A stretch of 64,000 nt of DNA from Rubrivivax sp. (GTDB lineage: Bacteria > Pseudomonadota > Gammaproteobacteria > Burkholderiales > Burkholderiaceae_C). Shown piece after piece: positions 1 through 64,000 of the stretch. The position numbers were made by a program, and so were the translations under genes. Location of the stretch: assembly GCA_016789955.1 (NCBI GenBank), contig JAEUPB010000074.1, positions 1 through 64,000 of the forward strand. The letters are read 5' to 3'. Under the pieces are notes generated by a model that saw only the letters and a list, made by a program, of their open reading frames with translations, was not told the DNA's origin and searched no databases. Position 1 is the first letter of the stretch; each line of letters starts with the position of its first letter.

Positions 1-106
1 TTTCCCGGGGCGCGGCGGACCTCCCTACCTCCCTCCTCCCTGATTCCCGCCGCAGCCGCGAGGCAGCCCCTTTCCACCAACGGCAACTGCACCAGGAGCA
101 CACGCA

Positions 107-778
107 ATGCCCATGTTCCAGATCCCCGAATTCGTCGAGGCCCGCCTCGCCACGCTGACGCCGCGCAACGAGCGGCACGGCGACGACGACAAGCCGGCGG
201 TGTCGATCGGCGTCGAGATCGAGACCGCGAACACCATCCTCGACGGCATCGACCCGACGCTGCGGCCGACGCTGTGGAAAGCCGACGACGATCAGCCGAT
301 GCTGCCCGGCGTCGACGCGGCGCTGACGGTCCTGCGGTGCAACAGCATCGACCGCGTCGCGCTGCCGACGAAGCACGATGGCTGGACCCTGGCCGTCGAC
401 GACGGGATCGACGACACCAAGCCCTCGCTGTTCGGCGGCTGCAAGGTCGACAAGTTCAGCGCCGAGCCGAAGCAAGGCGGGCGCGTGCTGCTGCGGTTGC
501 GCATCGGCACCAGCGACCTCGACGGGGATCGCGCCGGCATGCTGAGCATGCACTTGGGGCAGTCGATCTGGATCAAGCTGACGGCGCCGGAGAAGGGCGC
601 GGACGCTGGCGAGCAGAAGCCGGCCGAGCCGGACGCGACGGACCTGTTCGCAGGGCGGGCGCCGGATCAGCAGCCGGACGGCGATGCGGTCGGCGACGAC
701 TCGGAAGGCGGCAGCCCGAAGCCGCCGAAGAAGCCCGGCCGCGGCACCCGGGCGCAGGCTCCGGCGACGGTGCAGTGA
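107..778 (+). CDS. Phage-type hypothetical protein
   Basis: A 223-residue acidic protein that I cannot assign to a family with confidence. The first 160 residues look like a compact beta-rich domain; the last 60 are low complexity, rich in Pro, Gly, Asp and Lys, and probably disordered. The start is supported by AGGAG at 94-98, eight bases before the ATG. The stop overlaps the next start (TGATG, 776-780), so it is translationally coupled to the small gene behind it. It opens a run of small same-strand genes that ends in an integrase, which is the reason for calling it prophage DNA; a role in phage DNA metabolism would be a guess. Confidence 0.6.
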   Translation: MPMFQIPEFVEARLATLTPRNERHGDDDKPAVSIGVEIETANTILDGIDPTLRPTLWKADDDQPMLPGVDAALTVLRCNSIDRVALPTKHDGWTLAVDDGIDDTKPSLFGGCKVDKFSAEPKQGGRVLLRLRIGTSDLDGDRAGMLSMHLGQSIWIKLTAPEKGADAGEQKPAEPDATDLFAGRAPDQQPDGDAVGDDSEGGSPKPPKKPGRGTRAQAPATVQ

Positions 779-939
779 TGAGCTTCAAGGAAGTCGTGGC
801 GATGCAGCGCATGCGTGCGCTGTCGCATCCGTGCGAACTGCCCGAGCAGTGCGCGAACCCTGGCTTCATGTTCACCGTGCGCCCCGCTCAGGGCGTGCAG
901 TGCGGTGTGAACCTCACGATCAACGTGGGCGAAGAGTGA
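778..939 (+). CDS. Small phage-type hypothetical protein (53 aa)
   Basis: A 53-residue protein whose ATG overlaps the stop of the preceding gene by one base, which argues for real, coupled translation. It has three cysteines (residues 19, 25 and 42) but no clear metal-binding pattern. I recognise no family. Small cysteine-containing proteins of this kind are common in the early or accessory regions of prophages; nothing more specific can be supported. Confidence 0.5.
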   Translation: MSFKEVVAMQRMRALSHPCELPEQCANPGFMFTVRPAQGVQCGVNLTINVGEE

Positions 940-951
940 ACCACCTTCTTC

Positions 952-1179
952 ATGGGGCGTGCCCTCTGGATGGTGAGCGTCAGCGTCAACGGCTGGCCGC
1001 GCTCGACGTGGACGCCGGACGTGGTACGGCTGGCCGATCGCGTCATCTCGCGCGTGCTGGAGGGCTGCGGGCATGGGCCTGATCGCGTGGAGGACGGCCG
1101 CATCACTCGCATCGCCCGGCGCGAGTGCACCGACGACGAGCGGCGGCGCGTCACTGAGAAGTACCTGCGAGTGAGGTGA
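952..1179 (+). CDS. Small phage-type hypothetical protein (75 aa)
   Basis: A basic 75-residue protein, mostly predicted helix in its second half (arginine- and glutamate-rich). It lies 12 bases after the previous gene and its stop overlaps the start of the next one. The first ATG (952) lacks a clear ribosome site; an internal ATG at 970 or GTG at 973 is equally possible and would remove a hydrophobic N-terminus. No family recognised. It is kept because it fills the only gap in a compact operon. Confidence 0.45.
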   Translation: MGRALWMVSVSVNGWPRSTWTPDVVRLADRVISRVLEGCGHGPDRVEDGRITRIARRECTDDERRRVTEKYLRVR

Positions 1180-1487
1180 CGATGTCCTACCTCGTCCGCA
1201 TCCAGCGCCAGCGCGCCGGCAGCACCACGCGAGGGTGGCAGGTGCGGGCGTATTGGGCGGCGCCGCGGTACGTGTCGCGGTTCTTCAACGCGGCCGACCA
1301 CGGGGGCATGGCCGGCGCGCGGGCCGCAGCCGAGGCGGCAGGCGCTGCGGCGCCGGAGCCAAACAGACAATCAGCCATGAAGACCGCGCTCTACCGTCAC
1401 TGGGCCGCCAAGCTGGCAGAGGGCGCCGTCACCATCGACCAGATGCGCGAAGCGCTCAACAAGATCGGCACGAAGGTCTCGCACTGA
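1176..1487 (+). CDS. Phage-type hypothetical protein (103 aa)
   Basis: A basic N-terminal half with aromatic residues, resembling the DNA-contacting arm-type folds of small phage proteins, is followed by an alanine-rich linker and a helical tail. The start is GTG at 1176, which overlaps the previous stop; ATG at 1182 is the alternative. Its stop overlaps the next ATG (TGATG at 1485-1489). No family assigned. Coupled overlaps on both sides support it as a genuine gene of the prophage operon. Confidence 0.5.
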   Translation: MTMSYLVRIQRQRAGSTTRGWQVRAYWAAPRYVSRFFNAADHGGMAGARAAAEAAGAAAPEPNRQSAMKTALYRHWAAKLAEGAVTIDQMREALNKIGTKVSH

Positions 1488-1681
1488 TGCTGACCCTCAC
1501 CGCCGAAGAGTTGCGCGAGCTGACCAAGCGCAAGCACGCCGACGCGCAGCGCGCGGTGCTCGACGCGCTCGGCATCCACTACCGCACGCTCCCAAGCGGC
1601 AAGCCAGTCGTGCTGCGCTCAACGGTTGAGGCGGCCCTCGGCGGCACAATGCGCACCCCCGAGCCGCAGCTGCGCCTGTGA
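1487..1681 (+). CDS. DUF4224-like phage protein
   Basis: A 64-residue protein that begins with the LT-x-E-E-L-x-x-LT-x-R/K-K pattern typical of DUF4224 proteins, small helix-turn-helix-like proteins encoded just upstream of phage integrases in proteobacteria. Its ATG overlaps the previous stop, and its stop overlaps the GTG start of the integrase (GTGA, 1678-1681). By position it could be an excisionase or integrase accessory factor, but that is an inference from context only. Confidence 0.6.
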   Translation: MLTLTAEELRELTKRKHADAQRAVLDALGIHYRTLPSGKPVVLRSTVEAALGGTMRTPEPQLRL

Positions 1682-2679
1682 ACCGCCCCCGGAAGAAGGA
1701 CCGCCACCTACCGCCCTGCGTCTACCACCGGCACGGGGCGTACTGGTACGTCAAGGGCGGGAAGTGGGAGAGCTTGGGCTCCGAGCTCGGCGAGGCACTG
1801 GCGGCCTACGCGCGCAAGCTGTCGACGCCAACCGGCACGATGCCGGCGCTGATCGAGCGCGCGTTCGACGTGCACTGCCGCACTGTGGCGGCCAGCACCC
1901 GGGAGCAGTACCGCGTGGCGGCCGACAAGCTGAAGAAGGCGTTCGCCGAGTTCAACCCGGACCAGGTGAAGCCGAAGCACGTCGCGGCGTTGAAGGTCGC
2001 CACCGCGGCGCACCCGAACATGAGCAACCGCGTGATGTCGTTCCTGCGCGTGGTGTTCGGCTACGCGCTGGAGTGGCAACTCGTCGAGTCGAACCCGTGC
2101 ATCGGCATCAGGCGTCACGAAGAGAAGAAGCGCAGCCGCTACCTGACCGACGACGAGTTCTCGGCCATCCTCGAGCATGCGCCGGCGCGGCTGCAGGTCA
2201 TCATGCGTCTGTGCTACCTCACGGGCCAGCGCATCGGCGACGTGCTGGCGATCCACCGGAAGGACATCGGCCCGGAAGGCATCACATTCCGCCCGAAGAA
2301 GGTGGCCGGCAGCACTGGCGTGGGTATGGTGCTGGCGTGGACGCCGGAGCTTCGCGCAGCGGTGGAGCAATGCTCGACGCTGAACGCCAACATCCGCAGC
2401 ATGACGCTCCTGCACGGCCGCGGCGGCAAGCCCGTCGACTACCGCACTGTCGCGCTGCAGTTCACGAAGGCAGCCGAGGCCGCGAAGGTGGAGGACGTGA
2501 CGCTCCACGACCTGCGCGCGAAGGCGTTGACCGACGCGAGCCGGCAGGGCCTGGACCCGCAGGCCATCGGCGGCCACACCACCGCGCAGATGACCGCGCG
2601 GTACATCCGGCTGCACGAGACGCCGGTAATTCAGGGGCCGAGTTTTGGACGGTCCAATAGACAGGCCGGAAATTCGTGA
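1678..2679 (+). CDS. int: Phage tyrosine integrase
   Basis: A 333-residue site-specific recombinase. The N-terminal part holds a SAM-like core-binding domain (about residues 55-150), and the C-terminal part the catalytic domain with the family signature: Arg in TGQRIGD, His-x-x-Arg in HDLR, His in GGHTT and the nucleophilic Tyr in TARYIR. This module cuts and rejoins DNA at attachment sites to insert or excise the prophage. The start is GTG overlapping the DUF4224-like gene. After the active-site Tyr there are about 20 further residues, whose codons run to the TGA at 2677-2679, overlapping a possible GTG start of mutS; these last codons could be host DNA at the integration junction. Confidence 0.9.
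2645..2657. repeat. 13-bp palindrome at the prophage/mutS junction
   Basis: TTGGAC-G-GTCCAA is a perfect palindrome with one central base, inside the last codons of the integrase and 18 bases before the first possible mutS start. A second inverted repeat (AATTCG, 4-base loop, CGAATT, 2671-2686) covers the GTG start candidate itself. Either may be part of the phage attachment core or a regulatory hairpin for mutS; the window contains only one end of the prophage, so the att core cannot be identified. Confidence 0.4.
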
Positions 2680-5249
2680 GCGAATTCAAGGCCATGGAAC
2701 ATACCCCGATGATGCAGCAGTACCTGCGCATCAAGGCCGAGCATCCGGACACGCTGGTCTTCTACCGGATGGGCGACTTCTACGAGCTGTTCTACGACGA
2801 CGCCCGCCGCGCGCACCGGCTGCTGGACATCACGCTGACCAGCCGCGGCGCCAGTGCCGGCGAGCCGGTGGTGATGGCCGGCGTGCCGGTGCACGCGCTC
2901 GAAGCCTATCTCGGCAAGCTGATCCGCTGCGGCGAATCGGTGGCCATCGCCGAGCAGGTGGGCGACGTGGCCACTGCGAAGGGGCCGGTCGAGCGCAAGG
3001 TGGTGCGCGTGGTCACGCCCGGCACCGTCACCGACCCCGCGCTGATGGCCGACCGTGCCGACACGCTGCTGCTGGCCGTGCACCGCGAGCGCGGCACCTG
3101 GGGCCTGGCGTGGCTGAGCCTGGCCGGCGGGCAGATCGGCCTCACCGAGTGCGGCGACGACGAGCTGCCGACGTGGCTGGCGCGGCTCGACGCCGCCGAG
3201 CTGCTGTTCGACGGCCACCCGCTGCCCGAGACTCTCGCCGGCAGCCGCGCCGCCCGCACGCCGCGGCCCGCGTGGCAATTCGATGCTGCGCTCGGCGAAC
3301 GCAAGCTGTGCGCACAGCTGGAGGTGGCCAGCCTGGCCGGATACGGCGCGCAGGAGCTGAAGGCCGCGCAGGCCGCCGCCGCGGCGCTGCTGGCGTACGC
3401 CGAGCACACGCAGGCGCAGTCGCTCGCGCACCTGCGCACGCTGGCGGTGGAGCGCTCCGGCGAGCTGCTCGAGCTGCCGCCGGCCACGCAGCGCAACCTC
3501 GAACTGGTGCGCACGCTGCGCGGCGAGGACGCGCCGACGCTGCTGTCGCTGCTGGACACCTGCCGCACCGGCATGGGCAGCCGGCTGCTGCGCCACTGGC
3601 TGCTGCACCCGCCGCGCGCGCGCGACGTGCCCGCCGCACGCCACGAGGCGCTGGTGGCGCTGCTCGACCGCGGCGGCGAGCCGCTGCGCGACGCGCTGCG
3701 GCACGTCAGCGACGTCGAGCGCATCGCCGCGCGCACCGCGCTGCGCCAGGTGCGCCCGCGCGAGCTGGCCGGGCTTCGTGCGACGCTCGCGGCCCTGCCC
3801 GCGCTGCGCGCCGCCGCGCCCGACGGCGCGCCGCTGCTGCAGAAGCTGCACGAGGCACTCTCGCCTGACGACGCGATCGCCGACATCCTCTCGGCGCTCG
3901 CCGACGAGCCCGGCGCGCTGGTGCGCGACGGCGGCGTGATCGGCACCGGCGTGGACGCCGAGCTGGACGAGCTGCGCGGCATCGCGTTGAACTGCGACGC
4001 CTACCTGCTCGACCTCGAGGCCCGCGAGCGCGCACGGAGCGGCATCGCCAACCTGCGCGTGCAGTTCAACAAGGTGCACGGCTTCTACATCGAGGTGACG
4101 GCGTCGAACGTCGCCCGCGTGCCGGCCGACTACCAGCGTCGGCAGACGATGAAGAACGCCGAGCGCTACATCACGCCGGAACTCAAGGCCTTCGAGGACA
4201 AGGCGCTGTCGGCGCAGGAACGCTCGCTGGCACGCGAGAAGTGGCTGTACGAGCAGATGCTCGACGCACTGCAGCCGCACCTGCCGGCGCTGGGCGCGCT
4301 GGCCCGCGCGCTGGCCTCGCTGGATGCGCTGGCGGCGCTGGCCGAGCGCGCCGCCGCGCTGAACTGGTGCCGGCCCGATTTCGTGCCGTACCCCTGCATC
4401 GACATCGAGGCCGGCCGCCACCCGGTGGTGGAAGCGCGGCTGGCCGAGACCGGCGGCGGGCCGTTCATCGCCAACCACTGCCGGCTCGACGCGAGGACGC
4501 GTATGCTCGTGATCACCGGCCCGAACATGGGCGGCAAGAGCACCTTCATGCGCCAGGTGGCGCTGGCCGTGCTGCTGGCGGCGATGGGCTCGTTCGTGCC
4601 CGCCACGGCGTGCCGGCTCGGGCCCGTCGACGCGATCCACACGCGCATCGGCGCGGCCGACGACCTGGCCAACGCGCAGTCGACCTTCATGCTCGAGATG
4701 ACCGAGGCTGCCGCCATCGTGCACGGCGCCACCGAGCACAGCCTGGTGCTGATGGACGAGATCGGCCGCGGCACCAGCACCTACGACGGCCTGGCGCTGG
4801 CCGCCGCCATCGCCACGCAGCTGCACGACCGCAACCGCTCGTTCACGCTGTTCGCCACGCACTACTTCGAGCTCACCGAGTTCCCGGCGCGGCATGCGCA
4901 CGCGATCAACCTGCACGTGAGCGCGGTGGAGAGCGGGCACGACGTGGTGTTCCTGCACCAGATCGAGCCCGGCCCGGCCAGCCGCAGCTACGGCGTGCAG
5001 GTGGCACGGCTGGCCGGCATGCCGGCGCCGGTGATCCGCCAGGCCCGCGCGGCACTGCAGGCCTTGGAGTCGCAGGCGGAGGCCACGCGCGCACAGGCCG
5101 GGCTGTTCGATGCGCCGGTGGCCGCGGGGCCGGTGGCGGAGCCGTCTCAGGTCGAACGTCAACTGGCAGCGATCGATCCCGATGCACTGTCGCCGCGCGA
5201 GGCGCTCGACGCGCTGTATCGGCTGAAGGCCTTGCAGGCGCGCGGCTGA
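2676..5249 (+). CDS. mutS: DNA mismatch repair protein MutS
   Basis: MutS recognises base mismatches and small loops and recruits MutL. The N-terminal mismatch-reading Phe-x-Glu motif is present (F35-Y-E37 in GDFYELF). The Walker A loop GPNMGGKST lies at about 615-623 and the Walker B aspartate/glutamate at 694-695 (VLMDEIG), followed by the conserved GRGTSTYDG loop. Length (857 aa) matches bacterial MutS. The start is uncertain: GTG at 2676 overlaps the integrase stop and sits in a small hairpin, while ATG at 2694 gives a protein beginning MEHTPMMQQ, close to the usual start. Because a prophage lies immediately upstream, the native promoter has been displaced or lies inside the integrase gene. 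Confidence 0.97.
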
Positions 5250-5292
5250 GCGGGTTCGCACCGTGCCGCCGCAATGGCCGGATCCGCCCTCG

Positions 5293-5298
5293 CAGAAT
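5293..5298 (+). promoter_or_regulatory. -10-like hexamer (CAGAAT)
   Basis: CAGAAT lies 32 bases before the ATG at 5331, in a sequence pattern (CGCAGAAT) that recurs just before several genes of this window. No convincing -35 is visible. It supports a start for the following gene downstream of the more distant ATG at 5274. Confidence 0.35.
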
Positions 5299-5330
5299 GG
5301 CCCTTGCGCGGCCCGCGGCGCGTCACGACG

Positions 5331-6098
5331 ATGCGCGCCATGATGACGAGACAGCTCGAGACACCGGCGGCGACCCTGGCGATGCCCGGACAGCCGTTGA
5401 CACAGGCGCTGCCCGCCACGCGGGCGGTGATGGTCTGGGGCGACGACCGCGAGGCGCCGCGCCACTGGGCCAGCGCGCTGGCGGCCGAGGGGCTGCTGGT
5501 GCAGTCCAGCGAGGCCAGCACGCCGCCCTCGGTGAGCGCCGATGCCTGGGTGCTGCACGCCACCACCGGGCTGGCCGCCAACCTCGCGCGGCTGCGCGCG
5601 CTGCGCCAGGTGGCGCCGACGCCGCCGCTGCTGGTGGCGCTGCGCGGGCTGCGCGACCTCGACCAGGTGCTGGCACTGGAGATGGGGGCCGACGACGTGG
5701 TCGATGCGAGCGTCTCGCCGCCGGTGGTGGCCGCGCGGCTGCGTGCGCTGTGGCGCCGCGCCGGCAGCGCCGCCGAGGGCGCAGAGCCACCCGAGCTGCG
5801 CTTCGGCGCGTTGCGGCTGTCGCGCCACGAGCGCGAAGCCTGGCTCGCCGACGAGAAGGTGCCGCTCACCGAGGGCGAGTTCGCGGTGCTGTGGCTGCTG
5901 GCGATGCATGCCGGCACCACGCTGCCACGGCGCGAGATCCTGCGCCGCGTGCGCGGCCTCGACGACCACCCGATGGACCGCTCGATCGACAGCCGCGTCT
6001 ACCGCATCCGCGCCAAACTCGGCGACAGCGACCGCGAGAGCCCGCGCATCCGCACGGTGCGCAACCTCGGCTACGCCTTCCTGCCTTCGGGGTGGTGA
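5331..6098 (+). CDS. OmpR-type response regulator with degenerate receiver
   Basis: The C-terminal 100 residues form a clear OmpR/PhoB winged helix (FAVLWLLA, DSRVYRIRAKLGD, RTVRNLGYAF). The N-terminal receiver domain is recognisable by its GADDVVD segment, but the usual phosphoacceptor position reads DAWVLHATT, with His in place of Asp, and the conserved Lys after the GADD helix is missing. It is therefore probably not controlled by phosphorylation from a histidine kinase. No kinase gene is nearby. ATGs at 5331, 5340 and 5343 are possible starts; an upstream ATG at 5274 would place the -10-like element inside the gene. It follows mutS by 81 bases. Confidence 0.8.
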   Translation: MRAMMTRQLETPAATLAMPGQPLTQALPATRAVMVWGDDREAPRHWASALAAEGLLVQSSEASTPPSVSADAWVLHATTGLAANLARLRALRQVAPTPPLLVALRGLRDLDQVLALEMGADDVVDASVSPPVVAARLRALWRRAGSAAEGAEPPELRFGALRLSRHEREAWLADEKVPLTEGEFAVLWLLAMHAGTTLPRREILRRVRGLDDHPMDRSIDSRVYRIRAKLGDSDRESPRIRTVRNLGYAFLPSGW

Positions 6099-6177
6099 GC
6101 CGCGGCCGGGCGGGTGCCGTTCGTCGCACGCGGGCGCGCCTCGTCACATGGCGATCGATGCGTCGCACGGGGGCCTG

Positions 6178-6183
6178 CAGAAT
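6178..6183 (+). promoter_or_regulatory. -10-like hexamer (CAGAAT)
   Basis: CAGAAT ends 21 bases before the ATG at 6205, with a GAGGAGG ribosome site in between (about 6189-6195). No recognisable -35 box. It suggests that the second regulator gene has its own promoter with a very short leader. Confidence 0.3.
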
Positions 6184-6204
6184 GACTCGAGGAGGTCGCT
6201 CGCC

Positions 6205-6924
6205 ATGTTCGTGCAGTCCCGGTTCGACCCGGCGCGATTCGACTCGCCCCGCCCCCGCCGACTCGTGGTGAACGGCCCGTCGTCGCGCGGCCGCGGAGCG
6301 GACGACCTCGGCGACGACGACGCGCCGTCGCGCCTCGTGCTGTTCGTCGGCGCGGCGCTGCGGCCGGAAGGCGCGCTGGCCACCGAGCTGGCGCGCGACG
6401 GCGTGCGCTGCCTGTGGCGGGCGAGCACCGAACAGGCCGTGCGCACCGCCCAGCTCGCCACCTTCGACGCGGTGTGCATGGACATCACGACGCTGGGCGC
6501 CGGCAGCGCCGGGATCATCCACCGCCTGCGCGAGAGCCTGGCCTGCCCGCTGCTGATCGTCGGCGGCGGGGCCGATCCGCGCGAGGAACTCGACGCGCTC
6601 GACCAGGGTGCCGACCTCTACCTCGCGCGGCCGCTGCCGGCCCGGCGGCTGGCCGCGCACCTGCTGGCGCTCCTGCGGCGCGGGCAGCCGGCGGCCGCGC
6701 GACCGCGGCCTTCCGCACCCGCGGCACCCGCTGCACCCGGACTTGCGCAGCTGCCCTTGCCGGCCGGCGCCGACAGCGGCGCCGCGCTGCTCGAGCGCCT
6801 CTTCAGCGCGGTGGGCCGAGGCCACGCGATCGCCGAGGTCGAGGGTGACCTGACGGTGCGCGCCAGCCAGGGCGCCGAGGGCGTCGAAGTCACCATCCGC
6901 GGGCTGCAGCTGCGCCTGCGCTAG
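6205..6924 (+). CDS. Receiver-domain protein without a recognised output domain
   Basis: A 239-residue protein. Residues of about 35-155 form a CheY-like receiver in which an aspartate is kept at the phosphoacceptor position (FDAVCMDITTLG), while the conserved KP pair has become ARPL. A proline/alanine-rich linker follows, then about 60 residues without a DNA-binding helix-turn-helix that I recognise. The start is chosen by the strong GAGGAGG at about 6189-6195. It is one of the few genes here that ends in TAG. It lies next to another regulator with an even more degenerate receiver; the two may be divergent paralogues or work together, which is an inference. Confidence 0.7.
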   Translation: MFVQSRFDPARFDSPRPRRLVVNGPSSRGRGADDLGDDDAPSRLVLFVGAALRPEGALATELARDGVRCLWRASTEQAVRTAQLATFDAVCMDITTLGAGSAGIIHRLRESLACPLLIVGGGADPREELDALDQGADLYLARPLPARRLAAHLLALLRRGQPAAARPRPSAPAAPAAPGLAQLPLPAGADSGAALLERLFSAVGRGHAIAEVEGDLTVRASQGAEGVEVTIRGLQLRLR

Positions 6925-6972
6925 GAGTCTGCGCAGCGCGCCCTGCCGCGGGATCCCGCATGATCCGCGGCC

Positions 6973-7605
6973 ATGCACCGCGCCTACCTGTTCGACCTCG
7001 ACGGCACGCTCGTCGACTCCGCCCCCGACATCGCCGACGCGCTGAACCACACGTTGGCCACGCTCGGCCGCCCGCCGGAGGACGAAGTCCGCGTGCGCGG
7101 CTGGATCGGCGACGGTGCCCGCGCGCTGCTGCACAAGGCGCTGCGGGACGAGGCGCTGGTGGCGGCCGGCTGGCCCACCTTCGAGGCCGCCTACTGGGAC
7201 GGCTGCGGCCGCCGCAGCCGCGTGCACGACGGCGTGCCCGAGGCGCTCGCCGGGCTGCGCGCGCGCGGCGCCCGGCTCGCCGTGCTGACGAACAAGGAGC
7301 GCCGCTTCGCCGACAAGCTGCTCGCCGAACTGGGCCTGCTGCCGGCCTTCGATGCACTGGTCGCCGGCGACACGCTGCCGGTGAAGAAGCCGCACCCGGG
7401 CGTGGTGCACCACGCGCTGGAGGTGCTGGGTGCGGTGCCGCACGAGGCGCTGCTGGTCGGCGACTCGGTCACCGACGTGCGCGCCGCGCGTGCCGCCGGC
7501 ATCGCGGTGCACCTGGTGCGCCACGGCTACCCGGGCGGCACGATCACCGGGCCCGACGCCCCCGACGCCTGGCTCGACACGTTCGTCGGCTGGCCCGGGG
7601 CCTGA
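6973..7605 (+). CDS. gph: HAD-superfamily phosphoglycolate phosphatase
   Basis: A 210-residue HAD hydrolase that dephosphorylates 2-phosphoglycolate from DNA repair or photorespiratory side reactions. Motif I is FDLDGTLVDS, with nucleophile D8 and acid/base D10; motif II is the Thr of LTNK; motif III is the Lys of VKKPHPG; and motif IV is VGDSVTD. The cap domain and total length fit Gph of betaproteobacteria. The ATG stands nine bases after a CATGAT -10-like hexamer (6959-6964), implying a leader of only a few bases. Other small-substrate HAD phosphatases cannot be excluded. Confidence 0.88.
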   Translation: MHRAYLFDLDGTLVDSAPDIADALNHTLATLGRPPEDEVRVRGWIGDGARALLHKALRDEALVAAGWPTFEAAYWDGCGRRSRVHDGVPEALAGLRARGARLAVLTNKERRFADKLLAELGLLPAFDALVAGDTLPVKKPHPGVVHHALEVLGAVPHEALLVGDSVTDVRAARAAGIAVHLVRHGYPGGTITGPDAPDAWLDTFVGWPGA

Positions 7606-7616
7606 CCCCGGGGCCA
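7591..7616. terminator. GC-rich hairpin between convergent genes
   Basis: TGGCCCGGGG pairs with CCCCGGGGCCA across the stop codon of gph, with one bulged base. There is no U-tract, but its location between convergent genes (gph and a TonB receptor) suits a bidirectional terminator. Confidence 0.45.
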
Positions 7617-7639
7617 GCGGCCCGCCGCGCCCGGCGCGA

Positions 7640-10468
7640 TCAGAACTTGTAGGCCGCGCTCGCGTAGACGAAGCGCGCCCGCGGGTCGTACATCGTGATG
7701 TCGTAGCCGGCCTGGAACTGGTTGCTGGTCGGCACGAACAGCGGCGGGTCCTTGTCGAAGAGGTTGCGCACGCCCACCGCCAGACGCAGGTTCTTCACGC
7801 CCGTCCAGCCCACCTGCAGGTCGTACAGCGCCTGCGACGGCACGCGGTGCGGGTTGTCGTTCAGGTCGTTGCCGTCGCGGTAGCCGCGGTAGTAGTTCTG
7901 CGCCAGCGTCACCGCCCACGGGCCTTGCGTCCAGGTGGCGCTCAGGTGGTGCTTCCAGCGCAGCACCACGCCGTCGTTGATGCCCGCGGTGGAGCTGAGC
8001 ACCGGCGTGCCGTCGGGCTCGACGATGGTGCCGACCTTGTGCGAGAGCGCCCCGCCAGGGCTCGTCTGGTCGAACTGGATCATGTAGGTGCCCGAGAGCG
8101 CCAGGTCGAGCTTGCCCGGGCCCAGCGGCAGCCGCCAGGAAGCCTCGATGTCGACGCCGCGGACCTTGGCGGTGCCGACGTTCTGCAGCGTCTGGATGAT
8201 CGAGTCGATCTCGTTGCTGCCCGGCACCAGCTTCACGAGGCCGGCGAAGGCCGGGTCGCCGGCCCGGAAGCGCGACACCACCTCCTGCGCCGACGGTGCG
8301 GCGATGATGTCGCTGACGCGGATGTCGAAGTAGTCCAGCGCCACGGCCAGGTCGTTGGTCGGCTGCAGCACGATGCCGATCGAGCGCTGCTTCGAATCCT
8401 CGGGCTTGAGCCCCGGGTTGCCGCCGGTCAGGCTGTTGACCTGCAGGTCGACCTGGTTCGTGCCGGGATCGTTGAACTGCTCGGACGAGCCCAGCGCCTG
8501 CGGCTGCCACAGGTCGATGAGCGTCGGTGCGCGGAATCCCGTGCCCAGCGAGCCGCGCACCACCACCTGCTTCATCGGCTGCCAGCGCAGCGAGGCCTTG
8601 TAGTTGGTCGAAGTGCCCGCGTCGTCGTAGTTGTCCCGGCGCAGCGCGAGGTTGCCCTCCAGGTTCTTCAGCACCGGCACGATCAGTTCGCCGTACACCG
8701 AGTCGATCTTGCGGTCGCGGTCCACGGGCGGCAGTGCGCCGCCGAGACCGGCGATGTCGCCGGAGGACAGCGCCGCGCTGGGCCGCGTCACCAGGGACTC
8801 CTTGCGCAGCTGCACGCCGGCCGCGTACTGCAGCGCACCGGCCGGCAGCGTCATCAGGTCACCGGCCAGCCGGGCATCGAAGGTCCGGCTCTTGGAGGTG
8901 GCGTTCAGCGAGTCACCGGTGTACTTCGCGCCGGCGGCCTGCAGAGCCGAGTTGAACGCGGCAGATTGCGTCAGCGACCACGGGTTGTAATCGCTGGTCG
9001 GGCTGTTCACGACCCGCGCGAACGCCACCTGAGAGAAGTAGCCGTCGGGTACCGAACCCGCGAGCTTGTTCTCGTTCTGGGTCACGGCCAGCTCCCAGTC
9101 GTGCGCGCCGCCCAGGCTGCCCTTGATGCCGCCGGTGAGCCGCGTCTGCTCCGAGACGTCGCGTTGCGTGCGCGGGCCGAAATCGAACACGCGGGCCGTC
9201 ACCGCCAGCGGCTGGCCGATGATGGCGGCATAGCCCTGGCCCGGATTGGCCGCGTCCATCGCGCGCAGGTAGTTGGCTGCCTGCGCGTAGTTCGGGTTGC
9301 TCGGCCGGATGATCAGCGCCGGCTCCACCCCCTGCTGCGCGAAGAGCGCATCGGTGATCATGAAGCTGCGGCGCATCGGGCTGGTCTGGAAGCGCTGCGT
9401 CACCGTGCTCTTGGAGTACAGGCCGTCTCCGAACAGCTCCATCGAGTCACCGAGCCGGAACACCGCGTTGCCGCTGAGCGTCTGCTGCTCGCGCTCGGGG
9501 ATCAGCCCGACGAAGGCGTTGCTGTCGAAGGTGCAGAAGGGCGCGTTCTTGGTGGTGCGCGTCGCGTCCAGGTACATCGCGATCTGCTCGCACTGGTTGG
9601 CCGCCGCCAGCGGGTTGCCATAGCCGGTGCCCGGGCTGTTGCCGAACCCCGGCCGCCTCCCCGGCGTGTTGCCCACCACGCCCTCGGCGTTCGGGTCGTA
9701 GGGCTGGCCGTTGCCGAGGTTGTAGGCGCCCTCGATGTTGCCCTGGCCGGTCGCCGCGGCGGTGATGAACGGCGGCACATTGCCGGTCCTGGCGAACGCC
9801 CGGTCAGCGGCGAACAGCTGCCGCTCCTTCTCGAGCGAGGCCGAGAGCGTCACGTTGAACCGGTCGCGCGAGAGGTCGCCGAAGCCGGCCACCAGGTGCG
9901 CCTTGTGGTTCTCGCCGCCGCCGCTGCGCGAGGGCTTGCCGGCGCTGGCGCCGACCTCGATGCCCTTGAAGTTCTTCGTCAGCACGAAGTTGACGACGCC
10001 GGCGATCGCGTCCGATCCGTAGACGCCCGAGGCGCCGTCCTTGAGCACCTCCACGCGCTCGATGGCCGCCAGCGGGATCGCGTTGATGTTCACCGAGGCG
10101 CCGTTGCCGCCGGCGAACGCGGCCAGCCGGCGACCGTTGACGAGCACCAGCGTGCGGTCCTCGCCCAGGCCGCGCAGCGACACCGACGACTGCCCGTAGG
10201 TGCTGTTGCCGGCACCCATCGCGTTGCCGATGGCGCCCTGCGACGACACCGCGGCCAGCGACTGCAGCAGCTGCTCGGCGTTGGAGACGCCGCTGCGCGC
10301 GATGTCCTCCTTCGTCAGGATCTGCACCGGCAGCGCGGTCTCGGCGTCGATGCGCTTGATCGACGAGCCGGTGATCTCCACGCGCTGCTCGGTCTGCGCG
10401 AGCGCCGGAGTGGACAGGCCGGCCAGCGCGGCGAGCGCGGCGGCGGCCAGGGGGGTGTGACGGTTCAT
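7640..10468 (-). CDS. TonB-dependent outer-membrane receptor
   Basis: A 942-residue outer-membrane protein with a signal peptide (cleavage expected after about residue 24, ALA|QTEQ), an N-terminal plug domain beginning VEITGSSIKR, and a C-terminal 22-strand barrel ending in Tyr-Lys-Phe as such barrels do. Receptors of this class import a large or scarce ligand using TonB energy; the VEITGS-x-IKR type is often linked to carbohydrates or peptides rather than classical siderophores, but the ligand cannot be read from the sequence. It is the second gene of a two-receptor tandem with a 42-base gap, and AAGGAG precedes its ATG. No FecI/FecR pair or inner-membrane transporter lies beside it. Confidence 0.92.
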   Translation of the reverse strand: MNRHTPLAAAALAALAGLSTPALAQTEQRVEITGSSIKRIDAETALPVQILTKEDIARSGVSNAEQLLQSLAAVSSQGAIGNAMGAGNSTYGQSSVSLRGLGEDRTLVLVNGRRLAAFAGGNGASVNINAIPLAAIERVEVLKDGASGVYGSDAIAGVVNFVLTKNFKGIEVGASAGKPSRSGGGENHKAHLVAGFGDLSRDRFNVTLSASLEKERQLFAADRAFARTGNVPPFITAAATGQGNIEGAYNLGNGQPYDPNAEGVVGNTPGRRPGFGNSPGTGYGNPLAAANQCEQIAMYLDATRTTKNAPFCTFDSNAFVGLIPEREQQTLSGNAVFRLGDSMELFGDGLYSKSTVTQRFQTSPMRRSFMITDALFAQQGVEPALIIRPSNPNYAQAANYLRAMDAANPGQGYAAIIGQPLAVTARVFDFGPRTQRDVSEQTRLTGGIKGSLGGAHDWELAVTQNENKLAGSVPDGYFSQVAFARVVNSPTSDYNPWSLTQSAAFNSALQAAGAKYTGDSLNATSKSRTFDARLAGDLMTLPAGALQYAAGVQLRKESLVTRPSAALSSGDIAGLGGALPPVDRDRKIDSVYGELIVPVLKNLEGNLALRRDNYDDAGTSTNYKASLRWQPMKQVVVRGSLGTGFRAPTLIDLWQPQALGSSEQFNDPGTNQVDLQVNSLTGGNPGLKPEDSKQRSIGIVLQPTNDLAVALDYFDIRVSDIIAAPSAQEVVSRFRAGDPAFAGLVKLVPGSNEIDSIIQTLQNVGTAKVRGVDIEASWRLPLGPGKLDLALSGTYMIQFDQTSPGGALSHKVGTIVEPDGTPVLSSTAGINDGVVLRWKHHLSATWTQGPWAVTLAQNYYRGYRDGNDLNDNPHRVPSQALYDLQVGWTGVKNLRLAVGVRNLFDKDPPLFVPTSNQFQAGYDITMYDPRARFVYASAAYKF

Positions 10469-10510
10469 GGTCGAACTCCTTCCCGTGTTGAAGACCTCAG
10501 GCCGCGGGCC

Positions 10511-13039
10511 TCAGAAGAGCACTTCGGCGCTGACCTGGACGTAGCGCCCTCGGCTCGTGTACAGCTCGGCGAAGCCTTGCTGCGAGTAGTTGTTGTTCGT
10601 CGCGTTGGTGGCCGAGAACGGCGGCATGCGGTCGAACAGGTTCTTGATGGCCCCGGAGAACTTGACGTTCTTCAGCCCGGCCCAGCTCACGCCGAGGTCG
10701 AACTCGTCGTAGCCGTCGACGCGGCGGGTGCCGGCGGGCAGGCTGCGCAGCGGCTGCACGCTGTCGTAGAAGCCGGCCCAGCCGCGCACGATGCCGGTCA
10801 ACGTCCATGGCCCCACCTCGCTGGTCACGGTGAGCGCGCTGCGCCAGCGCGGCGTCGCATAGGTGCCGTTGAACTCGTCCCAGGGATCGGTGGCGAGGAT
10901 CTTCGTGCGCTGCTTCTTGTAGTACGTCATCGTGCCGCGCACCGTCAGGTTCCCCAGCGGCGTGCCGCGCTGGCGGAACTGCAGGTCCAGGTCGATGCCC
11001 TCGTTCTCGCTGCTGGCGAAGTTCTGCAGGTTCTGGAAGATGAACCAGCGCGCGGTGGGCGTGTCGAAGCGGAACGCGCCCTGCTGGATCGCCTGGTCCA
11101 GCGTCGGCGTGGTGATGTTGTCGCTCTTCTTGACCTGCCACCAGTCGACGCTGGCGGAGAACGGGCCGGTCTCGAAGATGGCGCCGTAGTTGTAGGTCTT
11201 GCCCACCTCGGGCCCGAGCTGCGGGTTCGAGCCGGTCAGCCGGAAGGCCGCGAGGCCCGCGCAGCCGGCCGGCAGCCCGATGCCGCGGCACTGCTCCTCG
11301 GTGAGGTTGATCGCACCCTGCCCGGCATTGGCGAACAGCTGCTTCAGCGTGGGCATCTTGAACGACTCGGAGTACGAGGCGCGCAGCGCGAAGCCGCCTG
11401 CCACGTCCCACTTCAGGCCCACCTTCGGGCTCGAGCGGCTCGCGGTGTCATAGCGGTCGTGGCGCAGCGAGAGCTGGCCTTCGAGGGTCTTCAGCAGCGG
11501 CAGCTGCAGCTCGGCATAGATCGCCTTCGCGTCGCGGTCGGCAGCCACCGCGCTCTGCTGGATGCTGCCCACCACCTGGCCGGCCACCTGCAGCGGGTCG
11601 GGCTGGTCGGTGAGGTTCTCCTTCCAAGCGTTCAGGCCCACCGCCCAGCGCATCGGGCCGCCCGGCAGCTTGAAGGCCTCGCCGGCGAGCTGCGTGTCGA
11701 AGAGGTCGAGCGTCGCCTCGCCGCGGCGCACCGGGTAGATGCGCAGCGCCTGGATCGCGGCTTCGCTGTTGGTGGTGACGGTCGGGTTGATCGTCGGCGC
11801 GATGCCGCGTGACGCGTCGCCCTGCGTGGCCAGGTTGTAGGCGGTGCGGTCGAAGTAGTTGCTGTCGCGGTTGGTGGTCTCGGCCTTGCCGCGCGAGAGG
11901 CCCGCCTTCCAGTCCAGGCCCTTGAACGTGCCTTCCGCGCCGAGTTCCAGGTTCAGGAAGTCGGTCTTTCGGTCGGTGGTGCGCGGCCCGCCCTGCAGGA
12001 AGCGGCCGGCGTAGCGGCGGCCGTCGGGCAGGACGAAGTTGTCGGGCACCGGGTGCGCCTCGAAGTGGTCTTCGTTGCGCGAGCCCATGGCGCGCGCGAA
12101 CGCGACGATGTCGGGCGTCACCTGCACCGAGCCGGTGACCAGCGCGCTGATGCGGTCGGCCGCGTTGTAGGCGGTCAGCAGCGACGCGTTGAAGTCGTAG
12201 CGGCAGGCGCCGTTGGAGAAGTTCTCCGGCGGGCACGGCTGCACCGTCTGCCCGGTGGCGGCGCCGTTGGCGTTCAGGATGTTGCCTTGGGGCGCGAAGC
12301 TGCTGCGGCCGTCGAGGTTGGCCACGTTGGGCACCGGGCCGAAGCGGCGGTAGTCCGAGGTGCGCGAGATGTCGCGGTCCTTGCGCAGGATCGGGTCGCG
12401 CTTGAAGACATCCAGCGCGGCCAGCACGTTGAAGCGCTGCGTCGCCAGGTCGCCCCAGCCGGCCGTGAGGCTCACCTGCTTCTCGTCGCCATCGCTGCGG
12501 CTGGAGGTGCCGGCCGTGCCCTTCAGGCTCACGCCCTGGTAGTTCCTGCGCAGGATGAAGTTGACGACGCCGGCCACCGCATCGGCACCGTACAGCGCCG
12601 AGCCGCCGTCCTTCAGGATCTCGACGCGGTCGATCGCGCTCACCGGCAGCTGGTTCACGTCGAAGGCCGCACCGGCGCCGCCGGTGTCCTGCAGCGGGTT
12701 CACCGGCACGCGGCGGCCGTTGATCAGCACCAGCGTCTGCGTGTCGCCCAGGCCGCGCAGCCGCACGCGCGCGGTGCCCGAGCCACCGGGCGAGTTGGAG
12801 CTGATCTCGCCGGTGTCGAAGATGTCGACCACCGCCAGCGACTTCAGCAGCTCGTTGACCGAGGTCGCGCCGATGCGCGCGATCTGCTCGCGCGTGACGA
12901 TCTCCACCGGTGCCGGGGTCTCGGCATTGACGCGCTTGATCGCCGATCCGGTGATCTCGACGCGCTGTTCCTGCGCCATCGCTGCGCTGCTCACGATCAG
13001 CACGGCGGCGGCGCAGGCCACGGGGGTTCTTCGATGCAT
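10511..13039 (-). CDS. TonB-dependent outer-membrane receptor
   Basis: An 842-residue receptor, first gene of the tandem. It has a signal peptide (AMA|QEQR), a plug domain beginning VEITGSAIKR, very similar to the first 50 residues of the neighbouring receptor, and a barrel ending EVLF with the required C-terminal Phe. The matching N-termini and diverged barrels suggest an old duplication with separate ligands. The ribosome site is AGGAG just before the ATG. It diverges from the peptidase gene at 13296, so the 256 bases between them must hold both promoters. Confidence 0.92.
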   Translation of the reverse strand: MHRRTPVACAAAVLIVSSAAMAQEQRVEITGSAIKRVNAETPAPVEIVTREQIARIGATSVNELLKSLAVVDIFDTGEISSNSPGGSGTARVRLRGLGDTQTLVLINGRRVPVNPLQDTGGAGAAFDVNQLPVSAIDRVEILKDGGSALYGADAVAGVVNFILRRNYQGVSLKGTAGTSSRSDGDEKQVSLTAGWGDLATQRFNVLAALDVFKRDPILRKDRDISRTSDYRRFGPVPNVANLDGRSSFAPQGNILNANGAATGQTVQPCPPENFSNGACRYDFNASLLTAYNAADRISALVTGSVQVTPDIVAFARAMGSRNEDHFEAHPVPDNFVLPDGRRYAGRFLQGGPRTTDRKTDFLNLELGAEGTFKGLDWKAGLSRGKAETTNRDSNYFDRTAYNLATQGDASRGIAPTINPTVTTNSEAAIQALRIYPVRRGEATLDLFDTQLAGEAFKLPGGPMRWAVGLNAWKENLTDQPDPLQVAGQVVGSIQQSAVAADRDAKAIYAELQLPLLKTLEGQLSLRHDRYDTASRSSPKVGLKWDVAGGFALRASYSESFKMPTLKQLFANAGQGAINLTEEQCRGIGLPAGCAGLAAFRLTGSNPQLGPEVGKTYNYGAIFETGPFSASVDWWQVKKSDNITTPTLDQAIQQGAFRFDTPTARWFIFQNLQNFASSENEGIDLDLQFRQRGTPLGNLTVRGTMTYYKKQRTKILATDPWDEFNGTYATPRWRSALTVTSEVGPWTLTGIVRGWAGFYDSVQPLRSLPAGTRRVDGYDEFDLGVSWAGLKNVKFSGAIKNLFDRMPPFSATNATNNNYSQQGFAELYTSRGRYVQVSAEVLF

Positions 13040-13295
13040 GGGCTCTCCTGTGAGGGTCAGGAGGGCAATCTAGGAACGCCCCGCCGAACGGTTCGAAGCG
13101 GACCGTCACCGGCCTGCGAGGGCCCGTGACCGGGGCGCGGGCTGCGTCGCGATGCGTCGCGGCGTGCGCGCTGCTGCGCCGGGCGACACTTGCCGCGACG
13201 GCGCGCGGCCGGTCGGTGCTTACCCGGAGCTGTGGCGCGATGCCGACGCAGCCGGGCTGTTACCCTCACGAGCCCACTGCCGCCCCCTGCCCGCC

Positions 13296-14120
13296 ATGAC
13301 GTACTGCGTAGGCATCCGGCTCGACGCCGGCCTCGTGTTCCTGTCCGACTCGCGCACCAGCGCCGGGCTCGACCAGATCAGCACGTTCCGCAAGATGATC
13401 ATCTACGAGAAGCCGGGCGACCGCTTCATGGTGATGCTCTCGGCAGGCAACCTGTCGATCAGCCAGAGCGTGCGCGAAATCCTGCAGGTGGAGCGCATCG
13501 ACAACGGGCACGACGAGCCGATCACGATCTGGAACGCCCGCAGCATGTTCGACGCCACGCGCGTGCTCGGCTCGGCGGTGCGCCGCGTGCACGAGCAGGA
13601 CGGCGCGTCGCTGAAGGCCGCGGGCGTCGAGTTCAACGTCAGCATGATCTTCGGCGGGCAGATCAAGGGCGAGGCGATGCGCCTGTTCCTCGTGTACTCG
13701 GCGGGCAACTTCATCGAGGCCACGCGCGAGACCTGCTTCTTCCAGATCGGCGAGAGCAAGTACGGCAAGCCCATCCTCGACCGCGTGCTGACGCCCACCA
13801 CGCCACTGGACGAGGCCGCCAAGTGCGCGCTGGTCTCGATGGACAGCACGCTGAAGTCCAACCTCACGGTGGGCCTGCCGCTGGACCTGCTGGTCTACGA
13901 GCGCGACCGCTACGAGACCCAGCGCGTGGCCTGCATCGACGACAACAACCCGTACTTCGGCATGATCCGCGGCACCTGGGGCGAGAAGCTGCGCGAGGTC
14001 TTCGAGGGCATCGACAGCCCGCGCTGGGACGGCGGCCAGACCGACCACCCGCTGATGGTGGGCAGCCGCCGCTACGAGCCGATGAAGAAGATCGCCCACC
14101 CCGGCGAAAAGATCGTTTGA
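13296..14120 (+). CDS. Anbu-type proteasome-like peptidase
   Basis: A 274-residue Ntn-hydrolase resembling Anbu, the ancestral beta-subunit of bacterial proteasome-like peptidases. The protein starts Met-Thr-Tyr-Cys, so removal of Met exposes Thr2 as the likely N-terminal nucleophile. The following segments (GLVFLSDSRTSAG, the Asp/Arg pair, and KMIIYEKPGDRF with its conserved Lys) fit the family. Anbu forms large assemblies; its physiological substrate is unknown. The ATG at 13296 is chosen because it yields this N-terminus; 48 upstream in-frame codons have no family match. The usual Anbu neighbours (transglutaminase, alpha-E and ATP-grasp proteins) are absent. Its stop overlaps the ATG of the hydrolase that follows. 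Confidence 0.85.
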   Translation: MTYCVGIRLDAGLVFLSDSRTSAGLDQISTFRKMIIYEKPGDRFMVMLSAGNLSISQSVREILQVERIDNGHDEPITIWNARSMFDATRVLGSAVRRVHEQDGASLKAAGVEFNVSMIFGGQIKGEAMRLFLVYSAGNFIEATRETCFFQIGESKYGKPILDRVLTPTTPLDEAAKCALVSMDSTLKSNLTVGLPLDLLVYERDRYETQRVACIDDNNPYFGMIRGTWGEKLREVFEGIDSPRWDGGQTDHPLMVGSRRYEPMKKIAHPGEKIV

Positions 14121-14965
14121 TGACGGCCCGCGCGAAGCGCGCGGCCGTCGGCACGATCGTCTTCGTGCACGCCAACGGATTCCCGGGGCCGACCTACGAG
14201 CCGCTGTTCGCCGTGTGGCGCAAGGCGGGGTACCGCGTCGTAGCGCCGGAACGGCTGGGGCATGACCGGCGCTACCCGGTGGTGTCGGGCTGGCGGCCGA
14301 CGCGCGACGAGCTGCTCGCCTGCATGGATGCCGAGGTGCCCGCTGCCGCGGCCTCGCCGCTGCACATGGTCGGGCACTCGATGGGCGGCTACGTCAGCCT
14401 GCTGGCCGCGATCAAGCGGCCCGCGATGGCGGCCGGCGTGGTGCTGCTGGATTCGCCGCTGATCGCCGGCTGGGTGGCGCATTCGCTGCGCGCGCTGAAG
14501 GCGACGCGGCTGATCGACCGCCTGGGCCCGGGCCGCATCTCGAAGACTCGGCGCATGCACTGGCCCACGCGCGAGGACGCCCACCGGCACTACGCGGGCA
14601 AGCGCGCCTTCGCACGCTGGCACCCCGACGTGCTGGCCGCGTACATCGCCGCCGGGCTGGAGGATGCGCCGGGCGGCGGCGTGCAGCTGCGCTTCGCGCG
14701 CGAGGTGGAGACGCGCTACTACCGCACCGTGCCGCACGACCTGGCCGCGCGACTGCGCCGCCACCCGCCGCGCTGCCCGGTGAGCTACGTCGGCGGCACG
14801 CAATCGGCCGAGATGCGGCAGACCGGGCTGCACGCGACGCTGGCGCTGGCCGGCCCGCGCGTGCAGTGGATCGAGGGCTCGCACCTGGTGCCGATGGAGC
14901 AGCCGGAGGCGGTGGCGCAGGCGGTGCTGAAGGCGATCGATGCGGTCGCCACCGCACCGCGCTGA
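14120..14965 (+). CDS. Alpha/beta hydrolase
   Basis: A 281-residue soluble hydrolase with the nucleophile elbow GHSMGG (Ser87), an oxyanion-hole segment VHANGFPG near the N-terminus and a late His (H255 in GSHLVPME) that completes the triad. Substrate unknown; esterases and thioesterases of this size have this layout. Its ATG overlaps the stop of the Anbu-type peptidase by the ATGA pattern, so the two are co-translated, which hints at a functional link between them. It ends back to back with the glyoxalase-fold gene on the other strand. Confidence 0.85.
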   Translation: MTARAKRAAVGTIVFVHANGFPGPTYEPLFAVWRKAGYRVVAPERLGHDRRYPVVSGWRPTRDELLACMDAEVPAAAASPLHMVGHSMGGYVSLLAAIKRPAMAAGVVLLDSPLIAGWVAHSLRALKATRLIDRLGPGRISKTRRMHWPTREDAHRHYAGKRAFARWHPDVLAAYIAAGLEDAPGGGVQLRFAREVETRYYRTVPHDLAARLRRHPPRCPVSYVGGTQSAEMRQTGLHATLALAGPRVQWIEGSHLVPMEQPEAVAQAVLKAIDAVATAPR

Positions 14966-15424
14966 TCAGCGCGCGGCCGTCTTGCGGATCTCCAGCGTGA
15001 CCCCGGCGCGCTCGCGCGTGTCGAAGTAGGCGAAACCCGAGCCGTCGGCGCGGTGGCCACTGGCGGTCACGCGCAGGCCGAGTTCGCCGGCCCGCTGGAG
15101 AGCGGCCGCGCGGTCGGGCACCTCGAAGCCGAGGTGATAGACGCCCTCGCCATGCCGCTCGAGGAAGCGGCGCTGCGGGCAGTCCATCGCGGGTGGCTGG
15201 CAGAGCTGTAGCTGCACGTTGTCGAGGTCGCAGCAGCGATACCGCATCGCCGCCGAGGCCTGCGGGTTCGGCACCTCGAAGGCCACGTAGGCGTCGCCCT
15301 TGGGGTAGTCGAACCACGGGCCGACACCCAGGCTTTCGTAGTAGGCCACCGCACGCTCGAGGTCGTGCACGACGATGCAGACGTGGTGCAGGCGGCGGAA
15401 CGGCGGCAGTGGGACATCGGGCAT
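14966..15424 (-). CDS. VOC/glyoxalase-fold protein, methylmalonyl-CoA epimerase-like
   Basis: A 152-residue protein with two beta-alpha-beta-beta-beta modules of the vicinal-oxygen-chelate fold. Likely metal ligands are a His near residue 13-14 (RRLHHVCIVV), the His of YHLGFEV and the Glu of VTLEI. The spacing is that of methylmalonyl-CoA epimerase relatives, but no mutase or propionyl-CoA gene is adjacent, so a different lyase or epimerase activity is equally likely. It is transcribed away from the ABC-transporter operon, sharing the 119-base intergenic region that carries a strong promoter and a palindrome. Confidence 0.7.
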   Translation of the reverse strand: MPDVPLPPFRRLHHVCIVVHDLERAVAYYESLGVGPWFDYPKGDAYVAFEVPNPQASAAMRYRCCDLDNVQLQLCQPPAMDCPQRRFLERHGEGVYHLGFEVPDRAAALQRAGELGLRVTASGHRADGSGFAYFDTRERAGVTLEIRKTAAR

Positions 15425-15456
15425 CGGCGAGACCTGCTGGAGGATGCATCAGGGGC

Positions 15457-15486
15457 TTGACGCGATCATACACGGCTCCGTATATT
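15457..15486 (+). promoter_or_regulatory. Sigma-70 promoter of the transporter operon
   Basis: TTGACG (15457-15462), an 18-base spacer and TATATT (15481-15486) form the best sigma-70 promoter in the window, in an AT-rich patch that stands out from its surroundings. It points at the gene at 15544 and so at the whole ABC-transporter operon. Confidence 0.75.
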
Positions 15487-15498
15487 TCTGCATATACG
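15479..15498. promoter_or_regulatory. 20-bp palindromic operator over the -10 box
   Basis: CGTATAT and ATATACG are perfect inverted repeats separated by TTCTGC. The site covers the -10 box, the typical place for repression by steric block. FCD-type GntR regulators bind short inverted repeats of this GTATA/TATAC kind, and such a regulator is encoded in the same operon (18696), so autoregulation of the operon by substrate-responsive repression is the natural model. Confidence 0.65.
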
Positions 15499-15543
15499 AA
15501 CAACCATCTCGGCCCTCCACCGCTCCTCCGACGGACCAACCCC

Positions 15544-16044
15544 ATGCACTACTTCGCCTACTGCACTTGGCTCAACGACCCCGAACTGCGCCGCTACTTC
15601 CCCGAGGCGCGCGAGGTCACCAAGGGCTACGCCGCCAACCACCGGCTGCAGTTCCACGCCGCCGGCACCCGCACCGACCGCGGCTGGTGCCACTTCAACA
15701 GCAGCGCCGACGCCTGGGGCAACAAGTGCCTGGGCGTGGTGTTCGAGCACCCCGAGCGCCACTTCGACGAGGACTACGACGACTTCGAGCGTTGCGCCGT
15801 CACCGTGCACGGCGACGACGGCCGCGCCTACGACTGCTGGACCTACCGCATGACCAACCCCGGCGTGGCCATGCGCCCGCCCAACTTCTACTGGCAGCAC
15901 ATCCCCGACGGCCTGAAGGCGCACGGCTTCCCGCAGGAGTACGTCGACTCGGTGCTCGCCACCTACGAGGCGGCGGCGCCGTGCCCGCGCGCCGACCGAG
16001 CGAACCCGTCCGCCATACCCGGCCGCTCGGCCGACACGCGCTGA
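15544..16044 (+). CDS. Gamma-glutamylcyclotransferase-like protein
   Basis: A 166-residue protein with the fold signature of gamma-glutamylcyclotransferases: an N-terminal strand MHYFAYCTWLN, where the classical motif is YGSNL, followed by a hydrophobic GYAANHRLQF segment and an acidic region (EHPERHFDEDYDDFER) where the catalytic Glu is expected. Such enzymes turn gamma-glutamyl amines or amino acids into 5-oxoproline. The changed YGS motif means that the activity is not certain. It is the first gene of an operon with a polar amino acid ABC transporter, which fits uptake and processing of a gamma-glutamyl compound or glutamine-like substrate (inference). Confidence 0.6.
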   Translation: MHYFAYCTWLNDPELRRYFPEAREVTKGYAANHRLQFHAAGTRTDRGWCHFNSSADAWGNKCLGVVFEHPERHFDEDYDDFERCAVTVHGDDGRAYDCWTYRMTNPGVAMRPPNFYWQHIPDGLKAHGFPQEYVDSVLATYEAAAPCPRADRANPSAIPGRSADTR

Positions 16045-16081
16045 ACACCCCCTCCTCACGGCCCTTCCGGAGACCCCCACC

Positions 16082-16981
16082 ATGAAACGCCGCCACCTCG
16101 CCTCGCTCCTCGGCGCCGCCACCCTCGCGGCCGCCCTCGCCGCTCCCGCCACCGTCGCGCTCGCACAAGGCAGCGACGCCGCCCGCCTCGTGCCGCCCGA
16201 GGTCCGCGCCCGCGGCGTGCTGCGCGTCGGCTCGCAGCAGACCTTCCCGCCGGTGGAGTTCCGCGAGCCCGGCAAGAGCGAGGTTGTGGGCGTCAGCGCC
16301 GACCTGCTGGCCGAGGTCGCGAAGCGGCTGAACCTGAACCTCGAGTACATCCAGGGCGAATACGCATCGCTGATCTCCGGAGTGGAGGCCGACCGCTTCG
16401 ACATCGCTTCGGGCGGCATCAGCGACACCGAGGAGCGCGAGCAGAAGCTCGACTTCGTGAACTACATGTACTCGGGCGGCGCGATGATGATGCTGTCCGA
16501 GAACCCCGCCTCGGCCTCGGCGAAGACCATCGACGACTTCTGCGGCAAGACCACCGCCACGCTGCTGGGCAGCCGCGTGATCATGAGCGCGGTCGAAGCC
16601 GCCTCCGAGCGCTGCACGAAGGCCGGCAAGGCTGCGATCAAGACCGAGCAGCTGCCGTCGGCTCCCGACGCCCGCATGCAGCTCGACCTCAAGCGCGTGG
16701 ACGCCTACATGGGCGACTACCCGGCGCTGGTCTACATGGGCTCGCAGTTCCCGGGCCGCTACCGCATCGTGGGCGGCGCCTACATCCTCACGCCCTACAT
16801 CACGTCGTGGGGCTTCGGGAAGAACCGCATCGGATTGCGCGACGCCGTTCACGCCGCGATGAAGCAGATGAAGACCGACGGCACCTACCAGAAGCTGATG
16901 GACAAGTGGGGCGTGGGTGGCGGCGCGCTGCCCGAGATCTCGCTGAACCTGCCGGCCAACAAGCGCCCGCCGCGGACGTGA
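16082..16981 (+). CDS. Amino acid ABC transporter, substrate-binding protein
   Basis: A 299-residue periplasmic protein of solute-binding family 3. It has a signal peptide of about 29 residues, then the family pattern GVLRVGSQQTFPPVEF, a lobe-crossing segment (VVGVSADLLAEVAKRL) and IASGGISDTEEREQKLDF. It delivers a polar amino acid or derivative to the permease. The ATG follows TTCCGGAGACCCCCACC, a usable ribosome site. Its stop overlaps the permease start, and the gene order SBP-permease-ATPase is standard. The ligand cannot be deduced. Confidence 0.9.
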   Translation: MKRRHLASLLGAATLAAALAAPATVALAQGSDAARLVPPEVRARGVLRVGSQQTFPPVEFREPGKSEVVGVSADLLAEVAKRLNLNLEYIQGEYASLISGVEADRFDIASGGISDTEEREQKLDFVNYMYSGGAMMMLSENPASASAKTIDDFCGKTTATLLGSRVIMSAVEAASERCTKAGKAAIKTEQLPSAPDARMQLDLKRVDAYMGDYPALVYMGSQFPGRYRIVGGAYILTPYITSWGFGKNRIGLRDAVHAAMKQMKTDGTYQKLMDKWGVGGGALPEISLNLPANKRPPRT

Positions 16982-17796
16982 CGACCCCGCGCATCGTCCA
17001 CCGCCGCCATTGGGGGGCGTGGGCGTTCGGCGTGCTGGTGCTGGCGGCGGTGGTGTCGGTGCTGCGCGCCGGCATCGAGTCGCGCATCCTCGACGTCGGC
17101 CTCGTCGGGCAATACCTGTTCAGCGCGCAGATCGTCACCGGCGCGGTGAACTCGCTGGCGCTGGGCACGGTGGCGCTGGTCATCGCCGTGGCCGTGGGCC
17201 TCGCGACGGCCCTGATGCGCGTGTCGGGCAACCCGATCCTCGTGGGCGCGTCGGCGACCTACGTGTACCTGTTCCGCGGCACGCCGATGCTGATCCAGCT
17301 GATCTTCTGGTTCAACGCGTTCCCCACGATGTTCAAGCAGCTGCACCTCGAGCTGTTCGGCGTGGTGCTGCTGAGCGTGCCGATGACGCAGTTCATCACC
17401 CCCTACGGAGCGGCACTGCTGGGGCTCTCGCTGGCCGAGGGCGCCTACATGGCCGAGATCATCCGCGGCGGCATCCTCGCGGTGGACGCCGGGCAGCGCG
17501 ACGCCGCGCGCTCGCTGGGCATGACCACCGGGCGGCTGATGCGCCACATCGTCATCCCGCAGGCCTCGCGCATCATCGTGCCGGCCACCGGCAACCAGTA
17601 CATCATGCTGCTGAAATCGACGTCGCTGGCCTCGGCGATCGGCTACCTCGAGCTGCTGCGCATCACCACCGACATCTACGCGTCGAACTTCCGCGTGGTG
17701 GAGCTGCTCACCGTGGCGGCCTTCTGGTACCTCGTGATGACGGCCTTCGCCACCGCGATCCAGACGGTGCTCGAGAAGCGCTACCCGCATCGCTGA
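16978..17796 (+). CDS. Amino acid ABC transporter, permease
   Basis: A 272-residue inner-membrane protein of the HisM/GlnP type with about five transmembrane helices and the EAA loop that docks the ATPase (EIIRGGILAVDAGQRDAARS). The GTG start overlaps the stop of the binding protein (GTGA, 16978-16981), indicating translational coupling. Only one permease gene is present, so a homodimer is expected in the membrane. Seven bases separate it from the ATPase gene. Confidence 0.9.
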   Translation: MTTPRIVHRRHWGAWAFGVLVLAAVVSVLRAGIESRILDVGLVGQYLFSAQIVTGAVNSLALGTVALVIAVAVGLATALMRVSGNPILVGASATYVYLFRGTPMLIQLIFWFNAFPTMFKQLHLELFGVVLLSVPMTQFITPYGAALLGLSLAEGAYMAEIIRGGILAVDAGQRDAARSLGMTTGRLMRHIVIPQASRIIVPATGNQYIMLLKSTSLASAIGYLELLRITTDIYASNFRVVELLTVAAFWYLVMTAFATAIQTVLEKRYPHR

Positions 17797-17803
17797 ACCT
17801 GCC

Positions 17804-18607
17804 ATGGCCCAGCCCGACGACTCCGCCGACCTCGCGATCCGCATCGAGCGCGTGACGAAGAAGCGCGGCGCCAATGTCGTGCTGAAGGACGTGAGCGTGG
17901 ACGTGCCGCGCGGCCAGGTGGTGGCCGTGCTCGGCCCCTCGGGCGCCGGCAAGTCGACGCTGCTGCGCTGCATCAACCACCTCGAGACCATCGACGGCGG
18001 CCGCATCACCGTGGAGGGTGAACTCATCGGCTACCGCGAGCAGCGGGACGCGCTGCACGAGTTGCCCGACGCCACGATCAGCCGGCAGCGCCAGCGCATC
18101 GGCATGGTGTTCCAGAGCTTCAACCTGTTCCGCCACCTCACCGCGCTCGACAACGTGATGGCCGGCCCCGTGCACGTGCTCGGCATGGCGCGCGCCGAGG
18201 CCCAGGCGCTGGCGCTGAAGCTGCTGGCTCGGGTGGGATTGGCCGAGAAGGCCGCGGCGTACCCGAACCAGCTCTCCGGCGGCCAGCAGCAGCGCGTGGC
18301 CATCGCGCGGGCGCTGGCGATGTCGCCCACCGTGATGCTGCTCGACGAACCGACCAGCGCGCTGGACCCGGAACTCTCGCAGGAGGTGATCGCCACCATC
18401 CGCCTGCTCGCCGGGCAGGGCCTGACGCTGATGATCGCCACGCACGAGATGGCCATCGCCGCCGACTTCGCCGACCGCGTGCTGTTCATGGTGCAGGGCG
18501 AGGTGGTGGAGGACGCGCCCGCGCAGGCCTTCTTCACCGCGCCGCGCCATGAGCGCGCGCGGGCCTTCGTCTCGCGCCACGTGCGCGAGCCTGCGCATGG
18601 CGGGTGA
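17804..18607 (+). CDS. Amino acid ABC transporter, ATP-binding protein
   Basis: A 267-residue ATPase with Walker A GPSGAGKST (about 44-52), the Q-loop FQSFNLF, signature LSGGQQQR, Walker B VMLLDEPTSALD and the switch His in IATHEMA. It powers the transporter encoded by the two preceding genes. The closest family is that of polar amino acid importers (GlnQ/HisP). A slightly longer insertion between Walker A and the Q-loop is seen in several members of this family. Confidence 0.93.
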   Translation: MAQPDDSADLAIRIERVTKKRGANVVLKDVSVDVPRGQVVAVLGPSGAGKSTLLRCINHLETIDGGRITVEGELIGYREQRDALHELPDATISRQRQRIGMVFQSFNLFRHLTALDNVMAGPVHVLGMARAEAQALALKLLARVGLAEKAAAYPNQLSGGQQQRVAIARALAMSPTVMLLDEPTSALDPELSQEVIATIRLLAGQGLTLMIATHEMAIAADFADRVLFMVQGEVVEDAPAQAFFTAPRHERARAFVSRHVREPAHGG

Positions 18608-18695
18608 CCCGGCCGGCCGCGGCGGCCCCGGAGCGGGGCACGCCGCTGCCCCTACCATCGCCATCCCGCAGCAAGGACGCTCAACCGCGCCCCCG

Positions 18696-19337
18696 ATGAA
18701 GCGCACCGGCACCGACCTGATCGCCACCGACGTCTACGACCGCCTGCGCACGAAGATCCTGACGCTGGAGTTCCGGCCCGGCACGCGGCTGGTGGAAGAC
18801 GAGTTGACGGCCTCGTTCAATGCCGGCCGCACGCCGGTGCGCGAGGCGCTGCTGCGGCTGCAGGGTGAAGGGCTCGTGAGCCGGCAGCGCGGCTGGATCG
18901 TCGAGGCCACCGATCCGGCCAACTTCCGCAGCATCTTCGAGGCCCGCATCGCCATCGAGGGCTATGCCGCCCGGCTGGCGGCCGAGCGGCTCGACGACGC
19001 GGGCCTGCAGCACCTGGCCGCGCTGATGTCCGAGATGGAAGCCGCCGACAAGCCGCGCGCCGAGATCAACCGGCTGAACCGGCTGTTCCACGTCGAGATC
19101 GTCAAGGCGTCGGGCAATACGCTGTTCGTCGAGATGCACGAGCGCACGCAGTTCCAGTACTGGAACCTGCGCCTGCCGGTGGTGTTCCTGAAGGAGCAGC
19201 TCGCCGTCTCCACCGAGCAGCACCGCGCGCTGTTCGACGCGCTGTCGCGCCGCGACGGAGCGAGCGCCGAGGAAGCGACACGCGTGCACATCGAGGCGAC
19301 GATGCGCATCGTCGCCGAGGCGCTGTCCGACGAATGA
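18696..19337 (+). CDS. GntR-family (FCD) transcriptional regulator
   Basis: A 213-residue regulator: an N-terminal winged helix-turn-helix (YDRLRTKILTLEFRPG, with recognition helix NAGRTPVREALLRLQGEG) and a C-terminal all-helical FCD ligand-binding domain with the metal-binding His and Asp/Asn pattern (RLFHVEIVKASGN, EQHRALFDAL). It is encoded at the distal end of the ABC-transporter operon and probably controls it through the palindrome at 15479-15498. An upstream in-frame ATG at 18549 lies inside the ATPase gene and is unlikely to be used. Its stop overlaps the next start. Confidence 0.88.
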   Translation: MKRTGTDLIATDVYDRLRTKILTLEFRPGTRLVEDELTASFNAGRTPVREALLRLQGEGLVSRQRGWIVEATDPANFRSIFEARIAIEGYAARLAAERLDDAGLQHLAALMSEMEAADKPRAEINRLNRLFHVEIVKASGNTLFVEMHERTQFQYWNLRLPVVFLKEQLAVSTEQHRALFDALSRRDGASAEEATRVHIEATMRIVAEALSDE

Positions 19338-19663
19338 CGTCCGCGGTGCTGCGCGCCGCGCACACGCACCTGTACCCCGGCGCGCGGCTGCAGGCCGACG
19401 GCCCGCTCACCGCGGGCGCGGGCCTGGTGGTGGTCTTCGCCGACCACGGCAGTGCCGGCGCACGCGTGGAGCGTGTCGAGGACGGGCGCGTCACGCTGGC
19501 AGTCGCAGCCCACCGCACCGCGCGCGGCACGTTGGTCGAGGCGAAACGCTGGCTGCTCACCTGGCAGGCCGGGCCGTTGCAGGCGCCGGCGGCGACGCCC
19601 GCCTCCTGCCCGACGTGGCGGGTGGTCCGGCGCCTCGACGATCCGGTGCGCCGAGGTCTCTGA
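19334..19663 (+). CDS. Hypothetical protein (109 aa)
   Basis: A 109-residue protein overlapping the GntR gene by ATGA, hence co-translated with it. The middle resembles a small beta-barrel (GLVVVFADHGSAGARVERVEDGRVTLAV). No cysteines in motifs, no signal peptide, no membrane segment. I recognise no family. As the last gene of the operon it is followed within two bases by a long terminator-like hairpin. Confidence 0.5.
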   Translation: MTSAVLRAAHTHLYPGARLQADGPLTAGAGLVVVFADHGSAGARVERVEDGRVTLAVAAHRTARGTLVEAKRWLLTWQAGPLQAPAATPASCPTWRVVRRLDDPVRRGL

Positions 19664-19709
19664 AGCTGTGAACGAACCCCGGGGGCATCCTGGGGTCGTT
19701 CACAGCTTC
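19662..19709. terminator. Long hairpin ending the transporter operon
   Basis: An 18-bp stem with one bulged base (left arm 19662-19680, right arm 19692-19709, loop of 11 bases) begins at the stop codon of the last operon gene. There is no U-tract. It abuts the nested-repeat element that starts at 19711. Confidence 0.6.
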
Positions 19710-19710
19710 C

Positions 19711-19980
19711 AGAGGGTGTTTCCCAAATCAATGTGCCCGCGCCGGGGCGGCCGAGAGCCCTGAGCAAGGCGCGACGCGCAGCCCGGGCCGGGCGGCCCGA
19801 GCCAGCGGCGCAACGCCGCGCAGGGCTCTCGGGTGCCCCGGCCCGAAGGGTGCGGCCCCAGAAAGGGCCCACTCGGTGTTGCAAAGCCTCGCCGGGTCAC
19901 CCGACCCGGCTGCGCTTCGCGCCTTGACTGGGCCCTTTCTGGGGCCGCACGCGGGCACATTCATTTGGGAAACACCCTCT
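19711..19980. mobile_element. MITE-like element of nested inverted repeats
   Basis: The outer arms are 30 bases long and match at 29 positions (19711-19740 and 19951-19980; they begin AGAGGGTGTTTCCCAAAT). Between them lie two more hairpins: 19741-19762 with 19821-19842 (22 bases, two mismatches) and 19850-19871 with 19929-19950 (22 bases, perfect), the latter enclosing a short stem GCCGGGTC/GACCCGGC (19891-19898/19903-19910). Folded, it forms a three-way junction. No transposase is present and no clear target duplication is visible. The right end touches the stop codon of the chemoreceptor gene. Short open frames inside it are by-products of the repeats. Confidence 0.75.
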
Positions 19981-21515
19981 CAGGTGAGCACGAAGCGCCC
20001 GACCATCTCGGTCAGCCGCCGGGTCTGCTGGTTCAGGTTCTCGGCCGCGGCGGCACTCTGCTCGACCAGCGCGGCGTTCTGCTGGGTCATCTGGTCGAGC
20101 CGGGTGACCGTGCCGTTGACCTGGTCGATGCCACGGGTCTGCTCGCTCGCAGCGGCCGACACCTCGGCGATGATGTCGGCGACGCGCCGCACGCCGGCGA
20201 CGATCTCGGACATCGTCCCCCCGGCATCGTCGACCAGCCGGGCGCCGGCCCCGACGCGCTCCACGCTGGCCCCGATCAGCGACTTGATCTCGCGCGCGGC
20301 TTCCGCGCTGCGGCCCGCCAGGCTGCGCACCTCGCCGGCCACGACCGCGAATCCGCGTCCCTGTTCGCCGGCACGCGCCGCCTCGACAGCGGCGTTCAGC
20401 GCCAGGATGTTGGTCTGGAACGCGATGCCGTCGATGACCGCGATGATGTCGGCGATCTTCCGGCTGCTGGCCTCGATGTCCCGCATGGTCGCGATGACCT
20501 GCGACACCACCTCGCCGCCTCGCGCCGCGGCGCCGGCCGCCGACATCGCGAGCTGGTTCGCCTGCGAGGCGGCCTCGGCGCTCTGCCGCACGGCCCCGGC
20601 GAGTTGCTCGATCGAGCTCGCCGACTGCTGGAGGTTCGACGCGGCATCCTCGGTCCGCCGGCTGAGATCGCCGTTGCCGGAACTGATCTCGCCGGAAGCG
20701 ACCCCGATGCCGTGACTGGCCAGCTGCACCGTCTGCAGGCTCTCGCGCAGCCGGTTCACCATCTCGGCCTGGGCGCGCTGCAGGTCACCGATCTCGTCGG
20801 TCCGATCGGTGGCGACGCTGACGTTCAAGCGCCCTTCGGCCACGCATCGGCTCACGTCCACCGCCGCGATCAGGTCGTTCGCCAGGCGGCGCTGCATCCA
20901 CCACGCCACGGCCAACGCCGCCGCAGATGCGACAGCCGCGAACAGACCGGAGAGCGCCGCGCCCCACCAGGCGCGGCGGGATGCATCCTGCTGCCGCAAC
21001 TGGCTCGCTGCCTCGGCGCCGGCGACCACCTCGTTCATGGTCGCGGTCAGCCGCGCGAACCCCTGGTCGGCCGCCTTCATCGCCGCCACACCCATGTTCG
21101 CATCCACCGAACTCATCTCGATCGCCTTGGCGACCTGCGTCCGATAGGTGGCGAGGTGGGCAGCGAGGGCGTCGAGCCGCTCGCGCGACCCGTCGCCCTC
21201 GGACTCCGTGCGGGACATGCCGGCCAGCGACTGCCCGATCGCGTCGAGCTGCTGGCGCGCGGAGTCGTCGAAGGCCTTGACCTGGGCCTCGTCGAGCGAC
21301 GCGAGGATGGCCATGACGCGGTAGGCACCGGCATGCACCGCGGCGACCTGCGTTCTCGCTTCGCCGAGCGCGGCCGCCTGCTGGAAGGCGCGTTGCGCGG
21401 CCGAGACCTCCGCGGCCCGCTCCAGCTGCGACCAGAGGGCATAGCCCGCGCCCGCAGCCAGCGCGACGATCGCCGTCCCCAGCGGCGCGGCGATCAGTTT
21501 GGACCTCAGCTTCAT
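19980..21515 (-). CDS. Methyl-accepting chemotaxis protein
   Basis: A 511-residue chemoreceptor. An N-terminal transmembrane helix (about 7-28) and a second near 190-210 enclose a roughly 155-residue helical sensor of the four-helix-bundle type; a HAMP domain and the signalling domain follow, with the conserved hairpin tip ([20 protein letters not shown]). It passes ligand signals to CheW/CheA. There is no C-terminal CheR-binding pentapeptide. It lies 24 bases after a gene for a secreted Cache-domain protein in the same direction, so the latter may be its periplasmic ligand partner. The stop codon coincides with the edge of the nested-repeat element. Confidence 0.92.
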
Positions 21516-21539
21516 GACGAACCCCGTCTGTGGCGGTGA

Positions 21540-21998
21540 TCAGGGGTACACGCCGCCGCAGACCGCCGTCTCGTCCAGCTTCTCGCAGTACATCACCTTG
21601 GGCTCGATCTTCTTGTTCATCGGATTGGTGAACTTGTACTCCTGCCAGGCGCCGGTCGGCTTGGCGCGGACCATCGCCACGCGTTCCTTGACGAAGTACT
21701 TGCCGTCGATGTCGGTCATCTCGAGCAGGTTCTTGCCGACCTGCTTCTCGTTCTGTCCATGGGCCAGCACCTTGCCGTCGAGCCCGTAGACGACGAGGTA
21801 CAGGTCGCGATCGATGAACAGCTTGTCCTTGCCCGTGAACGCGGCGTACGCCTTCTCCGGACCGGCCGACTTGATGTGGCCGATGCCCTTCTTGACCATG
21901 GCGACGGCCTGCTCCTTGGTGGCGCCGTCCGTGGCAAAGGCCGGCGAGGTCAGCGAGGCGGCCATCAGGGCCGCGGCGGCCCAGGATGCGATCTTCAT
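21540..21998 (-). CDS. Secreted single-Cache-domain protein
   Basis: A 152-residue protein with a signal peptide (cleavage after AFA, residue 22) followed by one compact Cache-type sensor domain, including FIDRDLYLVVYGLDGKVLAHG and a late Cys pair (MYC, VCGG). It has no membrane anchor, so it should be a free periplasmic protein. It is encoded directly before a chemoreceptor on the same strand and probably works with it. The same fold and several identical residues recur at the C-terminus of the second chemoreceptor in this window (57179-59611). Confidence 0.8.
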   Translation of the reverse strand: MKIASWAAAALMAASLTSPAFATDGATKEQAVAMVKKGIGHIKSAGPEKAYAAFTGKDKLFIDRDLYLVVYGLDGKVLAHGQNEKQVGKNLLEMTDIDGKYFVKERVAMVRAKPTGAWQEYKFTNPMNKKIEPKVMYCEKLDETAVCGGVYP

Positions 21999-22218
21999 GG
22001 GTAGCTCCGTGCAGTGTCGGGTTGCAGAGTCGAACGGTCGAGGTCGATCGAAGGTCCGGGTGAAATGGGAGTTTCGTCAGCCCGGGTACGTGCTTGAGGC
22101 CGAATTGGGGGCCCGAAAGGCGGCAGACCCGATCGCCGGCCCTCATGCGGCGGAGAAGTCAGCCGGTGCGGAATCTTTGATGAGCCGGCGCCGGTCCGTG
22201 GGCGCCGACACGGCACCG

Positions 22219-22224
22219 CAAAAT
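22219..22224 (+). promoter_or_regulatory. -10-like hexamer (CAAAAT)
   Basis: CAAAAT stands 65 bases before the mscS ATG in the 290-base divergent region between the Cache gene and mscS. No consensus -35. The rest of that gap (21999-22288) shows no gene or clear repeat. Confidence 0.3.
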
Positions 22225-22288
22225 GCCCGGGCGGTCGCATCTGCCGGGGAGGCAGCCGACATCGCGCACCCACCAGGAGGACTCACAC

Positions 22289-23101
22289 ATGAACCCGCAA
22301 GCCATCCAGCAATTCCTCAGCACCACCGTCGCCGACCTCGCCGTGAAGGTGCTGGCGGCCATCGCGTTCTGGATCGTCGGCCGCTGGCTGATCGGCCGCG
22401 TCGTCGCGCTGATGCAGGCGGCGATGAACCGCAACGCCCTCGACGCCACGCTGACGAAGTACCTCGGCTCGATCGTCGCCATCGCGCTGAACATCGCGCT
22501 GGTGCTCGGGATCCTGGGCTACTTCGGCATCCAGACGACGAGCTTCGCGGCGATGCTCGCCGGCGCCGGCGTGGCGATCGGCGCGGCCTGGAGCGGCATG
22601 CTCGGCAACTTCGCGGCCGGCGCATTCATGCTGGTGCTGCGGCCGTTCAAGGTGGGCGACCTCGTCACCATCGGCGGCGTCACCGGCACCGTGCATGAAC
22701 TGGGCCTGTTCGGCACCACCATCGTGACGCCGGACAACGTGATGACGCTGGTGGGCAACGGCAAGGTGTTCGGCGACACGGTGCAGAACTACACCGCGCT
22801 GCCTCTGCGCCGCGTGGACCGCACGGCGCAGCTCGCCGGCAGCGTCGAGGTGACCGACGCGATGCGCCGCTTCCGCGAGGCGGTGGCCGCGATCCCCAAC
22901 GTCAGCACGCAACGCCCGCCCGAGGTGAGCATCCTCGACCTGAACGGCATGGGCCCGGTGATCGCGGTGCGCCCGTATTGCCACAACGACCACTACTGGC
23001 AGGTGCACGCCGACACCAACCAGGCGATCCTGCGCGTGGCCGCCGAGGCCGGCTGGCCGGCACCGACGCCGGCCACGCTGACCCGCGTGGTGCAGGCCTG
23101 A
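22289..23101 (+). CDS. mscS: Small-conductance mechanosensitive channel MscS
   Basis: A 270-residue membrane protein with three transmembrane helices; the third, pore-lining one has the Gly/Ala pattern AMLAGAGVAIGAAWSGMLGNFAAG, given here as the segment following residue 90. After it comes the soluble beta domain (VGDLVTIGGVTGTVHELGLFGT). It opens under membrane tension to release solutes. The start is set by AGGAGG at 22275-22280. Length is close to E. coli MscS (286 aa). Confidence 0.93.
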   Translation: MNPQAIQQFLSTTVADLAVKVLAAIAFWIVGRWLIGRVVALMQAAMNRNALDATLTKYLGSIVAIALNIALVLGILGYFGIQTTSFAAMLAGAGVAIGAAWSGMLGNFAAGAFMLVLRPFKVGDLVTIGGVTGTVHELGLFGTTIVTPDNVMTLVGNGKVFGDTVQNYTALPLRRVDRTAQLAGSVEVTDAMRRFREAVAAIPNVSTQRPPEVSILDLNGMGPVIAVRPYCHNDHYWQVHADTNQAILRVAAEAGWPAPTPATLTRVVQA

Positions 23102-23138
23102 TGCTGCGCGCCGCCAGGTCGCGGGCGACGCGCGGCCG

Positions 23139-26100
23139 TCAGCCGAACGGGATGAACCCGACGCCGATCTCCGAGATGCCCGCGAAGTCGATGTTCTCGA
23201 GGTTCAGCTCGTTCTCGGCGGCCAGGATGCCCAGGTCGGCCTGCGACATCTGCCCCGAGTCGAGCAGGCCGACGAAGTAGCGGAAGTCCGGTCCAGGCGG
23301 CAGGAAGCCGACGAGGTTCGAGTACAGCAGGTTCACGACCAGCGCGTTGGTCGGGTTGGGCGTGTCCAGTCGCGCCTCCAGCGCGAGGTCCATCAGATCG
23401 GCATAGCTCATGCCCGCGTCGAGCAGCGCGAGGCCGATGCCGACGAACTCCGGGTCCTGCGAGTACTCGGCGCCGAACACCGCGCCGAGGATCTTCACGG
23501 TGGTGCCGGCGTTGCCTTCGACGTCGATGGCCCAGTCCCAGTCGGGGAAGTGCAGCCGCTCCACGCCTTCGAGGTTGTCGATGCCATCGCTGCCGACGGT
23601 GTCGTTGACGACCCAGCCGTTCTCGGTGGGTGCCAGTTCGTAGCGACCCGCGGCGCCGAGGTAGAACGCGGTGTCGAGTCCCGTGCCGCCGCTCAGCACG
23701 TCGTCGCCGCCACCACCGGTGAGGCGGTCGTCACCGGCTCCGCTGGAGAGCCGGTCGGCGCCAGCGGTGCCGGTCAGCGTGTCGGCACCGATGCTGCCGG
23801 TGACGAGGTTCTGCCGCAATGCCGAGAGGGTGTACGGGCCGGTCCCGTCGTCGAAGTCGCCGGCCGCCAGGTAGTAGGTGCCGTTGGCCAGCGGCGTGTA
23901 GTTGATGCGCGAGTTCAGGTTCGCGCCGCCGTCGTCGTCGTAGGCCACGGCGACGCCGTCGGGGCCGAGCAGCACGAGGTAGGGGTCGTCGAGGCCGGAG
24001 AGCCCCTGCCACTTCAGGTCGAACGCGTAGGGCTGGCCGGCCGTGAGCGTCACCGCGAAGTAGTCGACGTCGCCCGGCACGCCGATCGTGCCGCTGCTCG
24101 CGAAGCCGCCCGCCGTCACGCGCCCGCTGCTGGCGGTGGACGCGAGGTAGTCGTCGGCGGGCACGCTGGCCGAGACGCTGTAGATGCCGGTGGCGTCGGA
24201 ATAGTCGAAGGCCGCCAGGTAGTAGGTGCCGCTGACGGTGGCCGTGTAGTGCATCAGCGAGTTGAAGTTGCCGCCGCTGTCATCGTCGAATCCGAGCAGG
24301 TCCACATCGGGTTGCGGGCCGTAGAGCAACAGGTACGGGTCGACGAAACTGACCGGGATGTCCGGCGCGTTCATCTCGAAGCGGTAGGTGACGCCGGCCG
24401 TCAGGTTGACCCGGAACAGGTCGCCGTCGTTGGGCACCTCGATGCGCGCGTTCACCGCCGGGCCGCCGGGCACGACGAGGCCGCTGGTCGATACGGTCAT
24501 CGGGTAGTCGTCGCCGGTCGCGCTGGCGGCGGTGGTGAAGTTCCACGCCGCGAGGCCGCTGATCCCGGCATACGAGTTGCCCGCCGCATCGCGGAAGGCG
24601 TTGCCGTCGACGTTGATCACGTAGGCCGTGCCGGGCAGCAGGTCGCCGTCGGGGTTGATCGTCACGGTCGAGCCGCTGATGCTGACCTGGCGCGCATCGC
24701 CGGCCGCGATCTCGCGCAGCAGCGAGCCGGTGGAGCCGAGGATGCGGATCGAGCCGCTCCCGGCCGAGACCGTCTCGCTGAAGGTCATCACCAGGTTCGC
24801 CCCGGTGGCCACGCCGCCCGCATCGTCGTCCGGCGTGCGCGACACCAGGGTCGGCGCGATGATGTCCTGCACCGATGCCGTGAGCTGGTAGGCCCCGGTG
24901 CCGCTGCCGTAGTCGGTGGCGACGAGGTAGTGGGTGCCGCTGACGGAGGCCGTGAAGACGATCCTAGAGTTGCCGTTGCCGCCGCCGTCGTCGTCGCTGG
25001 TGACCAGTGCTTCGCTCGGGTCGTACAGGCCCAGCAGCGGGTCGGTCAGCCCGCCGGCGGCGCGCTGCAGCGTGAATGCGTAGGTGGTGCCCGCGACCAG
25101 CGTGACCTTGAAGGCGTCGTTGTCGTCGACGGTCTCGATGACGCCCGAGGCCGGCGCCCCGCCGACGATGACCACGCCCGAGGTGGCCGACGTGCTGGGG
25201 TAGTCGTCGCCGCTGCGCGCCGCGGTGACGAAGTTCCACGCCGTGGTCGACGACAGGCCGGCGTAGGCATTGCCCGTCAGGTCGCGGAACGCACCGGGGT
25301 CGACCGTGACGGCGTAGCGCGTGCTCGCGGCCAGGTCGGCCGTCGGGTTGATCGTCACCGTGGTGCCGCTGATCGACACCTGCGCCGTGTCGGTGGCCGC
25401 GATCGAACGCACCAGCGTGCCGGCGGCGTCGCGGATCAGGATGTTGCCGGTGCCGCGCTGCACGCCCTCGTCGAACACCATCACCAGGTTGGCCGACGGC
25501 GCCACGCTGCCTGCCTCGTCGGCCGGCGTGATGCTCACGAGCGATGGCGCGGCGGTGTCGCCGGACACCACGGTGAAGTTCCAGGCGGTGCTGTTGTTCA
25601 GGCCCGCCCAGGCATTGCCGGCGAGGTCGGTGAACGCACCCGCCGAGACGGTGACGTAGTAGCCGCCGGCGGCCAGCACCGAAGGCGGGTCGATCACCAC
25701 GCGCGTGCCGTCGATGCGCACCGCCCCGGTGTCGGTGGCGGAGAAGGTCTGCACCGGCACGCCGCCGGGCGTGTAGACGCCGATCGTGCCGTTGCCGATC
25801 TTCATCGCCTCGTTGAACGTGAGCACGAAGTTCGCGCTGCCGGCCACGTTGGTGGCGTTGTCCGTCGGCGACAGGCTCGCCAGCAGCGGCACCGTGGTGT
25901 CGGGGCCGCCGAGTTCGGCCAGCGTGCGCGTGCCGTCGGTGAACTGGAAGCGCTCGACAGCGGTGGCGCGGGTCGTGCTGCCGCCGCCGGCGAGCGTGAC
26001 CGTGGCTCCCGAGACGGTGATCGAGTAGGTCGCAAAGCTGAACGTGAACAGCGCCGTGTCGGTACCGGTGCCGCCGTCGAGCACGTTGTTGCCACCGCCG

Positions 26101-27098
26101 GGCACCAGCAGGTCGTCGCCGCCGAGACCGCCGAGCTCGTCGTCGCCGGCACCGCCGTCGAGCCGGTTGGCGGCGTCGTTGCCCATCAGCACGTCGGCCC
26201 CGCTGCCACCCACGGCGTTCTCGATCACCGTGTTCAGCGCGATCGCCACGTTGTTGGTCAGGGTGTTGACCGACGAGTAGGCGCCGGCGCGCAGGTCGAC
26301 GCGGCTCGAGGCGCCGTAGCCGCTCAGGTCCAGCGTGTCGATGCCGCCGCTGTCGAAGATCGTCAGCACCGGGTGCGCATTGCTCGCGAAGTCGTAGATC
26401 CGGGCGGTGCTGCCGCCGGCGGTGCTGTTGAACCCGTAGACCGTGTCGCCGGCCCGCGTGGTGGTCGACACGCCGTAGATGCTCTGGATCGCCGCGATGT
26501 CGTTGACCATCGGCGTCTGCGGGTCCCAGGTCGTGCCGCTGGGGTCGGTCCAGTTCGCCTGGGCGATGTCGGGCGAGTAGTTCGCCGCCGCGTTGCGCGG
26601 GCCGAAGTACGACATCACCGACAGCACGATGCTGTCCTGGTACGACGACGGCGTCCAGTTGCCGTTGCCGTTGTAGTCGCCCATGTGGTTGAGGCCCAGC
26701 GCGTGGCCGAACTCGTGCACGAAGGTCAGGAACCCGTAGGCGCCGAGCTGCGGCTGCACGAGGTCGGACTCGCCGGAGTTGAACCAGGCGCTGCCGATGT
26801 TCGGGAAGTAGGCGTGCGCGAACCCGATGCTGGTGTTCGTGTAGGCCATCTCGATGTTCGAGTTGCCCGGCGCCACCTGCTGGAAGGTCTGGGGGATCAG
26901 GTCGTCCCAGGTCTGCAGCGCCAGCACCATCAGCGCCTGCTGCTGGGTGTTGACCGGGCGGAAGCCCTGCGCCTCGCCTTGCGAGTACATCCCCGACGCG
27001 GTGTTCGGGAACGCGTAGGTGATGGTGCCGCCGGTCCAGCGCTCGCCTCCGTTCAGCTGACGGATGACCTGGTCGAGGGTCCACTGCGTGATCGCCAT
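23139..27098 (-). CDS. Large M10-type zinc metalloprotease with Ig-like, PPC and calcium-repeat domains
   Basis: A 1319-residue secreted-type protein. The N-terminal protease domain has the metzincin site HEFGHALGLNH (H128, E129, H132, H138) and Met-turn VMSYF (M162), as in serralysins. Glycine/aspartate-rich calcium-binding nonapeptide repeats follow near 300-345. Next come three Ig-like repeats that each begin with the pattern SLSPTDNATNV or a variant, three PPC-type beta domains, a second calcium-repeat block near 1150, and a C-terminal region resembling DUF4214. There is no signal peptide, consistent with type I secretion, but no ABC/MFP/TolC exporter genes are in the window. Ordinary codon usage; no sign of truncation. 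Confidence 0.88.
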   Translation of the reverse strand: MAITQWTLDQVIRQLNGGERWTGGTITYAFPNTASGMYSQGEAQGFRPVNTQQQALMVLALQTWDDLIPQTFQQVAPGNSNIEMAYTNTSIGFAHAYFPNIGSAWFNSGESDLVQPQLGAYGFLTFVHEFGHALGLNHMGDYNGNGNWTPSSYQDSIVLSVMSYFGPRNAAANYSPDIAQANWTDPSGTTWDPQTPMVNDIAAIQSIYGVSTTTRAGDTVYGFNSTAGGSTARIYDFASNAHPVLTIFDSGGIDTLDLSGYGASSRVDLRAGAYSSVNTLTNNVAIALNTVIENAVGGSGADVLMGNDAANRLDGGAGDDELGGLGGDDLLVPGGGNNVLDGGTGTDTALFTFSFATYSITVSGATVTLAGGGSTTRATAVERFQFTDGTRTLAELGGPDTTVPLLASLSPTDNATNVAGSANFVLTFNEAMKIGNGTIGVYTPGGVPVQTFSATDTGAVRIDGTRVVIDPPSVLAAGGYYVTVSAGAFTDLAGNAWAGLNNSTAWNFTVVSGDTAAPSLVSITPADEAGSVAPSANLVMVFDEGVQRGTGNILIRDAAGTLVRSIAATDTAQVSISGTTVTINPTADLAASTRYAVTVDPGAFRDLTGNAYAGLSSTTAWNFVTAARSGDDYPSTSATSGVVIVGGAPASGVIETVDDNDAFKVTLVAGTTYAFTLQRAAGGLTDPLLGLYDPSEALVTSDDDGGGNGNSRIVFTASVSGTHYLVATDYGSGTGAYQLTASVQDIIAPTLVSRTPDDDAGGVATGANLVMTFSETVSAGSGSIRILGSTGSLLREIAAGDARQVSISGSTVTINPDGDLLPGTAYVINVDGNAFRDAAGNSYAGISGLAAWNFTTAASATGDDYPMTVSTSGLVVPGGPAVNARIEVPNDGDLFRVNLTAGVTYRFEMNAPDIPVSFVDPYLLLYGPQPDVDLLGFDDDSGGNFNSLMHYTATVSGTYYLAAFDYSDATGIYSVSASVPADDYLASTASSGRVTAGGFASSGTIGVPGDVDYFAVTLTAGQPYAFDLKWQGLSGLDDPYLVLLGPDGVAVAYDDDGGANLNSRINYTPLANGTYYLAAGDFDDGTGPYTLSALRQNLVTGSIGADTLTGTAGADRLSSGAGDDRLTGGGGDDVLSGGTGLDTAFYLGAAGRYELAPTENGWVVNDTVGSDGIDNLEGVERLHFPDWDWAIDVEGNAGTTVKILGAVFGAEYSQDPEFVGIGLALLDAGMSYADLMDLALEARLDTPNPTNALVVNLLYSNLVGFLPPGPDFRYFVGLLDSGQMSQADLGILAAENELNLENIDFAGISEIGVGFIPFG

Positions 27099-27248
27099 CC
27101 TCGAGCTCCTCCTGGTGTTCAGACCCGATTGGACACGTGTCGCGCCCCGATGGCATCGCCGCGAAGAGCCATTTGAGGAGTTTTTGGGGCGTGGCCCGGG
27201 GCGAGGGGTGCCTCCGCGCGGAGGTGCGGTGGGCGGGTCGCCCGCGCG

Positions 27249-28133
27249 TCAGATCGCATCGAGCGGGATCTTCAGGTAGCGCCGGCCGTTCGACTCCGGC
27301 TCGGGCAACTGGCCTCCGCGCATGTTCACCTGCACCGACGGCAGCATCAGCGTGGGCATCGCCAGCGTGGCGTCGCGGGCGCGGCGCATCACGACGAACT
27401 CCTCTTCGCTGATGCCGTTGCGCACGTGGATGTTGTGCTCGCGTTCCTCGGCCACCGTGCTCATGTAGCGCAGCTCCCGGCCGCCGGGCTGGTAATCGTG
27501 GCACATGCACAGCCGGGTCTGCGGCGGCAGGCTCAGCACCCGGTTGATCGAGCGGAACAGCGTGCGTGCGTCGCCGCCGGGGAAGTCGCAGCGCGCCGTG
27601 CCGCCGTCGGGCATGAACAGCGTGTCGCCCACGAACGCGGCCGACTCGTTCGCATCGCTCACGACGTACGTCATGCAGGCCGGCGTGTGGCCCGGCGTGT
27701 GCAGCGCGCGGGCCTCGAGCCCGCCGATGCGGAAGGTCTCGCCATCGGCGAACAGGTGGTCGAACTGCCGGCCGTCGCGGGCGAAGTCGCTGCCGGCATT
27801 CAGCAGACGGCCGAACACCTGCTGCACCTCCGTGACGCGGCCACCGATGCCGATGCGGCCACCGAGCTCCCGCTTCAGGTGCTGCGCTGCGGACAGGTGG
27901 TCGGCGTGCACGTGGGTCTCCAGGATCCACTGCACACTGGCCCCGAGCTCGCGTACGCGGGAAGCCAGCCGGTCAGCGCTGGCGCGCGACGTGCGTCCCG
28001 AGCGGGGGTCGTAGTCGAGCACGCTGTCGACGATGGCGCATAGCCGGGTGCCGGTGTCGAGCACGAGGTAGCTGACGGTCCAGGTGGCGGGATCGAAGTG
28101 GCCTTCGACGTGGAGGGTGCCGGGGCTGGGCAT
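27249..28133 (-). CDS. Metallo-beta-lactamase-fold persulfide dioxygenase
   Basis: A 294-residue protein of the ETHE1/persulfide dioxygenase branch, which oxidises glutathione persulfide to sulfite with a mononuclear iron. The metal motif is THVHADH (H74, H76, D78, H79), with further ligands in HTPGHTPACMTY and VGDTLFMPDGGTARCDF. Length and the C-terminal segment ending YLKIPLDAI fit the bacterial group often found beside sulfide:quinone reductase or rhodanese genes; neither is here. The gene diverges from a sigma-54 activator with FisR-like cysteines and has a near-consensus sigma-54 promoter at 28190-28205. A hydrolase of the same fold is the main alternative. Confidence 0.8.
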   Translation of the reverse strand: MPSPGTLHVEGHFDPATWTVSYLVLDTGTRLCAIVDSVLDYDPRSGRTSRASADRLASRVRELGASVQWILETHVHADHLSAAQHLKRELGGRIGIGGRVTEVQQVFGRLLNAGSDFARDGRQFDHLFADGETFRIGGLEARALHTPGHTPACMTYVVSDANESAAFVGDTLFMPDGGTARCDFPGGDARTLFRSINRVLSLPPQTRLCMCHDYQPGGRELRYMSTVAEEREHNIHVRNGISEEEFVVMRRARDATLAMPTLMLPSVQVNMRGGQLPEPESNGRRYLKIPLDAI

Positions 28134-28189
28134 GACGGGGGTCCTGGTCGGCAGCAGCCGCCGGTGGCGGGCCGCCGCAGCAACGCCTT

Positions 28190-28205
28190 ATCAAGACGCG
28201 TGCCA
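28190..28205 (-). promoter_or_regulatory. Sigma-54 promoter of the persulfide dioxygenase gene
   Basis: Read on the minus strand the site is TGGCACG-CGTC-TTGAT. The -24 element is a perfect match and the -12 element differs from TTGCT at one base; the 4-base spacing is exact. Its predicted start site would leave a leader of about 45 bases before the ATG at 28133. Confidence 0.7.
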
Positions 28206-28260
28206 TGCCGGGGGCGGCGGCTTCACGGAGGACCGCAGCCGGACACCAGCGGCCGCGCAT

Positions 28261-28317
28261 CGCTGCCACGACGGTGGCTGGCAGCGGCGCTGCCTCAAGA
28301 TGGCAGCGTTGGCAGCG
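28261..28317. promoter_or_regulatory. Cluster of five GGCAGCG sites (likely activator-binding region)
   Basis: The 7-mer GGCAGCG or its complement occurs five times in 57 bases: 28261-28267 (inverted), 28280-28286, 28288-28294 (inverted), 28302-28308 and 28311-28317. They form inverted pairs with 12- and 7-base spacers. The cluster lies roughly 80-140 bases upstream of the expected transcription start of the dioxygenase gene, where enhancer-binding proteins of sigma-54 normally bind. Confidence 0.6.
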
Positions 28318-28351
28318 CGGCGCGCCACAATCGCCGCAACCGCTGCACGCC

Positions 28352-29722
28352 ATGCCGCCCCGCAAGCCCCCGCTCCGCCCCGCCGAAGCCGCCGCACGTC
28401 GACCGGCGCCACAGCTGCAGTCGCTGGTCTCGTTCCTCGAGCACGAGGCCCAGCCGATGATCGTGCTGGACCCGGACTACCGCATCCTGGCCGCCAACAC
28501 CGCGTACCGGCGCCAGTTCGGCACCGTGGACAAGCCCTACCTCGGGCACGCGTGCTACCGCATCTCGCACCACTACGACGTGCCCTGTGACCAGGCCGGC
28601 GAGCATTGCCCGATGCGCAAGGCCTACGAGCTGAAGGGCCCCGACCGCGTGCTGCACATCCACCACACGCCACGCGGCCCCGAGCACGTGGACGTGGAAC
28701 TGCGGCCCATCCTCGACGAGCACCGCGAGGTGGTGGCCTACGTCGAGCGGCTGGCCACCGTGCGCAGCGCGTCGGCCCGACCGAGTGCCGAGGGCCTGGT
28801 CGGGCGTGCGCCGGCCTTCAACGCCGCGCTCTCGGCGGTGCAGCGCGTGGCGCCCTCGACGCTCCCGGTGCTGCTGCTCGGCGAGTCGGGCACCGGCAAG
28901 GAGCTGTTCGCCCGCGCCGTGCACGAGGCCAGCCCGCGCGCGCGCGGCCCGTTCGTCGTGGTCGACTGCTCGGGGCTGACCGAGACCCTGTTCGAGAGCG
29001 AGCTGTTCGGCTACGAGAAGGGCGCCTTCACCGGCGCCGGCGGCCGCAAGCCCGGCCTGGTCGAGACCGCGCACGGCGGCACGCTGTTCCTCGACGAGAT
29101 GGGCGACGTGCCGCTGTCGATGCAGGTGAAACTGCTGCGGCTGATCGAGACCGGCACCTTCCGGCGCGTGGGGGCCATCGAGTCGCAGCAGGCCGAATTC
29201 CGGCTCGTCGCGGCCACGCACAAGCCGTTGCTGGAGATGGTGGCCGACGGCCGCTTCCGACAGGATCTCTACTACCGCATCAGCGCCTTCCCGATCCCGC
29301 TGCCGCCGCTGCGCGAGCGCGCCGACGACATCCCGATGCTGGTGGATTCCTTCCTGCAGCGAGGCACGCCCGGCAAGCACCGCGTCTCGGTCGATGCCGA
29401 GGCGATGGCGCGCCTGCAAGCGCACGACTGGCCCGGCAACATCCGCGAGCTGCGCAACGTGCTGGAGCGGGCGCGCCTGTTCGCCGACGACGGCATCGTG
29501 CGTGCGGCGCACCTGCCCGACGGTCTGGGCCGCGGCAAGCCCGGCGCGCTGACGGCGCCCACTCCGTCTGCCGCGACGCCGCTGCCCGCCCCGGAGATCG
29601 GCGACGCCGAACTGCGCAGGCTCGCGCTGACCGCACGCTGCACGCGCAAGGAACTGGCGCGCCGCGCCGGCCTCAGCGAACGTACCCTGTATCGGCGATT
29701 GAAGGCGCTGGATCTCGCCTGA
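28352..29722 (+). CDS. Sigma-54-dependent activator, FisR-like
   Basis: A 456-residue enhancer-binding protein. Residues of about 25-130 form a PAS-like sensor containing exactly three cysteines, C68, C79 and C86. The AAA+ domain has Walker A GESGTGKE, the sigma-54 contact loop GAFTGA and Walker B LFLDEMGD; a Fis-type helix-turn-helix ends the protein ([19 protein letters not shown]). The cysteine spacing (11 and 7) equals, as I recall it, that of C53, C64 and C71 in Cupriavidus FisR, which senses sulfane sulfur and activates a persulfide dioxygenase gene. The divergent gene here is such a dioxygenase. The ATG at 28352 follows a CACAAT hexamer (28326-28331); an upstream ATG at 28205 would overlap the regulatory sites. 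Confidence 0.88.
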
Positions 29723-29753
29723 TCGTCGCGACCTGGGGGCGAGGCCGCGCCCG

Positions 29754-30767
29754 TCAGGCCGGCGTGCCGGCCGCGGGCGCGGTCGCCGCGGCGATCGGCA
29801 CGGACTCGGGCACCAGCAGGCTGCCGTCGCGCAGCCCACGCAGCGTGGCCAGCGCCAGTGCCGCGACGAGCAGCGACGTGGCCGCCAGCAGCCCGATGCC
29901 CGCCAGGCTCGCGGTGCCCGTGGGCGCGAGCCGCAGCGTCAAGGCCGTGAAGGCCGCCATCGGGAAGCTCATGCCCCAGTGCACCACGCCGAAGGGAAGC
30001 TCGGCGATGCGACGCAGCAGTGTCGCCATCCACAGCAGCGAGAACAGCGCGGCACCCCACAGGCCCCAGACCACGAGCGGCGTCACCCCGAAGCGCAACG
30101 CCGACAAGCCCACCGCCGCCGGCGGCGCCACGAAGATGAAGTTGGCGGGCAGCAGCCGCTCGGGCCACGGGCCCTGGCTGGCCACCCGCACCAGCAGCAG
30201 CACCAGCACCAGCGGCCAGAACAGCACGCCGAGACCGAACTGCGCCGCGGCCCACTCGGGCCGGCCGAGCGGGACGCCGGCCAGCGGCACCAGCACGTTG
30301 CCGACGATGGGGATGAACAGGGCCGGGGTCAGGCTGGCCCACGGCAGCCCGCCGCCGGGCCCGGCGCGCCACCACCGCGACATCACCCACACCGTGACCG
30401 ACAGTTGCGCCAGCGACGCTGCCCACCACAGGGCCTCGAGCAGCGGCCCGCCCAGGCCCGCGGCCACCGCCGACGTCACGAGCAACAGCAGCGCGATGGG
30501 CAGCGCCGCCACGAACACGTGGCGCACGGGGTGCTTCAGGTCCTCGCCCCACGCCCCGGGGTGGCGAACGCGCCGCCACACGCCCGCCACGACGAGCACG
30601 GCGAACACCAGCGCGGCCAGCGCACCGATCACCACCGCCGCGGCGCCGGCCCCGTCACCGAGCAGCGGCACGGCCGCGTGCCAGGCCAGCGATAGGCCGG
30701 CGAGGCCCATCACGATCGCGTACCAGCCGGGCGCGAGGTGCTTCAGCGGGGCCTGCTGCGAGCCCAT
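29754..30767 (-). CDS. SLAC1/TDT-family anion permease
   Basis: About 337 residues with ten predicted transmembrane helices, of the tellurite-resistance/dicarboxylate (TDT) and SLAC1 family, whose members include TehA, plant anion channels and the yeast sulfite exporter Ssu1. It starts at ATG 30767 (a GTG at 30800 would overlap the small ORF upstream). It converges on the FisR-like regulator gene. Because the next module makes sulfite from persulfides, sulfite export is an attractive role, but this rests on position alone. Confidence 0.75.
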   Translation of the reverse strand: MGSQQAPLKHLAPGWYAIVMGLAGLSLAWHAAVPLLGDGAGAAAVVIGALAALVFAVLVVAGVWRRVRHPGAWGEDLKHPVRHVFVAALPIALLLLVTSAVAAGLGGPLLEALWWAASLAQLSVTVWVMSRWWRAGPGGGLPWASLTPALFIPIVGNVLVPLAGVPLGRPEWAAAQFGLGVLFWPLVLVLLLVRVASQGPWPERLLPANFIFVAPPAAVGLSALRFGVTPLVVWGLWGAALFSLLWMATLLRRIAELPFGVVHWGMSFPMAAFTALTLRLAPTGTASLAGIGLLAATSLLVAALALATLRGLRDGSLLVPESVPIAAATAPAAGTPA

Positions 30768-30781
30768 CCCTGCGCCCCGGC

Positions 30782-30826
30782 CTACTTCACCCGGACGCAC
30801 GGCACGCCGTGGGCGGTGTCGGTCAT
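30782..30826 (-). CDS. Possible 14-codon leader peptide or ccoH remnant
   Basis: ATG at 30826 is preceded, at eight bases, by a strong AGGAG and opens a frame of 14 codons ending in TAG, 15 bases before the permease ATG. It follows ccoG by 32 bases. FixH/CcoH genes normally follow ccoG, and the short N-terminus may be a decayed remnant; alternatively it is a coupling leader for the permease. Confidence 0.3.
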   Translation of the reverse strand: MTDTAHGVPCVRVK

Positions 30827-30858
30827 CGTCGGTGCTCCTGTCGGTGGGTGGCTGCTGA

Positions 30859-32328
30859 TCATCGCGGCAGCACGAAGGTCGACTTCTCGGTGAGCGTGCG
30901 CGCCGGGTCGGCCCCCAGCGCCTCGCGCTCGATCACGAAACGGATCTCGTGCGCGCCGGGCCGGGTGCCGGCCGCGGTCTGCGGCGGGACGCGCAAGGTC
31001 ACCGACACCCATCGCGCCTCGGTGGGAGCGACCGCCACGGGGCGCGGGTCGAGCAGGCGCAGGCCCGGCAGCCCGTCGGCCGTGATGCGGTAGCGCTGTG
31101 CGAGTTCGGTGGCGTTCATGATCTGCAGGCGGTAGACATTCTCGACCTCTCCGTCCTCGACCTGCCGTGCCAGCGTGGCACGGTCGCGCACCACGTCCAC
31201 CTTGAACGGCGAGCGCAGCGCGATGCTCGTGGCCAGTGCCGAGACGATCAGCAGCAGCACCGTCGAGTAGACCAGCACCCGCGGCCGGAACACGCGACGC
31301 AGCCGCTGCGCGCGCGTCAGGTGCTGCGCCAGACCGTTCTGCGTGTCGTAGCGCACCAGCCCCGGCGCGTAGTTCATCTTCGTCATCACGTCGTCGCAGA
31401 CGTCGATGCAGGCGGCGCAGCCGATGCACTCGTACTGCAGGCCCTTGCGGATGTCGATGCCGGTCGGGCACACCTGCACGCACAGCCCGCAGTCGATGCA
31501 GTCGCCCAGGCCCAGCTTGGCCGGATCGGCCTTCTTCGACCGCGAGCCGCGCGGTTCGCCGCGGGCCTGGTCGTAGGTGATGATCAGCGTGTCCTTGTCG
31601 AGCATCGCGCTCTGGAACCGCGCGTACGGGCACATGTACTTGCACACCTGCTCGCGCATGAAGCCGGCGTTGCCGTAGGTGGCCAGGCTGTAGAACAGCA
31701 CCCAGAAGGTCTCCCAGGGCCCGAGGCCGAGACCGGCCACGCCTTGCGCCAGCGCGCGGATCGGCGTGAAGTAGCCGACGAACGAGAAGCCCGTCCACAG
31801 CGCCATCGCGACCCACGCGATCTGCTTGCCGCCGGTGCGCCACAGCCGCCGGGCGCTCCAGCCACCGGCGTCGAGCTTCATGCGCGCGGCGCGGTCGCCT
31901 TCGAAACGGCGCTCGACCCACATGAAGATCTCGGTGTAGACGGTCTGCGGGCAGGCGTAGCCGCACCACAGGCGGCCCGCGACGGCGGTGAACAGGAACA
32001 GCGCGTACGCGGCCGTGAGCAGCAGCGCCGTGAGGTAGATCAGGTCCTGCGGGTAGAGCACCAGGCCGAACAGGTAGAAGCGGCGTGCGCCCAGGTCGAA
32101 CAACACCGCCTGCCGCTGGTTCCACGTCAGCCACGGCGTCGCGTAGAAGACGATCTGCGTGATCCACACCAGCGCCCAGCGCCAGTTGACGAAGCGGCCC
32201 GTGACGGCACGCGGATAGATCTTCTTCTGCGCCTGGTACAGCGAGACGATCTGCACCGCCGCGTCGTCGCTGCCGGCGGTCGCCGCTGCCGCCGACAGCG
32301 GTGGGGCTCCTGTGCGCAAGGTGTCCAT
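30859..32328 (-). CDS. ccoG: Cytochrome cbb3 oxidase accessory protein CcoG
   Basis: A 489-residue membrane iron-sulfur protein needed for copper delivery to the cbb3-type oxidase. It has several N-terminal transmembrane helices with the motif WCGYACPQTVYTEIFMWVE, a second Cys pair in VCKYMCPYARFQ, and two ferredoxin motifs (CIDCGLCVQVCP and CIGCAACIDVC). A C-terminal Ig-like domain follows the last transmembrane helix. ATG at 32328 is preferred to 32397 because it follows a CGCAAT hexamer and gives a normal N-terminus. The usual neighbours ccoNOP, ccoH, ccoI and ccoS are not present. Confidence 0.93.
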   Translation of the reverse strand: MDTLRTGAPPLSAAAATAGSDDAAVQIVSLYQAQKKIYPRAVTGRFVNWRWALVWITQIVFYATPWLTWNQRQAVLFDLGARRFYLFGLVLYPQDLIYLTALLLTAAYALFLFTAVAGRLWCGYACPQTVYTEIFMWVERRFEGDRAARMKLDAGGWSARRLWRTGGKQIAWVAMALWTGFSFVGYFTPIRALAQGVAGLGLGPWETFWVLFYSLATYGNAGFMREQVCKYMCPYARFQSAMLDKDTLIITYDQARGEPRGSRSKKADPAKLGLGDCIDCGLCVQVCPTGIDIRKGLQYECIGCAACIDVCDDVMTKMNYAPGLVRYDTQNGLAQHLTRAQRLRRVFRPRVLVYSTVLLLIVSALATSIALRSPFKVDVVRDRATLARQVEDGEVENVYRLQIMNATELAQRYRITADGLPGLRLLDPRPVAVAPTEARWVSVTLRVPPQTAAGTRPGAHEIRFVIEREALGADPARTLTEKSTFVLPR

Positions 32329-32407
32329 GTCCCGACCATTGCGAATCCCATGCCAGCCTGGCGCCGACGGATCTGCCCGACGGCACCCGGTGTCCATCCC
32401 TCGTTCG

Positions 32408-32420
32408 GGGCACGGTGCCC
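32408..32420. promoter_or_regulatory. 13-bp palindrome upstream of ccoG
   Basis: GGGCAC-G-GTGCCC lies 80 bases before the ccoG ATG, in the divergence-free gap between ccoG and the sigma-factor gene upstream. It may be an operator, or simply a GC-rich hairpin that ends the sigma-factor operon. Confidence 0.3.
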
Positions 32421-32529
32421 ACCGGCGCGGAAACTGCCGCGGGCTGCCAGGTCACCGCCAAGTCGCACCACGTGGCAGTGAAATTGCCGGCGGTGGCAGT
32501 GCTACGCGCGAGCCAGCCGGGCGCGCGGG

Positions 32530-33831
<1,302 letters not shown>

Positions 33832-33838
33832 CGAGATC

Positions 33839-34189
33839 TCACAGATAGCAGGGCGCCGTCTGCCGCACCTCGACGGTGGCCCACTGCGCCGCGGGGCAGC
33901 GCGCGGCCCACTCGAGCGCTTCCTCGCGGCCCACGTGGTCGGCCAGCAGGAAGATGCCGCCGACCATCTCGCGCGCCTCGGCATACGGGCCGTCGACGAT
34001 GCGGCGCTCGCCGCCGCGCACCTGCAGCCTGCTGCCATGCGTGGCCAACGACTCCACCGCCTTCAGCGCGCCGGCCTGCTGCAGTTCGCCGGCGTAGGCC
34101 AGCATCTGCGCATAGGCCTCGCGCCCTCCGGCCTCGCCGCGCTCCTCGCGCTGGCCCAGCGGCTCGACGATCAGCAGCATGTATCCCAT
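33839..34189 (-). CDS. YCII/DGPF-family protein
   Basis: A 116-residue protein of the YCII family with the N-terminal strand YMLLIVEP and the motif VDGPYAEAREMVGGIFLL, a version of the DGPF signature. The biochemical function of these proteins is unknown; they are partners and often targets of ECF42-type sigma factors. It precedes the sigma-factor gene by seven bases and follows the DUF1624 gene by 24 bases, so it belongs to a five-gene minus-strand run. Confidence 0.85.
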   Translation of the reverse strand: MGYMLLIVEPLGQREERGEAGGREAYAQMLAYAGELQQAGALKAVESLATHGSRLQVRGGERRIVDGPYAEAREMVGGIFLLADHVGREEALEWAARCPAAQWATVEVRQTAPCYL

Positions 34190-34213
34190 TGGGTCGGTCC
34201 TTTTCAGTCGCGG

Positions 34214-34942
34214 TCAGCGGACCGCCTTGTAGAGCATCAGCGCGCCGATGAACAACGGCTGGTGCAGCATGTAGAAGCTCAGGCTCCAGCGACCCAGCAG
34301 CGCCAGCGGCGAAGCTGCCCGCGGGACCGGCCCGGCCATCGCGCCGCCACCGCGCGCCAGCAGCATCTGCCCTGCGGCCAGCCCCCAGAGCATCACGCCC
34401 AGCCACGGCAGCAACGGCACGTAGTCCTCGGTGACGGGCTTGCGGGTGGCCAGCCCCAGCCACTGCAGCGCCGGCGCATCGAACATCGGGTGCGCCCCCA
34501 GCACGGGCAGCGCCAGCGCCCCCGCGCCCAGCAGCCACAGGCCCGAGCGCAACGGCGCGGCGACGCGGGCGATCACCAGCATCACCGCGATGCCATGCAG
34601 CACGCCGAAGAAGATCCAGCTGCGCGGGAACATCCACGCCGAGCCGGCGCTCACGAGCACCGCGCAGCCGGCGATCTGCGCCCAGCGCTTCCAGAAGCGC
34701 GGCCAGGTCTGGCCCTGGTGCAGCGCGATGGCCTGCGCGAGGCCGGCGCAGAAGAGGAACAGGCTGACGATGGCGGTGCGCTGGCCGGTCCAGAACGGGT
34801 CGTGCGTGAAGGCCTGCCGCGGCACCCAGAAGCCGAGGTGGTTCAGGTCGAAGCACAAGTGGAAGCCGGCCATCCACGCAATGGCCACGCCGCGCAGCGC
34901 GTCGACGCGATCGAGGCGGGGGCGCGGGCCGGGCGTCGTCAC
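34214..34942 (-). CDS. DUF1624 / heparan-alpha-glucosaminide N-acetyltransferase-like membrane protein
   Basis: A 242-residue protein with about seven transmembrane helices, beginning with the family motif RVDALRGVAIAWMAGFHLCFDLNHLG, quoted here only in its first part, and containing a conserved His and Asn in that segment. Such proteins transfer acetyl groups across membranes in eukaryotes; bacterial members are uncharacterised. The start is GTG at 34942, overlapping the stop of the RES toxin gene (GTGA), so it is coupled to the toxin-antitoxin operon. Confidence 0.75.
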   Translation of the reverse strand: MTTPGPRPRLDRVDALRGVAIAWMAGFHLCFDLNHLGFWVPRQAFTHDPFWTGQRTAIVSLFLFCAGLAQAIALHQGQTWPRFWKRWAQIAGCAVLVSAGSAWMFPRSWIFFGVLHGIAVMLVIARVAAPLRSGLWLLGAGALALPVLGAHPMFDAPALQWLGLATRKPVTEDYVPLLPWLGVMLWGLAAGQMLLARGGGAMAGPVPRAASPLALLGRWSLSFYMLHQPLFIGALMLYKAVR

Positions 34943-35616
34943 TCGGTCTTCTCGTAGACGTCGGTGAAGCGCTCGCCGTCCCACGCGTAGAGCAGCACGG
35001 CGGCATGCAGGCAGCGGCTGGCGCCGCGCGGGCTGAACAGGCCCACGCACAGGCCGTCGGGGCGGCGCACGCTGCGGTAGACGACGCCAGCCGAGCCCTC
35101 GGCATGCAGCGCGTGGCCCATCTGCCGAGACGGGCCGTAGTCGTCGGGGTCGTGCAGCGGTGCGTAGGCCTCGGGCCGCAGGTCGTGCAGCCGGGCGTCG
35201 ATGGCCACGTGATAGAGGCGCATCGGCAGGTGCATCGGCCGCTCGCGCGTGGCGAGCAGGAAGCGGCCGTGGTGGTACTTCGTCTCGGCCACCGCGGTGG
35301 CGCGCTCGCGCGCGGCGTAGAAGACACCGTGCCGGCCATCGGCAAAGCGGCTGCCGCTGGTGTTGACGTGCGTGAAGGCGGCCATGATCGGCCCGCTGCC
35401 CGGCCCGTACACGCGCTGGTCCTTCGGCACGCGCTCGATGGTGCCGAGCTCGTCGCGCACGCGCTCGTTGGTCAGCGCCTCCAGCGCGTACAGCGCGTCG
35501 AAGTCGGCGGCATCGGCGACGCGGTCGAACAGCGTGATGGTCGGGTGGCGCGTGGGCACGATGCGGCAGGCCTGCGCCCAGCGCACGCGCCGCACCTCGG
35601 GCGGGGGCGACGTCAA
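34939..35616 (-). CDS. RES-domain toxin
   Basis: A RES-family toxin of up to 225 residues. These toxins bind and degrade NAD+ and arrest growth. The RES core is visible: RVYGPGSGPIMAAFTH, the Gly/Arg-rich GSRFADGRHGVFYAA, ATAVAETKYH with the conserved Glu, and a C-terminal RPDGLCVGLFSPRG. TTG at 35616 overlaps the antitoxin stop (TTGA), matching the coupling seen in Xre-RES pairs; GTG at 35595 or 35586 are alternative starts. It lies directly downstream of its cognate antitoxin gene. Confidence 0.85.
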   Translation of the reverse strand: MTSPPPEVRRVRWAQACRIVPTRHPTITLFDRVADAADFDALYALEALTNERVRDELGTIERVPKDQRVYGPGSGPIMAAFTHVNTSGSRFADGRHGVFYAARERATAVAETKYHHGRFLLATRERPMHLPMRLYHVAIDARLHDLRPEAYAPLHDPDDYGPSRQMGHALHAEGSAGVVYRSVRRPDGLCVGLFSPRGASRCLHAAVLLYAWDGERFTDVYEKTE

Positions 35617-36038
35617 GACCAGCCGCCGCCGCGCACGCCGTCGAGGTAGCGCCGCACCAGGTTCAGGTCGCTGACGTTGCCCGCCAGCATGCGCTGCAGC
35701 GCACTGCCGCCGCCGAAGGGCGCGGCGGTGTTGGGCTGGCGCACCCAGGCATCGGCCGCGGCCGGGTCGGGCAGCAGGATCTGCAGGCTCTTGTAGATGC
35801 CCAGCAGGTTGGACAGCCGCTCCAGCGTGTCGCGCGGCAGGCTGGCCTTCTCGGGGTGCTTGCGCCACGAGAAGTAGGTCGAGCGCGGCGGCTGGCCCAG
35901 CAGCGTGAGCTGCTCGTCGACGCTCAAGCCCCAGGCCTCGGCGATGCGGCCCCAGGCGCGCAGGCCGGCGGCCGACATCTCGGCCAGCGACGGCTCGGCG
36001 CGCTCGGCCATCAGCGGCAATGCACCCATGCGACTCAT
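35613..36038 (-). CDS. Xre/ParS-type antitoxin (MbcA family)
   Basis: A 141-residue antitoxin. The N-terminal half is a helix-turn-helix of the Xre type (GLSVDEQLTLLGQPPRSTYFSW, of which the first 20 residues are quoted in part); the C-terminal half is the toxin-binding domain, with the characteristic PNTAAPFGGGSALQRML and NVSDLNLVRRYLDG segments that block the NAD site of RES toxins. It probably represses its own promoter. The start at 36038 lies about 15 bases after the predicted transcription start; ATG 36029 is a nearby alternative. Confidence 0.88.
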   Translation of the reverse strand: MSRMGALPLMAERAEPSLAEMSAAGLRAWGRIAEAWGLSVDEQLTLLGQPPRSTYFSWRKHPEKASLPRDTLERLSNLLGIYKSLQILLPDPAAADAWVRQPNTAAPFGGGSALQRMLAGNVSDLNLVRRYLDGVRGGGWS

Positions 36039-36059
36039 CCCATGCTGGACATGACTCGA

Positions 36060-36087
36060 ATCTTAGTCCAGATCAGGACACATTCAA
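36060..36087 (-). promoter_or_regulatory. Promoter/operator of the toxin-antitoxin operon
   Basis: On the minus strand TTGAAT (36082-36087), a 16-base spacer and TAAGAT (36060-36065) form a good sigma-70 promoter. The spacer contains GTCC-N6-GGAC, and GTCC/GGAC half-sites recur on both sides of the -10 box, which fits binding by a dimeric antitoxin. Confidence 0.6.
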
Positions 36088-36108
36088 GATTACGCACGGT
36101 GTGCGGAT

Positions 36109-36867
36109 TCAGATCGCACCGAGCAACGCCGGCAGCAGCGTGGCCGCGGTGCCGCGCAGCACGTGGTTCGCATCGGCGTCGATCTCGCTGTCGGCCGGGT
36201 TGATGATCACCACCATCGCCCCGGCCCGGCGCGCCAGGGCGGCCAGGCCCGCTGCCGGCCACACCGCGCCCGAGGTGCCCACCACCAGCAGCAGCCGGCA
36301 GCGGCGCACGGCTTCCTCGGCCAGCGCGAAGGCCTGCGGCGGCAGCGCCTCGCCGAACCACACCACGCCCGGGCGCACGAGATGGCCGCAGTCGGCGCAG
36401 CGCGGCGGGCGGCCGGGCACGGCCGTGGCCGGATCGCAGCCCAGGCCACGCGGGCAGGGCTCGAGCCACTTGTCGCGCAGGATGTCGCCGTGCAGGCGGA
36501 TCGTCTCCGCCACGCCGGCGCGCTGGTGCAGGTCGTCGACGTTCTGCGTCACCACCGTCAGCACGCCAGGGTGGCGGCGGTCGAAATCGGCCAGCGCCAC
36601 GTGCCCGGCATTCGGCTCGGCACGCCGCACGCCCTCGCGGCGCTCGGCGTACCAGTCCCACACGCGCTGCGGGTCCTCGCGGAAGCCCTCCTCGCTGGCG
36701 AGCTGCATCGGGTCGAAGCGCGCCCACAGGCCGCTCTGCGCATCGCGGAAGGTGGCGATGCCGCTCTCGGCGCTCATGCCCGCGCCGGTGAGCACCACCA
36801 GCCCCCGGGGGCGCAGCGCGCCGGGCAGGAGCGCGGCCACGCCGGTCAGGTCGGGCTTTGTGTTCAT
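36109..36867 (-). CDS. NAD-dependent protein deacylase (sirtuin, CobB-like)
   Basis: A 252-residue Sir2 enzyme that removes acyl groups from lysines at the expense of NAD+. The NAD site is GAGMSAESGIATFRD (from G28), the catalytic pair lies in TQNVDDLHQRAG (N109, D111) with H126 as base, and the zinc is held by C138, C144, C157 and C160. A Tyr-x-x-Arg pair (Y73, R76) of class III sirtuins is present, which allows desuccinylation as well as deacetylation. ATG 36867 is preferred, as AGGA precedes it; ATG 36879 is possible. It lies upstream of, and in line with, an NAD-depleting toxin-antitoxin operon. Confidence 0.92.
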   Translation of the reverse strand: MNTKPDLTGVAALLPGALRPRGLVVLTGAGMSAESGIATFRDAQSGLWARFDPMQLASEEGFREDPQRVWDWYAERREGVRRAEPNAGHVALADFDRRHPGVLTVVTQNVDDLHQRAGVAETIRLHGDILRDKWLEPCPRGLGCDPATAVPGRPPRCADCGHLVRPGVVWFGEALPPQAFALAEEAVRRCRLLLVVGTSGAVWPAAGLAALARRAGAMVVIINPADSEIDADANHVLRGTAATLLPALLGAI

Positions 36868-37053
36868 CGGGTCCTGCATGCACGCTCCATCGCCCGCTCC
36901 ATCCTGGGGGCCTCCCCCCGGTTTTCCATCGTCGAAGGGATGCCCTCCTGCCACGCCTGCGCCGATGCTGCACGCCGCGGTGGCCGGAGGCAACCCATCC
37001 ATGTGGCCACGGGCACCGCGGGATCCGCGCTCACACATCGACAGGGAGTTTCC

Positions 37054-38964
37054 ATGACGTTTCCGACCCCCAACCACGACGAAGACCTCGTGATGCCGAC
37101 CGGCAACGCCGCGCTCGCGGCCGCGCCCTTCATCGGCAACTTCCACAAGACCCTGCCGCACGACGCCTACGGCGAGGTCGACGTGGCCGCCTACCGCACC
37201 TTCGAACGCACGTGCCAGCAGGTCGAGGCCGGCATGCCGGTGAACTTCGAGGCGGTGCCCGCCGGCCCGGTGGCCAGCCCCGACCAGACCGCATTCGATG
37301 CCGCGGCGGTCGCGGCCGGGCGCAACAAGCCGACGACGTTCGTCAGCCCGCTGGCCGGGGCGTCCACCGAGGCCCTCGGCCCGGACCCGAAAGCGCTGGA
37401 GATGATCCCGGCGCCTGGCTGCCAGTCGCTCAGTGCGATGGCCGAGATGCTGGAGTTGTACTGGATGGCGCTGCTGCGCGATGCGCCGCTGGTCGCGTTG
37501 CAGCAGGATCGCACGCCACCGGGCAACGGATGCGCGAACCTGGCCGCCCACAACGGCCCGCTCGGCTACGCCCTGCTGGACCGTGTGAACGACGCCCGCC
37601 AGGCCGTCAATGCAGCCTTCGACTGCGCCGTGCAGCGCGACCGGACGCCGGGCCGGCTGCGGGCTCCCACCGACGTGCAGGCGGGCGCCGGCGGCGCTGC
37701 GGTGACGATCCAGACGCTGTTCCGCTCGGGCCTGAAGGACGAGGACCAGGGCCCGCTGCTGAGCCAGTTCTTCCTGCACCCGATCGCATTCGGCACGCAG
37801 ACCATCGACCGGCGGCAGGTGCCCTACATCGCCCGGCGCGACTTCCTCACGCGCCATGGCGACTGGTTGCTGGCGCAGAACACCGGCAAGGACCGCTACG
37901 GCCGCGGCTATGGCGACTGCAACAACTGGGCGGACCAGCAGGCCGGCAACGTCTACTACCCGACCACCAACGGCCAGCACGACGGCGTGCCGATCGTGCG
38001 GCCGATCTCGACGCTGCGCGACATCGCGCGCTTCGTGAACCGGGATGCGCTGCACCAGGCCTACTTCAACGCCGCGCTGTTCCTGCTGGGCACGAACGCC
38101 GCGCTGGATGCCGGCAATCCCTACGGCGGCAACCGCTACGGGCGCGAAGGCGGCTTCGCGACGCTCGGCGGGCCGGACCTGCTGACGCTGGTGTCCGAGG
38201 TGGCCAGCCGCGCGCTGAAGGTCGTCTGGCGGCAGAAGTGGCTGGTGCACCGCCGCTGCCGGCCCGAGGCCTACGCCGGCCTGGTGCAGATGCAGCGCAA
38301 CGGCTACGGCGGCCCCGGCAACCCGGTGGTCACGCGCAACTACGGCCTTCCCTTGGCGGGCACCGGGTGCGCAGGCTTCGACGCCGCCATCACCGACACG
38401 CTGACGGCCGTCGGCGCCCACAACGCGGTGCTGAACGGCGGCGCGGGCACGCTGTTCCTGCCGATGGCGTTCTCTGCCGGCTCGCCGTCGCACCCCGCGT
38501 ACGGCGCCGGGCACGCCACCGTGGCGGGCGCGTGCGTCACCGTGCTGAAGGCCTGGTTCGACGAGGACCAGACCCTGGCCGGGATCTACCAGAAGTACAA
38601 CAGCGGGCGGCAGAAGGACCCCTCGCCGACGATGCTGCAGATCCTGCAGCCCGGATACCGGCGCGCCGGCGGCGCGCTCGAGGACTTCTGCGACCCGCAG
38701 CCCTATGCCGGTGCCGACGCCGGTGCGATGACCGTCGGCGGCGAGCTCAACAAGATCGCGAGCAACGTGGCGATGGGGCGCAGCATCGGCGGCGTGCACT
38801 GGCGCACCGACAACACCCGCAGCCTGCGCCTGGGCGAGGCGGTCGCCATCGAGATCCTGCGCAAGCGCACGATGGAGTACGCCGAGCGGCCGGTGTCGTT
38901 CACGTTCCGTTCGTTCGACCGGCAGGTCGTGCACATCACGCGCGGCGCGGTGCGCGTGGGCTGA
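37054..38964 (+). CDS. Vanadium-dependent haloperoxidase
   Basis: A 636-residue enzyme of the algal/cyanobacterial bromoperoxidase type, which uses vanadate and H2O2 to oxidise halides to hypohalous acids. The three vanadate-binding segments are present: K395 and R403 (QKWLVHRRCRPE), G486 and H487 in SPSHPAYGAGHATVAG, and R576 with the vanadium ligand H582 in GRSIGGVHWR. The Ser that normally precedes the Gly-His pair is Ala485. There is no signal peptide. The start follows CAGGGAG at about 37041-37047. It is encoded alone, with a terminator hairpin after it. Vanadium haloperoxidases are uncommon in betaproteobacteria; a phosphatase of the same fold would lack the KW-x-x-HRR-x-RPE pattern. 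Confidence 0.88.
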   Translation: MTFPTPNHDEDLVMPTGNAALAAAPFIGNFHKTLPHDAYGEVDVAAYRTFERTCQQVEAGMPVNFEAVPAGPVASPDQTAFDAAAVAAGRNKPTTFVSPLAGASTEALGPDPKALEMIPAPGCQSLSAMAEMLELYWMALLRDAPLVALQQDRTPPGNGCANLAAHNGPLGYALLDRVNDARQAVNAAFDCAVQRDRTPGRLRAPTDVQAGAGGAAVTIQTLFRSGLKDEDQGPLLSQFFLHPIAFGTQTIDRRQVPYIARRDFLTRHGDWLLAQNTGKDRYGRGYGDCNNWADQQAGNVYYPTTNGQHDGVPIVRPISTLRDIARFVNRDALHQAYFNAALFLLGTNAALDAGNPYGGNRYGREGGFATLGGPDLLTLVSEVASRALKVVWRQKWLVHRRCRPEAYAGLVQMQRNGYGGPGNPVVTRNYGLPLAGTGCAGFDAAITDTLTAVGAHNAVLNGGAGTLFLPMAFSAGSPSHPAYGAGHATVAGACVTVLKAWFDEDQTLAGIYQKYNSGRQKDPSPTMLQILQPGYRRAGGALEDFCDPQPYAGADAGAMTVGGELNKIASNVAMGRSIGGVHWRTDNTRSLRLGEAVAIEILRKRTMEYAERPVSFTFRSFDRQVVHITRGAVRVG

Positions 38965-38971
38965 TCGCCAC

Positions 38972-38992
38972 CCGGGGCCGGGTCGGCCCCGG
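38972..38992. terminator. Bidirectional terminator hairpin
   Basis: CCGGGGCC-GGGTC-GGCCCCGG is a perfect 8-bp stem with a 5-base loop, between the stops of the convergent haloperoxidase and acyl-CoA synthetase genes. No U-tract on either strand. Confidence 0.55.
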
Positions 38993-38994
38993 CC

Positions 38995-40551
38995 TCAGCT
39001 GCCGCGGTGGCCGGCCGCCAGCGCGTCGCGCAGTTCGCGCTTGAGCACCTTGCCGATCGCGCTGCGCGGCAGCGCTTCCACGCTGTGCACCGCCGCCAGC
39101 CGCTGCGTCTTGCCCAGCCGCGCGTTGGCCCAGGCCAGCAGCGCGGCAGCGTCGGCCTCGGCGGGCACGGCACCCTCGCGCCACACCACCGCCGCCACCG
39201 GCGTCTCGCCCCACTGGACCGACGGCACGCCGACCACGGCCACGTCGGCCACGCCGGGGTGTTCGCGCAGCACGGCTTCGAGGTCGCTGGGGTAGACGTT
39301 GAAGCCGCCCGAGATCACCAGGTCCTTTCGGCGGTCGAGCAGCACGAGGAAGCCGTCGGCGTCGAAGCGGCCGACGTCGCCGGTGCGGATGTAGCGGCGG
39401 CCTTCGGCGTCGAACCACTCGGCGGCGCGGGTGGCCTCGGGCTTCTTGTGATAGCCGCTCATCATGCCGCCCGAGCGCCCCACCACCTCGCCGGCCTCGC
39501 CCTGCGGCACCTCGCGGCCCTCCTCGTCGATCAGCAGGATGTCGTGGCCCGGCGCCGGCTGCCCGACGGTGTGCAGCTTGTCGGGGTGCAGGTGCGCCTC
39601 GAGGATGCAGCTGCCGCCGCCTTCGGTCATGCCGTAGAACTCCACGAGCCCGCCGGGCCAGCGGCGCAGCGCATCGGCCTTCACGTCGGCGCGGAACGGC
39701 GCGCTGGTGGAGAACTTGTAGCGGAAGCTCGAGAGGTCGGTGCGGTCGAACTCGGGCCGCGCCAGCAGGCGCTCGTACTGCACCGGCACCAGCATCGCAT
39801 GCGTCGCGCGGTGGCGCTCGGCCAGCGCGAGCCACCCGACGGCATCGAACTTCGGCATCAGCACCACGGTGCCGCCGTAGGTCAGCGCCGGGAAGAAGAC
39901 CACCAGCGTGGTGTTCGAGTACAGCGGCGTGGACAGCAGCGCCACCGTGTCGGCGCCGTAGCCGAAGCGGGCCGCGCGCTCGGCGTAGGCCCAGCGCATC
40001 GCGTGGGCCTGCACGATGCCCTTGGGCTCGCCGGTGGTGCCCGACGAGTAGATGATGTTGAACGGCCACTCGGGCGCGATGGCCACGGGCTCCGGAGCGC
40101 CTGCGCCGCCGAGCCAGTCGGCGAGCGGGCGGCCAGCCGAAGAGCCGTCGAGCGCGATGCGCGTCGGGCCGCCGCCACCGAGGTCGATGCCCTCGGCCGT
40201 GTAGAGCAGGCGCGCATCGGCATCGGCCGCCATGCGCTGCAGGCTGGCCGCCGTGGAGCCCGGCGCCAGCGGGGCCACCGAGAGCCCGGCGCGCAGCGCA
40301 CCGAGGAACACCACGGCATAGGCCACCGACGTCGGCGCGCAGATCGCCACCGCGTCGCCGGGGCCCAGGCCGTCGCGCTGCAGGGCGGCGACCACGGCGT
40401 CCATGCGGGCGTCGAGCGTCGCGTAGTCGATGGCCTCGTCGCCGCAGACGAGCGCGGTGCGCCGAGGCGCCTGCCGGGCGTGGTCGCGGACGCGCGATGC
40501 GATGTCGGAGAAGGCGGCGGGCTCGGTCGGTGGCTGGCTGTCGGTGTTCAC
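38995..40551 (-). CDS. AMP-forming acyl-CoA synthetase / ligase
   Basis: A 518-residue adenylate-forming enzyme that activates a carboxylic acid to its CoA thioester. It has the P-loop-like motif YSSGTTGEPKG, the middle motif FYGMTEGGG, the hinge region GDVGRFDADGFLVLLDRRKD and the catalytic Lys in AIGKVLKREL near the end. The start is GTG at 40551 after AGGAGA; an in-frame GTG at 40569 has no ribosome site. Substrate unknown: medium-chain or aromatic acids are typical. It diverges from the ECF sigma gene. Confidence 0.88.
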   Translation of the reverse strand: MNTDSQPPTEPAAFSDIASRVRDHARQAPRRTALVCGDEAIDYATLDARMDAVVAALQRDGLGPGDAVAICAPTSVAYAVVFLGALRAGLSVAPLAPGSTAASLQRMAADADARLLYTAEGIDLGGGGPTRIALDGSSAGRPLADWLGGAGAPEPVAIAPEWPFNIIYSSGTTGEPKGIVQAHAMRWAYAERAARFGYGADTVALLSTPLYSNTTLVVFFPALTYGGTVVLMPKFDAVGWLALAERHRATHAMLVPVQYERLLARPEFDRTDLSSFRYKFSTSAPFRADVKADALRRWPGGLVEFYGMTEGGGSCILEAHLHPDKLHTVGQPAPGHDILLIDEEGREVPQGEAGEVVGRSGGMMSGYHKKPEATRAAEWFDAEGRRYIRTGDVGRFDADGFLVLLDRRKDLVISGGFNVYPSDLEAVLREHPGVADVAVVGVPSVQWGETPVAAVVWREGAVPAEADAAALLAWANARLGKTQRLAAVHSVEALPRSAIGKVLKRELRDALAAGHRGS

Positions 40552-40592
40552 GGGCGTCTCCTGGCGCACGACGGGCGGCGGCCCGGGCCTCC

Positions 40593-40598
40593 TATGAT
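40593..40598 (+). promoter_or_regulatory. -10-like hexamer (TATGAT)
   Basis: TATGAT lies in the 98-base divergent region, about 50 bases before the sigma-factor start; a second candidate TACGAT (40634-40639) touches the upstream possible ATG. No -35 box is evident. Confidence 0.35.
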
Positions 40599-40649
40599 GA
40601 CCGCAGCCGCGTGCGCTTCCGCGGCCCCGCCGCTACGATGCGCGCCACC

Positions 40650-41249
40650 ATGGCCGCTGCCTCCATCGCGCCTGCCACGACCAACGACGACCTTGCGGCG
40701 CTGCTGGCCCGCATCGCGTTGCGCGACCAGCGTGCTTTCGAGCGCCTGTACCGCGCCACCGCCGGGCACCTGCTGGGCGTGGCCACCGCCGTGCTGCTGC
40801 AGCGCGAGCGGGCCGAGGAGGTGCTGCAGGAGGCCTACGTCAACGTGTGGAACGGCGCCGCCGGGTACGACCCCGGCCTGGCCACGCCGATGACCTGGCT
40901 CATCAACATCGTGCGCAACAAGGCCATCGACCGCGTGCGCACCGGCCGGGCCGAGCGCGCCAGCACCGTGCCGCTGGACGAGGAAGCCATGGCCGTGGCC
41001 GACCCCGACCAGCCGCAGCCGGCGCAGTGGCTCGAGCAGTGCGTGCTGCGGCAGCACGTGGACGAGTGCCTCGCCGGCCTCTCGGCGGCGCAGCGGCAGG
41101 CCGTGGCACTGGCCTACTACCGCGGCCTCGTGCACACCGAGATCGCGGCCTGGCTCGACACACCGCTGGGCACCGTGAAGGCGTGGGTGCGGCGCGGCGC
41201 CGACCGGCTGCGCGACTGCCTCGAAGCCGCCGGCGTCACCTCGGCATGA
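40650..41249 (+). CDS. ECF RNA polymerase sigma factor (SigK-like)
   Basis: A 199-residue ECF sigma factor: region 2 (RAFERLYRATAGHLLG, ERAEEVLQEAYVNVW, TWLINIVRNKAIDRVR) and region 4 (LSAAQRQAVALAYYRGLVHTEIAAWL, whose first 20 residues suffice for recognition). It resembles SigK-type factors paired with RskA anti-sigma factors, and an RskA-like gene follows with a four-base overlap. ATG 40650 is chosen over 40638, since the latter overlaps a -10-like motif. Its targets are unknown; the TPR-protein gene at 42072 is a local candidate. Confidence 0.88.
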   Translation: MAAASIAPATTNDDLAALLARIALRDQRAFERLYRATAGHLLGVATAVLLQRERAEEVLQEAYVNVWNGAAGYDPGLATPMTWLINIVRNKAIDRVRTGRAERASTVPLDEEAMAVADPDQPQPAQWLEQCVLRQHVDECLAGLSAAQRQAVALAYYRGLVHTEIAAWLDTPLGTVKAWVRRGADRLRDCLEAAGVTSA

Positions 41250-41977
41250 ACTACCTGCGCCCCGACCTGCTGCGCGCGCTGGCCCGCGACCATGCGCTGG
41301 GCACGATGACCGGCGGCGCGCGCCGCCGCTTCGACCGGCTGTTGCGCGAGCAGCCGCAGGCGCGCGCGGCACTGGCGGGCTGGCACGCGGTGTTGGCGCC
41401 GCTGGCGGCCGAGGTGCCCGCGGTGCAGCCGCGCGAGGCGGTGTGGCAACGGCTGGAGCAGCGCCTGTTCGCCGGCCCCGCTGCGCAGGCGCGGGGTGCC
41501 CAGCCGGCGAGCCGCTCGTGGTGGCCGCGCTGGCTGGGAGTGCCCGCGGGGGCACTGGCCGGTGCGCTGATCGCCAGCGTGGCGCTGCAGCAGAACCCCG
41601 GCTGGATCGGACACGAGGCGGTGCAGGAGGCGTTGCCACCGAGCTACGTTGGCCTGCTCAGCGATGCCACCGGCAAGCCCGCCGTGCTGGCCTCGTCGCG
41701 CCGACACGGGCGCACGCTCACGGTGAAGATGCTGCAACCCGTGGAGCCACCGGCAGGCTCGGTCGCCCGGCTGTGGGCGCTGCCGCGCGACGGCAGCGCG
41801 CCGGTCGCGCTCGGTGCGGTGCCGGCGCGCGGCTCGGCCACGATCGCGCTGCCCGACACCTCGGAGCGGCTGTTCTTCACCGTCGAGCGGCTCGCCGTCA
41901 GCTTCGAGCCGGGCACGGCCGGTGGCGGTCCCACGCAGCCCTACGTGGTCTCGGGCCCGTGCGTGAAGTTGTGGTGA
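41246..41977 (+). CDS. RskA-type anti-sigma factor
   Basis: A 243-residue protein: a cytoplasmic helical N-terminal domain (DLLRALARDHALGTMTGGAR, and the segment RRRFDRLLREQPQA), one transmembrane helix around 92-112 and a periplasmic RskA-like domain containing LPRDGSAPVALG. There is no HxxxCxxC zinc motif, so release of the sigma factor should depend on proteolysis or ligand rather than thiol oxidation. The start overlaps the sigma-factor stop (ATGA). Confidence 0.85.
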   Translation: MNYLRPDLLRALARDHALGTMTGGARRRFDRLLREQPQARAALAGWHAVLAPLAAEVPAVQPREAVWQRLEQRLFAGPAAQARGAQPASRSWWPRWLGVPAGALAGALIASVALQQNPGWIGHEAVQEALPPSYVGLLSDATGKPAVLASSRRHGRTLTVKMLQPVEPPAGSVARLWALPRDGSAPVALGAVPARGSATIALPDTSERLFFTVERLAVSFEPGTAGGGPTQPYVVSGPCVKLW

Positions 41978-42071
41978 TCGTGTCGCGGGGCTGCGTCCGT
42001 TCGGCCCCCAGCCCCCGTATGTGCATCCGTCGGCGCACGCGACCTGTGCGCTTCCACCTTCCGGAGTCCCG

Positions 42072-42587
42072 ATGAACCCGTCCCACCCGCCCTTCGTCGC
42101 CCGTGCCCGTCACCTGCCCCTGCTGTTCGCCGCCTTGTTCGCCGCGGCCGCGCCGCTGGCGCACGCCGCCGACACCACGCCGGCCGCCCCGCGCGCCGCC
42201 GACCCGCTCGCCCCGGCGCGCGCGCTCATCGCCGCCGGCAAGTGGCGCGACGCCATCGAGGCGCTGCAGCAGGTCAACGCCACCGGCAGCGCCGACTGGA
42301 ACAACCTGATGGGCTACAGCCACCGCAAGGCGCGCACGCCCGACCTGGCCGCCGCCGAGCGCTACTACGACGCCGCGCTGAAGATCGACCCCCGGCACCG
42401 CGGCGCCTTGGAGTACAGCGGCGAGCTGTACCTGATGCTCGGCAACCTGCCCAAGGCCGAGGAGCGGCTGGCCGTGCTCGACAAGGCCTGCACCTTCGGC
42501 TGCGACGAATACCGCGACCTGAAGACGACCATTGCCGAGTACAAGGCCAATGGCGGCAAGTACGTGCCCAGCGCCTGGAAGCCCTGA
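42072..42587 (+). CDS. Periplasmic TPR protein
   Basis: A 171-residue protein with a signal peptide (ending AHA|ADT) and two to three tetratricopeptide-like helical hairpins (AAERYYDAALKIDPRHRGAL, EYSGELYLMLGNLPKAEERL). Likely a periplasmic protein-interaction module. ATG 42072 follows CCGGAG; an upstream ATG at 42021 would spoil the signal peptide. It lies 94 bases behind the anti-sigma factor gene, possibly in the same regulon. Confidence 0.75.
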   Translation: MNPSHPPFVARARHLPLLFAALFAAAAPLAHAADTTPAAPRAADPLAPARALIAAGKWRDAIEALQQVNATGSADWNNLMGYSHRKARTPDLAAAERYYDAALKIDPRHRGALEYSGELYLMLGNLPKAEERLAVLDKACTFGCDEYRDLKTTIAEYKANGGKYVPSAWKP

Positions 42588-42755
42588 ATCGGGCGGCCGC
42601 CCGGTGTCGGCCTGAGCCGCACGTGCTCGCGGCGCGTCACGCCGCGCATTGCGAGGTGTCGCGCGGTCGCGCGCCTTGCCGGGCGCCGGTGCGCCGGCCA
42701 GACTGCCAGCGGCGGCCTCGGACGAGCCGCCGATCCCTCTCTGGCGGAGACCGAC

Positions 42756-43049
42756 ATGAAGGCGATGCGCGTGCTGGCGGCGGCTGGCCTAGCCCTGGTG
42801 GCCCTTGCGGCGGCCTCGCTCCCCGGCTGCGCGACCGACCCCTCGGCGCCGGCTGACGCGCAGGCCGCCGCCGACTGCATCACCCGCGAGCCGCCGATCG
42901 GCAGCAACGTGCCGCGCGCGATGCGCTGCCCGGGCAGTTCCGCGGCCAGCGGCCTCGAGCGCGATGCACAGCGCGATCAGGCCGAGCGCATCCGCGACGA
43001 CCAGAACCGCCGCAACCTGCCGCGCCCGTCGGCCGGCCCCGGCGGCTGA
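42756..43049 (+). CDS. Small lipoprotein
   Basis: A 97-residue protein with a lipoprotein signal peptide ending in LPGC, so the mature form is anchored by its N-terminal Cys25. Two further Cys (in ADCITREPP and MRCPG) could form a disulfide bond; the tail is charged and rich in Arg and Asp. No family recognised. The region between 42588 and 42755 shows no gene. Confidence 0.6.
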   Translation: MKAMRVLAAAGLALVALAAASLPGCATDPSAPADAQAAADCITREPPIGSNVPRAMRCPGSSAASGLERDAQRDQAERIRDDQNRRNLPRPSAGPGG

Positions 43050-43070
43050 CCCGCCGGGCGCGGGCGGTGT

Positions 43071-45206
43071 TCAGCGCCCGAACGAGCCGCCCGTCTCGAC
43101 CTGCTTCACGACGATGGCCGCGGGTTCGAAGCGTGCGCCGTGGCGCGCCGCCAGTTCGCGGCTGCGCTTCACGAAGGCCGGCGCACCCATCGCGTCGATG
43201 AACTGCAGTGCGCCGCCGTGGAACGGCGCGAAACCCCAACCGAAGATCGAGCCGATGTTGCCGTCGGCCACCGAGCGCAGCACGCCCTCTTCCAGGCAGC
43301 GCGCGGCCTCGTTGGCCTGCGCGAACATCAGCCGGTCGATCAGCTCCTGCTGCGGCGGCTGCTCGGCGGCCACCGGGAACATCTGCGCCAGGCCCGGCCA
43401 CAGCGCGCGCCCGTCGTCGCCCCAGTCGTAGAAGCCGCGACCGGCCTTCTTGCCGATGCGGCCGATCTCGCACAGCTGGCGGATCACCGCGGTGCCCGGG
43501 TGTTCCGGAATCGGCTTGCCCTCGGCGGCGAGGTCCTTGCGCGTCTGCTCGGCCACGTGCAGCGACAGCGACAGCGACACCTCGTCCTGCAGCGCCAGCG
43601 GCGGCATCGGCATGCCGGCCTGCTGGCCCGCCACCTCGATGGAGCGCGGGTGCACGCCCTCCTTCAGCATCGTGATGCCTTCCATCACGTAGGTGGCGAA
43701 CACGCGGCTCGTGTAGAAGCCGCGGCTGTCGTTGACGACGATCGGCGTCTTGCCGATCTGCTGCACGTAGTCGAAGCCGCGCGCCAGCGTCTCGGCCGAG
43801 GTCTCGCGGCCGACGATGATCTCCACCAGCGGCATCTTGTCCACCGGGCTGAAGAAGTGCAGCCCGATGAAGTTCGCGGGGCGGCCGCTGGCCTGCGCGA
43901 GGCCGGTGATCGGCAGCGTCGACGTGTTCGACGCGTAGACCGCGCCCGGCGCCAGCCGCGCCTCGGCACGCTTCGTCACGTCGGCCTTCACGGCGCGGTC
44001 CTCGAACACCGCCTCGATGACGAGGTCGCAGCCGTCGAGCGCCGCGAAGTCGGTGGTGGCGTGGATGCGCGCCAGCAGCGCGTCGCGCTTCTCGGGCGTG
44101 CTGCGGCCGCGCTTGACGGCCTTGTCGAGCAGCCCCTGCGAGTAGGCCTTGCCCTTGTCGGCCATCTCCTGGCTGGTGTCGATCAGCACCACGTCGATGC
44201 CGGCCTTGGCCGACACGTAGGCGATGCCGCCGCCCATCATGCCGGCGCCCAGCACGCCGAGCTTCTTCACGGTGGACGCCGGCACGTCCTTGGGTCGCGA
44301 CGCACCCTTCTTCAACGCATTGAGCTGGTACCACAGCGTGTGGATGATGTTCTTCGCCTCCCGGCTCACGGCGCAGGCGGCGAAGTAGCGGCTCTCGACG
44401 GTGCTGGCGGCGTCGAAGTCGAGCAGGCCGCCCTCGAAGACGGTGCTCATGATGTGCTGCACCGCCGGGTAGTTGTTCCAGGTCTTGCCGGCGGCGATGG
44501 CCGGCGCGATCGCCAGCACCTGCGCCACCGCCGGGCTACGCGAGTCGCCACCGGGGAAGCGGAACTTCGGCTGGTCCCACGGCTGCTTCGGCTTCGGGTT
44601 GGCGGCGATCCAGGCGCGCGCCTGCGCCATCAGGTCGTCGCGGTCCTTCGCGAGCGCGGTGATCAGGCCCATCGCCTGCGCCTTGGCCGGCGCGATGTCC
44701 TCGCCCTGACCCAGGATCTCCAGCGCCGCCTGGATGCCCACGAGCCGCGGGATGCGCGTGCAGCCGCCGCCGCCGGGCAGCAGGCCGAGCTTCACCTCGG
44801 GCTGGCCCAGCTTGAGCCGCTTGTCGTCGATGACGATGCGGGCGTGGCAGGCCAGCGCGATCTCCAGCCCGCCGCCGAGCGCATGGCCGTTGATCGCCGC
44901 CACCGCCGGCTTGCCCTGCAGCTCGAGCTTGCGCAGCACCGCCTTCATCGCCTGCGCGGCCTCGAAGGGCTCCTCGGGGCGCGTCCACTTCGACATGCGG
45001 TCGAGGTCGCCGCCGGCGCAGAAGTCGGCCTTCGACGACGTGAGGATCAGGCCCTTCACCGCCGGATCGGCGAGCCGCTCGACGGCCGCCTGGATGCCTT
45101 CCATCAGCGCGTCGCCGACCACGTTCATCGGCCGGCCGGGCAGGTTCATCGTCGCGACGAGGATGCCGTCGCCGCCCAGTTCAAGGTTCACCGCGGAAGT
45201 GCTCAT
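43071..45206 (-). CDS. FadB/FadJ-type multifunctional fatty acid oxidation enzyme
   Basis: A 711-residue fusion of enoyl-CoA hydratase (N-terminal; oxyanion motif FCAGGDLDRM, and GHALGGGLEIAL) and 3-hydroxyacyl-CoA dehydrogenase (NAD site GVLGAGMMGGGIAYV near 315, catalytic segment IGLHFFSPVDKMP). It performs two successive beta-oxidation steps. ATG 45206 begins MSTSAVNLEL; 45218 is an alternative. It is the last gene of the minus-strand operon SCP2-MerR-thiolase-FadB and completes beta-oxidation together with the thiolase. Confidence 0.92.
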   Translation of the reverse strand: MSTSAVNLELGGDGILVATMNLPGRPMNVVGDALMEGIQAAVERLADPAVKGLILTSSKADFCAGGDLDRMSKWTRPEEPFEAAQAMKAVLRKLELQGKPAVAAINGHALGGGLEIALACHARIVIDDKRLKLGQPEVKLGLLPGGGGCTRIPRLVGIQAALEILGQGEDIAPAKAQAMGLITALAKDRDDLMAQARAWIAANPKPKQPWDQPKFRFPGGDSRSPAVAQVLAIAPAIAAGKTWNNYPAVQHIMSTVFEGGLLDFDAASTVESRYFAACAVSREAKNIIHTLWYQLNALKKGASRPKDVPASTVKKLGVLGAGMMGGGIAYVSAKAGIDVVLIDTSQEMADKGKAYSQGLLDKAVKRGRSTPEKRDALLARIHATTDFAALDGCDLVIEAVFEDRAVKADVTKRAEARLAPGAVYASNTSTLPITGLAQASGRPANFIGLHFFSPVDKMPLVEIIVGRETSAETLARGFDYVQQIGKTPIVVNDSRGFYTSRVFATYVMEGITMLKEGVHPRSIEVAGQQAGMPMPPLALQDEVSLSLSLHVAEQTRKDLAAEGKPIPEHPGTAVIRQLCEIGRIGKKAGRGFYDWGDDGRALWPGLAQMFPVAAEQPPQQELIDRLMFAQANEAARCLEEGVLRSVADGNIGSIFGWGFAPFHGGALQFIDAMGAPAFVKRSRELAARHGARFEPAAIVVKQVETGGSFGR

Positions 45207-45289
45207 ATCAGTTCCCATGGCGCCAGAACGGCACCGTCGTCGAGTCAAGCCGAAGACCGAGCCTCGGCGCGGAACCGGCTTTGCCGGGC

Positions 45290-45319
45290 CGCTGCCGAGC
45301 GCCCCCTCGGGGGGCAGCG
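45290..45319. repeat. GC-rich intergenic hairpin repeat
   Basis: CGCTGCC (45290-45296) pairs with GGCAGCG (45313-45319), with an inner CCCC/GGGG stem and a TC loop, followed by the purine stretch GACCGGGAGGGAGCTTGGGG. It lies between the thiolase and FadB genes. I recall similar sequences as dispersed intergenic repeats of Burkholderiales, but copy number cannot be checked here. Confidence 0.5.
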
Positions 45320-45344
45320 ACCGGGAGGGAGCTTGGGGGCTTCA

Positions 45345-46550
45345 TCACACTCTCTCGATGATGGTGGCGATGCCCATGCCGCCGCCGACGCACAGCGTGG
45401 CCAGGCCCGTGGAGAGGTTGCGCCGCTCGAGCTCATCGAGCAGCGTGCCGAGGATGATGCAGCCCGTCGCACCCAGCGGATGGCCCATCGCGATCGAGCC
45501 GCCGTTGACGTTGACGCGGTCGAGGTCCACGCCCAGGTCGCGCGCGGTCTTCATCGGCACCACCGCGAAGGCCTCGTTGACCTCCCACAGGTCGATGTCC
45601 CTGGGCGACATGCCGGCCTTGGCCAGCGCCTTGCGGCAGGCGGGCGTGGGACCGGTCAGCATGATGGTCGGCTCCGAGCCGATCACCGCCGCGGCGCGCA
45701 CCCGGGCGCGCGGCTTCAGCCCGGCCTTCGCGCCGCCCGCCTTCGAGCCCACCAGCATCAGCGCGGCGCCGTCGACGATGCCCGACGAGTTGCCGGCGTG
45801 ATGCACGTGGCGGATGCGCTCCACCGTCGTGTACTTGCGCAGCGCGGTGCCGTCGAAGCCCATCGCGCCCATCGCCGCGAAACTCGGTTCGAGCTTGGCC
45901 ATGCCCTCCACCGTGGTGCCCGGGCGGATGGTCTCGTCTTCCGCGAGCATCGTGAGGCCGGCGATGTCCTTCACCGGCACGACGCTGCGCGAGAAGCGGC
46001 CCTCGGCACGGGCCGCCGCGGCGCGCTGGTGCGAGCGCATCGCGAAGGTGTCCACGTCGCCGCGGTCCCAGCCTTCGAGCGTGGCGATCAGGTCCGCCCC
46101 GATGCCCTGGGGCGCGAAGCCGAGCTTGATGTTGACGCGCGGGTCCATCGCCCAGGCGCCGCCGTCGCTGCCCATCGGCCAGCGGCTCATGCTCTCGACG
46201 CCGCCGGCCACCACCAGGTCCTCGTAGCCGCTGGCGACCTTGGCCGCGGCGAGGTTGATCGACTCCAGCCCCGACGCGCAGAAGCGCGACTGCGTGACGC
46301 CGGCCACCGTCTGCGCCCAGTCGGCGTCGAGCACCGCGGTGCGCGCGATGTCGGCGCCCTGCTCGCCCACGGGCGTGACGCAGCCGAGCACCACGTCGTC
46401 GACGAGCGCCGTGTCCAGGCCGTTGCGCTGCTGCATCGCGCGCAGCAGCGTCGACAGCAGCCACACCGGCGCGGCCTGGTGCAGGCTGCCGTCCTTCTTG
46501 CCCTTGCCGCGCGGCGTGCGCACGTGGTCGTAGAGATAGGCCTCGCTCAT
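45345..46550 (-). CDS. Acetyl-CoA acetyltransferase (thiolase)
   Basis: A 401-residue thiolase that cleaves 3-ketoacyl-CoA with CoA. The nucleophile is C91 in SRFCASGLE; the second-site motifs are [18 protein letters not shown] (His, and the Gly-rich loop) and CVGGGMG at the C-terminus with the catalytic Cys. ATG 46550 follows GAAGGA. It is encoded between the MerR regulator and the FadB-type enzyme, 138 bases before the latter, with the hairpin repeat in that gap. Confidence 0.93.
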
Positions 46551-46607
46551 GGGGGTTCCTTCGCGAATGTCCGTGGGGAATGTGTGAGAGCCGCGGGCTC
46601 GCACCCG

Positions 46608-47069
46608 TCAGCCGGCGTCGAGCTGCTTGCGCACCTCGCCGTTGATCACGCGCAGCTCGGCCAGCAAGGCGTCGAGGTGCGCGCGCTTGTGCTCGAGTTC
46701 GGCGATCGACTCGCCGGTGCGCCGGGCCACCCACTCGAGCTGCTGGCGCCGGCCTTCGCCGTGCGCGCCGTACAGGTCGAGGTAGTGCTTGATCTCGCTG
46801 AGCGACGCGCCGATCGCCTTGCTGCGCAGGATCAGCGCCAGCCGCGCCCGGTCGCGCCGCGTGTAGACGCGCGCACCGTTGACTCGCCGCGGCGCGAGCA
46901 GCCCCTTGTCCTCGTAGAAGCGGATCGTGCGCTGCGTGATCTCGAACTGCCGGCACAGCTCGGCGATGCCGAACAGCTCGCCGCCATCGTCGCCCCGATG
47001 CTCGGCCACCGCGGCCTGGGCCGACGCGGCGGAGCGGGGGCGCGGTGCGAGCACGGGCGAGCCGCTCAT
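46608..47069 (-). CDS. MerR-family regulator, LiuR-like
   Basis: A 153-residue regulator with an N-terminal winged helix (FGIAELCRQFEITQRTIRFY, then EDKGLLAPRR) and a C-terminal coiled-coil dimerisation helix. There are no metal-binding cysteines. Length and sequence are closest to LiuR, which controls leucine, isovalerate and other branched-chain acyl-CoA catabolism genes in proteobacteria. It is encoded between the SCP2 and thiolase genes, and a perfect 14-bp palindrome stands in the divergent region at 47482, the probable operator. Confidence 0.85.
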   Translation of the reverse strand: MSGSPVLAPRPRSAASAQAAVAEHRGDDGGELFGIAELCRQFEITQRTIRFYEDKGLLAPRRVNGARVYTRRDRARLALILRSKAIGASLSEIKHYLDLYGAHGEGRRQQLEWVARRTGESIAELEHKRAHLDALLAELRVINGEVRKQLDAG

Positions 47070-47082
47070 CGCAGGACCGTGC

Positions 47083-47382
47083 TCACACCACGCGCTGCAG
47101 CTTCATGGCCACCGCCATGTCGCCGGAGACGGTGAAGCGGCCGGTCATGAAGCCGGTGGCCGGCTCGAGCTCGCCGCTGAGCAGCGCCGACAGGTTCTCC
47201 AGCGTGATGCCGATCGTGCAGTCGGCGTCGCGATCCTCGTTGTCGACGGTGTTGGGCATCGCCGCGCCGTCGAGGAAGACGACGCCGTCGGCGCCGCAGT
47301 CGAACTTCAGCGTGGCGTTCAGCCCGCTCGACTCTCCGACCCGCGTGCGCAAGGTGTCGGTGCAGGCCTGCAGATCCATCAT
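47083..47382 (-). CDS. SCP2 sterol-binding-domain protein
   Basis: A 99-residue single-domain SCP2 protein, a hydrophobic-pocket fold that binds fatty acyl chains or acyl-CoA. The segments LKFDCGADGVVFLDG, DADCTIGITLENL and FTVSGDMAVAMKL match the fold. Small SCP2 proteins are common in acyl-CoA catabolic operons, where they may carry hydrophobic substrates. It is the first gene of the minus-strand operon; the start is one of two consecutive ATG codons (47382 or 47379). Confidence 0.8.
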   Translation of the reverse strand: MMDLQACTDTLRTRVGESSGLNATLKFDCGADGVVFLDGAAMPNTVDNEDRDADCTIGITLENLSALLSGELEPATGFMTGRFTVSGDMAVAMKLQRVV

Positions 47383-47481
47383 GGGCTTGTGTCCTGGGTA
47401 GGGAGGTTCGGGAAAGGTGCGGGCATCGTAGTGGAACGGCCTGCCGTGACACTGCTCGTAATTACCTATCAGGCATCTGCT

Positions 47482-47495
47482 TGACGTTAACGTCA
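47482..47495. promoter_or_regulatory. Perfect 14-bp palindrome, likely MerR/LiuR operator
   Basis: TGACGTTAACGTCA is a perfect inverted repeat in the 136-base divergent region between the SCP2 gene and the SDR gene. It overlaps a possible -35 box TTGACG (47481-47486) with CCCAAT 17 bases later (47504-47509), pointing at the SDR gene whose ATG is only 10 bases beyond. It is of the type reported for LiuR-like regulators, as I recall them. Confidence 0.65.
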
Positions 47496-47518
47496 CGCTG
47501 CGGCCCAATCCGGCCCCC

Positions 47519-48400
47519 ATGGAACCGAGCAAAGCGTCTGGGTATCGCAGCGTGTTCGCGCCGCGCCTGTTCGACGGGCGCGTGATGTGGGTCACCGGCG
47601 GCGGCAGCGGCATCGGGCGCTGCGTGGCGCACGAGCTGGCGGCGTTGGGCGCCACCGTCGTGATCAGCGGCCGCAAGGTCGAGAAGCTCGACCGCGTGGT
47701 GGCCGAGATCACCGAGGACGGTGGCCGCTGCGAGCGCCTGGCCTTCGACATCCGCGACGAAGACGCAGTGAAGGCCGCGGTGGCCGGCATCGTGCAGCAG
47801 CACGGCCGCATCGACGCGCTGGTCAACAACGCCGGCGGGCAGTTCCCTTCCCCGCTGATGGCGATCCCGAAGAAGGGCTTCGAGGCGGTGGTGGCGAACA
47901 ACCTCACCGGCGGCTTCCTGATGATGCGCGAGGTGTTCGACCAGGCCATGCGCCGCACCGGCGGCGCGATCGTCAACATGACGGCCGACTTCCGAAACGG
48001 CATGCCCGGCATGGGGCACAGCGGCGCGGCCCGCGCCGGCATGAGCAACCTGACGATGACGGCCGCCTACGAGTGGGGGCCGTTCGGGGTGCGCGTGAAC
48101 GCGGTGGCGCCGGGGTGGGTGGCCTCCAGCGGCATGGACACCTACGGCGGGGCGATGCGGGCCGTGATCCCGACGCTGAAGCAGCACGTGCCGCTGGGGC
48201 GGCTGGCCACCGAGGCCGAGATCAGTGCCGTCATCGTGTTCCTGCTCACGCCGGCGGCGGCCTTCGTCAGCGGGGTGACGGTGCAGATCGATGGGGCGGC
48301 GTCGCTGGGTAGCGCGGTGTTCCCGCTGGGCAAGGCGCAGAACGCGGCGCCGTTCGACGGGTTCCATCGGTCGGTGGTGCCGGAAGTGTTGAAGTCGTGA
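47519..48400 (+). CDS. SDR-family oxidoreductase with unusual catalytic residues
   Basis: A 293-residue Rossmann-fold short-chain dehydrogenase, with cofactor motif TGGGSGIG (about 26-33) and LVNNAGG. Where classical SDRs have Tyr-x-x-x-Lys, this protein reads HSGAARAG: His167 in place of Tyr and Ala171 in place of Lys. This resembles peroxisomal 2,4-dienoyl-CoA reductase-like and citronellol-pathway dehydrogenase branches, which use a different residue set. In acyclic terpene (atu) clusters an SDR of this type precedes the carboxylase. It diverges from the SCP2/MerR operon across the palindrome. Confidence 0.8.
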   Translation: MEPSKASGYRSVFAPRLFDGRVMWVTGGGSGIGRCVAHELAALGATVVISGRKVEKLDRVVAEITEDGGRCERLAFDIRDEDAVKAAVAGIVQQHGRIDALVNNAGGQFPSPLMAIPKKGFEAVVANNLTGGFLMMREVFDQAMRRTGGAIVNMTADFRNGMPGMGHSGAARAGMSNLTMTAAYEWGPFGVRVNAVAPGWVASSGMDTYGGAMRAVIPTLKQHVPLGRLATEAEISAVIVFLLTPAAAFVSGVTVQIDGAASLGSAVFPLGKAQNAAPFDGFHRSVVPEVLKS

Positions 48401-48952
48401 TGTCCTTCGGGTGTGGCGGTCCGATTGGATGGGGCGCCGGCCGCTGGCGCGTACGCAGAGTCCGCTGCGGGGCGGGCGGACCGGGGGGTCGTTCTCCGGG
48501 CCACGCTCCGGGGGTGGCGGCTTCTGACGGCCGTGGATCCCTCCTGAACGCTGTCCAGGCGCGCCCGCGACTTCTCGGTCCGGAATGGGCCCTGCGCCCG
48601 ACCCCCCGATCCACCCACCCGAGTGGCGTCGAGGCGCATCGTTCACGGACACTGGGCATCGTCCCGAACGGCCTTTGCGGCAAGAAGCCTTGCACGCGCG
48701 CGGCAGTTCTCCCACGTAGCCGCAGGGCGGCGGTGGACCCTGCAGGCGCAGGGCCCATTCCAGGTGCCAACGATGGGTGGCACGGACCGGCGGTGTTGAT
48801 GGCGCCCTGGTGGAGCCTCGAAACCGGTCGACCTGGAGCGTGGCCCGGAGATCGCAGGGTTCGCCGTCGACCTGCCGCCGAGGCGGTGGTGTGCGCGCCA
48901 GCGGACATGCCTCTGCCCACGTTGCAGCGATAGACCAGCGCCCATCCCCTCG
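48401..48952. other. 552-bp intergenic region without a recognisable gene
   Basis: No frame on either strand has the third-position GC pattern of its neighbours or a ribosome site; the open frames found here are rich in Arg, Pro and Gly, as random GC-rich DNA gives. No tRNA fold, strong terminator or copy of the 14-bp palindrome was seen. The promoter of the carboxylase operon probably lies near its right end. It may also hold the remains of a lost gene. Confidence 0.5.
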
Positions 48953-50563
48953 ATGCCCCAACTGACCTCCCTTCTCGACACGAACTCGGCCGCCTTCCAG
49001 GCCAACGCCGCGCGCATGCGCGAGCGGCTGGCACAGGTGCAGGCGCTGCAGGCGCAGGTGGTGGCCGAGTCGGCCAGCAAGCGGAAGAAGTTCGAGGAGC
49101 GCGGGCAACTGCTGCCGCGCGAGCGCGTGGCTCGATTGATCGACCGCGGCAGTGAGTTCCTCGAACTGTCGCCGCTCGCGGGCCTGGGCATGCACGACGA
49201 CGACGGCAAGAAGAGCGTGCTGGGCGGCGGCTCGATCGTCGGCATCGGTGTGGTGTGCGGCAAGCGCGTGCTCGTCTCGGCCAGCGACAGCGCCATCAAG
49301 GGCGGCACCGTCGCGCCGATGGGGCTGAAGAAGGCGCTCCGCGCGCAGGAGCTGGCGCGCGAGAACAAGCTGCCGTTGGTGGCGCTGGTCGAGTCCGGCG
49401 GCGCGAACCTGCTGTACCAGGCCGAGATCTTCGTCGACGGTGGGCGCACCTTCGCCAACCAGGCGCGGCTGTCGGCCGCGGGCATCCCGCAGATCGCCGT
49501 GGTGCACGGGTCCTCCACCGCGGGCGGGGCGTACCTCCCCGGGCTGTCGGACTACGTCGTGCTGGTGCGTGGCCGCTCGTCGATCTACCTCGCCGGGCCG
49601 CCGCTGGTGAAGGCGGCGATCGGCGAGGACGCGGGCGACGAGGAACTCGGCGGCGCGCAGATGCACGCCGAAGTCACGGGCCTGGGCGAATACCTGGCCG
49701 AGAACGACGCCCACGCCATCGCGCTGGCCCGCGAGCTGATCGACAAGCTGCCCTGGGACCCCGTGCCGCCGCGCGCCGATGCACCTCCACCGCGCTACCC
49801 GGCCGAGGAGTTGCTGGGCGTGGTGCCAGCCGACGACCGCGAGCCCTACGACGCGCGCGAGGTCATCGCACGGCTGGTGGACGCCTCCGACTTCCTCGAG
49901 TTCAAGGCGAGCCTGGCCACCGACACGATCTGCGGCCATGCGCGCATCGAGGGCCACGCGGTCGGCATCATCGGCAACAACGGCCCGATCCAGCCGAACG
50001 GCTCCACCAAGGCCGCGCAGTTCATCCAGCTGTGCGACCAGTCCGGCACGCCGCTCGTGTTCCTGCAGAACACCACCGGCTACATGGTCGGCAAGGCCGC
50101 CGAGCAGGCCGGGGCCATCAAGCACGGCAGCAAGATGATCCAGGCGGTGGCCAACGCCCGCGTGCCCAAGTTCACCGTGGTGCTCGGCGGCAGCTTCGGC
50201 GCCGGCAACTACGGCATGTGCGGCCGCGGCTTCGACCCGCGCTTCATCTACTCGTGGCCCAGCGCACGCACCGCCGTGATGGGCGGCGCGCAGGCGGCCA
50301 AGGTGATGGACATCGTCAACCGCAACAAGCTCGAGAAGATGGGCCAGCCGGTCAACGACGCCGCGCTGGCCGCGATGAGCGAGCAGCTGCGCCGCCGGCT
50401 CGACGCCGAGAGCACGGCCCTCTTCGGCACCGCGCGGCTGTGGGACGACGGGATCATCGACCCGCGCGACACGCGCCGCCTCCTCGCCCTGTCCCTGCGC
50501 ATCGCGGCGGAAGCCGCGGCGCGCACCCTGCACCCCAACACCTTCGGCATCGCACGGCTATGA
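48953..50563 (+). CDS. Acyl-CoA carboxylase beta subunit, geranyl-CoA carboxylase-like
   Basis: A 536-residue biotin-dependent carboxyltransferase. Typical crotonase-fold motifs are present (ASDSAIKGGTVAPMGLKKAL, VVHGSSTAGGAYLPGLSDY, and LVFLQNTTGYMVGKAAE in the second half). The SDSAIKGGT and HGSSTAGGAY forms look more like AtuC of geranyl-CoA carboxylase than like methylcrotonyl-CoA carboxylase, which has NDATVKGGT, but this is from memory. With the alpha subunit at 52534 it would carboxylate the gamma-methyl group of a branched unsaturated acyl-CoA. Its stop overlaps the start of the acyl-CoA dehydrogenase. Confidence 0.85.
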   Translation: MPQLTSLLDTNSAAFQANAARMRERLAQVQALQAQVVAESASKRKKFEERGQLLPRERVARLIDRGSEFLELSPLAGLGMHDDDGKKSVLGGGSIVGIGVVCGKRVLVSASDSAIKGGTVAPMGLKKALRAQELARENKLPLVALVESGGANLLYQAEIFVDGGRTFANQARLSAAGIPQIAVVHGSSTAGGAYLPGLSDYVVLVRGRSSIYLAGPPLVKAAIGEDAGDEELGGAQMHAEVTGLGEYLAENDAHAIALARELIDKLPWDPVPPRADAPPPRYPAEELLGVVPADDREPYDAREVIARLVDASDFLEFKASLATDTICGHARIEGHAVGIIGNNGPIQPNGSTKAAQFIQLCDQSGTPLVFLQNTTGYMVGKAAEQAGAIKHGSKMIQAVANARVPKFTVVLGGSFGAGNYGMCGRGFDPRFIYSWPSARTAVMGGAQAAKVMDIVNRNKLEKMGQPVNDAALAAMSEQLRRRLDAESTALFGTARLWDDGIIDPRDTRRLLALSLRIAAEAAARTLHPNTFGIARL

Positions 50564-51714
50564 ACTTCACCCCCGAACACCGCCAGATCGACGACACCGT
50601 CACCCGCTTCGTCGAGAAGGAGATCAACCCCCACGTGGCCGAGTGGGAGGCCGCGCACGAGTTCCCGTCGCACGAGGTGTTCAAGAAGCTCGGCAACCTC
50701 GGGCTGCTGGGCCTGAAGTACCCCGAGGCCTACGGCGGCGCGGGGCTGGACTTCAGCTACTCGATGGTGATGGCCGAGGCGCTGGGCTCGTGCAACTGCG
50801 GCGGCGTGCCGATGGCCATCGGCGTGCAGACCGACATGGCCACGCCGGCACTGGCCCGCTTCGGCAGCGACGAGCTTCGCAAGGAGTTCCTGGCGCCGAC
50901 GATCGCCGGCGACTACGTGGCCTGCCTGGGCGTCAGCGAACCCGGCGGCGGCTCCGACGTGGCCGCGGTGAAGACCCACGCGCGCAAGGATGGCGGCGAC
51001 TACGTCATCAACGGCACCAAGATGTGGATCACCAACGGCCTGAAGGCCGACTGGTGCTGCCTGCTGGCCAACACGAGCGAGGGCGCGCCGCACAAGAACA
51101 AGAGCCTGATCGTCGTGCCGATGGACGCGCCCGGCATCACGAAGCAGAAGATCCACAAGATCGGCATGCACTCCAGCGACACCGCACAGCTCTTCTTCGA
51201 CAACGTGCGCGTGCCGCAGCGCCACCTGATCGGGCAGGAGGGCCTGGGCTTCACGTTCCAGATGCTGCAGTTCCAGGAGGAGCGGCTGTGGGGCGCGGCG
51301 TCGGCGCTGCGCAGCCTCGACCGCCTGATCGACCAGACCATCGCCTACACGCGCGAGCGCAAGGCCTTCGGCAAGCCGCTGCTGGACAACCAGGTGATCC
51401 ACTTCCGCCTGGCCGAGCTGCGCACCGAGGTCGAGGCGCTGCGCGCGCTGACCTACCGCGCTGTGGAGATGTACGTGTCGGGCAAGGACGTGACCAAGCT
51501 CGCGTCCATGGCCAAGCTCAAGGGCGGGCGCCTGGTGCGCGAGGTGGCCGACAGCTGCCTGCAGTACTGGGGCGGCATGGGGTTCACGATGGACAACCCG
51601 ATCTCGCAGGCCTACCGCGACTCGCGGCTGATGTCGATCGGCGGCGGCGCAGACGAAGTGATGCTGGGCATCATCTGCAAGCTCGAAGGCACCCTGCCAG
51701 GCAGGTCTTCCTGA
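50560..51714 (+). CDS. Acyl-CoA dehydrogenase, AtuD-like
   Basis: A 384-residue FAD enzyme that introduces an alpha,beta double bond into an acyl-CoA. The FAD-binding motifs are CLGVSEPGGGSDVA and MWITNGLKADW; the C-terminal active-site region contains IGGGADEVMLGI with the catalytic Glu. The start MNFTPEHRQIDD and the neighbours (carboxylase beta before, hydratase and carboxylase alpha after) match AtuD, the citronellyl-CoA dehydrogenase; isovaleryl-type substrates are the alternative. ATGA overlap with the preceding gene. Confidence 0.87.
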   Translation: MNFTPEHRQIDDTVTRFVEKEINPHVAEWEAAHEFPSHEVFKKLGNLGLLGLKYPEAYGGAGLDFSYSMVMAEALGSCNCGGVPMAIGVQTDMATPALARFGSDELRKEFLAPTIAGDYVACLGVSEPGGGSDVAAVKTHARKDGGDYVINGTKMWITNGLKADWCCLLANTSEGAPHKNKSLIVVPMDAPGITKQKIHKIGMHSSDTAQLFFDNVRVPQRHLIGQEGLGFTFQMLQFQEERLWGAASALRSLDRLIDQTIAYTRERKAFGKPLLDNQVIHFRLAELRTEVEALRALTYRAVEMYVSGKDVTKLASMAKLKGGRLVREVADSCLQYWGGMGFTMDNPISQAYRDSRLMSIGGGADEVMLGIICKLEGTLPGRSS

Positions 51715-51730
51715 GGCGGCGAAGGCACCG

Positions 51731-52537
51731 ATGAACACCCCCGCTCCCTACCAGGCGATCGCCGTCGCGCACGACGGCCCGGTGGCCACCGTCACGCTGA
51801 ACCGCCCGCAGGCCCGCAACGCGATGACGATGGGCATGGTGCTCGAATTGCATAGCGCGCTCGAGGACGCCGAGCACGACGGCCAGACGCGCGTGATCGT
51901 GCTGCGCGGTGCCGGCGGGCACTTCAGCGCCGGCGCCGACATCAAGGAGATGGCCGCGGCGCGCATGCGGCTGGCGGCCGACTCCGAGGCCATCGTGAAG
52001 ACCAGCGCCGCGTTCGGCGACTTGTGCGTGGCGTACTCGCGCACGCCGCTGGCACTGGTGGCGGTGCCCGAGGGCACGGTGATGGGCGGCGGCTTCGGCC
52101 TCACCTGCGTGGCCGACGTGGTGGTGGCCGGCGAGACCGCGGTGTTCCGGTTGCCCGAGACCTCGCTGGGCGTGGTGCCCGCGCAGATCGCGCCGTTCCT
52201 CGTCGAGCGGCTCGGCTACTCCGAGGCCAAGCGGCTGGCCGTGACCGGCGGGCAGTTCGATGCCAGGGAGGCACTGGCGCTGCGCCTGGTGCACGAGGTG
52301 CACGCGCCCGATGCGCTGGATGCCGCCGTGGCCCGCGTGGTGCGGCAGATCCTGCAGTCGGCGCCGCGTGCGCTCGGCGCGACGAAGGCGCTGATCGCCC
52401 GCGCGCGGCTGCACACGCCGGAGTCACTGGTGCCGCATGCCGCCGAGGTGTTCTCGCATGCCGCGCTGTCGGAGGAAGGCACCGAGGGGCAGACCGCGTT
52501 CCTCGCGCGCCGCAAGGCGAAGTGGATGCCGACGTGA
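51731..52537 (+). CDS. Enoyl-CoA hydratase, AtuE/LiuC-like
   Basis: A 268-residue crotonase-family hydratase. The oxyanion-hole segments are HFSAGADIKEM and VMGGGFGLTCVADVVVAG; an acidic residue follows in RLPETSLGVVP, where hydratases have their second catalytic Glu. In the pathway it would hydrate the carboxylated intermediate (isohexenyl- or methylglutaconyl-CoA). It lies between the dehydrogenase and the carboxylase alpha gene; its stop overlaps the GTG of the latter. Confidence 0.85.
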   Translation: MNTPAPYQAIAVAHDGPVATVTLNRPQARNAMTMGMVLELHSALEDAEHDGQTRVIVLRGAGGHFSAGADIKEMAAARMRLAADSEAIVKTSAAFGDLCVAYSRTPLALVAVPEGTVMGGGFGLTCVADVVVAGETAVFRLPETSLGVVPAQIAPFLVERLGYSEAKRLAVTGGQFDAREALALRLVHEVHAPDALDAAVARVVRQILQSAPRALGATKALIARARLHTPESLVPHAAEVFSHAALSEEGTEGQTAFLARRKAKWMPT

Positions 52538-54444
52538 CGGCTGGGTTCGGCAAGATCCTCGTCGCGAATCGAGGTGAGATCGCGTGCCGCGTGATGCGCA
52601 CGGCGCGCACGCTGGGCTATCGCACGGTGGCCGTGTACAGCGACGCCGATGCGCTGGCGCCCCATGTGCGGCTGGCCGACGAGGCGGTACCGATCGGCGC
52701 CGCGCCCGCCGCATCCTCGTACCTGTCGATCGATGCGATCCTCGCTGCTGCGCATGCCACGGGCGCCGATGCGGTGCACCCGGGCTACGGCTTCCTCTCC
52801 GAGCGCGCCGAGTTCGCCGAAGCCTGCGAGGCCGCGGGGCTGGTGTTCATCGGCCCGCCGCCCGCGGCCATCCGCGCGATGGGCGACAAGGCCGCGGCCA
52901 AGCGCCGCATGCTGGAGGCCGGCGTGCCCTGCGCCGCGGGCTACCTGGGCGAAGACCAGCGCGACGAGCGGCTGAGCGATGAAGCGCGCCGGCTGGGCAC
53001 GCCGCTGCTCGTGAAGGCGGTGGCCGGCGGCGGCGGCCGCGGCATGCGTCTGGTGCGCGACCTCGCCGAGCTGCCGCAGGCACTCGCCGGTGCGCGGCGC
53101 GAAGCCGAGGGCTCCTTCGGCGACGGCACGCTGATGCTGGAGCGGCTGATCGACGGCGGCCGCCACATCGAGGTGCAGGTGTTCGCCGATGCGCACGGCC
53201 GAGCGATCCACCTCGGCGAGCGCGACTGCACCGCCCAGCGGCGCCGGCAGAAGGTGATCGAGGAAGCGCCGTCGCCGGTGGTCAGCGCCGCGATGCGCGA
53301 CGCGATGGGCCGTGACGCCGTGGCCGCGGCGCGCGCCGTGGGTTACGTCGGCGCCGGCACGGTGGAGTTCATCGTCGATGCCGAGCTGCGCCACTGCTTC
53401 CTGGAGATGAACACGCGGCTGCAGGTGGAGCACCCGGTCACCGAGTGCATCACCGGGCTGGACCTCGTCGAGTGGCAGATCCGCGTGGCTGCCGGCGAGC
53501 CGCTGCCGCTCACGCAGGAGCAGGTGCGCTTCGACGGCCATGCCATCGAGGTGCGGCTGTACGCGGAAGACCCCGCCGACGGCTGGCGCCCGCAGGCTGG
53601 CCGCGTGCGGCACTGGCGCCCCGAGGCCGCGCTGCGCCCCGGCGTGCGCATCGACGCCGGCATCGCCGAGGGCGGCGAGGTCACGCCGTACTACGACGCG
53701 ATGGTGGCCAAGCTGATCGCCCACGGCCGCACCCGCGACGATGCGATCCGCCGGCTGCGCGCGGCGATCGCCGACGCGCCGCTGATCGGCATCGCGCACA
53801 ACGGCGGCTTCCTGCGCCGGCTGCTGGCCCACGAGCGGTTCGCCTCGGCGACGATGACGACCACGCTGCTCGACGAGTGGGCCGAGGCCGGCGATACGCT
53901 GCTGCGGCGCGAGCCCCCGGCCGAGCCGGTGTGGCAGCTCGCCGCGGCGCTGCTGGCCGGCCCCGAAGGCGGGCGGCCGGCGAGCGTCGCGCGCTTCGAA
54001 CTCGCCCTGCAGTGCGGCGACGAACGGCGCACCGTGCTCGCTCCGCCGGCCGATGTGCGCGTGGAGTCGTGGGCCGACCATGCCGTGCGCTGGCGCGACG
54101 GCGCGGTGCTGCGGCAGGCCGTGGCGGTGCGCGACGGCGGCACGCTGCACCTGGTGGTCGACGGCGAGCTGCACGTGTTCCACGAACCATCGCCCTACCC
54201 GGCGCGCGATGTCACCCGCGACCCGTCGCGTGCCGTCTCGCCGGTGGCAGGCGTGGTGGCTCAGGTGCTGGTGGCCGCCGGCGACAAGGTGGCCGCCGGG
54301 CAGCCACTGGTCAGCGTGGAGGCGATGAAGATGGAGATGTGGGTGCAGGCCGGCGGCGGCGGCACCGTGAAGGCCGTGCATGCCACGCCGCGCGGCACGG
54401 TGGCCGCCGGCACGCTGCTGGTCGAACTGGAGATCCACGCATGA
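52534..54444 (+). CDS. Acyl-CoA carboxylase alpha subunit (biotin carboxylase and carrier), AtuF-like
   Basis: A 636-residue protein. The biotin carboxylase half starts FGKILVANRGEIACRVMRTA and contains the ATP-grasp loop VAGGGGRGMRL, KVIEEAPSP and EMNTRLQVEHPVTE. The C-terminal biotinyl domain carries the attachment Lys599 in EAMKMEM. It charges biotin with CO2 for the beta subunit at 48953. The GTG start overlaps the previous stop (GTGA). Its separation from the beta gene by dehydrogenase and hydratase genes is the order of atuCDEF and liuABCD-type clusters. Confidence 0.9.
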   Translation: MTAGFGKILVANRGEIACRVMRTARTLGYRTVAVYSDADALAPHVRLADEAVPIGAAPAASSYLSIDAILAAAHATGADAVHPGYGFLSERAEFAEACEAAGLVFIGPPPAAIRAMGDKAAAKRRMLEAGVPCAAGYLGEDQRDERLSDEARRLGTPLLVKAVAGGGGRGMRLVRDLAELPQALAGARREAEGSFGDGTLMLERLIDGGRHIEVQVFADAHGRAIHLGERDCTAQRRRQKVIEEAPSPVVSAAMRDAMGRDAVAAARAVGYVGAGTVEFIVDAELRHCFLEMNTRLQVEHPVTECITGLDLVEWQIRVAAGEPLPLTQEQVRFDGHAIEVRLYAEDPADGWRPQAGRVRHWRPEAALRPGVRIDAGIAEGGEVTPYYDAMVAKLIAHGRTRDDAIRRLRAAIADAPLIGIAHNGGFLRRLLAHERFASATMTTTLLDEWAEAGDTLLRREPPAEPVWQLAAALLAGPEGGRPASVARFELALQCGDERRTVLAPPADVRVESWADHAVRWRDGAVLRQAVAVRDGGTLHLVVDGELHVFHEPSPYPARDVTRDPSRAVSPVAGVVAQVLVAAGDKVAAGQPLVSVEAMKMEMWVQAGGGGTVKAVHATPRGTVAAGTLLVELEIHA

Positions 54445-55319
54445 ACGGCGACACCGCCATCCTCACCTGCGCGCTGACCGGCGTGCTCACCAACCCGCAG
54501 CAGCACCCGGTGCCGGTCACGCCCGAGCAGATGGCCGCGGAGGCACGCGACGCGTTCAATGCCGGCGCCGGCATCATGCACGTGCACCTGCGGCGCCAGG
54601 AGCCCGGCATGGGCCACCTGCCGAGCTGGGACCCCGACGTGGCACAGCAGGTCGTGGACGCGATCCGCGCCGCCTGCCCTGGCGTGATCATCAACCTCAC
54701 CACCGGCGTCGTCGGGGCCGATGTCAGCGGCCCCATCGCCTGCCTGAAGCGGGTGAAGCCCGAGATTGCCGCCTGCAACGCCGGCAGCCTGAACTACCTC
54801 AAGCTCAAGGACAACGGCGAGTGGGCCTGGCCGCCGATGGTCTTCGACAACCCGGTGGGCAAGGTGCAGAAGATGCTCGACGCGATGCACGAGACCGGCA
54901 CGCACCCGGAGTTCGAGTGCTTCGACGTCGGCATCGTGCGCTCGGCGGCGATGTACGCCCGCGCCGGCATGATCCGCGGCGTGCCCGAGGTGAACTTCGT
55001 GATGGGGGTGGCGAGCGGCATGCCGTGCGATGCCGAACTGCTCGCGCTGCTGCCGCGCTGGATGCCCGAAGGCGCCGTATGGCAGACCACGCTGATCGGC
55101 CGCGCCGAGATCTGGCCGGTGCACCAGAAGACCGCCGAGCTCGGCGGCATGCTGCGCACCGGCCTGGAGGACACCTTCTACCTGCCCGGCGGCGAGCGGG
55201 CCTCGGGCAACGGCGTGCTGATCGAGGCATTGGCCGCGTGCGCACGGCGCGCCGGGCGCCGGGTCGCATCGCCGGCCGAGGCGCGCCGGCTCCTGGGACT
55301 GGCCGAGCATGCCCACTGA
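54441..55319 (+). CDS. BKACE-family beta-keto acid cleavage enzyme (DUF849)
   Basis: A 292-residue TIM-barrel zinc enzyme. The metal motif is the His-x-His of IMHVHLR (H47, H49). Members use acetyl-CoA to split a beta-keto acid into a CoA ester and acetoacetate; the first known one acts on 3-keto-5-aminohexanoate. Here it follows the carboxylase alpha gene with a four-base overlap, in the place where a hydroxymethylglutaryl-CoA-lyase-like step would be expected, so it may supply the chain-shortening step of the pathway. Substrate unknown. The thioesterase gene starts inside its last codons. Confidence 0.82.
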   Translation: MNGDTAILTCALTGVLTNPQQHPVPVTPEQMAAEARDAFNAGAGIMHVHLRRQEPGMGHLPSWDPDVAQQVVDAIRAACPGVIINLTTGVVGADVSGPIACLKRVKPEIAACNAGSLNYLKLKDNGEWAWPPMVFDNPVGKVQKMLDAMHETGTHPEFECFDVGIVRSAAMYARAGMIRGVPEVNFVMGVASGMPCDAELLALLPRWMPEGAVWQTTLIGRAEIWPVHQKTAELGGMLRTGLEDTFYLPGGERASGNGVLIEALAACARRAGRRVASPAEARRLLGLAEHAH

Positions 55320-55812
55320 GCAGGCCAAGGATCCGAAGCTCCCGCGCCGCGGCGCCGAGGACCAGCGCCGGCTGGACCGGCTGCTTTCGGAGATCTTCGA
55401 GAAGCACATCGTCTTCAACACGGTGCTGGGGCTGAAGGTGCTGTCGGTGACGCACGGCGACGTGCGCGGCGGCTTCGAGATGCGGCCCGAGCTCGTCGGC
55501 AACTTCTCGTCGGGCCAGCTGCACGGCGGCGTGATCGCCTCGGTGCTCGATGCGATGGGCGGCCTGGCGGTGATGGTCGCGGTGGGCGAGCGCCATGCGC
55601 ACGAGTCGGCCGACCACGTGGCGCACCGCTTCGCCCGGCTGGGCACGATCGACCTGCGCATCGACTACCTGCGCCGCGGCCTGGGCAAGCAGTTCCTCGT
55701 CACCACGGAGGTGCTGCGGCTGGGCGGCCGCGTCGGCTCGGTGCAGATGAGGCTGCACAACGAACACGGCACGCTGCTGGCCACTGGAGCCGGCGCCTAC
55801 ATGGTGTCCTGA
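55309..55812 (+). CDS. Hotdog-fold thioesterase (YigI/PaaI-like)
   Basis: A 167-residue hotdog-fold protein. The active-site helix region GNFSSGQLHGGVIASVLDAM contains the conserved HGG, and DLRIDYLRRGLGKQF is the second signature. It hydrolyses acyl-CoA thioesters, releasing CoA from dead-end intermediates. Its ATG lies 11 bases inside the preceding gene, so it is part of the same operon and its last gene. Confidence 0.85.
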   Translation: MPTEQAKDPKLPRRGAEDQRRLDRLLSEIFEKHIVFNTVLGLKVLSVTHGDVRGGFEMRPELVGNFSSGQLHGGVIASVLDAMGGLAVMVAVGERHAHESADHVAHRFARLGTIDLRIDYLRRGLGKQFLVTTEVLRLGGRVGSVQMRLHNEHGTLLATGAGAYMVS

Positions 55813-55884
55813 CGCCCCCACGCGGCCACGGGTCTTGAATCGGCGGGCCCGGGCCGCCATCTGCCGGCGCGTTGCGGTGTCGCG

Positions 55885-55890
55885 CAGAAT
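55885..55890 (+). promoter_or_regulatory. -10-like hexamer (CAGAAT)
   Basis: CAGAAT ends nine bases before the ATG at 55900, so a transcript starting about seven bases after it would have almost no leader. No -35 box recognised. Confidence 0.35.
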
Positions 55891-55899
55891 CGCCGCCCC

Positions 55900-57027
55900 A
55901 TGACTCGCCGCCCCATGACCCGACGTCTCATGCCCCGCCTCCTCTCGATCGCCCTCGCCGCATTCGGCATCGCGGGCCTCGCCTGGCTCGCCATGCCCAA
56001 CGGCGCCGGCAGCCGCACCGATGCCGTGCCGCGAGCGGTGTCGCCCCGGCCGGCGCTGGCCGCCGACGAGCAGGCGAACATCGACGTGTTCCGCCGCACC
56101 TCGCCCTCGGTGGTGCACATCACCACGCTGGAGACGCAGCGCGACCTGTTCAGCTTGAACGTGCAGCAGGTGCCGCGCGGCACCGGGACCGGCTTCGTGT
56201 GGGACGAGCAGGGCCACGTCGTCACCAACTTCCACGTCATCCAGGGCGGCTCGGCCGCGCGCGTGACGCTGGCCGACCAGAGCACGCACAAGGCCACGCT
56301 GGTCGGCGCCTTCCCCGACCGCGACCTCGCGGTGCTGAAGATCGACGCGCCGCCGGGCCGGCTGCCGCCGATCGCCGTCGGGTCGTCGCGCGACCTCATC
56401 GTCGGCCAGCGCGTCTACGCCATCGGCAACCCCTTCGGCCTCGACCAGACGCTGACCACCGGCATCGTCAGCGCGCTGAACCGCGAGATCTAGTCGTTCA
56501 TCAGCCGCACGATCCGGGGCGTCGTCCAGACCGACGCGGCGATCAACCCCGGCAACTCGGGCGGCCCGCTGCTGGATTCGGCCGGCCGGCTGATCGGCGT
56601 CAACACGCAGATCGCCAGCCCCAGCGGCGCCAGCGCCGGCATCGGCTTCGCGATCCCCGTCGACGAGGTGAACCGCATCGTGCCGCGGCTGATCCGCGAC
56701 GGCCGCTTCGTGCGCCCGGCGCTGGGCATCAGCGCCGGCTCGCCTGCGCTGCACCGCGCGCTGAACCTGCCGCGCGGCGTGGCGCTGGTCCAGGTGGCCC
56801 CGGGCGGGCCGGCCGCGCGGGCGGGCCTGCAGCCGTTCCGCCGCGGGCCGGACGGATCGGTGGTGCCCGGCGACGTGATCACCGCCATCAACGACGAAGC
56901 CGTGGGCGACCTCGACGAGATGCTGGCGCAGCTCGAGCGGCGCAACAGCGGCGACGCGGTGACGCTGACGGTGTGGCGTGCCGGGCAGACGCGCCGGCAG
57001 GCTGTGACGCTGACCTCCGGAGACTGA
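55900..57027 (+). pseudogene. HtrA/DegP-like serine protease interrupted by one TAG codon
   Basis: An S1C-type periplasmic protease: signal anchor (residues 14-32), catalytic H112 in VTNFHVI, D142 in DRDLAVLK, then TAG at codon 198 (56491-56493), where relatives have a Glu or similar residue in the REI-x-S segment. After it the same frame continues for 177 codons with IQTDAAINPGNSGGP-like sequence (VVQTDAAINPGNSGGPLL; catalytic Ser220) and a PDZ domain (from about 285). Both halves keep perfect coding character. Translation would stop before the Ser, so the product is inactive unless the codon is read through, or is a sequence error. ATGs at 55915 and 55930 are alternative starts. Confidence 0.85.
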
Positions 57028-57046
57028 TTCCGGCGATTTGTGACCG

Positions 57047-57075
57047 CGGGACTGTCGCGTCCCGACCGTACTTTT
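57047..57075 (+). terminator. Weak terminator-like hairpin
   Basis: CGGGAC-TGTCGC-GTCCCG is a 6-bp stem followed after six bases by a TTTT run, 20 bases behind the protease stop. A second small hairpin with a T6 tail (AAAGG-CCC-CCTTTTTT, 57131-57146) lies just before the next gene. Confidence 0.45.
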
Positions 57076-57178
57076 CCACCGTTCACGCCTGCGGCCCGCC
57101 CGCAGACTGCCGACTGCTCGCCTGCCGCGCAAAGGCCCCCTTTTTTCGGGTCCGCGTCCGGGCGACCAGGAGTCGTGC

Positions 57179-59611
57179 ATGTCCGCCTTTCTCGACACCC
57201 TGCTCGCCCCCGCCGCGCGATGCATGCGGCGCCTGCGCCTGCCCACCAAGCTCGGCCTGCTGGCCACCGTGCTGCTGGTGCCGCTGCTGCTGCTCGGCGC
57301 GGCGCAGCACACGGCCCTGCGCGACACCGAGAGGGCCGCCGTGCGCGAGCGCGAGGGCGCCCGGGTGCTGGCGAAGTGGATGGACGTGGTCAACGGCGTG
57401 CAGGTGCACCGCCTGCTGACGAGCCTGGCGCTGAGCGGCGATCGCGAGGCCGACGCCGCACGGGCCACTCGCCGCGCCGCGCTGAAGGAAGCGCTGGCCG
57501 CCGCCGAGGGCGCCTCGACGGCCCGGCTGCCGTTCGAGATGCCGGCCGAATGGCGCGAACTGAGCACCGCAGCAGCAGCGCTCGCCGAGGGCCGCCACCC
57601 CACGCACCGCGACGAGGCCTTCGCCGTGCACACGAAGGTGATCGACGGGCTGCAGGTGCTGCTGTTCCGCATCGCCGAGCAGTCGCAGTTGCTGCTGGAC
57701 CCGTCCGCCGAGACCTATCTGCTGATGGACCTGGCCGTGAGCCAGATCCCGCCGGCGATCGAGGCGGTCTCGCAGGCCCGGGCCCGCGGCGAGCTGCTGT
57801 TGGTCCGCGGCGACGCGAGCGGCCGCGAGCGCGTGCTGATGAACCTGCTGGCCGCCGACGTCGACCGCCAGGTCTCCGGCATCCAGGTGCGCACGCAGGC
57901 GCTGCAGCGGACCGGCGCCACCGTCATTGGCAGCGGCCCCGAGATGCTCGAGCAGGCCCGGCGCTTCGCGACGCTGACGCGCGACACGTTCTCTGCCGAC
58001 GCCATCACGCTGGAGCCCGCCGTCTTCCGGCAGGCCGGGCAGCGCGCCATCGAGGCCGGCCGGGAACACGAGCAACGCATCGTCGCCGAGCTGGTGCGCC
58101 TCGTGGAAGCGCGGGCGGCCGCCGCGATGCGGCTGCGCTGGGGCCAGGTCGCCGCGGCGTCGGTGGCGCTGGTGCTGCTCGTCTACCTGTCGGCGGCGTT
58201 CTACGCCAGCTTCTACGGCTCGCTGCGGGCGCTGCACAAGGGTGTGCAGCGTGTGGCCGGCGGGGACCTCTCGCACAAGCTCGTGATCCACGGCAGCGAC
58301 GAGATGGCGCAGATCGGCAGCCTCGTGGAGGCGATGAACCAGCGGCTGTCGGCGATGGTGGCCGAGATCCGCAGCAGCGCGGTGCGCGTGGGCATGGCCG
58401 GGCGGCTGGTGGCCGACGGCAGCGGCGCATTGGCGCAGCGCACCGAGGAGCAGGCCGCGAGCCTGCGGCAGACGCTGGCGTCGGCGCAGTCGCTGTCGCA
58501 GGCGGTCTCGATGAATGCCTCGGCCGCCGCCGAACTCGACCGGCTCACCGAAGCGCTGCGCCACGACGCCGAGGCCGGCGGAGAGGCCATGCGCGAGACG
58601 GTACGCGCGATGTCGCACCTCGAGACCAGTTCGAGCAAGGTGGGCGAGATCATCGGCACCATCGACGCGCTCGCGTTCCAGACCAACATCCTCGCGCTGA
58701 ACGCGGCCGTCGAAGCGGCACGTGCCGGCGAGGCGGGCCGCGGCTTCGCGGTGGTGGCCAGCGAGGTGCGCCAGCTGGCGCAGCGCAGCAGCCGCGCCGC
58801 GGGCGAGATCCGCACGCTGATCGGCCAGTCCAGCGAGGAGGTGCAGGGCTCGGTGTCGCGCATCCAGAACGTCGGCCAGGTGCTCGACCGTGTGGTCGGC
58901 GGCGTGCGCCACGTGTCGGATTCGCTGCGCACCATCGCCACCGCCAGCGCCCAGCAGAGCAGCGAGCTCGAGCAGGTGGCGCAGAGCGTGGGCAGCCTGG
59001 ACAGCATCACGCGCGAGAACGCGAACATGGTGACGCAGTCTTCCGGTGCGTCGCAGGACCTGGTGGAGCGCGCACAGACGCTGGCGCGCGCGGTGTCGTC
59101 GATCCGGCTGCGCCAGGGCAGTGCCGACGAGGCGCGGGCGCTGGTCGACCGCGCGCTGCCACTGCTGCAGTCGCAAGGCCTCGCCGGCGCCAGTGCCGAG
59201 CTGCATTCGCGCGATTCCGGCTTCGTCGACCGCGACCTGTACGTGTTCGTGATCGACCGCGCCGGTGTCTATCGGCTGCACGGCGCCAAGACCTCGATGG
59301 AAGGTCACCGCGTGCACGAGGTGCCCGGCATCGACGGCGACCGCTTCGTGCGCGACGCGTGGGAGGCCGTGGCGCGCGGCGGCGGCTGGATCGACTACGA
59401 GATCCTCAATGCCGAGACCGGCAGCGTGATGCCCAAGGCGTCGTACGTGGTGGGCCTCGACTCGCAGCTGTTCGTCGGCTGCGGCGTCTACCGGCACGAC
59501 TCGGCGCAGAGTGCCGCGCTCGACCCGGCCGCAGCCGCACCGTCAAGCTCGCGCGCCCCAGCAAGCGCCACGCCGCCGGCCGTCCCGGCGCTGCGCACCG
59601 CGCGCGCCTGA
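57179..59611 (+). CDS. Methyl-accepting chemotaxis protein with C-terminal Cache-like domain
   Basis: An 810-residue chemoreceptor. Transmembrane helix 1 (about 24-43) and helix 2 (about 322-345) enclose a large helical periplasmic sensor; HAMP and the signalling domain follow (hairpin tip [20 protein letters not shown] near 497-516). Behind the signalling domain, at about 645-775, stands another globular domain with FVDRDLYVFVIDRAGVYRLHG and FVGCGVYRH, clearly related to the secreted Cache protein at 21540. By topology this second sensor is in the cytoplasm. AGGAG precedes the ATG. The last 30 residues are a disordered Ala/Pro tail. Confidence 0.9.
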   Translation: MSAFLDTLLAPAARCMRRLRLPTKLGLLATVLLVPLLLLGAAQHTALRDTERAAVREREGARVLAKWMDVVNGVQVHRLLTSLALSGDREADAARATRRAALKEALAAAEGASTARLPFEMPAEWRELSTAAAALAEGRHPTHRDEAFAVHTKVIDGLQVLLFRIAEQSQLLLDPSAETYLLMDLAVSQIPPAIEAVSQARARGELLLVRGDASGRERVLMNLLAADVDRQVSGIQVRTQALQRTGATVIGSGPEMLEQARRFATLTRDTFSADAITLEPAVFRQAGQRAIEAGREHEQRIVAELVRLVEARAAAAMRLRWGQVAAASVALVLLVYLSAAFYASFYGSLRALHKGVQRVAGGDLSHKLVIHGSDEMAQIGSLVEAMNQRLSAMVAEIRSSAVRVGMAGRLVADGSGALAQRTEEQAASLRQTLASAQSLSQAVSMNASAAAELDRLTEALRHDAEAGGEAMRETVRAMSHLETSSSKVGEIIGTIDALAFQTNILALNAAVEAARAGEAGRGFAVVASEVRQLAQRSSRAAGEIRTLIGQSSEEVQGSVSRIQNVGQVLDRVVGGVRHVSDSLRTIATASAQQSSELEQVAQSVGSLDSITRENANMVTQSSGASQDLVERAQTLARAVSSIRLRQGSADEARALVDRALPLLQSQGLAGASAELHSRDSGFVDRDLYVFVIDRAGVYRLHGAKTSMEGHRVHEVPGIDGDRFVRDAWEAVARGGGWIDYEILNAETGSVMPKASYVVGLDSQLFVGCGVYRHDSAQSAALDPAAAAPSSSRAPASATPPAVPALRTARA

Positions 59612-59709
59612 CCGGCATCCGTTGCGCCCGCGCCCGGCGCGGGTGTGATCGCGGCCACCGCTTGACCGGGGTCAACGATCGACCTCATGTTCGGGCGTCG
59701 AATGGGTGC

Positions 59710-60651
59710 ATGGACCCGCGCATGGACACCCCGCTGCCGGACGGCGTGCGTTGTCCGGCCTGTGGCGGCACGCTGGAACGCGAGCCCCGCCAGCGAATCG
59801 ACCGCCTGATGAGCGTGCTGCACCCGGTGCACCGCTACCGCTGCGTGATGCCCGGTTGCGGCTGGCACGGCGTGCTGGGGCGCGACGCCGTGCCCGTGGC
59901 GCACGCCGTGGGGCGGCCCGCGGCGGGCGTGGTGCTGCTGTGGTTCCTGGCCGGCGCCGTCACGGCGGTGGGCCTGAGCGAGGGCACGCGGGCGGTGCTG
60001 CGCTGGCGCAAGGCGCACCCGGCGGCGGTGGCCACCGCACCGCGCCCCACCGGCGCCGAACTCGACTCGCACTACGCGCCGCCGGGCACCGATCATCCCG
60101 GCGTGGAGCTGCCGGCCACCGACGGTCGCGTCGCGACCAACCCCTCGCCGCTGACGCTGCGCCGCAGCTGCGCCTGGGGCGTGCCCGGCGCCAACCCGTA
60201 CCGCGGCACCGTGGAACAGGCGCTGGCCGCCGCCAAGCTGCCACCGTCGGTGGTGCGCGAGATCGCCGACAAGGCCGAACGCGGCTGGATGGTCGACCAG
60301 GTCGAGATCTCGCGGCACGGCATCCGCTCGGTGGCCGGGCGCGTCGACTTCAACCCGAACATCCAGGCGATGGCCTTCGGCGACAAGCTGTGCTTCGACA
60401 CGCGGGTGAACTTCCCGGCCGGGCACGTCGAGTACGCGGCGCTGTACGAGGCACGCGGCGAGAACGGCGAGACGCTGCACGTGATGGTGCCGTACGTGTG
60501 CCGCAACGTGTCGGTGCTCGGCGAGCGCTACGAAGTGCCCGATCACCCGCCCGGCCGCACGCCCACGCCAGGCAGCCTGGTGCTGGCATTGCTCGGCCTC
60601 GCGGCGCTGGCCGGATCCCGGCGGCATCGGGGCATGACGTCGGGCCAGTGA
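59710..60651 (+). CDS. Zinc-ribbon membrane protein with PEP-CTERM-like C-terminus
   Basis: A 313-residue protein of unknown function. The N-terminus carries a CxxC...C-x4-C metal site (C15, C18, C45, C50), followed by a transmembrane helix (about 71-90) and a 190-residue domain with two Cys (in RRSCAWG and VPYVCRN). The C-terminus reads PTPGSLVLALLGLAALAGSR, a short Pro-rich motif, a hydrophobic helix and basic residues, which is the layout of PEP-CTERM sorting signals processed by exosortase. ATG 59710 is used; 59722 is an alternative. No exosortase gene is in the window. Confidence 0.65.
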   Translation: MDPRMDTPLPDGVRCPACGGTLEREPRQRIDRLMSVLHPVHRYRCVMPGCGWHGVLGRDAVPVAHAVGRPAAGVVLLWFLAGAVTAVGLSEGTRAVLRWRKAHPAAVATAPRPTGAELDSHYAPPGTDHPGVELPATDGRVATNPSPLTLRRSCAWGVPGANPYRGTVEQALAAAKLPPSVVREIADKAERGWMVDQVEISRHGIRSVAGRVDFNPNIQAMAFGDKLCFDTRVNFPAGHVEYAALYEARGENGETLHVMVPYVCRNVSVLGERYEVPDHPPGRTPTPGSLVLALLGLAALAGSRRHRGMTSGQ

Positions 60652-60714
60652 AGTCCGCCACGGGGCCGCAGCGCTCGCGGCGACGGCTGCCCTACAGCAC
60701 GGGCGCGGGATGCC

Positions 60715-60720
60715 GAGAAT
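60715..60720 (+). promoter_or_regulatory. -10-like hexamer (GAGAAT)
   Basis: GAGAAT ends six bases before the ATG at 60727, so a transcript beginning at the usual distance would start at the A of the start codon itself. No clear -35 box. Confidence 0.35.
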
Positions 60721-60726
60721 CCCGGC

Positions 60727-61158
60727 ATGCCGACGTTCCGCCCGTTCCGTGCCGCCGTGATCGTGCTCGCCACCGCCGCCTGCGGTGCCGCGACGGCGGC
60801 TCCCACGAGCCCTTCCGCGTTCCTGGACCGCCTGGCCGCGGTGATCAACGACTACCGAGCCCAGAACGCCCTGCCACCGCTGGCCGTGGTCGATGACCTG
60901 GCGAACCTCGCCGACGAGCACAGCCAGGAGATGGCGGCCGAGCGGCGACTGTCGCACGACGGCTTCCGCGCGCGCATGGGCCGCACCGACAGCCGCCTGT
61001 GCGTGGAGAACGTGGCGCACAACTTCCCCACGCCCGAAACGTTGGTGGACGGCTGGCGCCGCTCGCCGGCCCACCACCGCAACCTGCTCGAGCCCGGCGT
61101 CTCGCGCATGGGCCTGGCGGCCACCGGGCGCTACGTCACGTTCTTCGCCTGCCGCTGA
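60727..61158 (+). CDS. CAP-domain (SCP/PR1-like) secreted protein
   Basis: A 143-residue protein with a signal peptide (cleavage near residue 25, ATA|AP) and a single bacterial CAP domain. Conserved features are NDYRAQNALPPL, the metal-site His in EHSQEMA and in HHRNLLEP, and CVENVAHNF. Bacterial CAP proteins are secreted or periplasmic; most have no known activity. It lies 75 bases behind the zinc-ribbon protein gene and converges on the RND pump gene. Confidence 0.8.
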   Translation: MPTFRPFRAAVIVLATAACGAATAAPTSPSAFLDRLAAVINDYRAQNALPPLAVVDDLANLADEHSQEMAAERRLSHDGFRARMGRTDSRLCVENVAHNFPTPETLVDGWRRSPAHHRNLLEPGVSRMGLAATGRYVTFFACR

Positions 61159-61167
61159 GCGGCCGGA

Positions 61168-64000
61168 TCAGTCTCGGTCGGCCGGCATCGCGTCCGGCAG
61201 CAGCGGCCCGCCCCGCTCGGCAGCCGGCACCGCCGCGGCGCGCGGCTTCTTCTCGCGCACCAGGTAGCTGTAGAGCACCGGCACCACCACCAGCGTGAGG
61301 ATGGTCGACGTGATCACGCCGCCGATGATGGCGCGGCCCATCGGCGCCTGGATCTCGCCGCCGTCGTTCAGCGCCAGTGCCAGCGGCAGCATGCCGAAGA
61401 CCATCGCCGCGGTCGTCATCACGATCGGCCGCATGCGGATGAGCCCCGCCTGCAGCAGCGCGTCGGCCGTGCTCGCGCCGGCCTTGCGCGCGTGGTTGGC
61501 GAAGTCCACCAGCAGGATGGCGTTCTTCGTCACCAGGCCCATGAGCATCACCAGGCCGATCATCGAGAACACGTTCAGCGTGCTGCGCCAGAACAGCAGC
61601 GCCAGCATCACGCCGATCAGCGCCAGCGGCAGGCTGGCCATGATCGCGATGGGCTGCAGGAAGCTGCCGAACTGGCTGGCCAGCACGATGTAGATGAAGA
61701 TCACCGCCAGCGCCATCGCCGCAAGCAGCCCGCCGAAGGCCTCGGCCTGCTGCTGCATCTGGCCGCCCACGTCGAAACTGATGCCCGGGGGCAGGTTGGT
61801 CTCCTTGATCAGCTTCTGCACGTCCTCGCCCACCTCGCCGGGGCTGCGGTCCTTGACGCCGGCGAACACCGCCTCGCGGCGCTGCAGGTTCTGGCGCCGG
61901 ATGATCTCGGGGTTGAACACCGGCTCGACGTCGGCCACGCTGGCCAGCGTGATCGGCGTGCCGTCCTTCGCGAAGGCCACCGGCAGGTCGCGCACCTGCT
62001 CGACGCGCTCGCGCTGCGTCTGGTTCAGGCGCAGCACCACCTCGACCTGGTCGCCGTCGAGCGTGGTCCAGTAGGTGGCGGCCTCGCCGCCCACGTAGGC
62101 GCGCAGCGACGACGCGAGCTGCGGCGCGGTGATGCCCAGTTCGCGCACCGCCGCGGGCTTCAGCCGCACGGCGTAGGCCGGCAGGCCGGGCTTCACCGAC
62201 GACTCCACGTCCACCGCGCCGGGGATCTTCTTCACCTTCTCGGCGAACTCGTTGGCCACGCGGGCCAGCGCCTCGGGGTCGTTGCCGAGGATGGCCACGT
62301 AGATCGGCCGGTTGAAGCCCAGCGCCGCATCGGTGCCGGGCACCTTGGCGATGAGGTCGCGCATCGCCTCCTCGACCTGCTTCTGCGAACGTGAGCGCTC
62401 CTTGCGTGGCTTCAGCGTGATGTTCAGCCACGCCTGGTTGCGCTGCCCGGCGCCGCCGACGAAGGTGGACACGGTGTCCACCTCGGGCAGCGTGGCGACC
62501 AGTTCCTCGACCTGGCGCACCTTGGCATCGGTGCGTTCGAGGCTGGAGCCCACCGGCATGCGCAGCTGCAGCTGCGTGTAGCCCTGGTCGGTCTCGGGCA
62601 CGAACTCGCTGCCGACGAAGCCGCCCAGGCCCAATGCGGCGACGAAGCTGAAGCCCCCGATCGCCATCACCACGCCACGCGGCGTCAGCGTGGCGCGGCG
62701 CAGCCGGCGCGGGCTGCCGCGGTCGCGCCGGTTGTGCGCATCGAAGCCGCGGCCCCAGGCCGGCAGCCAGAGGCGGTAGCGCCGCTCCGAGAAGGCCCAG
62801 CGGATGGTCTTCTCGTAGACCGCGTGCAGCAGGTCCATGCCGCGGTCGGTGGCACGGATCGCGTGGCCGATGCCCCACAGGTTCTTCAGCCGCGCCGACG
62901 GCGGGTCCTTCCACACCGACGACAGCATCGGGTCCAGCGTGAAGCTGACGAACAGGCTCACCAGCACCGCCACCACCACCGTGATGCCGAACGGGTAGAA
63001 GAACTTGCCGATGATCCCGCCCATGAAGGCCACCGGCACGAACACCGCGCACAGCGCGAAGGTGGTGGCCATCACGGCCAGCCCGATCTCGTCGGTGCCC
63101 TCGCGCGCCGCGGTGTGGTGGTCCTTGCCCATCGCGACGTGGCGCACGATGTTCTCGCGCACGACGATCGCGTCGTCGATCAGCAGGCCGATGCACAGGC
63201 TCAGCGCCATCATCGTCATGAAGTTCAGCGTGAAGCCGAACATGTAGACGGCGATGAAGCTCGAGATCACCGCGATCGGCAGCGTGAGCCCGGTGATGAT
63301 GGTGCTGCGCCAGCTGTGCAGGAACAGGAACACGATCGCGATGGTCAGCAGCGCGCCCTCGATCAGCGTGTGCTTCAGGCCGTCGAGCGAGCCCTTCACC
63401 CAGTCGCTGCTGGCGTAGATCAGCTTCAGCTCCACGTCCGGCGGCAGCGTCTTGCGCATCTCCTCCATCGCCTTCTTCACCGCGTCGCCGGCCACCACGA
63501 TGTTGGCGTCCTGCTGCTTGTAGACGTTGAAATTGATCGCGCGCTGGCCGTTGATGCGGGCGGTGGAGTCGGGCTCGCGCTCGCGCTCGACGAGCTGGCC
63601 CAGGTCGGCCAGCGTCAGCGCCAGGCCGTTGCGGCGCGCCACCACGGTCTGCGCGAACAGCTTGGGGTCGCGCACGCGGCCTTCCACGCGCAGCAGCGCG
63701 TCCTGCGTCGGATCGGACAGCAGGCCCACCGGCTGGTCGGCGTTCGCTTCGCGCAGCGCGGTGGCGATCTCCGCAGGCGTCACGGCATAGGCGCGCAGGC
63801 GCACCGGGTCGAGGTCGACGCGTACCTCGCGCACGGCCAGCCCCGAGATCTCCACGCGCGCCACGCCTTCCACGCGCTGCAGCCGCTTGCCGACGATGTT
63901 CTCGCCCAGCAACGACAGCTCACGCGCGCTGCGCGTCTTCGACAGCAGCGCGAGATTCACCACCGGCTGCGCGTTGTCGTTGTTCCAGCGCGCCACCGTG
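61168..64000 (-). CDS. RND-family (HAE1) efflux pump, 5' end outside the window
   Basis: The C-terminal 940 or so residues of an AcrB/MexB-type inner-membrane proton antiporter; about 110 to 130 N-terminal residues lie beyond the window. Visible family features are the porter-domain pattern VEGVARVEISG, IDDAIVVRENIVRH in TM4 with the proton-relay Asp, and GLVMLMGLVTKNAILLVDFA in the second half with Lys. It exports hydrophobic drugs or metabolites with a membrane-fusion protein and an outer-membrane channel, presumably encoded further along. The length after completion would be about 1060 residues, normal for the family. Confidence 0.93.
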   Translation of the reverse strand, partial: TVARWNNDNAQPVVNLALLSKTRSARELSLLGENIVGKRLQRVEGVARVEISGLAVREVRVDLDPVRLRAYAVTPAEIATALREANADQPVGLLSDPTQDALLRVEGRVRDPKLFAQTVVARRNGLALTLADLGQLVEREREPDSTARINGQRAINFNVYKQQDANIVVAGDAVKKAMEEMRKTLPPDVELKLIYASSDWVKGSLDGLKHTLIEGALLTIAIVFLFLHSWRSTIITGLTLPIAVISSFIAVYMFGFTLNFMTMMALSLCIGLLIDDAIVVRENIVRHVAMGKDHHTAAREGTDEIGLAVMATTFALCAVFVPVAFMGGIIGKFFYPFGITVVVAVLVSLFVSFTLDPMLSSVWKDPPSARLKNLWGIGHAIRATDRGMDLLHAVYEKTIRWAFSERRYRLWLPAWGRGFDAHNRRDRGSPRRLRRATLTPRGVVMAIGGFSFVAALGLGGFVGSEFVPETDQGYTQLQLRMPVGSSLERTDAKVRQVEELVATLPEVDTVSTFVGGAGQRNQAWLNITLKPRKERSRSQKQVEEAMRDLIAKVPGTDAALGFNRPIYVAILGNDPEALARVANEFAEKVKKIPGAVDVESSVKPGLPAYAVRLKPAAVRELGITAPQLASSLRAYVGGEAATYWTTLDGDQVEVVLRLNQTQRERVEQVRDLPVAFAKDGTPITLASVADVEPVFNPEIIRRQNLQRREAVFAGVKDRSPGEVGEDVQKLIKETNLPPGISFDVGGQMQQQAEAFGGLLAAMALAVIFIYIVLASQFGSFLQPIAIMASLPLALIGVMLALLFWRSTLNVFSMIGLVMLMGLVTKNAILLVDFANHARKAGASTADALLQAGLIRMRPIVMTTAAMVFGMLPLALALNDGGEIQAPMGRAIIGGVITSTILTLVVVPVLYSYLVREKKPRAAAVPAAERGGPLLPDAMPADRD

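Follow-up and report, generated by a model that had tools for sequence, protein, structure and literature searches.

The closest described regulators are the FisR proteins of Cupriavidus and Acinetobacter. The Cupriavidus protein links Cys53 to Cys64 in a tetrasulfide, according to the accessible part of PMC9495516, and FisR gains ATPase activity, according to the accessible part of PMC12170894. Acinetobacter baumannii FisR drives PDO1, sulfide:quinone reductase (SQR) and TauE, yet works without these cysteines, as given in the accessible part of PMC7315123.

A locus in Rubrivivax sp. is probably a FisR-type regulon with two arms, one for persulfide oxidation and one for respiration and export. 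It lies in a stretch of 64,000 nucleotides that we analysed as a whole (the window). What the sequence itself shows is the two genes, the three cysteines, the arrays of boxes and the promoter-like sites, together with their recurrence in relatives. A preliminary description of the DNA had called the unit complete; the FisR-type unit is real, and its limits were drawn too narrowly, with a putative second promoter of the same architecture standing before ccoG and a SLAC1/TDT gene. The features are as follows.

27249–28133, minus strand: pdo-type gene (P0001), metallo-beta-lactamase (MBL) fold, 294 aa, persulfide dioxygenase (PDO)-type; motifs THVHADH 73–79, H149, D170, R181 and Y214
28190–28205, minus strand: sigma-54 site of pdo, TGGCACGCGTCTTGAT, with TTGAT at −12; predicted from sequence only
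28263–28315, no strand assigned: proposed FisR box array of pdo, TGGCAG/CTGCCA at 28263–28268, 28279–28284, 28301–28306 and 28310–28315
28352–29722, plus strand: FisR-type activator (P0002), 456 aa, divergent from pdo; PAS_4 30–138, AAA+ 149–315, lid 321–397, C-terminal HTH-like region 422–453
28553–28555, 28586–28588 and 28607–28609, plus strand: codons of P0002 Cys68, Cys79 and Cys86
29754–30800, minus strand: SLAC1/TDT-family anion channel or transporter (PF03595)
30859–32397, minus strand: CcoG/FixG-like 4Fe-4S protein (Fer4_18, FixG_C), given as the longest ORF
32340–32355, minus strand: second sigma-54-like site, TGGCATGGGATTCGCA, before ccoG-TDT; called from the letters alone
32444–32499, no strand assigned: second proposed FisR box array, boxes at 32444–32449, 32473–32478 and 32494–32499

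The gene divergent from fisR is of persulfide dioxygenase type, as the preliminary description had proposed, and its turnover of persulfide is predicted from the MBL fold and from iron ligands that align with those of ETHE1. Pfam finds the fold (PF00753), and the closest solved chains are 4efz, 4ysk and 9g8t (E 6e-137 to 6e-124), which the PDB labels only as metallo-beta-lactamase-type proteins; we take 4ysk to be a Pseudomonas persulfide dioxygenase. The next match is ETHE1 (4chl, 8e-23), named as a persulfide dioxygenase. Its chain aligns with P0001 across the active-site motifs, with matching iron ligands, which in ETHE1 are two histidines and one aspartate. The Blh model NF040641 matches residues 8–294 with 392.9 bits against a cut-off of 625 and leaves its first 142 positions unmatched. 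On that sub-threshold score we ruled out a Blh bifunctional enzyme, which joins a DUF442 half to the dioxygenase.

Other genes of the window lie to either side of the locus. An RTX/serralysin-type protein of 1319 aa with Big_5 and PPC domains (23139–27098, minus strand) follows pdo 150 bp downstream on the same strand. A scan of 26900–32600 found no sigma-70 promoter and no terminator, and none between pdo and the RTX gene. Beyond ccoG, also on the minus strand, a sigma-70-type protein with DUF6596 adjoins a YCII-domain protein (32530–34189), and a RES-domain protein adjoins an Xre/MbcA/ParS-type antitoxin, likely as a toxin-antitoxin pair (34939–36038).

Predicted membership of P0002 in the FisR group is well supported by its domains, by how the cysteines are spaced, by the PDO-type gene that diverges from it and by promoter features common to relatives, in line with the preliminary description. 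Pfam assigns PAS_4, Sigma54_activat and AAA_lid_14, and HTH_24 scores 21.7, just under its cut-off of 21.9. The three cysteines are spaced by 11 residues (Cys68 to Cys79) and 7 residues (Cys79 to Cys86), a likeness to characterised FisR judged by spacing alone and unaligned. FisR presumably has a third cysteine, at a spacing of seven, to which Cys86 corresponds. This numbering counts from the ATG at 28352, most likely the true start, from which the claim of a divergent sigma-54 activator with these three residues was confirmed. The start of a longer ORF, an ATG at 28205, touches the sigma-54 promoter and is unlikely. Among 48 loci tested, all 34 with a sensor-domain match carry cysteine at each of the three positions; the match is absent in the other 14, seven of which are other activators of the window's own genome. 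With P0002 itself counted, the assembly of that genome encodes 14 proteins that match the activator strongly.

The pdo promoter combines a sigma-54 site with an array of short boxes. A minus-strand site with a perfect −24 box had been placed at 28190–28205, and it is there, with one mismatch to TGGCAYG-N4-TTGCW and a −12 element, TTGAT, that departs from consensus. A search of the 5.26-Mb assembly for the stricter form TGGCAYGNNTCTTGAW gives a single occurrence. Sites with at most two mismatches are not enriched in the window (12 observed against 18 expected), so this one counts only in context. Across 12 aligned intergenic regions, from the window and 11 relatives, the pdo-side site carries TTGA at −12 in nine, eight of them relatives, and TTGC in three (L029, L030 and L031); CTGCCA recurs upstream of it in direct and inverted copies.

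The conserved box differs from the 7-mer first proposed. All five reported copies of GGCAGCG are present (28261, 28280, 28288, 28302 and 28311), among 80 in a window whose GC content is 71.6%. The box that relatives conserve is CTGCCA/TGGCAG, a candidate operator with four exact copies at pdo and a degenerate fifth near 28288. The related 7-mer TGGCAGC is not enriched in the window (17 against 22 expected). Of the 120 hexamers that can be written with the letters of CTGCCA, 23, with CTGCCA itself among them, cluster there three to 80 bp.

Because single elements are not enriched and same-letter hexamers cluster, we took only the combination of boxes and sigma-54 site as evidence. This composite consists of three or more boxes in a span of 80 bp, followed 30–160 bp downstream by a sigma-54 site with at least 10 of 12 consensus letters, thresholds that were fixed after the pdo promoter had been seen. 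In the window it stands at two promoters, those of pdo and ccoG, and at no others. It appeared in 0 of 200 dinucleotide shuffles and in none of 127 other loci, which partly overlap and add up to 631,473 bp; a large share of them had been picked for box pairs or sigma-54 sites. Pairs of CTGCCA boxes spaced by about 30 bp or less, whatever their orientation, mark 46 loci of the own assembly (overlaps counted apart), and a correctly placed sigma-54 site accompanies only two, the pdo and ccoG promoters. Genome-wide, CTGCCA pairs are not commoner than their reversed control (24 versus 32, 22 versus 38, 22 versus 34).

Pairing of the regulator with a PDO-type gene recurs among close relatives. Among 61 genomes, the window's own included, 15 have a regulator match at E ≤1e-100; a scan of public genomes took in 80 of 587 regulator loci, and 40 regulator loci were compared. 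Thirteen of these have a regulator at least 63% identical to P0002, and a PDO-type match (E ≤1e-8) adjoins it in 12; PDO identity is 67–80% in 11 of them and 36% in one (G014), and a Curvibacter locus (L032) has none. At E 1e-8 the remaining 27 loci gave no PDO-type match, the same-genus ones covering at most 1.5 kb of flank. One sister-clade locus (L018) has another MBL-like ORF at its edge, seen by eye. In a tree of 40 chosen rows the window falls in a clade of 15 with support of 100/100, and a PDO-type gene is present in 14 of these 15 loci, Curvibacter being the exception. Neighbouring genes in relatives include SQR, DUF442-SQR together with TauE (both inside the pdo operon of G018), and a YgaP-like membrane protein.

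The PDO-like gene of G014 occupies the pdo position beside this FisR (7337–8437 of L143, minus strand) without THVHADH, and has TPGQ for TPGH and GQT for GDT. It is likely a pseudoenzyme kept in frame behind a FisR-type promoter.

The composite recurs with this regulator clade. All 13 clade loci scored (L014–L016 and L029–L038) have at least one, and in 11 it aims at the pdo-type gene or operon. A YgaP-like gene comes first behind the pdo-side composite in L014. In L031 the scored element aims at cydA and none is scored at pdo; in Curvibacter it aims at ccoG. Sister-clade loci carry the composite in 6 of 21 cases. Near three-cysteine regulators in that clade, sigma-54 sites with CTGCCA boxes aim at Rieske genes (L018, L019, L020, L022) or at cydA (L027, L028), with two boxes in L018 and at least three in the other five. 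In L021 (G056) the sister regulator is divergent from a SLAC1/TDT gene, and its scored composite lies on the regulator's far side.

The second composite in the window stands before ccoG and the SLAC1/TDT gene, which adjoin fisR on the opposite strand, on the side away from pdo, and which, 58 bp apart, appear to form one operon. Both gene products score well above profile cut-offs (Fer4_18 139 versus 27 bits and FixG_C 109.2 versus 25.6 for CcoG; PF03595 148.4 versus 27.9 for the channel). CcoG is an iron-sulfur protein of heme-copper oxidase assembly, and the SLAC1/TDT protein probably exports sulfite or a related anion, the substrate being a guess. The ccoG site reads TCGCA at −12. The next ccoG ATG (32328–32326) falls close to where transcription is predicted to begin, which would mean either a leaderless transcript or a start codon further in; the gene probably begins at 32328 or a lower position. 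In G014 the ATG likewise falls close to the predicted start, and in Curvibacter an ATG sits even closer behind the site.

Among 30 ccoG loci, the composite precedes ccoG in all three that adjoin a clade FisR (G000, G014 and G024), while the remaining 27 lack it. The fisR gene of G024 is broken across contigs; a C-terminal FisR fragment, sharing 72% identity with that of the window, is on the contig with ccoG. In G018 this FisR is present, and its ccoG, about 35 kb distant, has a single box. Curvibacter L032 has fisR and ccoG (by Pfam), five boxes and a 10/12 site, and no pdo in the locus. Other genes can occupy the ccoG position: cydA (Cyt_bd_oxida_I) behind six boxes in L030 and L031, and TauE behind five boxes in C. 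metallidurans CH34, which has another composite at pdo. The cydA of G024 is possibly also a target, at a distance of 381 bp from the site.

The sulfur source of the unit may lie elsewhere in the genome. The preliminary description had read the lack of SQR as pointing to cysteine or organosulfur. SQR, a usual though not an obligatory member of FisR target operons, is absent from the unit, as it said; the source need not be these, since the assembly has a flavocytochrome-c sulfide dehydrogenase (FCSD). Its flavoprotein gene (PF21706, PF09242) lies with cytochrome c and Sulf_transp (YeeE/YedE-type) genes on contig C41 (L110), and FCSD, as an alternative to SQR, might supply sulfane sulfur by oxidising sulfide, besides cysteine or organosulfur. 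We searched the assembly with the SQR of L036, whose best solved match is a human-type sulfide:quinone oxidoreductase (1.9e-92). No close SQR turned up in the assembly, which is 79.6% complete, the best match, at 25%, being this FCSD flavoprotein; an SQR may lie in the missing fifth. A further PDO-like gene, fused to rhodanese, is on contig C48. A search for rpoN (Sigma54_DBD) in the same 79.6% complete assembly found none, although the gene is present in 33 of the 36 further genomes of the genus that were searched.

Three other readings of the locus bear on the two-armed regulon. FisR might control pdo only, with the ccoG box cluster and sigma-54-like site a product of chance or a relic. The poor −12 of that site, its awkward distance to the ATG, and G018, where this FisR coexists with a distant ccoG and a single box, speak for such a limit, and the G018 case together with the after-the-fact thresholds slightly weakens the second arm. 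We nevertheless consider it unlikely, given that the composite is missing from all 200 shuffles and all 127 other loci and recurs before ccoG (G014, G024, Curvibacter L032), before cydA (L030, L031) and before tauE (CH34). It is very improbable that P0001 is another MBL hydrolase, glyoxalase II-like and no persulfide dioxygenase: the fold is common to both and the GloB model TIGR03413 does match, at 72.6 bits under a cut-off of 200.8, but P0001 is much nearer the Blh dioxygenase model (392.9 bits over residues 8–294), aligns to ETHE1 across the active-site motifs, and has SQR and TauE beside its counterparts in relatives.

The nature of the signal invites a different objection. The cysteines could sense redox state or bind metal instead of persulfide, making P0002 a general respiratory-stress regulator with PDO as one target of several. 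That idea fits the sister regulators, which share the three cysteines and lie close to genes for Rieske, cydA, ccoG or TDT proteins, as it does the composite in 6 of 21 sister-clade loci. Weighing against it are the PDO-type gene in 14 of 15 loci of the window's clade, often with SQR or TauE, and the Cys53-Cys64 tetrasulfide of Cupriavidus FisR (accessible part of PMC9495516), and we regard a redox or metal sensor as improbable.

The two-armed FisR-type regulon would work as follows. FisR, a sigma-54 activator, would bind the CTGCCA box arrays; its PAS-like domain has Cys86 and, at the spacing of the Cupriavidus tetrasulfide pair, Cys68 and Cys79. Persulfide or polysulfide, the presumed signal, would cause FisR to hydrolyse ATP and open sigma-54 RNA polymerase, the presumed holoenzyme, at two promoters. 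From the pdo promoter would come persulfide dioxygenase, converting its likely substrate glutathione persulfide to sulfite. The ccoG promoter would yield CcoG and the SLAC1/TDT channel, the latter probably exporting sulfite or a related anion as its putative substrate. CcoG would serve to maintain a terminal oxidase while its copper or heme is being bound by sulfide.

A wider reading is tentative. Three-cysteine PAS activators might form a general sulfide-stress system of beta- and some gammaproteobacteria, in which a single CTGCCA-array operator would link the oxidation of persulfide and the export of sulfite to a remodelled respiratory chain, by way of cytochrome bd, CcoG (for the assembly of heme-copper oxidases) and, in a sister clade, a Rieske protein.

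CTGCCA arrays upstream of a sigma-54 site are a candidate FisR operator readable from sequence, and would offer a way to predict FisR regulons. Sulfide poisons terminal oxidases, and the ccoG arm would tie reactive-sulfur sensing to their upkeep. CydAB rises under sulfide in A. baumannii (accessible part of PMC7315123), and the box array before cydAB in other bacteria makes this regulator a candidate for CydAB-type sulfide responses. The FisR switch was already known; as far as the openly accessible literature searched goes, the CTGCCA box appears to be new, and so does the ccoG arm. There we found no paper treating FisR with ccoG or with SLAC1, and a search on TehA/SLAC1/Ssu1-type sulfite exporters found none.

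Known systems each share part of this architecture. FisR of Cupriavidus pinatubonensis JMP134 (Li et al. 2017) is, like P0002, a sigma-54 activator of sulfide-oxidation genes (accessible parts of PMC9495516 and PMC12170894). Its cysteines 53 and 64 lie 11 apart, as do residues 68 and 79 of P0002, a comparison by spacing and not by alignment (accessible part of PMC9495516). Unlike that unit, as far as its accessible description goes, the window has no SQR beside PDO and has a second box-and-promoter element before ccoG-TDT. A. baumannii FisR is likewise a divergent sigma-54 activator, beside a PDO1, SQR and TauE operon; unlike P0002 it lacks the sensor cysteines, and the accessible part of PMC7315123 describes no ccoG arm. 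The Blh bifunctional sulfurtransferase/dioxygenase (NF040641) has a dioxygenase half like P0001 residues 8–294, but the match stays at 392.9 bits, below 625, and the first 142 model positions are absent from P0001. C. metallidurans CH34 (L182, regulator 72.6% identical, in a record without a gene table for this stretch) has PDO and SQR on one side, and its fisR, like that of the window, is flanked left and right by box arrays with sigma-54 sites; its second arm is TauE, whereas that of the window is CcoG with SLAC1/TDT.
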